Virus record (IMG/VR): IMGVR_UViG_3300036861_001071
Coordinates: 1 to 25,638 of that record
DNA: 25,638 bases
Source: a virus
Strand: one strand, 5' to 3'
Part shown: positions 1 through 25,638 of the stretch, in pieces
How positions within the stretch are numbered: position 1 is the first letter of the stretch
Layout: every line of letters begins with the position of its first letter
Program-made: the position numbers and the translations under genes
The notes under the pieces: generated by a model
Told to the model about the DNA's origin: nothing
The model's database searches: none
The model's input: the letters and a program-made list of their open reading frames with translations, nothing else

Positions 1-16
1 GTTTGAGACTATTCAT
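1..16 (-). CDS. start of a gene running off the left edge
   Basis: Only the first five codons are in the window (M-N-S-L-K). The ATG at 16-14 overlaps the TGA stop of the next gene upstream in the ATGA arrangement used at many junctions in this leftward cluster, which is the only reason to call it. Nothing can be said about its function. Confidence 0.45.
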
Positions 17-216
17 ATTTTTTGTTTCAGTAAATGTTGGTATGATTCCACACCGGCTAATGCTTTTTTAATGTCATGTTTCGAAATTAGGGTGCCTGTG
101 TGATACCTTCCCATGCCGGGGATTGAGCTATGCATATTGCCGTAAGTCTCGTTCCTTGGGGTCGAGAACCATATACGGCTACACGCTTTGCGCCAGCCGG
201 GAAGGTTACTAATCAT
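13..216 (-). CDS. hypothetical protein, 67 aa
   Basis: Small basic protein of unknown function. The start at 216 was chosen over an upstream in-frame start at 327 for two reasons: its ATG overlaps the TGA of the preceding gene (ATGA), and a G-rich Shine-Dalgarno run (AAAGGGGG) lies about 5 bases upstream, one of the few good ribosome sites in the window. The C-terminal half (GTLISKHDIKKALAGVESYQ) looks like a short helical region. No family recognised. Confidence 0.6.
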   Translation of the reverse strand: MISNLPGWRKACSRIWFSTPRNETYGNMHSSIPGMGRYHTGTLISKHDIKKALAGVESYQHLLKQKI

Positions 217-449
217 TGCGCCCCCTTTGAAGCCGGGCACCCCACGCGCAGTCGGCAATCCCGAATTTCTCCCGACACTTGGCGCGTCCCCAGTTCGACC
301 CTTCGCCGTTGCGCCGTGTGATTCCATGCCGCTCTGGTGCGGTCGGAAGCGTCGGTGTAAGTGCTGCCTTCTTCCAGCAGTCGATTGATTTCCTCCGGCG
401 AGCCCGCTATTGCGATACGCTCCCGAAGCCCTTTGATGTCTTCGTTCAT
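213..449 (-). CDS. hypothetical protein, 78 aa
   Basis: Unrecognised small phage protein. The N-terminal 40 residues are charged and helix-forming (IKGLRERIAIAGSPEEINRL, a pattern seen in short regulatory or structural helices). The C-terminus is basic. It lies 18 bases downstream of the HNH-AP2 gene and its stop overlaps the next start, so it is probably translated as part of the same leftward operon. No clear ribosome site; the upstream region is A-rich. Confidence 0.6.
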   Translation of the reverse strand: MNEDIKGLRERIAIAGSPEEINRLLEEGSTYTDASDRTRAAWNHTAQRRRVELGTRQVSGEIRDCRLRVGCPASKGAQ

Positions 450-467
450 ATGCGATTTACTTTTTTT

Positions 468-938
468 TTATTGATTTAGTTTAGCGAACCTACAAAAAGC
501 TTTCTTCGCAGCGCGGTCGTAAACGCGGGCGGCGGCTTCTTCAGACTTAAAAAGTCCGAGATATTTTTTCGCACCATAATTCTGAATTTGCGCGGCCCAC
601 ATCCCTTTTGCTTTGTTCCAATATACTCCCTTAAACTGGCTGGTCTTACCTTCCGAGCGACGCCCTTGATTGGCCGAATTCTGACGGACGGTTGCGGGTC
701 TTAAATTACCACGCCGACAGTCGAGAGTATTCCGATTTTTATGATCCACACGAGAACATCCGATCAGAATTTCCCGATGAAGATAGACTGTTTTCCCACG
801 GCCCGCTTGCGTTAGATGCGTGCGTGCTGCATACCAATACCGCCCGCCATTCTTTTTAGCATACCACGTGTAATGACGCAACGCTCGGTCTTTCCAACCG
901 ATAACGGCAAACTTGCCTTGCGTAAGCGGAATGATCAT
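468..938 (-). CDS. HNH endonuclease with C-terminal AP2 domain
   Basis: Probable free-standing homing-type nuclease of 156 aa. The HNH part has the usual order VYLHR (His54), VDHKNRNTLDC (His66, Asn69) and RRGNLR (Asn78), followed by a QNSAN stretch. From about residue 100 to 155 there is an AP2-type DNA-binding fold (QFKGVYW...WAAQI...YLGLFKSEEAAARVYDRAA). This HNH+AP2 pairing is known from phage-borne selfish endonucleases that cut intron-less or intergenic sites. Its ATG directly follows the TAA of the RNA ligase gene (TAAATG), so it is likely cotranscribed with it. It looks complete. Confidence 0.9.
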   Translation of the reverse strand: MIIPLTQGKFAVIGWKDRALRHYTWYAKKNGGRYWYAARTHLTQAGRGKTVYLHREILIGCSRVDHKNRNTLDCRRGNLRPATVRQNSANQGRRSEGKTSQFKGVYWNKAKGMWAAQIQNYGAKKYLGLFKSEEAAARVYDRAAKKAFCRFAKLNQ

Positions 939-1841
939 TTATGACAAAATCCCCAATTCTTTTTTATACCACTCCGGAAATCCGGCTGTCGTCCCTCTGG
1001 CAATCTGCGGCCAGAAGTGTTTGAACAGTGCCTCTTTGACACTATCCGTTTCCTCGCGTTCAATGTCCGCTTTGATTTCTTTCAACAACGGACCGATGTC
1101 CTGTGGCGTATCGGTTATCTGACCGGCTTCCCGCAAATGCTGGATCGCTTTACGCCACCGGGCATCGGTCTTCAATTGAGAAATTAAAAATTCCACCACG
1201 TCGGCTTTTGTGGGGTTGGACTTGCGCCACTCGCCCGCGTGCTTTTCCTTGAACGCGGCGGAGACGAATTTACCGATCAGGATTTTCTTGTCGATCCCGA
1301 AATGGTTGTAGTTTTTGACGACCACGCCTTCGATGTTACAACCCCCGAGGACGGACTCGCGGGCGAAAAAATTCTCAAGACCCGCGGGCTCGCCGTATTC
1401 TCCGTTATGAAAGCAAGGCACGTATTCCAATCCCAGCCGTCGCGCTTCGATATGCTTGTCGGTCACGTCGAGATAAGTCTCCGGGCCGGTCTGCACGTCG
1501 AACAAGATCAAGTGATCAGCGGGCACGCGGGTATACGCGAGACAATTGTGCTTCGGCTTTTGGAGATACTCACAGCGATAGGTCCACCCTACCCGGAGAA
1601 GCCCCTCGTTAAACAACCGCAGCGCCGTAGCGACAGCGTGATTGAACATTTTTTCCGGATCGCTAATGTGAATCTCTTGCCCCTTCGACCGACAGTGCAG
1701 AGCAGTGCCGACCCCGGTAGGCTCAACCCCGAAAGAAAATTGCGAGCCGTCGATTTTTTCTTCGATGACCACTGGGCCGTTAAACAATTCGGCGATGTAT
1801 TTGTGGCCGACCGCATAAATTGATGGATACGATGATAACAT
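939..1841 (-). CDS. RNA ligase (nucleotidyltransferase superfamily)
   Basis: ATP-dependent RNA ligase of 300 aa; such phage enzymes reseal broken RNA, classically tRNAs cut by host defence nucleases. Motif I is EEKIDG with Lys29 as the predicted adenylated residue. Further candidates are CRSKGQ (51-55), RCEYL with Glu91 (motif III), LFDV (113-116), EGVVVKNY (motif IV, 171-178) and IGKFVSAAFKEK (motif V, 189-200). The C-terminal 90 residues are helical, as expected for an Rnl2-like C-domain. It could in principle be a DNA ligase, but the size and the lack of OB-fold or zinc regions favour RNA. The gene has its own promoter-like sequence that ends 6 bases before the ATG. Confidence 0.88.
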   Translation of the reverse strand: MLSSYPSIYAVGHKYIAELFNGPVVIEEKIDGSQFSFGVEPTGVGTALHCRSKGQEIHISDPEKMFNHAVATALRLFNEGLLRVGWTYRCEYLQKPKHNCLAYTRVPADHLILFDVQTGPETYLDVTDKHIEARRLGLEYVPCFHNGEYGEPAGLENFFARESVLGGCNIEGVVVKNYNHFGIDKKILIGKFVSAAFKEKHAGEWRKSNPTKADVVEFLISQLKTDARWRKAIQHLREAGQITDTPQDIGPLLKEIKADIEREETDSVKEALFKHFWPQIARGTTAGFPEWYKKELGILS

Positions 1842-1847
1842 AATTGA

Positions 1848-1876
1848 ACTCTACTTTAAATTTTCCACGTTGTCAA
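1848..1876 (-). promoter_or_regulatory. leaderless-type promoter of RNA ligase gene
   Basis: On the minus strand: TTGACA (1876-1871), 17-bp spacer, TAGAGT (1853-1848), then 6 bases to the ATG at 1841. With the start 7 bases after the -10 box, the transcript would begin on the A of ATG. The -35 is perfect; the -10 keeps TA...T. The -35 overlaps the last codons of the upstream gene. Confidence 0.6.
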
Positions 1877-2070
1877 GCCTGTAAATAATTACAGGGGGTC
1901 GTAATCACTTCGCCGACAATTTCATTGCCGATGATTTCTACTTTTCCACGACAGCGTTTGCAAATTGCCGTAGGCACACCGACCGACGTAAACCAAGTCG
2001 ATAAAAAATGCCCCCGACTTTCGGCGGTGCGCCGGGCGCTTCGCTTTAACTCTTTCATCGGGGTCTTCAT
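1873..2070 (-). CDS. hypothetical protein, 65 aa, with CxxC
   Basis: Short basic protein with a single CKRC motif near residue 38 and one more Cys near the C-terminus, so at most a partial zinc-binding site. Its ATG overlaps the preceding TGA (ATGA), which supports both the gene and the start. Its stop lies within the promoter of the RNA ligase gene. No family recognised. Confidence 0.6.
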   Translation of the reverse strand: MKTPMKELKRSARRTAESRGHFLSTWFTSVGVPTAICKRCRGKVEIIGNEIVGEVITTPCNYLQA

Positions 2071-2309
2071 CTATCTTTGATGCCAGTAAAAGCTACGGGC
2101 TCCGCAGCGAGTGTGGAAAACGGAATCGCGCGCCGGGGTCCGTAGACCTTTCGGAACCGGCCTTTGGTTTTAGTTTTGGCTGGCCACTTAATCGCGTCGT
2201 ATCCCTCCGCAAACTTGTCGTGGTTGTGCCGGGGCGCGTCGCCCTTGCCCGCGCCGGAGTGGCTGGTAAACGCATCGCGGCCTGATTGACTGAATGGTTT
2301 AGCGGGCAT
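2067..2309 (-). CDS. small phage protein with GKGD motif, 80 aa
   Basis: The segment GAGKGDAPRHNHDKFAEGYDAIKW resembles a frequent small phage protein type that carries GKGD-x-R followed by F-x-x-x-Y/W-x-x-I. Its biochemical role is not known. The internal ATG at 2309 is preferred over 2414 because it overlaps the end of the small membrane protein gene by only 11 bases, and the C-terminal stop overlaps the next ATG. The C-terminal half is basic. Confidence 0.65.
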   Translation of the reverse strand: MPAKPFSQSGRDAFTSHSGAGKGDAPRHNHDKFAEGYDAIKWPAKTKTKGRFRKVYGPRRAIPFSTLAAEPVAFTGIKDR

Positions 2310-2481
2310 GACCGTATCCCAATGCGTAGTATATGACGTAGCACCATCCGAAAAAACAATGCGCGATACACCACAAGATTGAATGATTGACCGACCACGA
2401 AATCGTGGCCGCAATCATTGAGCCGAATACTCCGCAACAATAAGACAGCGAAGGCGTGGTTGATTTTGATTTTGTTTCCAT
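2299..2481 (-). CDS. small membrane protein, 60 aa
   Basis: After a polar start (METKSKSTTPS), the protein is almost wholly hydrophobic, with two likely membrane segments (about residues 12-28 and 34-54) rich in Cys, Trp and Tyr. Starts 4 bases after the stop of the deoxyribosyltransferase gene and overlaps the following gene by 11 bases. Function unknown; a small early membrane protein (for instance a superinfection or host-takeover factor) is possible but unproven. Confidence 0.6.
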   Translation of the reverse strand: METKSKSTTPSLSYCCGVFGSMIAATISWSVNHSILWCIAHCFFGWCYVIYYALGYGHAR

Positions 2482-2485
2482 AATT

Positions 2486-2932
2486 TTAGTTCAAGATACT
2501 GATTGCAACCGACAGTGCGTCTTTCAAAAACGCCACTCGAAAACCAATCGCCTCGCGAATCATCGGGTGATCGTGTGGATTGCCTTGCGGCTCCATCACG
2601 CAGATAATCGGCGTCTGGACGGAGTCGGCCCAACCGATTTCCATGACCGTGCCGACCGAGACTGATTTCGCGCCGAGAAAATTCACCAGCAACACGTTGC
2701 AGCGTAACGAGTCGAATCGGTCACGCGTGTAAATCCCGCGGTCACAAGAGAGAACGCAATCCGGATACGAGCCTGTGATGATTTTTTCCGTCGCGAGATA
2801 TTCCTTGCAACGCATCGGCGAGAGTCCACGGATGCCCGCGTCAAACAATTTTGCAACCGCGTGTTGCCGCCACTCAACGCAGTAATCGTAACTGCACCCG
2901 GAGATCGGTCCGGCTAGATAAACCGTTTTCAT
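2486..2932 (-). CDS. nucleoside 2-deoxyribosyltransferase-like protein
   Basis: 148-aa protein of the nucleoside 2-deoxyribosyltransferase / DUF4406 fold. The N-terminus MKTVYLAGPISG is the family's hallmark strand-loop. The later SVGTVMEIGWA (92-102) supplies the nucleotide-binding turn and probable catalytic Glu98, and CNVLLVNF (79-86) is the middle strand. Members swap or hydrolyse the base of (deoxy)nucleosides or nucleotides. In a phage this suits nucleotide salvage or removal of modified or signalling nucleotides, but the substrate cannot be told from sequence. It starts with an ATGA overlap and lies next to a Nudix gene. Confidence 0.85.
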   Translation of the reverse strand: MKTVYLAGPISGCSYDYCVEWRQHAVAKLFDAGIRGLSPMRCKEYLATEKIITGSYPDCVLSCDRGIYTRDRFDSLRCNVLLVNFLGAKSVSVGTVMEIGWADSVQTPIICVMEPQGNPHDHPMIREAIGFRVAFLKDALSVAISILN

Positions 2933-3183
2933 CGCGGGGTTAAAACGACGGTGAACGGTTTAAACGCAGACTTCGGTTTAAAATAAGCGTGGTGAATGCG
3001 ACGCGCGTTAATGATTGAAAAACCATAATCCCATCCGTTGATGCGGACACTCTGGTATAAGGCTCCGACATCCTCAAATCCTTTCCGCTTCAGCGCGGTT
3101 GCTAAGAGGCAATTACATCGACTCAGATAATATCCGCACGTCCGGCGTGCGATTTTGGTTATTCTGATTTTAATTTTGTTCAT
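2929..3183 (-). CDS. hypothetical basic protein, 84 aa
   Basis: Lys/Arg-rich N-terminus (MNKIKIRITKIARRTCGYYL) and a C-terminal GWDYGFSIINARRIHHAYF stretch. No family recognised. The ATG at 3183 overlaps the end of the Nudix gene by 14 bases; a GTG at 3204 would add seven residues. The stop overlaps the ATG of the deoxyribosyltransferase gene (ATGA), so the three genes are probably translated together. Confidence 0.6.
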   Translation of the reverse strand: MNKIKIRITKIARRTCGYYLSRCNCLLATALKRKGFEDVGALYQSVRINGWDYGFSIINARRIHHAYFKPKSAFKPFTVVLTPR

Positions 3184-3697
3184 AATTGATGTGAATGATT
3201 TCACGACCGGGCTCGTTGTGCAACGCCAGCGGGATCAGCCAGCGCAAATTCGGGATGAGGTTGTCCGGGAGACCGTCAACCGACCAGTGAACAACATGCT
3301 CCGGCGTGACGGTGCGCGCAAATCGAAAAGCTTCGTCGAACGCCCGGAGGAAAATAACGTCTGCGCCGCGGAAGACGCATTGTGCGAAGACCTCCCAATC
3401 GCTCGGGTGCGAATTGACTCCGGTTTCCTCTTTGAATTCTCGCGCCATGGCCTGCTCCGGCGTCTCTCCGGATTCGATCTTGCCGCCGACTCCGTTGAAC
3501 TTCCCGGCCTGCCACTCGGGCTTAACCTTTTGGATGAGCACCACGCCGCGACCATGGAATGCAAAGCCGCAGACATATCGAGTCCTCACTACTGCCGGGC
3601 GAGTGATCAATTCCATGATTTCACGGATTGACTTCGGCTCCGGCACCTGCGGCACAATCGTCGGCCCGATAAACCATTTGAGCAATCGCTTGAACAT
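3170..3697 (-). CDS. Nudix hydrolase
   Basis: 175-aa Nudix (MutT-like) pyrophosphohydrolase. The Nudix box is intact at residues 72-94: G-x5-E-x7-REFKEETGV, with the metal-binding Glu cluster REFKEE. It sits after a YVCGFAFHGRGVVLIQK strand pair and before a C-terminal helix. The N-terminal 35 residues form an extra helix not typical of minimal Nudix proteins. Substrates could be oxidised dNTPs, NAD-type dinucleotides or RNA caps; the sequence does not decide. The ATG overlaps the TAA of the preceding gene (TAATG). Confidence 0.92.
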   Translation of the reverse strand: MFKRLLKWFIGPTIVPQVPEPKSIREIMELITRPAVVRTRYVCGFAFHGRGVVLIQKVKPEWQAGKFNGVGGKIESGETPEQAMAREFKEETGVNSHPSDWEVFAQCVFRGADVIFLRAFDEAFRFARTVTPEHVVHWSVDGLPDNLIPNLRWLIPLALHNEPGREIIHINYEQN

Positions 3698-4029
3698 TAT
3701 TCCTTTGTCGGCAGCTTCACCACGTTACCCGCTTTGACTTCTGCGGCGGCGCGCATCTGCGCAACCTGAATGTTGATCTCGCTCGCCCGGCGCAGCTTGA
3801 TCGCTTCCGCGCGCATCAGGGGCTCGTATTCGTTCTTGACCAGCATAAATGCGCCGAGCAGTTCCCCGGAGTGCGCAAGGACCGAGGTCTCGAATTCAGA
3901 CTCAAGCGCGGCAAGCTGTTCAGTGGTGTTTTTGGTAACGACTTTCTGCGCCCGAAGCTCAAAAATCTGAGCTTGGATTGTCATCAGTTCGTTAGCCTTT
4001 TGGACGGTGAGAGTAGGTAGATTTTCCAT
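3697..4029 (-). CDS. hypothetical helical protein, 110 aa
   Basis: Almost entirely helix-forming and Ala/Glu/Leu-rich, with likely coiled-coil stretches around residues 8-50 and 70-100, suggesting an oligomeric structural or regulatory protein. No enzyme motif. First gene after a CACTAT-type promoter (-10 at 4047-4042), so probably the head of the transcript that carries Nudix, deoxyribosyltransferase and downstream genes. Confidence 0.65.
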   Translation of the reverse strand: MENLPTLTVQKANELMTIQAQIFELRAQKVVTKNTTEQLAALESEFETSVLAHSGELLGAFMLVKNEYEPLMRAEAIKLRRASEINIQVAQMRAAAEVKAGNVVKLPTKE

Positions 4030-4041
4030 AATGTTTGCTTA

Positions 4042-4070
4042 ATAGTGTGGGGTCAAGGGTCGAAAAGCAA
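4042..4070 (-). promoter_or_regulatory. CACTAT-type promoter for the Nudix operon
   Basis: Minus strand TTGCTT (4070-4065), 17-bp spacer, CACTATTAAG (-10 hexamer 4047-4042), ATG 12 bases further on. Same -10 block and spacing as eight other sites in the window. The predicted leader is about 5-6 bases. Confidence 0.65.
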
Positions 4071-4078
4071 TTTTATTT

Positions 4079-4261
4079 TTACGACATTGCTCTCCCGTTT
4101 GCTGGATTTGTTTTCAGACCGTAATCCTCCCACAACGGGTGTATGATCTCTCCCCGGCGCAGCGCCAACTCCAATTCCTCCGCTTCTACAAGATCAATTC
4201 GTTTCAAGTCCCGCGCGGCGCGCACGTCATCGATCATTTGTTGAGTAGTCGCCGGTTTCAT
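4079..4261 (-). CDS. hypothetical protein, 60 aa
   Basis: Acidic helical protein (MIDDVRAARDLKRIDLVEAE...) with a Pro/Trp-containing C-terminal tail. The ATG at 4261 overlaps the TGA of the preceding gene (ATGA) and is preferred over an upstream in-frame start at 4297. The gene ends just before the CACTAT-type promoter region, so it is the last gene of the 4079-5379 leftward block. No family recognised. Confidence 0.6.
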   Translation of the reverse strand: MKPATTQQMIDDVRAARDLKRIDLVEAEELELALRRGEIIHPLWEDYGLKTNPANGRAMS

Positions 4262-4575
4262 TTTTTGATGACCACCCACTCGGCACCGTTCCAGCACTTC
4301 CCCTCACTCGTGGAGGTATCAAACCAAAGATGGATTCTCCATTCCGGCGGCGGTTGAGAATCGCTGACGACGATAGAATCTCTGCCGCCGTAGACGTGCT
4401 CCGGGATCGTAATCCAGCGAGTATCCTCCCAATACTCACCGGTATAACTGGGACAATATTTCTGTTCCCACGTCGCGCGTTCCAGCCAGCGCCGTTCGCC
4501 GCCGATGCAACGCGGAAAGAACAAAAACCCGGATCGGATTCGAACACGAGAAAATTGTGCCTGTTTCCATCTCAT
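4258..4575 (-). CDS. hypothetical Trp-rich protein, 105 aa
   Basis: Ten tryptophans in 105 residues, mostly in short beta-prone segments (WLERATWEQKY, WEDTRWITIPEHVYGG, WRIHLWFDTS, CWNGAEWVVI), suggesting a compact beta-rich fold. No recognised domain. The ATG at 4575 lies 4 bases after the upstream stop; an in-frame GTG at 4614 would overlap that gene and is less likely. A/T-rich bases rather than a Shine-Dalgarno precede the start. Confidence 0.6.
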   Translation of the reverse strand: MRWKQAQFSRVRIRSGFLFFPRCIGGERRWLERATWEQKYCPSYTGEYWEDTRWITIPEHVYGGRDSIVVSDSQPPPEWRIHLWFDTSTSEGKCWNGAEWVVIKK

Positions 4576-4579
4576 AAAT

Positions 4580-4768
4580 TTAATCGACCACGACTTCGGT
4601 GTCCTTCGATTCACAGATAAAGGTCGCTTCTTCCTCTGAGATTTGATCGCCGACCCGCGCGTGACGCGAGTAGGTCTTGTTGACAGTGATTGCGTTGCGA
4701 AGGCTTTTAATGCGGTATAACCCGCTACTCCCTAACGCTTTGAGATGAACTGTGATTTTTTTCGTCAT
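4580..4768 (-). CDS. hypothetical protein, 62 aa
   Basis: Small beta-type protein (KKITVHLKAL, GLYRIKSL, ITVNKTYSR, TFICESKDTEVVVD). No family recognised. It follows a 17-base linker that is nearly identical to the linkers before the next two genes upstream, so these genes share an unusual start context. Confidence 0.6.
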   Translation of the reverse strand: MTKKITVHLKALGSSGLYRIKSLRNAITVNKTYSRHARVGDQISEEEATFICESKDTEVVVD

Positions 4769-4785
4769 AAAATTTTGACTGCCAT
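4769..4785 (-). repeat. conserved pre-start linker, copy 1
   Basis: Minus strand ATGGCAGTCAAAATTTT directly between the stop of one gene and the ATG of the next. Core GGCARTCAAAA matches copies at 5080-5103 and 5380-5397. Confidence 0.55.
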
Positions 4786-5079
4786 TTACTTTTTCTCGTA
4801 GAGATCGACCACCAACTGCCCGATGATTTGGATCGCTCCACGCGCCTCGGCGCTAATTTCCTCGCTCGCGAGAATCTTCTTCAGCTTGTCGATAGGGGGC
4901 AACGCCAAATATGCTTCGTGCTTCTGTTGCTCAGCCGCAGCGTTAGCCACTGCTTCGCCCTCCGTAGCTCCTGTGCCGATTCTGCATCGGCCATCCGAGC
5001 AAGTCGCGAAGCATCGCCAGTATCCCGGCGTGGGATTGCCCATGCAATCTTCGTCCGGCTTCATGTAATGTGCGTCCAT
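4786..5079 (-). CDS. hypothetical protein, 97 aa
   Basis: The N-terminal half carries a Cys-containing W-R-C-F-A-T-C...RCRIGTGATEGEAVANAA segment; the GAT-x-x-EA-x-x-NA pattern is common in small phage proteins with a short beta-beta-alpha fold. The C-terminal half is helical and acidic (LKKILASEEISAEARGAI). Function unknown. It is flanked by conserved linkers on both sides. Confidence 0.6.
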   Translation of the reverse strand: MDAHYMKPDEDCMGNPTPGYWRCFATCSDGRCRIGTGATEGEAVANAAAEQQKHEAYLALPPIDKLKKILASEEISAEARGAIQIIGQLVVDLYEKK

Positions 5080-5103
5080 AAAAAATTTTGATTGCCGTTC
5101 TGT
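5080..5103 (-). repeat. conserved pre-start linker, copy 2
   Basis: Minus strand linker with core CGGCAATCAAAATTTTTT ending at the ATG at 5079. Shares GGCARTCAAAA with the copies at 4769 and 5380. Confidence 0.55.
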
Positions 5104-5379
5104 TTACGACCGATCCCCGGTTATTACCCCCAGCGCCCGCTTGGCGCGCCGTTGCTGCGCTTCGATGCTGGCTTTGATGATCTCCGCCACCGCTTCGACG
5201 TAAGTCGGATTATCATTCAAAAACCATTTGACCTTGACGGTAGGATACAACGGCATGACCGCCGGATCGCCGATTTTGCGCTCATACGTCGCGAGATTTC
5301 CATCGATAATACCACACGAAAAACCCAGCCGATTCATCAACTGGATTTGCGATTTGCGGGGAACAATACGTTGTTTCAT
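5104..5379 (-). CDS. hypothetical protein, 91 aa
   Basis: Mixed alpha/beta protein with a basic N-terminus and a C-terminal helix (EAVAEIIKASIEAQQRRAKRAL). The phrase KVKWFLNDNPTYVEAVAEII suggests a small domain, but no family is recognised. Downstream of the third linker copy and upstream of the second. Confidence 0.6.
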   Translation of the reverse strand: MKQRIVPRKSQIQLMNRLGFSCGIIDGNLATYERKIGDPAVMPLYPTVKVKWFLNDNPTYVEAVAEIIKASIEAQQRRAKRALGVITGDRS

Positions 5380-5397
5380 ATAATTTTTGACTGCCGT
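5380..5397 (-). repeat. conserved pre-start linker, copy 3
   Basis: Minus strand ACGGCAGTCAAAAATTAT between a TAG stop and the ATG at 5379. Same core as the other two copies, although the genes around them are unrelated. Confidence 0.55.
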
Positions 5398-5796
5398 CTA
5401 CTCCGCGATTTTCTGATACACCGATTCACCGTTGCTAAACCCGCCGATGCGCCGCATAGCGCACGACTTGAAAGATTTCTCGACGTGCCGTTTGAAGCTG
5501 TCGGCGACGCGCTCGCACCACGCGACTTTGTAGGCGTCGTCCGGATCGAAGGGCGCAAGACAAACCGCCACGCAACCGCAATACTCGGACACCGAGACCT
5601 CGCAATATTGGTTTTGCAGTATCACGTGGTCCTCGCGGTCCATCCAGCGGTTGCAGGATTCAAGCGACGGATACTTCGGCACCAAAACATTGTCGCATAG
5701 GTCTTCGAGAAAAAAATCGAAATCGTCTTCGCCGAATTCCATGTTGAGGTATACGGTTGCTACCGCGTGCCGATGTGTGCTAACTGATCTTCCCAT
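5398..5796 (-). CDS. hypothetical acidic protein, 132 aa
   Basis: Acidic protein with a run of Asp/Glu/Phe around residues 20-33 (EFGEDDFDFFLEDLCDN) and six Cys residues without a clear CxxC pair. The C-terminal half has CERVADSFKRHVEKSFKSC helices. No family recognised; an acidic DNA-mimic role is conceivable but unsupported. It is first behind a strong promoter-like sequence at 5805-5833 and ends in TAG, which shows that TAG works as a stop in this phage. Confidence 0.65.
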   Translation of the reverse strand: MGRSVSTHRHAVATVYLNMEFGEDDFDFFLEDLCDNVLVPKYPSLESCNRWMDREDHVILQNQYCEVSVSEYCGCVAVCLAPFDPDDAYKVAWCERVADSFKRHVEKSFKSCAMRRIGGFSNGESVYQKIAE

Positions 5797-5804
5797 ATGC
5801 GTGT

Positions 5805-5833
5805 AGATTACTCGATTGTTAATTAAAAGTCAA
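5805..5833 (-). promoter_or_regulatory. promoter with very short leader
   Basis: Minus strand TTGACT (5833-5828), 17-bp spacer, TAATCT (5810-5805), 8 bases to the ATG at 5796. The predicted leader is about 2 bases. The -35 lies inside the 3' end of the phosphoribosyltransferase gene. Confidence 0.65.
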
Positions 5834-6290
5834 TAGGGTCAACGGGTTTTTCTGCGGGCTTGTGGCGTGGCAGTTTCGAGGTATATCGCAACAAGTCGGT
5901 TCTCAGTTCGTCGTCACGCCAGAGATACGCCCCAACGCACTCCGCCTTGCCTTCTGTATGCGCGGAGACCATTTCGATGATACGTTCAATCGTTGCGCCG
6001 GTTGAAATGAAATCGTCGAGTATTACGTAGCGAAGCCCAGTCGCCGGACCTTCGACGACGTGGTCCGAATGCCGACTTTCATTACTCTTGCGGACGCAAT
6101 ACAAATACTTGTCCATTGATAACGCCACCGCGCCTGCGATGATGGAGCCCGAGAGCCCGGTAAAGGCGATGGCGTCGAACGCCCCCAAGTCTGCGATGCG
6201 AACGCGGGTTCGCTTAAGGACGGTTCGCCGTTTCGCCGGATCGACGAGAGGCTTGATCCAATTCGCACATTTTAAATCGACGTGATTCAT
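5823..6290 (-). CDS. phosphoribosyltransferase (type I PRT fold)
   Basis: 155-aa protein with the PRPP-binding loop VILDDFISTGAT (residues 89-100) of type I phosphoribosyltransferases, preceded by the AFTGLSGSIIAGAVAL segment (pyrophosphate-loop strand region, about 41-57) and a YLYCVRKS strand. Orotate or purine PRTs are the closest types by motif, but it is shorter than most and the base acceptor is unknown. Likely role: nucleotide or NAD-precursor salvage. The ATG at 6290 overlaps the preceding TGA (ATGA); the longer frame to 6365 would overlap that gene heavily. Confidence 0.85.
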   Translation of the reverse strand: MNHVDLKCANWIKPLVDPAKRRTVLKRTRVRIADLGAFDAIAFTGLSGSIIAGAVALSMDKYLYCVRKSNESRHSDHVVEGPATGLRYVILDDFISTGATIERIIEMVSAHTEGKAECVGAYLWRDDELRTDLLRYTSKLPRHKPAEKPVDPIDF

Positions 6291-6538
6291 ATTTTTGAGA
6301 TTGTAAATTTGACCCACCAGTGACTTGACTGCCCAACGCTGGCACCACCACGAAAAGCTTTCCATACCTCGCCATGATCCAGCACCAGCGCGCCCGGTAA
6401 TTTCTCCCGGACTATGTTCGCGTGCTTTTCAGACGTGCCGCCATTACGATAAAAGAACCCCCAGCGCGCCGTGTAGACCCCGCCCCGGCAGCTAAGAGTG
6501 CTAGCGCAAATCCGTTTCTTGATTTCGCGCTCGCTCAT
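6287..6538 (-). CDS. hypothetical protein, 83 aa
   Basis: Basic N-terminal helix (MSEREIKKRICAS), then aromatic/glycine-rich beta-prone sequence (GGVYTARWGFFYRNGGTS) and a KFTISKI end. The ATG at 6538 overlaps the preceding TGA (ATGA), which decides between several in-frame ATGs. No family recognised. Confidence 0.6.
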   Translation of the reverse strand: MSEREIKKRICASTLSCRGGVYTARWGFFYRNGGTSEKHANIVREKLPGALVLDHGEVWKAFRGGASVGQSSHWWVKFTISKI

Positions 6539-6861
6539 AGACTTAAATTTTCCCATTGTCGGCGCGTGTCCAGCGCCCGGTTTGCAATATAGACCGCCTT
6601 CGATTGAATTTCGTTCAATGCGGTTATCATCCGCTCGCGCTCCGCGCGCAGGCATCGGATTTTGGTTTCGATTTCTTCTTTTTGCCGAAGCTTAAAACAA
6701 ATCGCCGCTCGCAGCGCCACACGCTCAGTTTCCATCTGCACAAGGTTCGGCATCGTTTCAAAATCGCTGCGTATGTCAGACTCAAACTGGATTCGAATCT
6801 CTTTCAGCATGGACCGAAGGTAAGACCGCTTCGGCGCGCGTTCGATGATGTCGTCCAGCAA
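6535..6861 (-). CDS. coiled-coil protein, about 108 aa
   Basis: Charged, heptad-like helix over most of its length (for example KLRQKEEIETKIRCLRAERERM), so probably a coiled-coil. The start is uncertain: the reading frame has no ATG before codon 18, and the likeliest full-length start is a TTG at 6861, 21 bases after the upstream stop. Function unknown. Confidence 0.6.
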   Translation of the reverse strand: MLDDIIERAPKRSYLRSMLKEIRIQFESDIRSDFETMPNLVQMETERVALRAAICFKLRQKEEIETKIRCLRAERERMITALNEIQSKAVYIANRALDTRRQWENLSL

Positions 6862-6882
6862 ATTTGATTTCTTCGGCTTTTG

Positions 6883-7305
6883 TCACAGTGCGCCCCCTTC
6901 CTTCTCGACGACTGCCGAAATGTCGGCAATCACGGCGCGCAACTCCGCCAGCCTGCTCGTCTTGATGTCACGAATATGAAGCCTGCGCGGATTGATCAGC
7001 TTGCAATTGGTATCCGCCTTGAGCTTTTCGATAGCCTTGTCGGCGTTCGTGGCGCTCATGGTATACACCCCGCCGAAGTGATTCGGCTGGATCGACAACG
7101 CGCGAAAACATTTGCCATGCCCGATCCACTCGCCGTAAATCAGCGTAGTCGGTTCCTCGATGCTCGGCGACTTAAATTCGCCGATGATCGCGAACGGCGT
7201 GCCGTCAAGCACTCGGACATTAATATCCCGGACCAGTTCCGCTTCGCCCGCGCGAAGGTCCGCCAGCGTTTTTGTCATCAGTTCGGTTTGTTCTTTTGTC
7301 ATCAT
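6883..7305 (-). CDS. hypothetical protein, 140 aa
   Basis: Helical N-terminus (EQTELMTKTLADLRAGEAEL), a central beta region (VRVLDGTPFAIIGEFKSPSI, TLIYGEWIG) and a helical C-terminus. No known family. Starts with tandem ATG-ATG codons, 6 bases after a -10 box, so the transcript probably begins at the first ATG. Confidence 0.65.
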   Translation of the reverse strand: MMTKEQTELMTKTLADLRAGEAELVRDINVRVLDGTPFAIIGEFKSPSIEEPTTLIYGEWIGHGKCFRALSIQPNHFGGVYTMSATNADKAIEKLKADTNCKLINPRRLHIRDIKTSRLAELRAVIADISAVVEKEGGAL

Positions 7306-7311
7306 GCGAAT

Positions 7312-7340
7312 ACCTTACAACGAGACTGTTTAAACGTCAA
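7312..7340 (-). promoter_or_regulatory. leaderless-type promoter with GTTTAAAC
   Basis: Minus strand TTGACG (7340-7335), 17-bp spacer, TAAGGT (7317-7312), 6 bases to the ATG at 7305. The palindrome GTTTAAAC (7328-7335) overlaps the last -35 base, a position suited to an operator. Confidence 0.65.
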
Positions 7341-7363
7341 TATGAGTTTCTGCGGTTCGTGCG

Positions 7364-7573
7364 TTAGGTAATTCCCTTAACCTTTGGCTCCCCATAAGGT
7401 CGTTCGTTTCGGTAGGAAGTGCCGCCATACGCGCGCCCGGTTTCGTCCCCGCGCCAACCTTTACTCTCGCAATCTTCACACCCAAAAATTGCCATGCGAT
7501 ACTCGCACTTTGCCGGGCTGTAAATCTCGCCTTCTATAATCCCGCTACCCTTACATCGGTTGCACGTCTTCAT
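7364..7573 (-). CDS. zinc-ribbon-like protein, 69 aa
   Basis: Two CxxC pairs, CNRCKGSG at residue 4 and CEDCESKGW near residue 31, give a four-Cys zinc site like the DnaJ-type central repeat (CxxCxGxG). Such small phage proteins bind zinc and probably nucleic acid or a protein partner. The C-terminal tail is Gly/Tyr/Arg-rich. The ATG overlaps the preceding TGA (ATGA). Confidence 0.7.
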   Translation of the reverse strand: MKTCNRCKGSGIIEGEIYSPAKCEYRMAIFGCEDCESKGWRGDETGRAYGGTSYRNERPYGEPKVKGIT

Positions 7574-8124
7574 CCGTTCCTCCGGGCGGCGCGGGCTTCG
7601 TCCTGATCCCGGCGAAAGTCTTCCGTCCCTTCCAACATACGCGCGGCGATATAGCGCGCCGGAGCCCCGATGATTCCGTGGTCCGTCAGCGCGGCAACGT
7701 GCCGGAAGGCCGCATTGTGCTGATCGATAGCTTTAGCCAGCACGCGCAGGTGATGTGGGTCTTTTAGTAATTCATACCGTTCGTTGTTTCGCCGGATCTC
7801 CGCTTCGCCATAACACGAGTCACGCAACGCCAGCGTTCCCGGATCGCACTCCGACCAGTCACGCGCGTATCCGATGAAGTGGCGAAAACGGTTCCCGAGA
7901 GCATCGACGACCACGAAATAATGCAGCCCGGCGATAAAATCGAAATCGACAGACTTGACTTCGAAGGGCGCAACCTCCTTGTAGTAACCCAGCAGCCGCT
8001 TGTTGATCGTCTTGCCAGTGAACCGTTGCAGCGCGCGGTAAAGCGCGGAGTGCGATTGAATGGCGCGGTGTTCGAAGTCTAATTCCGCCGTGATTTGCTC
8101 GACGAGTTTTTGGTAGGTCGTCAT
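7570..8124 (-). CDS. hypothetical protein, 184 aa
   Basis: Mixed alpha/beta protein of unknown family: helical N-terminus (residues 1-45), beta segment FDFIAGLHYFVVVDALGNRFRHF (61-83), then helices with many charged residues, ending in an Arg-rich tail. No catalytic motif seen. The start is 4 bases after the previous stop, with an AAATTT context instead of a Shine-Dalgarno. It lies between the 66-aa gene with its own promoter and the zinc-ribbon gene. Confidence 0.65.
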   Translation of the reverse strand: MTTYQKLVEQITAELDFEHRAIQSHSALYRALQRFTGKTINKRLLGYYKEVAPFEVKSVDFDFIAGLHYFVVVDALGNRFRHFIGYARDWSECDPGTLALRDSCYGEAEIRRNNERYELLKDPHHLRVLAKAIDQHNAAFRHVAALTDHGIIGAPARYIAARMLEGTEDFRRDQDEARAARRNG

Positions 8125-8128
8125 AAAT

Positions 8129-8329
8129 TTAGCCGTTGATAGTCGGGAGAATCGCGAACCCGCACGCCGACTTAAACCGGCGCGCGTCGAATCTCGGGTT
8201 GAATTCAGCGAAATCCTGCGTCAGCGCATGGATTACATCCATGACCGATTGGCGGGCTTCGGGTGTTTTCGCGTCCTCAACTTGTCGCTTGAGTGTCGCC
8301 GCTACTACTTCGAAATGTTGTCTTGTCAT
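8129..8329 (-). CDS. small phage protein, 66 aa
   Basis: Helical protein ending in FNPRFDARRFKSACGF. The F-D-x-x-R-F-x-x-A-C-G tail is a recurring ending in small phage proteins of unknown function. It begins 6 bases after a -10 box and is therefore probably translated from a leaderless transcript. Confidence 0.7.
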   Translation of the reverse strand: MTRQHFEVVAATLKRQVEDAKTPEARQSVMDVIHALTQDFAEFNPRFDARRFKSACGFAILPTING

Positions 8330-8335
8330 GTTGAA

Positions 8336-8364
8336 AGTGTAGTTGATTTCGTTTAAACAGTCAA
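8336..8364 (-). promoter_or_regulatory. leaderless-type promoter with GTTTAAAC
   Basis: Minus strand TTGACT (8364-8359), 17-bp spacer beginning with GTTTAAAC (8358-8351), TACACT (8341-8336), 6 bases, ATG at 8329. The palindrome directly abuts the -35 box. Confidence 0.7.
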
Positions 8365-8377
8365 TACGTATTTCTAC

Positions 8378-8566
8378 CTAAATTGGCTGGCCTAGAAAAT
8401 GAGGATTCTCCCGGATAAGCTTTCGCTCGCGCGCCCGAGCCTGCAACCCATGCTCGAACGCCCTGCCCGGCCACGCGGCAAGCTGGCGTTTCAATTTCTC
8501 ATTCTCGGCCAGCAGCGCCGCGTTCTGTTTTCGCAACTCGGCGATATGTGATTGTGCAACGCTCAT
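8378..8566 (-). CDS. coiled-coil protein, 62 aa
   Basis: Leucine-heptad helix HIAELRKQNAALLAENEKLK followed by an Arg-rich segment, resembling a small basic-leucine-zipper in reverse order. It could dimerise and contact nucleic acid. The ATG overlaps the previous TGA (ATGA). Function unknown. Confidence 0.65.
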   Translation of the reverse strand: MSVAQSHIAELRKQNAALLAENEKLKRQLAAWPGRAFEHGLQARARERKLIRENPHFLGQPI

Positions 8567-8871
8567 GCGGCCTCCACGTAGGTAATAACCGCCGTGGCTT
8601 TCTTGCCGCAGAAAATACCAGTTTGCACCAGCACGTCCCCGGCCTGAAGCTCAATCGACGTATCCGCAGGCGGGTGCAACGGGTTGATAGGTTTCGTGAC
8701 GTTGAATTGTCCGCCGCCCCGGATCAGGGTGTAATAGGAGCATGATCCCCCATCCCAATACGACCGAACATTCGCTTTATATGGCGCGGGATAACGTGCC
8801 ACGATTACCTTGTGCTTCTTGTAACCGGCGGGTAACACCGCCCGATGATTGTTAGCGGATTCAATATTCAT
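8563..8871 (-). CDS. hypothetical protein, 102 aa
   Basis: Beta-rich protein: KHKVIVARYPAPYK, CSYYTLIRGGGQFNVTK, SIELQAGDVLVQTGIFC, TAVITYVEAA. The 'elqaGDVLVqtG' stretch resembles a small beta-barrel, but no family is certain. First gene behind a GTTTAAAC-containing promoter, with the ATG 6 bases after the -10 box. Confidence 0.65.
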   Translation of the reverse strand: MNIESANNHRAVLPAGYKKHKVIVARYPAPYKANVRSYWDGGSCSYYTLIRGGGQFNVTKPINPLHPPADTSIELQAGDVLVQTGIFCGKKATAVITYVEAA

Positions 8872-8877
8872 GTCCAG

Positions 8878-8906
8878 ACAATACCTCGCAGCGTGTTTAA
8901 ACGCAA
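8878..8906 (-). promoter_or_regulatory. leaderless-type promoter with GTTTAAAC
   Basis: Minus strand TTGCGT (8906-8901), 17-bp spacer, TATTGT (8883-8878), 6 bases, ATG at 8871. GTTTAAAC (8902-8895) overlaps the end of the -35 box by two bases. Confidence 0.65.
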
Positions 8907-8946
8907 GTGGAAAACTACAGATTAACAGACCGGGGAATCCCCTAAC

Positions 8947-9138
8947 TCACGTTCGTCGATTGAATTCCTGCGCCCATCGCGGCTTTAAGTGCGACACACT
9001 CAAACACCCAGACTCGGGCTCAGGATCAGAACAAAAAGGATAATCTTGCTTCGCACGCAGCCATCGAAAATATTTTTCCTGATACGCTCCGATTTCGTCA
9101 GCGTATGATTGCTCCCAATATTTTTCGAGTTCGGTCAT
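8947..9138 (-). CDS. hypothetical protein, 63 aa
   Basis: Aromatic and acidic protein (MTELEKYWEQSYADEIGAYQ) with two Cys in the C-terminal half. The ATG at 9138 overlaps the upstream TGA (ATGA), so the longer in-frame extension to 9204 is rejected. Last gene of the 8947-10111 operon. No family recognised. Confidence 0.55.
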   Translation of the reverse strand: MTELEKYWEQSYADEIGAYQEKYFRWLRAKQDYPFCSDPEPESGCLSVSHLKPRWAQEFNRRT

Positions 9139-9326
9139 AACTTCAAAGGGCGCTCCGCCGAAATCGTATTTATCAAAGCCTGCGCAAGCTTTGTCCGCAT
9201 CCACTCTGCTTCCGTTGCTGAATATTCATGGGCCAGCCGGAACGACTGCACGCCAGATTTAAACCAAACGGTGTATTGCTTCGCACCACACTTTTTTCGG
9301 GCGGTGTATTTCTTTTTGATGCTCAT
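9135..9326 (-). CDS. hypothetical basic protein, 63 aa
   Basis: Lys-rich N-terminus (MSIKKKYTARKKCGAKQYTV), then FRLAHEYSATEAEWMRTKLAQAL, a helix. The layout (short beta strands, then one helix with an A-T-E-A-E-W motif) recalls small DNA-binding arm domains, but this is not certain. The ATG at 9326 is chosen; a TTG at 9335 would add three residues and abut the upstream stop. Confidence 0.55.
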   Translation of the reverse strand: MSIKKKYTARKKCGAKQYTVWFKSGVQSFRLAHEYSATEAEWMRTKLAQALINTISAERPLKL

Positions 9327-9335
9327 TTGTTCCAA

Positions 9336-9521
9336 TCAGATTTCGACAGCTTGCCGGAAAGCGCCACGAGTGCGTTCCGCGAGCCAATTGAAATCATGTT
9401 CCGTGAATCTCGGCGGAAGCTTCAAGGCTTCTAATTCTTTGTTTGTCGCTATCATGCCCTGCATTTCACACTCCGCATAGAATAGAACCTCACGCGCGGC
9501 CATCTCTCGGGATGCATTCAT
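9336..9521 (-). CDS. hypothetical protein, 61 aa
   Basis: Helical protein, Ala/Glu-rich, with a central LPPRFTEHDFNWLAERTRGAF segment. The ATG overlaps the TGA of the 197-aa gene (ATGA), which supports the start and translational coupling. Function unknown. Confidence 0.6.
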   Translation of the reverse strand: MNASREMAAREVLFYAECEMQGMIATNKELEALKLPPRFTEHDFNWLAERTRGAFRQAVEI

Positions 9522-10111
9522 TGTAAAAATGTTTTGTCCACTGATTCAAACGCAGCGCCGAATTGTTTCACCGCGTCTTCGAAAGTCAGGCGATGGAGTT
9601 TCGCCGGTTCGCCGCGCTTCCATAATTCATCGACGATGCCCGCGGACCACAGCTTGAACCGTTCGAATTCCACGAGCGTGTCCGCGCGCGAAAATGTAAC
9701 TACCGCCGGTTTTCGCTTGTGATCGCGATTCAATTCGCCAGCGGCCACGAGTTTGTTTTCAAGCTCGACGAGATGCCCGAGCAACCAAGGGCAATTATCC
9801 AAGTCCGCTTGCGCGCGGCGGATGCCGAGGTTGAAGTCGGTGTCGATTGGTCCGCGATTCGGGCGGCGGCGATAAGGCCAGAAGTAGAGCACCGCGGCGT
9901 CAGTGAATCGAATACATGGATGGACTCCACCAGTGGCTAAAGTCCATTGCCGACGACCAATAAACGGACGGGATTGGTATCGGTCATAGTAACTATATAC
10001 ACCATAGAGATTTTTTGTCGTGTCCCCGATCAAGGCCGACGCCCGCGCGGTGGCGGCTTCGTCCTGCGGGAATTGACCGAGGTTGATTGCAAGCGGATTA
10101 GCATTGATCAT
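9518..10111 (-). CDS. hypothetical protein, 197 aa, first leftward gene
   Basis: Unrecognised protein with an N-terminal INLGQFPQDEAATARA segment, a basic aromatic middle (YFWPYRRRPNRG, residues about 76-87) and helical C-terminal half. No HTH or enzyme motif is visible. Being the first gene of the leftward cluster, opposite the rightward operon, it is a candidate early gene. Its promoter (10120-10148) has the CACTAT -10 block, 8 bases before the ATG. Confidence 0.65.
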   Translation of the reverse strand: MINANPLAINLGQFPQDEAATARASALIGDTTKNLYGVYSYYDRYQSRPFIGRRQWTLATGGVHPCIRFTDAAVLYFWPYRRRPNRGPIDTDFNLGIRRAQADLDNCPWLLGHLVELENKLVAAGELNRDHKRKPAVVTFSRADTLVEFERFKLWSAGIVDELWKRGEPAKLHRLTFEDAVKQFGAAFESVDKTFLQ

Positions 10112-10119
10112 ATATCTTA

Positions 10120-10148
10120 ATAGTGCAGCGCCTTACTATCCCATGCAA
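10120..10148 (-). promoter_or_regulatory. CACTAT-type promoter, leftward
   Basis: Minus strand TTGCAT (10148-10143), 17-bp spacer, CACTATTAAG (-10 hexamer 10125-10120), 8 bases to the ATG at 10111. The predicted leader is about 2 bases. Confidence 0.7.
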
Positions 10149-10261
10149 CTTTTATTTTTCCGAGGGAAATTGGGTTTGGCGAGCCGTCGAAGCGGCGGAT
10201 CGACGTTTCGCCGTAACGAACGTGGACAGAGGGAGATGAGACGGATCGCCGGTTCGCCGAT

Positions 10262-10417
10262 TCGCTACTAACCCTTAACAGCCCAACAGGGTTTTGACTC
10301 CGCTATAGGGTTCCTTACTTACTTCTTATTAACAATTCTTTCATGTATTGTATTTAAAAAGTTATATACGGCATAGGAGAGTCGAAAGGTTGATGGGCTG
10401 TTAAGGGTTAGTAGCGA
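10262..10417. repeat. perfect 24-bp inverted repeat in the divergent control region
   Basis: Arms at 10262-10285 and 10394-10417 (left arm begins TCGCTACTAACCC and ends CAGCCCA) are exact reverse complements, separated by 108 bp that are very AT-rich at 10312-10370. The right arm ends 6 bp before the -35 box of the rightward promoter. The rest of the 10149-10261 stretch has no gene and some short GC-rich hairpins. Possible roles: looped operator, replication origin or recombination site. Confidence 0.8.
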
Positions 10418-10423
10418 TTTAAG

Positions 10424-10452
10424 TGGCGCGCCGGGGCTGGCGCATGCACTAT
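10424..10452 (+). promoter_or_regulatory. CACTAT-type promoter, rightward
   Basis: TGGCGC (10424-10429), 17-bp spacer, CACTAT (10447-10452), 8 bases to the ATG at 10461. The -35 is identical to that of the tRNA promoter at 19210. Predicted leader about 2 bases. Confidence 0.6.
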
Positions 10453-10460
10453 TTTCGCAG

Positions 10461-10604
10461 ATGGCGAAGCCCGCAAAACGCGCAGATGATGAGAAGCTGT
10501 TCGAGCACGCGCACCCCGCGGTGCGAAAGCTGAGCGCGCAGGCGCGCAAAGAACTTCGAGAGCAAGAAAGAAAAAGATGGAAACGAGAAAATGAAACCCA
10601 TTGA
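10461..10604 (+). CDS. small basic helical protein, 47 aa
   Basis: Highly charged helical protein, with Lys/Arg and Glu alternating to the end (RKELREQERKRWKRENETH). The ATG follows the CACTAT promoter by 8 bases and the end overlaps the next gene by 14 bases, so it should be the first gene of the rightward operon. Function unknown; a nucleic-acid-binding helix is plausible. Confidence 0.6.
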   Translation: MAKPAKRADDEKLFEHAHPAVRKLSAQARKELREQERKRWKRENETH

Positions 10605-10833
10605 ATTTAAAGAGCAAAATTGTGTCTATGCGAAGACTCAACCGGAGTATTTACCGCTACCGGCGCACAAAGGGGATGAGATTGATGGTCGAGTGACTTG
10701 TTGTTGGAAACTGAATTTAGCAGAGCGTTGCTGGCTACTTGTAAGTGGAAAAGTTTGGTTTCAAATCAAGACATATCATTCTCCACTACAGCCTCATCGA
10801 CTACAAGTAAGAAAACCAGATTTATGTCGATAA
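10591..10833 (+). CDS. hypothetical protein, 80 aa
   Basis: Small beta-prone protein. The phrase Y-L-P-L-P-A-H-K...GRVTCCWKLNLAERCWLLVSGKVWFQIKTY is reminiscent of compact beta-barrel phage proteins of unknown role seen near terminase genes. It overlaps the preceding gene by 14 bases and ends 2 bases before the next likely start. Confidence 0.7.
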   Translation: MKPIEFKEQNCVYAKTQPEYLPLPAHKGDEIDGRVTCCWKLNLAERCWLLVSGKVWFQIKTYHSPLQPHRLQVRKPDLCR

Positions 10834-10835
10834 GC

Positions 10836-11480
10836 ATGGACTTGATCAACCGCGAGATCGCGCTGATCGATAGAGAAAACGCGTTCCTTCTGTTCGCAAC
10901 ATTTTGTGGTGACGTTGAGCGCACCGCAGGCGCGTTGAATATCTCCGGCGCTGCCGTGGTGAAGATGGCAGATGACGAGGGATGGTTGTCGAAACTGACG
11001 GGCATCATCGAACTGAAGAAATCGAAAAAGCCCGGCGACTTGGAACGAGCAATTTCTCGTGCGATTAATTTTGTTCAAGCGCATCGTTATCGAATGTTTT
11101 TGGAGCGCGTGTTGCAACGGCTGGCTGGATTCACCGAGGCAGAGTTTAAAGAATACTTGCTGACGAAAGCCACGAAAGAAGGGACAGTGTCCGCGCTCAG
11201 CACAAGAGCTTTGGCGGACCTCGCGTCCGCGCTCGAAAAATGTCACGCGATGACTTACTTGGCGTTGAATGATACCGCGCAGGAGCGAATCAAACGAAAT
11301 GAAACCGCCGACAATACCACGTCCGGCGGCGAACTTCATGTCCAGATTGCGCGGGCTATGGCCGACGTTCGCGCGTCTCAGACACCGCGGGCTCAATTGT
11401 TTGACGCACAGCTTGCAATCGCTGCCGACGTGGCGAAGACGGCCCGAAAAGAAACTCCACTCGATAATGACAACCACTAG
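10836..11480 (+). CDS. probable small terminase subunit / HTH DNA-binding protein
   Basis: 214-aa protein with an N-terminal helix-turn-helix-like region (FATFCGDVERTAGALNISGAAVVKMADDEGW, about residues 19-49), like the 'x-G-x-x-x-x-A-A-x-x-x-G-I-s-x-x-x-V' domains of phage small terminases. A long central helical part and an Ala-rich C-terminus follow. A TerS would recognise the packaging site and regulate TerL, but TerL is 8 kb away, so this may be another DNA-binding protein. The start is uncertain: ATG 10836 (chosen, 2 bases after the previous stop) or ATG 10824. Confidence 0.6.
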   Translation: MDLINREIALIDRENAFLLFATFCGDVERTAGALNISGAAVVKMADDEGWLSKLTGIIELKKSKKPGDLERAISRAINFVQAHRYRMFLERVLQRLAGFTEAEFKEYLLTKATKEGTVSALSTRALADLASALEKCHAMTYLALNDTAQERIKRNETADNTTSGGELHVQIARAMADVRASQTPRAQLFDAQLAIAADVAKTARKETPLDNDNH

Positions 11481-11832
11481 ATCACATACCGTTTATGGAT
11501 TATTTTTTACTGATGACCCGGATAGTCTTTTTTATGTGGGACAGACGTGTCAAAAACTTCCGGCGCGTTTGCGGCGGCATCGGCAAGGCGGTCATTTTGG
11601 AAAACGCATTGTCGAAGCAGAAAAGTTAAACGGATGCAAAATTCGTATCGAAGCCTTTCGAGAAAATTTATCAATGTGGGAAGCGCATGCTGTTGAAACG
11701 CGATGGATCAAAATCTTTCGGCAATTCGTGTCGCTTTGGAACACCTATCCGATTTCTGTGAAGACAGAAATGACTGAAATGTCTGAACGATCAGTATTAT
11801 CAGAAAGCGAAAAGATCGAGCGACAGGCGTGA
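11467..11832 (+). CDS. GIY-YIG endonuclease-like protein
   Basis: 121-aa protein with a GIY-YIG nuclease core: VYGLF (9-13) and YVGQT (23-27) are the two signature strands, followed by LPARLRRHRQGG (catalytic-type Arg/His region, 31-42) and WEAHAVETRWI, with Glu72 the likely metal ligand. It lacks a clear extra DNA-binding domain. It may be a homing or repair/resolving nuclease. It overlaps the upstream gene by 14 bases. Confidence 0.85.
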   Translation: MTTTRSHTVYGLFFTDDPDSLFYVGQTCQKLPARLRRHRQGGHFGKRIVEAEKLNGCKIRIEAFRENLSMWEAHAVETRWIKIFRQFVSLWNTYPISVKTEMTEMSERSVLSESEKIERQA

Positions 11833-12017
11833 AAATGGAACAATTGTCCCCATTTCGGCAACAATTTCCTCAAAGTGGAGTGTTTTACCTAGTTTTGGGT
11901 CAAGCGATCCCTCAGAATCACGCGACGGAGCACAAAACGGCGGTCCGGCGGACCGTCGCCGGGGCATCGCCGGGGCCGGAGGCGATGGGGGGTTTGCGCC
12001 GGGGAAAGTTCGCTTAG
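11829..12017 (+). CDS. questionable ORF, 62 aa
   Basis: The GTG start overlaps the GIY-YIG stop (GTGA), like true genes here, but the second half is encoded by GC-rich DNA containing two strong hairpins, and the protein has no recognisable fold. It may be a real small gene or a chance frame over a regulatory region. Confidence 0.3.
   Translation: MKMEQLSPFRQQFPQSGVFYLVLGQAIPQNHATEHKTAVRRTVAGASPGPEAMGGLRRGKFA
11941..11986 (+). other. GC-rich double hairpin
   Basis: Two stems: CGGTCC/GGACCG (11941-11946 with 11950-11955) and ATCGCC/GGCGAT (11966-11971 with 11981-11986). They sit in a conspicuously GC-rich block between the GIY-YIG gene and the next promoter. No U-run follows, so this is not a classical terminator, but it may slow or end the upstream transcript. 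Confidence 0.45.
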
Positions 12018-12040
12018 TGCTCTTTTCGAGAAATAAAAAA

Positions 12041-12069
12041 TTGACATCGAGAAAACTTTGTGGCACTAT
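12041..12069 (+). promoter_or_regulatory. CACTAT-type promoter with perfect -35
   Basis: TTGACA (12041-12046), 17-bp spacer, CACTAT (12064-12069), 9 bases to the ATG at 12079. This site ties the CACTAT -10 block to a consensus -35 and so anchors the reading of the other sites. Confidence 0.75.
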
Positions 12070-12078
12070 GTTCTTGAA

Positions 12079-12177
12079 ATGACAGACACACAAAAAGCCA
12101 TCATCTTTCTCGGGATTTGTCTCGGGATAATCGCGCTCAGCCAACTTGCTGTTGCGCTCGCATCATGGGTCCGATAA
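12079..12177 (+). CDS. single-pass membrane peptide, 32 aa
   Basis: Very short protein: MTDTQK, then one membrane segment (about residues 7-29, IIFLGICLGIIALSQLAVAL) and a WVR end. The start is 9 bases after a strong promoter, and its stop overlaps the ATG of the next gene (TAATG), so it is very likely translated. The role is unknown; it could be an inner-membrane effector. Confidence 0.65.
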   Translation: MTDTQKAIIFLGICLGIIALSQLAVALASWVR

Positions 12178-12512
12178 TGAAAAACGACGATCAAATTCTG
12201 TTTGACAAAGACCTTCGAGTTCGAATCCAGATAGTCATCGATTTAATTCGCGCGGCGAGTTACAAATCGGCGGAACGCACACTGGCGTTCCGCGCACTCC
12301 AGTCTGCCCGGCACTGGCTCGGCGAAGACCTCGCAGTTCTCGGGGCTCAACATCCGTATCCAAACGGCAATAATCCCGACAACGCTATCGTTGATCCGCC
12401 CGCCGATGTGGCGCTCCGGCGAGATGTCGAAGCGCAGTTGGACCAATTGAAGGCAGAGTTTGGTATGCCGAAGTCTAACTGCGGGTCTAGCGCATCCGAT
12501 ATTGGCGGCTGA
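12177..12512 (+). CDS. Acb2/Tad1-like phage protein (tentative)
   Basis: 111-aa protein with a helical N-terminus and the segment RTLAFRALQSARHWLGEDL (about residues 35-53), followed by LGAQHPYPNGNN...IVDPPADV. The pattern of a long helix with A-R-x-W-L-G, then N/Y-P...I-x-P-x-A-D, is typical of a widespread phage family that I associate with the Acb2/Tad1 hairpin proteins, which sponge cyclic nucleotide signals of CBASS/Thoeris defence. The assignment rests on memory of the motif, not a search; the fold could differ. It is coupled to the 32-aa membrane peptide by a TAATG overlap. Confidence 0.5.
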   Translation: MKNDDQILFDKDLRVRIQIVIDLIRAASYKSAERTLAFRALQSARHWLGEDLAVLGAQHPYPNGNNPDNAIVDPPADVALRRDVEAQLDQLKAEFGMPKSNCGSSASDIGG

Positions 12513-12513
12513 T

Positions 12514-12675
12514 ATGAGTAAAGGCAGTTATCGCGGTCGTCCGCTCGAATCTTACTCGAAGGAAGAATTAATCGAGATGGTGGTAATGCTTGCGACGCAG
12601 CGCCAGCAGGACTTGCGAGAAGCTATCGATCTGGTTGAAATAGGCGGAGTCTGGCAAGTCAATGAAAGAGATTAG
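12514..12675 (+). CDS. hypothetical protein, 53 aa
   Basis: Short protein with the helical core YSKEELIEMVVMLATQRQQD, a style common in tiny phage proteins with an 'L-E-x-x-S-K-E-E-L-I-E-x-V' motif (possible oligomerisation helix). It starts 1 base after the preceding stop. Function unknown. Confidence 0.65.
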   Translation: MSKGSYRGRPLESYSKEELIEMVVMLATQRQQDLREAIDLVEIGGVWQVNERD

Positions 12676-12721
12676 AGAAAAACTGGATCGGCTCGCCCGA
12701 GCAATCGCGATAGTGTAGCAA

Positions 12722-12877
12722 ATGGACGATGCCGACGTGCGCGAGATGACAGACGCGGAACGAGAAGCCCACGTAGCGGCTTATGGCGAAGGGGCATTCC
12801 GGATTTTCGACTTCGTGATTCGGGAGATCAACCCGATTCCCAAGGACAAGGTAATTCCGATTCTGCACCGCAGGTGA
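12722..12877 (+). CDS. hypothetical protein, 51 aa, downstream of an in-frame TAG
   Basis: The protein reads MDDADVREMTDAEREAHVAA and ends FDFVIREINPIPKDKVI...HRR. The same frame is open from an ATG at 12662 for 18 codons (helical, MKEIREKLDRLARAIAIV), then TAG at 12716-12718 and CAA, before this ATG. So it may be a second small gene, or the back part of a 71-residue product split by an amber codon. TAG ends other genes here (5398, 11480, 14009), so general TAG reassignment is unlikely. Confidence 0.5.
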   Translation: MDDADVREMTDAEREAHVAAYGEGAFRIFDFVIREINPIPKDKVIPILHRR

Positions 12878-12925
12878 ATTCCCCGAGGTAATACTCGCCA
12901 GTCTGGCGGGTGCGTTTAAACAGAT

Positions 12926-13579
12926 ATGAACGAAATTGAAACAGAATTTCGCGACGCGGTTCTCGACGAAATATCAACTTGCCCGTTGCTGAAATTTTTC
13001 CGTTGGGGAAAAGCGTTAAGCGAGAGTCATTGGGTGTTGTATTCCCCGCGATGGCGAGCCGATGAACCGGCGCATCGCGCGCTGGCGCTAGACTCAGTTA
13101 AACGTCTGACGCGACAATATTTTTTCAACATCCTGCGGGCGCATCTGTATACGGAAAGCGATCCTGCAAATGATCTGATTCCGCATCTGACAACCATTGC
13201 CGGTCAGGACCAAATCGCGACTCGGGAAAAATCTATTTTCAGTCCTAGCTGGGTAGAAAAAAATATCCCGGACCGCCAGCCGTTGAGGTATAATGACAAC
13301 GGAGAATTAATCTCTCCGGTTGTCGTGGGCTCCGGGATTGCTCGTATCAACCCGGAGTGGACGGAAGCGAAATACGAACTGATCCTCCAAGCGCCGGAAT
13401 ACGATTTCGACTTTTGGACTGTTCGTCAACGCAGCAAAGTTGAGATCAAATCGGACCGCGATGGCGCGGGCTATCTTTTCGTGAAGATTAAATTTTGTCT
13501 GCCGGTTCACGGGACCGAGGGCGGCGTGAAAAAAATAGAGGTAGTTCGTGAAAGATGGGCTCTACCGAGTCTCGAATAG
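12926..13579 (+). CDS. hypothetical protein, 217 aa
   Basis: Mixed protein: acidic helical start, FFRWGKALSESHWVLYSPRW, a middle helix, then beta-prone C-terminal half (KYELILQAPEYDFDFWTVRQRSKVEI..., YLFVKIKF). No family recognised. Its ATG lies 4 bases after a GTTTAAAC palindrome. A CGCCA/TGGCG hairpin lies at about 12894-12907 in the 48-base gap upstream. No good promoter with TTG and a 17-bp spacer is seen. Confidence 0.65.
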   Translation: MNEIETEFRDAVLDEISTCPLLKFFRWGKALSESHWVLYSPRWRADEPAHRALALDSVKRLTRQYFFNILRAHLYTESDPANDLIPHLTTIAGQDQIATREKSIFSPSWVEKNIPDRQPLRYNDNGELISPVVVGSGIARINPEWTEAKYELILQAPEYDFDFWTVRQRSKVEIKSDRDGAGYLFVKIKFCLPVHGTEGGVKKIEVVRERWALPSLE

Positions 13580-13691
13580 TTACCTCTGCGCCGGGTTTGT
13601 AGTTTCCGGCGGGGTGGTGGTTCGGTGCGCGCCGATTCTCCGGAAGAGAATCGAATACTGGAAATCGCAAGCAGTTTGGCTTTGTGCGTGA
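13548..13691 (+). CDS. small conserved phage protein, 47 aa
   Basis: Reads MKDGLYRVSNSYLCAGFVV and continues ...CAPILRKRIEYW. The pattern L-Y-R-V-x-x-x-Y-L-C-A-G-F-V-V-x-x-G-x-V-x-x-C-A-P-I-L-R recurs in many unrelated tailed phages, always as a tiny orphan gene; its function is not known. The GTG start lies inside the end of the 217-aa gene (32-base overlap). Confidence 0.8.
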   Translation: MKDGLYRVSNSYLCAGFVVSGGVVVRCAPILRKRIEYWKSQAVWLCA

Positions 13692-13878
13692 ACACGAAAA
13701 TTTCGTAGGTTGGTTCCACGGACAGAAGCCGGTCAATCTCGACGAAGACACCCGGCTGGTCGGCGGCGCGGGCATTTTCCAGCTTTTCGAGCCGAAGGAA
13801 AAATTCAAGCGGCGGAAGATCAACCGAAAAATCGCGGCGTGGAGAATCAAAAGCATCCGCCGTGCGAAAAACATATGA
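13684..13878 (+). CDS. hypothetical basic protein, 64 aa
   Basis: GTG start overlapping the previous stop by 8 bases. Aromatic N-terminal half (FVGWFHGQKP) and strongly basic C-terminus (KFKRRKINRKIAAWRIKSIR), suggesting nucleic-acid or membrane contact. The stop overlaps the next ATG (ATGA), which supports translation. No family recognised. Confidence 0.55.
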   Translation: MREHENFVGWFHGQKPVNLDEDTRLVGGAGIFQLFEPKEKFKRRKINRKIAAWRIKSIRRAKNI

Positions 13879-14009
13879 AGTGTAAATTGCATCCAAAATA
13901 CAAAGGGCTGCGTAAACCGACTTCTACGAGATACGGTTGCGTGTGTTGTTACATCTGGAAAGAGATTCAGTTTGCTCGTCAAAATAACTTGCTTTTTTCT
14001 CGTCGTTAG
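13875..14009 (+). CDS. small Cys-containing phage protein, 44 aa
   Basis: Begins MKCKLHPKYKGLRKPTS and has GCVCCYIW near residue 21. The C-x-x-H-P-x-Y-x-G-x-R-x-P...C-x-C-C layout is a recurring tiny zinc-binding protein type in phages. Ends in TAG, right inside the promoter of the putative ncRNA. Start supported by an ATGA overlap. Confidence 0.75.
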   Translation: MKCKLHPKYKGLRKPTSTRYGCVCCYIWKEIQFARQNNLLFSRR

Positions 14010-14017
14010 CACACTAT
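13989..14017 (+). promoter_or_regulatory. CACTAT-type promoter in front of the non-coding stretch
   Basis: TTGCTT (13989-13994), 17-bp spacer, CACACTATT with hexamer 14012-14017. Predicted start at A14023/A14024. No protein gene follows for 480 bases. Confidence 0.65.
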
Positions 14018-14022
14018 TGGGT

Positions 14023-14500
14023 AACGTCTTTGTGCGGCCTAATTAACCGCCGGACGGAGTTTTAGACGTGATGGTGTAGGTAAGCACATTTGCCACTCAG
14101 GCAAGTAGGTCTAGAAACGGGCACGTTTAAACAATCAGTGTCCGCTTTTTGCGGAATTAAAGAAGCACCGAGCGGATGGGCTTCGCTGAAGCGGTGGCGA
14201 GCACCACCGATAATTAAAGGCTCTGCGGCATCGGGCGACAAACCTCGATGCCAACAATTTTTAATTTGGTATTGGATAACCGAGTAGGGGTCGCGCCTGA
14301 AACGCCCATTACCAATTGTCGGGATAGCGGTCTATAAACCGTGGACCCCGATAGCGAGTTTGATCGACTCGCGAGCGTAGGGTCTGATTGCAACTGATCC
14401 TGCGCTTTATTTTTGAAGTGCGGGGTGTTGTAACAGTAGCATGACCGCAAGCCAATGCGGAACGGTTCGGGAGCATAGCCCGACCCCAAACTTTTTACGG
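14023..14500 (+). ncRNA. putative large structured non-coding RNA
   Basis: About 480 bases without a convincing gene, behind a CACTAT-type promoter. Stems readable by eye: TCCGC/GCGGA (14141-14145/14151-14155); CACCG/CGGTG (14166-14170/14192-14196) enclosing CTTC/GAAG; GGCATCG...CGATGCC (14227-14235/14243-14252); a 10-bp stem with one mismatch (14266-14275/14306-14315); TCGGG/CCCGA (14319-14323/14347-14351) enclosing CGGT/ACCG; GCGAGT/ACTCGC (14354-14359/14367-14372); CCGC/GCGG (14445-14448/14457-14460). The last stem GGTTCGGG/CCCGACC (14464-14485) is followed by TTTTT at 14492-14496, a possible terminator. It contains a GTTTAAAC at 14125. It does not look like tmRNA, RNase P RNA or 6S RNA. 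Large phage RNAs such as GOLLD or ROOL are a possible analogy, not an identification. Confidence 0.6.
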
Positions 14501-14504
14501 CGAT

Positions 14505-14714
14505 ATGGATCGAAAATTTTTAATTCTGCTTATTAACGCGTGGGATTCGGAAATCAATTGTCTGAAGTCCCGGATCGTTGAATTGGAAAAATTCAAAGCG
14601 GAGGCGATTCAGTTGGGCAGTATCCCGCCCGCCGCCGACCCGAAATCTCCCGCGGGCGCGCTGTCGGGATTGATGTCACGTCTTCGATCCCGAAACGGGT
14701 TGCGCAAGGGCTGA
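14505..14714 (+). CDS. hypothetical protein, 69 aa
   Basis: N-terminal helix LILLINAWDSEINCLKSRIV continuing into EKFKAEAI, likely a short coiled-coil, then a Pro/Ala linker and an Arg-rich end (MSRLRSRNGLRKG). No membrane segment long enough for a holin. It starts just after the putative ncRNA, with no clear ribosome site. Its last codons hold the -35 box of the next promoter. Confidence 0.55.
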   Translation: MDRKFLILLINAWDSEINCLKSRIVELEKFKAEAIQLGSIPPAADPKSPAGALSGLMSRLRSRNGLRKG

Positions 14715-14728
14715 AGAACCCACACTAT
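14700..14728 (+). promoter_or_regulatory. CACTAT-type promoter of the membrane/protease cluster
   Basis: TTGCGC (14700-14705), 17-bp spacer, CACACTATTAG (hexamer 14723-14728), 7 bases to the ATG at 14736, so a leader of about 1 base. Same -35 as the portal promoter. Confidence 0.7.
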
Positions 14729-14735
14729 TAGACGT

Positions 14736-14858
14736 ATGCTGATTACCGTATTGAGCTATGGGGCCGCTTTTGCGGCTGGTGTTGTGTTCTCGTATCTATT
14801 CCTGCGCGCGAATCCGAATAAGAAAAGCGCCGTGGATAAATTCGTGGACAAACATTGA
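14736..14858 (+). CDS. small membrane protein, 40 aa
   Basis: One hydrophobic segment (LITVLSYGAAFAAGVVFSYLF, about residues 2-22), then a charged tail (RANPNKKSAVDKFVDKH). N-out or N-in topology cannot be told. It starts 7 bases after a CACTAT block, and its TGA overlaps the TTG start of the next gene (TTGA). Possibly part of a lysis cassette with the following protein. Confidence 0.65.
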   Translation: MLITVLSYGAAFAAGVVFSYLFLRANPNKKSAVDKFVDKH

Positions 14859-15070
14859 AGATCGCGGAGTTCATATGCGAGCGCAACGGGAAATTTTCTG
14901 CGTTGCGCTTGCAATTCCACGCTTGGAATATTTCTGTGCTGGTAGTATGGATCGTCGTTTGTTTGAAAACCGGGGCGCTCGCGCCCATCGATCCGACGTT
15001 GTTGATATTGCTCGGGATCAACAACGGTTCGTTTGCAACCCACCGATTCGCGGAAAGTCGTGATGTATAA
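14855..15070 (+). CDS. holin-like membrane protein, 71 aa
   Basis: TTG start overlapping the previous TGA. After a short polar N-terminus there is a strong membrane segment (about 24-41, ISVLVVWIVVCLKTGAL) and a second weaker one (about 47-60, PTLLILLGINNGSF). Size and topology fit a class II holin, but no lysin is seen next to it; the following gene is a protease. The end overlaps the protease gene by 8 bases. Confidence 0.55.
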   Translation: MKIAEFICERNGKFSALRLQFHAWNISVLVVWIVVCLKTGALAPIDPTLLILLGINNGSFATHRFAESRDV

Positions 15071-15887
15071 ATTTCCTCCGCCCTCAAAGTATTTCGTTCT
15101 TCTGTCGGTGTTGATTGCGTCAGCCGTTGTGTTGACATTTGAAGCTTGCCGACTAAAATCAAGTCCGTTTACGCGGGCACAGAAAGCCACGGTGTCCGTA
15201 AAAGCGAAAACCGGCGAGGGTTCCGGGGTAGTGGTTCGCCGGAAAAACGATTTTGATCAGCCGCGGCTTTTCGTGTGGACCGCGGCGCATGTGGTGGACG
15301 GGGCTGATGATTACTCTGTCGTCATCCGGCAAATCATTCGGAACGAAGGCCACAAGGTCGGCACGTTGGACTTCAAGGCGAAACTTATTTTGCGGTCGGA
15401 CGCCAGCGTTGATCTTGCGCTGCTCTGGCTGGACGCGCCACCGGAATATTTTAGCGGGGCCGAGTTTGATACTGCCGACTTAAGGATCGGACAACCGCTT
15501 TACCACGTCGGGAATTTCTTCGGCGAGGTTTTCGACGATTCGTTTTCGACCGGAGTGTTGTCGCAGTTCGGCGCGAATCCGGGCAAGGAATGGCCATGGG
15601 GGGATCAGTTTCTTGACCAGATGACGACTCTCATCGTGCCGGGCAGTTCCGGCGGTCCAGTATTCAACGCGGAAACGGATAAGCTCGTCGGCATCGCGGT
15701 CGGCTGGGCGGGTATGCCGGGGATTTCGTTTTTCGTTCCACTCCGGACGATGGTCCCGTTTTCACATCAGACTGGATTTGATTGGGCAATCTACGGTAAG
15801 TGGTGTCCGTCCGATGCAGAACTTCGGGGAGTGGCGCTGCGATACATTCCGAAGCCCGACGTGACGCGAGATTTTAAGATCGACTGA
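15063..15887 (+). CDS. membrane-anchored trypsin-like serine protease
   Basis: 274-aa protease of the chymotrypsin/HtrA fold. A hydrophobic segment at residues 10-27 acts as signal anchor (ends ...FEAC, not a good lipobox). The catalytic triad is His76 in WTAAHVVDG, Asp117 in SVDLALLWL and Ser196 in PGSSGGPVF. It lacks the PDZ domain of HtrA. It should act outside the cytoplasmic membrane. Coupled to the holin-like gene by overlap, which suggests a role in lysis, envelope remodelling or cleavage of a host or phage surface protein. Head-maturation proteases of phages have other folds, so this is not the usual prohead protease. Confidence 0.85.
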   Translation: MYKFPPPSKYFVLLSVLIASAVVLTFEACRLKSSPFTRAQKATVSVKAKTGEGSGVVVRRKNDFDQPRLFVWTAAHVVDGADDYSVVIRQIIRNEGHKVGTLDFKAKLILRSDASVDLALLWLDAPPEYFSGAEFDTADLRIGQPLYHVGNFFGEVFDDSFSTGVLSQFGANPGKEWPWGDQFLDQMTTLIVPGSSGGPVFNAETDKLVGIAVGWAGMPGISFFVPLRTMVPFSHQTGFDWAIYGKWCPSDAELRGVALRYIPKPDVTRDFKID

Positions 15888-15908
15888 GGGGGCCGGTTTA
15901 CACACTAT
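15880..15908 (+). promoter_or_regulatory. CACTAT-type promoter of the tail genes
   Basis: TCGACT (15880-15885), 17-bp spacer, CACACTATTAGGTAAC (hexamer 15903-15908), 8 bases to the ATG at 15917. The -35 matches TTGACA at four of six positions and overlaps the stop of the protease gene. Confidence 0.6.
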
Positions 15909-15916
15909 TAGGTAAC

Positions 15917-16180
15917 ATGAGAGTATTGCTTGGAAATTTTATTGGAGCGGACCTAACGGTATCCGCCGAAGACGGCGACAACAACGATTTGGGCGTGCTG
16001 ACCGTTCCGCCCGGTAGCCACGACATCGGGCTTCCGGACTTGAATTTTATTTCAGTTCGGTTCAATGAAACGCAAATTGCGCAGTATTCGTTGGCGGATT
16101 ACACGAACGCGGTTCTGTTCGAGATTTATGTAGTTCGTAAAAACGGTGTGGTGACGGTCTCGGCCCGCGAAACCAATTGA
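15917..16180 (+). CDS. hypothetical protein, 87 aa
   Basis: Beta-rich small protein (RVLLGNFIGADLTVSAED..., GVLTVPPGSHDIGL, FISVRFNETQIAQYSL, NGVVTVSARETN), possibly a tail or decoration component given the genes that follow. It starts 8 bases after the CACTAT block, and its stop overlaps a TTG start (TTGA). Confidence 0.65.
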   Translation: MRVLLGNFIGADLTVSAEDGDNNDLGVLTVPPGSHDIGLPDLNFISVRFNETQIAQYSLADYTNAVLFEIYVVRKNGVVTVSARETN

Positions 16181-16314
16181 AGGCGCGAGCGAAAGCGCGG
16201 CGTTTGGTATTGGGTAGGGCAATTGGTTTTAAGGCTCGTGCGAAGCGTGCGCTGCGTCGTGCGTGGTTTACGGTAACTTTTCGATATGGCATGCGACTAC
16301 GACAACGAGTATAA
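16177..16314 (+). CDS. very basic peptide, 45 aa
   Basis: A TTG-started frame overlaps the preceding TGA in exactly the TTGA layout used at 14855 and runs through the only gap in this block, ending 29 bases inside the next gene. It is very rich in Arg and Lys (KARAKARRLVLGRAIGFKAR) with no acidic residue. It could be a nucleic-acid-binding peptide, or a chance frame. Confidence 0.4.
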   Translation: MKARAKARRLVLGRAIGFKARAKRALRRAWFTVTFRYGMRLRQRV

Positions 16315-17185
16315 ATGCGGCGACAGTCTTTACGATCTCACGAAGAAAATTCTCGGTCGTTTAAAAGAATTGGTGGGGTTCGGTCCCGGCAGCGGTGGTG
16401 GTCCTAGTGGCGATGTTACTCTAACGGTTTCCGATGTGGAAATCGGCGCGGTTGAGATCAAAGATTCCTCCACCGATAATCGCGCTACAGTTCGGAATAC
16501 TGATCCAGCGGCTTCTGATTACGGACTTGTCGTTCGTAACATTCCATCCGGCACGCAGGCAGTATCAGGTCCGTTTTTGACTGATGCAGAGTTGAGGGCA
16601 TCAGCAGTTCCGATTTCCGCGGCGTCGCTTCCCCTTCCCGCGGGCGCAGCTACGGAAGCTACTTTATCAACAATGCTAACCCTTGCGGGTTTTCAGGCGA
16701 GAATTAACACTCTCGGACAGAAAACAATGGCGGCGTCTACTCCGGTGGTAATAGCGTCGGATCAATCCGCAATCGCAGTCACGGGTCCATTGACAGACGC
16801 GCAATTGCGTGCAGTGGCGGTTCCGATTTCTGCGGCCAGTCTTCCACTTCCGGCAGGGGCAGCGACACAGGCAACCTTGTTAAACGTAGAGAACTACGTT
16901 AGCGGTTCCAGTGTGGCGTCAGCGCCGACTTCTGCGACGGTAGGAGTTTCATCCGCAGAAGTAGTGGCAAATAATTCCTCACGCAATGCGTTGTATTTAA
17001 CAAATACTTCAGACAATGTTATTTCAATTGCCTTTGATACAGCCGCGGTGTTGAATTCTGGAATTACTTTATTTCCCGGCGATTCTTTTGTGATGCAGAG
17101 ACCGGGTCTTTGGCTGGATGTGGCAGTGCAGGCAATAGCTAGTGCGGCGGGTAGCAATCTTGCAATCCAAGAGTTTACCACATGA
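16286..17185 (+). CDS. tail-type structural protein with duplicated motif
   Basis: 299-aa protein of the type found in phage tails or baseplates. A Gly/Ser-rich linker (32-43) separates a short N-terminal region from a beta-rich body. A 30-residue unit occurs twice (98-127 and 169-198), each starting LTDA and containing VPISAASLPLPAGAAT. The stretch MAASTPVVIASDQSAIAVTG is another phrase common in phage minor structural proteins. The C-terminal domain (about 205-299) looks like a jelly-roll-type surface domain. Upstream, TAACTT lies 6 bases before the ATG, but its -35 is poor. Confidence 0.8.
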   Translation: MACDYDNEYKCGDSLYDLTKKILGRLKELVGFGPGSGGGPSGDVTLTVSDVEIGAVEIKDSSTDNRATVRNTDPAASDYGLVVRNIPSGTQAVSGPFLTDAELRASAVPISAASLPLPAGAATEATLSTMLTLAGFQARINTLGQKTMAASTPVVIASDQSAIAVTGPLTDAQLRAVAVPISAASLPLPAGAATQATLLNVENYVSGSSVASAPTSATVGVSSAEVVANNSSRNALYLTNTSDNVISIAFDTAAVLNSGITLFPGDSFVMQRPGLWLDVAVQAIASAAGSNLAIQEFTT

Positions 17186-18240
17186 TTTATAAATCTTCTC
17201 GTATTCGGATTGCCGACGAGGGCGCGATTCAAGGTTACGTTCGCGCGGTAGATTTTGTTGGCGCGGGCGTGACGGCTTCGATAGCGGCGGGTATTGCGAC
17301 GATTACTATTTCCGGCGGCGGCGCAGGCGCGCCCACGGATGCAGAATACCTTGTTGCGACGGCGAACGCAGGGCTGTCGGCGGAACGGGTTGCGACTGGG
17401 ACTGCGACAATTTCATGGGACTTCAGCGTTGGGGGTCAAGCACAGGCGAATGTAAACAATGATTCCATTACCTACGCAAAAATTCAAAATGTTTCCGCGA
17501 CAGATCGGTTACTGGGCCGGGTGTCCGCCGGGTCGGGGGACGTAGAGGAAATAGTTTTCACCGATACGGCGCAGACGTTATTGGATGATACATCTGCGGC
17601 AGCAATGCGAACAACTTTGGGTGTAGCAGCCGCACCTAGTTGGTATGGCAATATTTATGCGTCAATGGGGAATTGTGATCCCCAAAAAGGATTAGAGGGT
17701 GCGATTTGGACAGGATCAAATGCGGTTACACCCACGCAACTTACGACCACAGTGGCGCGCATTAGTTATTTCGTTCCTCCCGCGGACATCGTAGTAAATA
17801 AAATTCGATTTTACGGAGCCGGGACTGTGGCGAGTGTATACACCTGTGCGATTTACAACGGAGATACTTTGGCCCGGCTGACAACTTCGTTAACTCTTTC
17901 TACCACAAGTGGGGCGTGGGGGTCCGTGGGTAGTGCATTGAATCTTACGCTTACCGCGGGGCAGTTGTATTTCATGGCGGTGTCGGTCAACACAACTGGA
18001 ACGACCGCGGGATTAATGTGTCTCGGAACGAGCATGGCGGCTCCCGCGCAGGCGCAGATTACAGTTTTGCCTAAGTCATGGCCGGGTAATCTCGACATCG
18101 ACTCAAAATATATTTGTGGGGCTTACGCACAGTTTGCGGTTACCGCAGGTGCGATGCCTGACCCGGCGGCTACTATCGCGACTCAGGGCGCGTGGACCGG
18201 CGGTATGCCCTTGTTTTTCCTCGACAATAATAACGCTTGA
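17182..18240 (+). CDS. tail fibre-like structural protein
   Basis: 352-aa protein. The part AKIQNVSATDRLLGRVSAGSGDVEEI (about residues 95-120), followed by TLLDDTSAAAMRTTLGV, is a well-known stem motif of phage tail fibres. The N-terminal 45 residues (IRIADEG..VRAVDFVGAGVTASIAAGIATITISGGG) are a typical baseplate-attachment stretch. The C-terminal 190 residues form a beta-rich tip with Thr/Ser/Gly richness, likely the receptor-binding end. The ATG overlaps the previous TGA (ATGA). Its stop codon lies within the -35 box of the recombinase promoter. Confidence 0.82.
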   Translation: MIYKSSRIRIADEGAIQGYVRAVDFVGAGVTASIAAGIATITISGGGAGAPTDAEYLVATANAGLSAERVATGTATISWDFSVGGQAQANVNNDSITYAKIQNVSATDRLLGRVSAGSGDVEEIVFTDTAQTLLDDTSAAAMRTTLGVAAAPSWYGNIYASMGNCDPQKGLEGAIWTGSNAVTPTQLTTTVARISYFVPPADIVVNKIRFYGAGTVASVYTCAIYNGDTLARLTTSLTLSTTSGAWGSVGSALNLTLTAGQLYFMAVSVNTTGTTAGLMCLGTSMAAPAQAQITVLPKSWPGNLDIDSKYICGAYAQFAVTAGAMPDPAATIATQGAWTGGMPLFFLDNNNA

Positions 18241-18254
18241 CAAAGAGCGTTATT
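18229..18254 (+). repeat. 9-bp inverted repeat over the recombinase promoter
   Basis: AATAACGCT (18229-18237) and AGCGTTATT (18246-18254) with an 8-base loop, covering the -35 box and half of the spacer. It could end the tail-fibre transcript as a hairpin, or be an operator for control of the recombinase. Confidence 0.65.
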
Positions 18255-18265
18255 TGTTGTATCGT
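18237..18265 (+). promoter_or_regulatory. leaderless-type promoter of the recombinase
   Basis: TTGACA (18237-18242), 17-bp spacer, TATCGT (18260-18265), 6 bases, ATG at 18272. The transcript would begin on the A of the start codon. Confidence 0.75.
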
Positions 18266-18271
18266 CCCCCT

Positions 18272-18982
18272 ATGAAGGCATATTGGTATATTCGAGTCTC
18301 AGGTAAAAGTCAGATCGAGGGCGACGGGCCGGAGCGGCAACGGGAAGCCATCAAGGCGTTCTGCGATAAATATGGATTGGAATTCGCGGGCGAGTTTTTC
18401 GAAGCGGGGGTGACGGGCACGAAAGAGGGAATGGACCGTCCGAAATTTGCTGAGTTGATCGAGACCCATGACGCACACGAGAGGCCGGTCAAGATTATCG
18501 TAGTCGAGCGGTTGGACCGGCTGGCTCGCGATCTTATGATTTCGGAAATGATTTTGGCGGAGTGCCGGAAGCGGAAGATCAAAATTTACGCCGTCGATCA
18601 GGGCGCACTGATCGATATGGCAACGGACGGAGACGATCCGACGAGAATTTTGATTCGGCAATTCATGGGGGCTCTGGCGCAATGGGAAAAGTCGATGCTG
18701 GTGAAGAAGCTTGCGATTGCGCGGGCGAGAATTCGGAAATCCAAAGGCAAGTGCGAGGGAGTGGCGTCGTATGGGGAACTGCCCGGCGAGATTCACACCC
18801 TGAACGTGATGAAAAACCTCAAGCATTCCGGATTGCGGATGGACATCATCGCAACGATGCTCAACGAACAGCATTTGTTTAACCGGTCGGGAAATCCGTG
18901 GAATCGGAAATCAATTTTTTCAGTGTTAAAAAACAACAAACGAAAGGAACAGTTATGCGGGGCGCTTACACCCAATTCGTAA
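18272..18982 (+). CDS. serine recombinase (resolvase/invertase type)
   Basis: 236-aa serine recombinase. The catalytic domain starts YIRVSGKSQ (Ser10 nucleophile, Arg8), with VVERLDRLARD (78-87, Arg80/Arg83/Arg86) and the long E helix around 125-160 (RQFMGALAQWEKSMLVKKLAIARARI). The last 70 residues form a small HTH-like DNA-binding end (LRMDIIATMLNEQHLFNRSGNPWNRKSIFSVL). It lacks the zinc ribbon and coiled-coil of large serine integrases, so an invertase, resolvase or small integrase role fits better. An upstream in-frame extension is rejected because it would read through the promoter and the tail-fibre gene. Confidence 0.9.
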   Translation: MKAYWYIRVSGKSQIEGDGPERQREAIKAFCDKYGLEFAGEFFEAGVTGTKEGMDRPKFAELIETHDAHERPVKIIVVERLDRLARDLMISEMILAECRKRKIKIYAVDQGALIDMATDGDDPTRILIRQFMGALAQWEKSMLVKKLAIARARIRKSKGKCEGVASYGELPGEIHTLNVMKNLKHSGLRMDIIATMLNEQHLFNRSGNPWNRKSIFSVLKNNKRKEQLCGALTPNS

Positions 18983-19146
18983 AATCGAAGGGATACAAAC
19001 CATCTTGCGCGGTGGATCAGGCGGCGGCAAAGCACAAAGAAGATTGCGAGCTTCGGCTGGCACAGATTATGAACGGGACGCATCCGGACTACATTAACGG
19101 GCATCCCAAAGACGCTGAAAAAGGTCGGCGTCGCGGCAAGGTCTAA
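18955..19146 (+). CDS. hypothetical protein, 63 aa
   Basis: Basic protein (MRGAYTQFVKSKGYKPSCAV...) with two Cys and a HPDYINGHPKDAEKGRRRGKV tail. It starts inside the end of the recombinase gene and has a good Shine-Dalgarno (AAAGGA) 7 bases upstream, unlike most genes here. It ends just before a strong terminator. Function unknown; its position suggests a partner or regulator of the recombinase. Confidence 0.7.
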   Translation: MRGAYTQFVKSKGYKPSCAVDQAAAKHKEDCELRLAQIMNGTHPDYINGHPKDAEKGRRRGKV

Positions 19147-19170
19147 AAGGAGAGGTCACATATTGCTCAG

Positions 19171-19207
19171 GCGGGCGGCGGATAATATCCGTCGTCCGCT
19201 TCTTTTT
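19171..19207 (+). terminator. strong rho-independent terminator
   Basis: 13-bp stem (19171-19183 with 19187-19199, two G-U pairs) with AAT loop, followed by TTCTTTTT. Ends the recombinase unit just before the tRNA promoter. Confidence 0.85.
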
Positions 19208-19209
19208 AG

Positions 19210-19238
19210 TGGCGCGAATTGCTCCGAGCTTGCACTAT
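19210..19238 (+). promoter_or_regulatory. CACTAT-type promoter of the tRNA gene
   Basis: TGGCGC (19210-19215), 17-bp spacer, GCACTATTAGG (hexamer 19233-19238). The predicted start (7 bases later) is 19245, within one base of the mature tRNA 5' end. Confidence 0.65.
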
Positions 19239-19243
19239 TAGGT

Positions 19244-19318
19244 AGCGGGATGGCGCAGTGGTAGCGCGGTTGGCTCATAACCAACAGGCCGCAGGTTCGA
19301 TCCCTGTTCCCGCAACCA
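19244..19318 (+). tRNA. tRNA-Met (CAT), initiator-like acceptor end
   Basis: Full cloverleaf. Acceptor 19244-19250 with 19308-19314, D stem GCGC/GCGC, anticodon stem GTTGG/CCAAC with loop CTCATAA (anticodon CAT at 19276-19278), 5-base variable loop, T stem GCAGG/CCTGT with loop TTCGATC, discriminator A and encoded CCA (19316-19318). The 3' end CCCGCAACCA is the same as in bacterial initiator tRNA, and position 1-72 is A-A, unpaired as in initiators. Against that, the D stem has C11-G24 and the anticodon stem only two G-C pairs next to the loop. Could be initiator, elongator Met or lysidine-type Ile. Confidence 0.92.
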
Positions 19319-19323
19319 TTTCC

Positions 19324-19391
19324 CCGCGGGGGTTGCCGTCCTTTTAGTGACGGATTGCGAAAATCGCAGCTAAACCTCCGCGGAATTTTTT
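19324..19391 (+). terminator. three-way-junction RNA element with U-tract
   Basis: Right after the tRNA: an 11-bp closing stem (19324-19334 with 19373-19383, one G-U) encloses two 5-bp hairpins (19336-19340/19349-19353 and 19356-19360/19364-19368, AAA loop). TTTTTT (19386-19391) follows directly, and the GTG of the next gene is at 19392. It reads as a branched terminator for the tRNA transcript, or as a leader that controls the next gene. Confidence 0.75.
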
Positions 19392-19703
19392 GTGAAAGTA
19401 TTTACATTTTACGATGGGTCGGCGGAGGCTCCCCCGAACCAAGCGAGTCTCATAAAGTTGTGGATGCAGTCGTGGCAGCGGATGGGCTGGGAGCCCCGGC
19501 TATTGACGAGTAAAACAATCGGGGGTCGTCCCCGAGCGTTTGCTTATAGTCCCAGACTCAAGGGAGTTTTTGTTCCGAGCAATGTGATTAACTTCGGGTT
19601 GCGGCGTCGTCCGAAGAACTGGGATTACGTAATTGATTCCGCCATTGTTGTTTTTCACGATTACGATCCGAAACAAGTTTTGAATCATCCCCGATGGCGT
19701 TAA
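19392..19703 (+). CDS. hypothetical protein, 103 aa
   Basis: Begins MKVFTFYDGS and continues LIKLWMQSWQRMGWEPRLLT. This opening (strand, then L-x-x-x-W-x-x-S-W-x-x-x-G-W-E-P) resembles the first Rossmann strand and helix of glycosyltransferase-like phage proteins, but the rest is too short for a full enzyme. GTG start immediately after a U-tract, no ribosome site; the end overlaps the TerL start by 10 bases. Perhaps a truncated or minimal member. Confidence 0.65.
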   Translation: MKVFTFYDGSAEAPPNQASLIKLWMQSWQRMGWEPRLLTSKTIGGRPRAFAYSPRLKGVFVPSNVINFGLRRRPKNWDYVIDSAIVVFHDYDPKQVLNHPRWR

Positions 19704-21607
19704 AGACTCCGGCAGAACAAAATGTCGCTCGCTTAGTCGCAGAGAAAGTTCACAAAGAAAAGTTTCTTGAAGCGGCTCAGGTCATTAATGATTTTTGCAA
19801 ACTGGGGTTGCGTTTAAACGATGACGATCCCAAAAACGTTCTTCCGATTCTTCAGAACTATCTTCACTACCTGTTGAACGAAGGCGGAACTGAAGAAGCG
19901 GCTTCGATCCTTTGGACTCCAAATCAGTTTACCTCCGAGTCCCAGTCGGTAAAAGACATTTGGGATTTGTTCGACCGGGCGAGCATGGGGTTGATCATGG
20001 GCGCGGCGTCTATGTCGAAATCGTATTCGATGGGCGTCCGGCTGATGCTGGAGTGGATTCGCGATCCCGAGTGGACGACGATTAAAGTGGTTGGCCCTAG
20101 CGAAGATCATTTGGAGCAGAATTTATTTTCGCATTTGGTCAGTCTTCACACGTCCGCGAAACTTCCGATGCCGGGTTCGACCGGGGACTTGTTTATTGGG
20201 CTGGACCGGCGAAATCAAATATCGGCGATCCGCGGAGTGGTGATCCCCATCGGGCAAGTAAAGAAGTCTGGCCGCTTGCAAGGAACGAAACGCAAGCCGC
20301 GCCCGAAGTCTCATCCAATTTTTGGCCCTCTGTCGCGGCTGTTTATTTTCATCGACGAATTTGAAAACGTTCCGCAAGGTATTTGGAAAGACATCGACAA
20401 CGTGGTGTCCCAAGTCGAAGATGAAGGCGAGAATAAATCCACGTTCAAAATTTTTGGTGCATACAATCCCAACGATCAGAATAACGAAGTCGGTCAGCGC
20501 GCAAAGCCCGTGTTTGGGTGGGCAAATTTTGATGTTGATTCTCACTACAAGTGGAAGTCGGAGCGCGGTTGGGAAGTGTTGCGGCTCGATGGCGAAAAGT
20601 GCGAGAACGTATTGCAGGGCAAGGTAGTTTTTCCCGGCATGCAGACCCAGTCCGGGCTGGAAACCACGGCGCGCAACAGTGGTGGTCGCCAATCCGCGGG
20701 CTACATGACGATGGGGCGTGGTGCCTATCCGCCGCAGGGCGTGGAACTCACAATAATTCCTCCGGGGATGATTCCGAAATGCCGCGGAGAATTTATTTGG
20801 CTCGATGATCCGAGACCGGTGGGAGCTATCGATCTGGCTCTGGAAGGCGGGGCGAACGCGAGTTACAGTCTGGGAAAACTCGGCATGGCGACGGGAATGA
20901 AGATGGTTCCGTCGCTGGAACATCCAAATGGGCTGACGGTGATGTTCAAGGATCGGGCGAATCAGATAACCCCGCGCTGGGGGCTTCAGGCGGAGCAGCA
21001 GTTCGTGCTCCCGAAAGGCGATACGGTCGCAATGAAAGAGGAAGTCATTCGGGTGACGAAGCGCGCCGGGGTAAAACCAGAATTTTTCGCTTGTGACAGG
21101 ACAGGCCACGGGCAGGGCGTAGCAGATTTGATCAAATACGAATGGTCGTCCGCGATCCATGCGATCAATTATTCCCAGAGTTCCTCGACAGAGAAGATCA
21201 TGGTCGAAGACGCGATGACTTGCGAGGAAGAATATTTTCGAATCGATTCTGAGCTTTGGTTTGCGCTTCGCGCGTGGATGGAGTTCGGATACCTTCTGTT
21301 TTCACCTGCGTTTGATTTGACAAAATTGACTCCGCAACTCACGCAGCGAAAGTTTCGGTCGGTAGGAACAAAGAAAAAAGTTGAATCGAAAAAAGATTAC
21401 ATGAGCCGCGGGTATTCTTCGCCCGACGATGCGGATTCCATCGCTTTGTTGGTCCACGCGGCACGTAAAGGACAGGCTTTGGTGTTGTCGATTCGCGGCG
21501 ATTCGCAGGACAGTGCGGAAGACGCAGGCCCGGAGGGTTGGTTTCGAGAAATGGAGATGCGCGGAGGGGTTTACATCGATGCTTCGAACCGGGGAGATCA
21601 TTTATGA
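19694..21607 (+). CDS. terL: terminase large subunit
   Basis: 637-aa packaging ATPase-nuclease. ATPase part: deviant Walker A GAASMSKS (103-110), Walker B LFIFIDE (216-222), and GAYNPN (256-261) at the motif III position. Nuclease part: Asp380 in GAIDLAL, Asp468 in FACDRTG and the DDADS cluster (578-582), the three acidic sites of the RNase H-like domain. The first 80 residues are a helical extension. It should cut and pump DNA into proheads through the portal encoded downstream. It shares a 10-base overlap with the previous gene and ATGA with the next. Confidence 0.93.
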   Translation: MALKTPAEQNVARLVAEKVHKEKFLEAAQVINDFCKLGLRLNDDDPKNVLPILQNYLHYLLNEGGTEEAASILWTPNQFTSESQSVKDIWDLFDRASMGLIMGAASMSKSYSMGVRLMLEWIRDPEWTTIKVVGPSEDHLEQNLFSHLVSLHTSAKLPMPGSTGDLFIGLDRRNQISAIRGVVIPIGQVKKSGRLQGTKRKPRPKSHPIFGPLSRLFIFIDEFENVPQGIWKDIDNVVSQVEDEGENKSTFKIFGAYNPNDQNNEVGQRAKPVFGWANFDVDSHYKWKSERGWEVLRLDGEKCENVLQGKVVFPGMQTQSGLETTARNSGGRQSAGYMTMGRGAYPPQGVELTIIPPGMIPKCRGEFIWLDDPRPVGAIDLALEGGANASYSLGKLGMATGMKMVPSLEHPNGLTVMFKDRANQITPRWGLQAEQQFVLPKGDTVAMKEEVIRVTKRAGVKPEFFACDRTGHGQGVADLIKYEWSSAIHAINYSQSSSTEKIMVEDAMTCEEEYFRIDSELWFALRAWMEFGYLLFSPAFDLTKLTPQLTQRKFRSVGTKKKVESKKDYMSRGYSSPDDADSIALLVHAARKGQALVLSIRGDSQDSAEDAGPEGWFREMEMRGGVYIDASNRGDHL

Positions 21608-22185
21608 AGCGGATAAATGAGGCGTTGTATCCGAAAAATGGCGGGCATCTGTTTATTGAGTCTGATGGATCGCGGCATGTCGATTCTTCGTGGGGGAATG
21701 TGATTCGTCGGGTCACGGCGTATCGAAAAAGAGCAAAATTACCGCCGGGAAATCCTGAAAAAGAGGTTCAGGCGCAGGCGTGCGACCGGAATCCGAATAT
21801 TTGTTATGAGAGTGAGGGAAAAATGCCGTCTACGATAAAAAAAATCTCGTCTATGAAAAGCCGGGTGTTGCTATGGTGTGCGAATCTTGCGCGCCGCAAC
21901 CAAAACGGGGAACTTAAATTTGTTTCGTTGAACGAAACCCATGATCGAGTGAACATTTGCGCGGCGTGCCCCAAAAATACGGCTTATCCAGACGGATGTT
22001 CCAGTTGTAAAAAAGCAATTCGTGAATATCGCAAAACGTTAGTGCCCGGACGCCCGATGGATACCGTTCGGTTGCACGGGTGCGCGGTTTTGGGTGAGGA
22101 TGTGGGAATTGCAACGCATCTCGATGAGCATCGGGTCAACAATCCGGAGCTTCCGGGGCATTGTTGGAGAAAGGCGGGCGCGTGA
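21604..22185 (+). CDS. Cys-cluster protein between TerL and portal, 193 aa
   Basis: The N-terminal 75 residues are polar; the C-terminal half has a Cys cluster ICAACPKNT...CSSCKK, then RLHGCAVL and GHCW, suitable for zinc or an iron-sulphur cluster. Similar Cys-rich proteins sit beside terminase/portal genes in some tailed phages, with unknown role. ATGA overlap at the start, GTGA at the end. Confidence 0.7.
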   Translation: MKRINEALYPKNGGHLFIESDGSRHVDSSWGNVIRRVTAYRKRAKLPPGNPEKEVQAQACDRNPNICYESEGKMPSTIKKISSMKSRVLLWCANLARRNQNGELKFVSLNETHDRVNICAACPKNTAYPDGCSSCKKAIREYRKTLVPGRPMDTVRLHGCAVLGEDVGIATHLDEHRVNNPELPGHCWRKAGA

Positions 22186-22445
22186 TCTGGCGCTGGAGCA
22201 TGCCTTTTTCGTTTTTGGCCGCGATGGCGCGTTCCGCGTGGGCGCGCGTGCGTGGATATGAGATTTTTGCAGATGGAGAAACGGTTATGGATCGTCAAGA
22301 TCAATGTGTCAAATGTGAATTTTTTGATGGAGAACAATGTTCCGTTTGTGGTTGCCTTATAGCGGCAAAAACAGTGTTGGCATTGGAGCAGTGTCCAAAA
22401 AAGAAGTGGCCGCGGATTTGGATTGCGCGGAAGCGCCAAAACTGA
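22182..22445 (+). CDS. small Cys-cluster protein, 87 aa
   Basis: GTG start overlapping the previous TGA. After a basic, Trp-containing N-terminus there is CVKCEFFDGEQCSVCGCLI...EQCPKKKW. The pattern C-x-x-C...C-x-x-C-G-C...K...C-P-x-x-K-W is a known small phage zinc-binding motif found near head genes. Likely a partner or paralogue of the preceding Cys protein. Its last codons carry the portal gene promoter. Confidence 0.75.
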   Translation: MIWRWSMPFSFLAAMARSAWARVRGYEIFADGETVMDRQDQCVKCEFFDGEQCSVCGCLIAAKTVLALEQCPKKKWPRIWIARKRQN

Positions 22446-22451
22446 CACTAT
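22423..22451 (+). promoter_or_regulatory. CACTAT-type promoter of the portal gene
   Basis: TTGCGC (22423-22428), 17-bp spacer, GACACTATTT (hexamer 22446-22451), 13 bases to the ATG at 22465. Same -35 as the promoter at 14700. Confidence 0.6.
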
Positions 22452-22464
22452 TTATCGACTTAGT

Positions 22465-24516
22465 ATGCCCGAAGATTATCGTGATTCAACCGGTGGGTTA
22501 ATTCAGTCCCCGAAGATCAGTTCCAAGGGGGAACCCACTCAAAAATCGATTAAAGACGCCGCAATGGCGAAAGAAGTCGTCAACACCATTATCCAAGCCG
22601 GTAAAAATCGGGCGATTGTCAACTCCCGGATCTTGGCGAAGATCAACGCGGAGCGGCCTTATGATCAGTGCAAACTCGACAATGACGGAGTGGGTTGGCG
22701 GCAGAATTTCACGACCCGACCCCTCGCGTCACTGACGGAAAAGGTTTGGCCCCGGTTTGTCGAGGCGGTGAACGGGCTGAAATACTTCACGGATTCGAAA
22801 CTGCCGGACACTTTTGAAAACGCCACGGAAAAAACGGAAAAATTCCGTGAAGTGATCACGAAAACCATCCGCAACAAAAAAGGCTGGACGACGACTTTGG
22901 AAAATACGGCGTTCGACAATTCTTTGTTCGGCAGCACTGTTTTGGCGCATCTCGACGAGTATAATTTCATGCCGAAACAGTTCCGGTCTGACGAATATTT
23001 TTTAGCGGACGGGACAAAACAAAACGTCATCTACACACAGGTCGCGGTGTTGAAAGAAATGATGCTTCCGCACGAGCTTTACCAGTTGATCAAAGATCGA
23101 GACGCGGCGGAGACGGTCGGATGGGACATTCAGAAAACGGTCGATCAAATTAACAAAGCGGCCCCCTCGCAGATTCGGGATCGGTTGGTCACAGGCGGAA
23201 CGCTGGAAGCGTGGTATCAGAATGCTTTTCGCGAGTTGACTGTCGGCGCGTCGTATATGGCCGGAGCGAGCGTTATCTCCGTTTACACGCTGCTCGCGCG
23301 CGAGGTTACAGGAAAGATTTCTCACTATCGACTCGCGGGCGAGGCGCTCGATTTGATTTTCGAAAAAGATGATCGATTTGACTCCGCGGAAGACTGCCTT
23401 GCGTTTTTCTCTTTTGAAAAGGGGAACGACACTATGGCCGGGAGCAAAGGCATCGGTCGTCAACTTTACGAACTGGCCGGGATGATTGACCGCGCGCGAA
23501 ACGAGGTTGTGGACCGCGCCATCATGTCTGGAAAAACCATCGTGCAGGGAGACGTGAAACGAATTCACACGTTTAAGATGAACGTCATCGGCATGATGGC
23601 AATTGTCCCGAATGGGTGGAACTTTATCGAACAAAAAATCGACGGAAACGTAGAACCGTTCCTGAAACTCGATGCGTATTTTTCCAGCATCGCGGATCAA
23701 TTGGTTGGCGCAGTGTCGGCCCCGAAGATCGAGGGCGAAGCTTTTCGTTCCCCGGTCGCGTGGAATATTTTAGCTCAACGTGAAGAAGAAAATCGTGATA
23801 TTCGGATTGCTCGTTTTCTTGAACAGTTCACCAATCTCATCGCCACGATGCAGAAACGCATTTGTGATTCCGAGAGCGTGGACCCGGATGCAAAAGCCGC
23901 AAGGAAATTATTGCTAGAGCACATGAGTGCGGAGGAAATAAAGGAACTGGCGAATCAGCCGGTTGCTTCTACTGTTCGGGATTTGACTCCGATTCAACGG
24001 CAGATCATTGTGGCGATTGCGACGGAAAAACGAGGGAACCCGTTGTATAATCAGCGTCAGCTTGAAGTGGAGGATTTGACGAATCGAATCGGTGCGGATT
24101 TTGTGAAACGGGTATTGCTGCCGACGAATGATCCTACGGAACAGGCGGAGCAGCAACGGTTGCAGCAAATGGAGTTGGCGGTGATTCTTCAGGGTCAACC
24201 GGTCCCGGTGAGCCCGCGTGACAATCATTTGATCCACTTGAACATGCTGTTGCCTATTGCGGAGCAAGCCGCGGGCGCGATAATGCAGGGTCAGGCGGAA
24301 ACGGCGACGTTGGAACAGCTTTTGGCCCACATTACAGAGCATTACAATATGGCGCTTCAGGCGGGGACGAAGCCCGAGGAATTGAAATCCGTTGCGGCTT
24401 TGGTGAAGAAAGCAAATACGGAAATTGCGAAGCTTAAACAACTCGACGAGCAGGCCGCGCAGTTGCAGCAGCAGTCTCAACAGCATGATGCCGAACAAAT
24501 GTCGGCTACAGTTTAA
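22465..24516 (+). CDS. portal protein (probable)
   Basis: 683-aa protein placed after TerL and before a scaffold-like gene, the usual portal position. Its length fits the large portals of T7/P22-like or crAss-type heads. It has a helical N-terminal part with VGWRQNFTTRPLASLTEKVW (about 86-105), a mixed middle (stem and wing region) and a long C-terminal helix rich in Gln/Glu (AAQLQQQSQQHDAEQM), typical of portal barrels. No enzyme motif. The start at 22465 follows the promoter; the frame is open upstream to 22423. Stop TAA lies within a GTTTAAAC. Confidence 0.78.
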   Translation: MPEDYRDSTGGLIQSPKISSKGEPTQKSIKDAAMAKEVVNTIIQAGKNRAIVNSRILAKINAERPYDQCKLDNDGVGWRQNFTTRPLASLTEKVWPRFVEAVNGLKYFTDSKLPDTFENATEKTEKFREVITKTIRNKKGWTTTLENTAFDNSLFGSTVLAHLDEYNFMPKQFRSDEYFLADGTKQNVIYTQVAVLKEMMLPHELYQLIKDRDAAETVGWDIQKTVDQINKAAPSQIRDRLVTGGTLEAWYQNAFRELTVGASYMAGASVISVYTLLAREVTGKISHYRLAGEALDLIFEKDDRFDSAEDCLAFFSFEKGNDTMAGSKGIGRQLYELAGMIDRARNEVVDRAIMSGKTIVQGDVKRIHTFKMNVIGMMAIVPNGWNFIEQKIDGNVEPFLKLDAYFSSIADQLVGAVSAPKIEGEAFRSPVAWNILAQREEENRDIRIARFLEQFTNLIATMQKRICDSESVDPDAKAARKLLLEHMSAEEIKELANQPVASTVRDLTPIQRQIIVAIATEKRGNPLYNQRQLEVEDLTNRIGADFVKRVLLPTNDPTEQAEQQRLQQMELAVILQGQPVPVSPRDNHLIHLNMLLPIAEQAAGAIMQGQAETATLEQLLAHITEHYNMALQAGTKPEELKSVAALVKKANTEIAKLKQLDEQAAQLQQQSQQHDAEQMSATV

Positions 24517-24533
24517 ACAGAAAAATACCTACC

Positions 24534-24836
24534 ATGATAACGAATGACTCCCTAGAATGGGATTCTGAAGACGTTGCGAATCTTCGCGCGTGGCTCAGCA
24601 CTAAAACCGGTGCCCGATTTTTACCGAAAGCTTTGGAGGCTACTCCGGAGCTTTTGTCGAGCGGGGAAACGAACGACATTCTGATCCGGAATGGCGAAGT
24701 CCGCGGATGTCAACTGATCGCTCGGACAATTTTATCTTTGACCGTTATTCCGCCTGCGCCTGTGCAGGACCAGAACGCATATCCCGATTTGGAGGATGAC
24801 CAGAAATGGAACGACGGTCAAAAACTTCAACCATAA
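24534..24836 (+). CDS. hypothetical protein, 100 aa
   Basis: Acidic protein with N-terminal DVANLRAWLSTKTGARFLP and a central helix ILIRNGEVRGCQLIARTILSL. This 'L-x-x-W-L-x-T-x-x-G-x-x-F' plus 'G-x-x-x-G-x-x-x-x-I' layout is seen in small proteins between portal and capsid genes of various phages, role unknown. The sequence ACCTACC lies just before the ATG, and a similar ACCTACT precedes the next gene; neither is a Shine-Dalgarno. Confidence 0.65.
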   Translation: MITNDSLEWDSEDVANLRAWLSTKTGARFLPKALEATPELLSSGETNDILIRNGEVRGCQLIARTILSLTVIPPAPVQDQNAYPDLEDDQKWNDGQKLQP

Positions 24837-24842
24837 CCTACT

Positions 24843-25638
24843 ATGCCAGACGAAATCAAAACACCCCCGAACCCCGCTGAAAATAACAAAAAAGTTGCCG
24901 ATACACTTTTGCAACAGGGCGAAGTTAGCCCGCATGCAAACGATCTCGATGTTCGACATTCGCAAGACGCCCTCGATGAGTTGGCCGCGGCGAAGACAAA
25001 AGAAAACGAAGACAAGCCGGTGATCGAGGCAGAGCCCGAGACTCCCCCGGCGGACGACGAAGCCACGAAGAAAGCCGCAGCCGAAAAAGCTGCCGCCGAC
25101 GAGAAAGCTGCCGCGGAAAAGAAAGCGTCTGACGAAGCGTCGTTGAAAAAGCATGAGGATATTTTCAAGGACACCCCATCGCTTCCCGCGAACGCGAGCC
25201 CCAAATCTTCTGAGGCGTTTACGGCGGTGAAGCTGCGAGCGGCGCAAGAAATCAGCGCGCGAGATCAGGAATTGGAAAAGGTTCGTAAGGAGAACGAAGA
25301 CCTCAAAACGAAGGTCGGTTCTGTCCGGCAGTTGACCCCCGAACTTGAATCGGAGTTGAAAGAGCTTCGGGATTTTCGCAACCGGCTCGATGTCGAGGCT
25401 GATCCGAAGTTCAAGGAGTTTCAGAAAACGGTTGCGTCTTCGCAGGAGTTTATCTATGCGCAACTGCGTAAATCTCCCGTGGTGGACGACAAGGTGATCG
25501 ACGAGATCAAGAAATACGGTGGCCCCGAGATGGTTGATCTTTCGAAGCTTTTCGAGAAAATTAAAGACCCGACTCTGCAACGTTTGGTCGAAGCAAAAGT
25601 GGCCGATATTGAGCAAGCCAAGTGGAACCGTGAAGAAG
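24843..25638 (+). CDS. scaffold-like protein, cut by the right edge
   Basis: Open from the ATG at 24843 to the end of the window (265 codons and counting). Very acidic and helical: an Ala/Glu/Lys-rich stretch (ATKKAAAEKAAADEKAAAEK, about residues 77-96) and long coiled-coil segments (LEKVRKENEDLKTKV). Such low-complexity charged helices between portal and major capsid genes are typical of phage scaffolding proteins, which guide prohead assembly. The major capsid gene would be expected next, outside the window. Confidence 0.72.
   Translation, partial: MPDEIKTPPNPAENNKKVADTLLQQGEVSPHANDLDVRHSQDALDELAAAKTKENEDKPVIEAEPETPPADDEATKKAAAEKAAADEKAAAEKKASDEASLKKHEDIFKDTPSLPANASPKSSEAFTAVKLRAAQEISARDQELEKVRKENEDLKTKVGSVRQLTPELESELKELRDFRNRLDVEADPKFKEFQKTVASSQEFIYAQLRKSPVVDDKVIDEIKKYGGPEMVDLSKLFEKIKDPTLQRLVEAKVADIEQAKWNREE

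Follow-up and report, generated by a model that had tools for sequence, protein, structure and literature searches.

A putative structured non-coding RNA with its own promoter and terminator in an uncultivated phage

The locus and its recurrent promoter

The window analysed here, a stretch of 25,638 bases, is the record of an uncultivated virus. Between a small gene ending at position 14009 and an open reading frame starting at 14505 lies a gap of 495 nt (14010–14504) with no convincing gene. This agrees with the gene-free stretch claimed in the initial annotation; its remark that genes otherwise overlap was overstated, as 13 intergenic gaps are longer than 100 nt in a rough gene model, one of them 586 nt. 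The gap is situated in the late region, with the gene for the large terminase subunit (TerL) downstream.

TerL itself (19694–21607) is remote, with 26–32% identity to annotated TerL proteins over part of its length. The 697-residue gene at 22423–24516 probably encodes the portal, judged by position only; its product has no confident match in PHROG, Pfam or the phage collection searched, and that collection appears to contain no isolated relatives of the phage's lineage. A leftward block on the minus strand (468–6365) carries HNH/AP2 endonuclease, RNA ligase, nucleoside deoxyribosyltransferase, NUDIX and phosphoribosyltransferase-like genes. A divergent intergenic region of 586 bp contains a perfect 21-bp inverted repeat (10264–10284/10395–10415; GCTACTAACCCTTAACAGCCC / GGGCTGTTAAGGGTTAGTAGC) flanking 110 AT-rich bases, which is possibly an origin or a regulatory site.

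The promoter in front of the gap was originally described as a CACTAT box ending at 14017. It is indeed there and forms part of a longer significant motif, TTGC-N19-CACTATT, with five exact copies in the window: 13989–14018, 14700–14729 and 22423–22452 on the plus strand, and 10119–10148 and 4041–4070 on the minus strand. Copies with one mismatch are found at 19210–19239, before tRNA-Met, and at 10424–10453; allowing up to one mismatch, the motif occurs seven times in the window against 0.35 expected. Its spacing reads as that of a sigma-type promoter. CACTAT is similar to the T7 core promoter, and a promoter for a T7-like RNA polymerase was considered and set aside, the fixed TTGC 19 nt upstream being a better fit to the sigma type. 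The gap appears to start with the phage's own promoter class, which seems also to serve the tRNA, another structured RNA. An ATG often follows the copies within ∼25 bases, giving very short leaders, and the start predicted from the 19210 promoter falls on or adjoins the first base of tRNA-Met. The recurrence of the promoter gives a way into the transcription of a phage lineage that is otherwise uncharacterised.

Conservation, the coding question and distribution

One relative with the region was found, IMG/VR contig IMGVR_UViG_3300011443_000082 (L082 and L099), with the counterpart of the RNA at L099 2245–2708 (464 nt). Positions 14018–14257 are >90% identical to it: across 240 aligned columns there are 18 substitutions and a single gap of 2 nt, and the 65 bases at 14066–14130 are identical in both phages; the adjacent genes have 72–89% identity. 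Similarity stops after 14257 and returns at the hairpin 14375–14405 and its U-rich run. Four of the promoter copies are kept in the relative, those preceding the RNA and the next gene as well as those of the tRNA and of the gene behind TerL, and there are no exact copies in the loci of more distant relatives. The neighbouring gene downstream of the RNA is not the same in the two phages. Elsewhere, both phages have a structural-looking gene with QSGTWNV-type repeats (16286–17185; L099 3851–5191) which varies in length and repeat number between them, and many IMG/VR contigs have stretches similar to it.

The core region contains an open frame with a TTG start (14090–14284; 65 codons, with 58 codons open in the core), which is open in both phages and could be read as a small protein of 55–65 amino acids. 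Seven of its 12 changes are synonymous, against ∼3 expected, and its amino-acid identity is 93%, below the values for TerL (96%) and the 697-residue protein (97%). Its fourfold sites, however, differ by 10% (3/29), whereas those of five real genes (the 217-residue gene, the protease, the resolvase-like gene, TerL and the 697-residue gene) differ by 34–58%, three to six times more; a sixth comparison, with a short gene fragment, gave 22%. The 70 nt on the 5′ side of the frame are equally conserved despite being closed by stops, the C-termini differ between the phages, the only start is TTG and the product has no Pfam or phage match. The low change at fourfold sites speaks against a coding frame as the main cause of the conservation. 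A conserved protein frame would have told against a structured RNA, as the initial annotation recognized; none explains the conservation, and we regard a small protein as a decidedly slim prospect. The constraint on the core appears to act on nucleotides, not on codons.

The window phage and this relative are the only two members found. Among more distant relatives, in which TerL and the 697-residue protein are ∼60% identical, BLAST gave no convincing match to the RNA and covariance models gave no match; a search with the covariance model R1 covered 1.27 Mb of loci from related phages and 12 further related records, with no additional member. Genes are packed at the syntenic sites in L083 and L086, with no such gap, and nothing similar to the RNA could be detected in a gap of L064. 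DNA searches of phage and plasmid collections gave no real match; pattern searches of viral contigs and one genome collection turned up a chance site in a Devosia genome besides the relative already known, but no third member. Gapped-pattern scans produced chance matches or none; they were incomplete, as one missed the relative's contig, which holds the pattern, and do not prove absence. Because the more distant phages of the lineage lack the RNA, it would be dispensable in the wider group. The RNA thus appears to be narrow in range or to diverge too fast for these searches. Such RNAs may be confined to narrow phage groups and would then escape Rfam-style mining, which needs many members.

Fold, substitutions and transcript ends

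Compared with shuffled sequences, 14018–14500 has a fold z-score of −3.5 on the plus strand and −2.1 on the minus strand, and the strongest sliding-window signal in 12.8–16.5 kb is at 14251–14500 on the plus strand (z of about −4.6). The stems named at the outset were found: TCGGG/CCCGA around CGGT/ACCG at 14317–14353, GCGAGT/ACTCGC at 14354–14372 and GGCATCG/CGATGCC at 14227–14252. The local hairpin region 14317–14375 has a z-score of −4.3. The core consensus was derived with RNAalifold from two sequences (the window and L099) and consists of P1 with P2 to P5, then P6 (Table 1). All of the modelled pairs, P6 included, are intact in both sequences (70/70).

Table 1. Features of the proposed RNA and its surroundings (all on the plus strand)
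Feature	Position	Remarks
Promoter TTGC-N19-CACTATT	13989–14018	Exact motif, 5′ of the RNA
Proposed non-coding transcript, ∼395 nt	∼14021–14024 to ∼14414	Ends predicted from the promoter and the conserved terminator
Core domain	14021–14226	Closed by long-range P1 (14021–14023 and 14026–14031 with 14216–14221 and 14224–14226)
P2 hairpin	14032–14055	Loop holds four substitutions; 2-nt deletion past P2 in the relative
P3	14061–14131	Large internal loop and tip hairpin 14088–14094/14100–14106
P4	14136–14188	P4a 14141–14145/14151–14155; P4b 14162–14169/14178–14184
P5 hairpin	14192–14209	CGGTGG/CCACCG
P6 hairpin	14227–14252	GGCATCGGG/CCTCGATGCC; pairing survives two one-sided changes; 5-nt spacer, then T5
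Variable middle	14253–14374	Strong local hairpins 14317–14353 and 14354–14372; sequence unrelated in the relative
Intrinsic-terminator-like hairpin	14375–14414	14375–14384/14396–14405 followed by TTTATTTTT; conserved
Open reading frame immediately 3′ of the RNA	14505–14714	Followed by a small membrane protein and a protease

When the window sequence is folded by itself and without constraints, the best structure lacks P1, and P1 and P3 are the least certain helices because the best single-sequence folds of the two RNAs conflict there. The middle is not recognizable as a diverged homologue: its alignment to the middle of the relative's RNA is no better than shuffled (p = 0.14). In the relative this part (L099 2480–2671) is longer, with a run of 11 T after a hairpin that is a possible alternative transcript end; a tRNA remnant there was considered and is unsupported, ARAGORN and Rfam finding none.

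Substitutions were tested on structures predicted from the window alone to avoid circularity. They break 1–2 of the predicted pairs, against 5.7–6.7 expected (P = 0.0006–0.006). There are two compensatory double changes, which are in separate hairpins: G-C to A-U at 14144/14152 in P4a and A-U to C-G at 14379/14401 in the terminator hairpin. Further changes that keep a pair are U-G to C-G (at 14378/14402 in the terminator hairpin), G-U to A-U, G-U to G-C and U-A to U-G. Shuffle controls for pair counts cannot discriminate with two sequences. The stems thus show covariation in the two double changes, as the initial annotation would require, but it is thin, two members being too few to claim it formally. 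There is good support for a structured phage RNA that has its own promoter: the promoter recurs, conservation is at the nucleotide level, the substitutions respect pairing and the fold z-scores are clearly negative in two phages.

The 65-bp perfectly conserved stretch, the many inverted repeats and the location ahead of TerL in the late region would also suit a DNA-level element (a replication origin, or a packaging or recombination site) in which the hairpins matter only as DNA. Several substitutions, however, keep their pairs only via G-U, which is valid in RNA; the region is placed exactly behind a recurrent promoter, and it is absent from relatives with the same TerL. We consider an element of this kind very unlikely.

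The transcript had been proposed to end at a stem plus TTTTT (14467–14496, the T-run being 14492–14496). This end was rejected, as the stem is absent in the relative and lies 8 nt from the T-run. The conserved parts are 14018–14257 and the terminator-like hairpin with its U-tract, and the likely transcript is therefore ∼14021–14414; the RNA most likely ends at ∼14414 rather than 14496. The hairpin and U-tract have fold z-scores of −3.6 and −4.0, and the hairpin loop (TTGCAACTGATCC) is the same in the relative. With the revised ends the fold z-score of the RNA improves to −4.71, with none of 100 shuffles equally good, and the counterpart in the relative has a z-score of −4.06. P6 is a possible but weak terminator, its spacer measuring 5 nt and its U-run being short. 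At ∼395 nt in the window and ∼465 nt in the relative, the description of the RNA as large is fair.

These ends bear on whether the RNA acts in cis as a leader for the genes that follow (14505–14714, the small membrane protein and the protease), which it directly precedes on the same strand. The terminator and a new promoter (14700–14729) lie between the RNA and the protease genes, however, and the next gene downstream is not shared with the relative. A leader thus seems to us a poor candidate, with little chance of being correct. A conserved terminator of its own and the second promoter copy behind it speak for the RNA as a separate unit.

Possible role and comparison with known RNAs

The separate promoter, the conserved terminator and the changing downstream gene argue for an independent trans-acting RNA. 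We think it somewhat probable, on balance, that the phage transcribes a stable non-coding trans-acting RNA of ∼395 nt from the promoter at 13989–14018 to the terminator at 14375–14414. The non-coding conservation, the promoter class, the conserved terminator and the pairing-respecting substitutions were computed, and we infer transcription, action in trans, the binding of a partner and the timing. The 5′ half of the RNA would form a rigid multi-branched core, with P1 closing P2 to P5 and then P6, and the fast-evolving arm between the core and the terminator hairpin would be a spacer or decoration. The RNA would act in trans during infection, and the invariant internal loop of P3 (14066–14130) is the leading candidate surface for binding the ribosome, a protein or some other RNA. 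Antisense matching within the two phages pointed to no target or partner.

The free-standing promoter and terminator and the long single-stranded parts of the core that do not vary would also fit a base-pairing regulatory sRNA, with loops that bind mRNAs of the phage or its host and alter their translation or decay; regulatory sRNAs have been reported from other phages (PMC12197685). Conserved antisense matches in the two phages, however, amount to two orthologous 9-mers, against a rough ∼2–3 by chance, and 395 nt with 70 core pairs is large compared with a typical sRNA. Such an sRNA is unlikely, in our judgement, but deserves some weight.

An Rfam 15 covariance-model search of the window found no family near its gathering cutoff, even with permissive filters and E = 10; the sole permissive match was sau-5971, with 15.2 bits against a cutoff of 90. 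The relative's RNA likewise gave nothing near the cutoff in Rfam 15, so the RNA is new as far as this release goes. As the initial annotation noted, it does not match tmRNA, RNase P or 6S: no Rfam model matched and ARAGORN detected no tmRNA, reporting only tRNA-Met (19244–19318) in the window and nothing at the relative's RNA. It is probable that this is a new and narrowly distributed structured phage non-coding RNA, in no known family by the tests run, and the best reading is of a functional orphan that acts in trans. There are few large structured RNAs from phages, and a compact case in which the ends are defined, the core is conserved and one arm varies would be tractable.

The core of the P2 loop is self-complementary in both phages (AAUU in the window, GAUC in the relative), and the terminator loop has UUGCAA in both. 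Short loop palindromes are frequent by chance. One may speculate that the RNA represents a new class, unrelated in sequence to GOLLD, ROOL and OLE and about half the size of GOLLD, that self-associates by symmetric kissing loops into an RNA-only oligomer like theirs; we regard this as very improbable.

Like the pRNA of phi29, the RNA is a structured phage RNA upstream of packaging genes. The phi29 pRNA is ∼174 nt in length; the RNA described here is much longer and the Rfam pRNA model has no match in the window. A general packaging role like that of pRNA is unlikely, because phages with a homologous TerL do without the RNA.

The suggested kinship with GOLLD and ROOL is unsupported, as neither model matches and the phage has a single tRNA, 5 kb away. 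ROOL is also a structured phage non-coding RNA with a variable stretch inside (PMC12286853), but the present RNA is smaller and lies in a phage with one tRNA only, 5 kb off. In GOLLD the conserved region is at the 3′ end and many members are >800 nt (PMC12286853), whereas here the conserved part is 5′, the length is ∼395 nt and there is no tRNA island. Both RNAs are nevertheless phage-encoded, non-coding and multi-branched, with one well conserved and one poorly conserved region, and the window phage carries tRNA-Met elsewhere in its genome.
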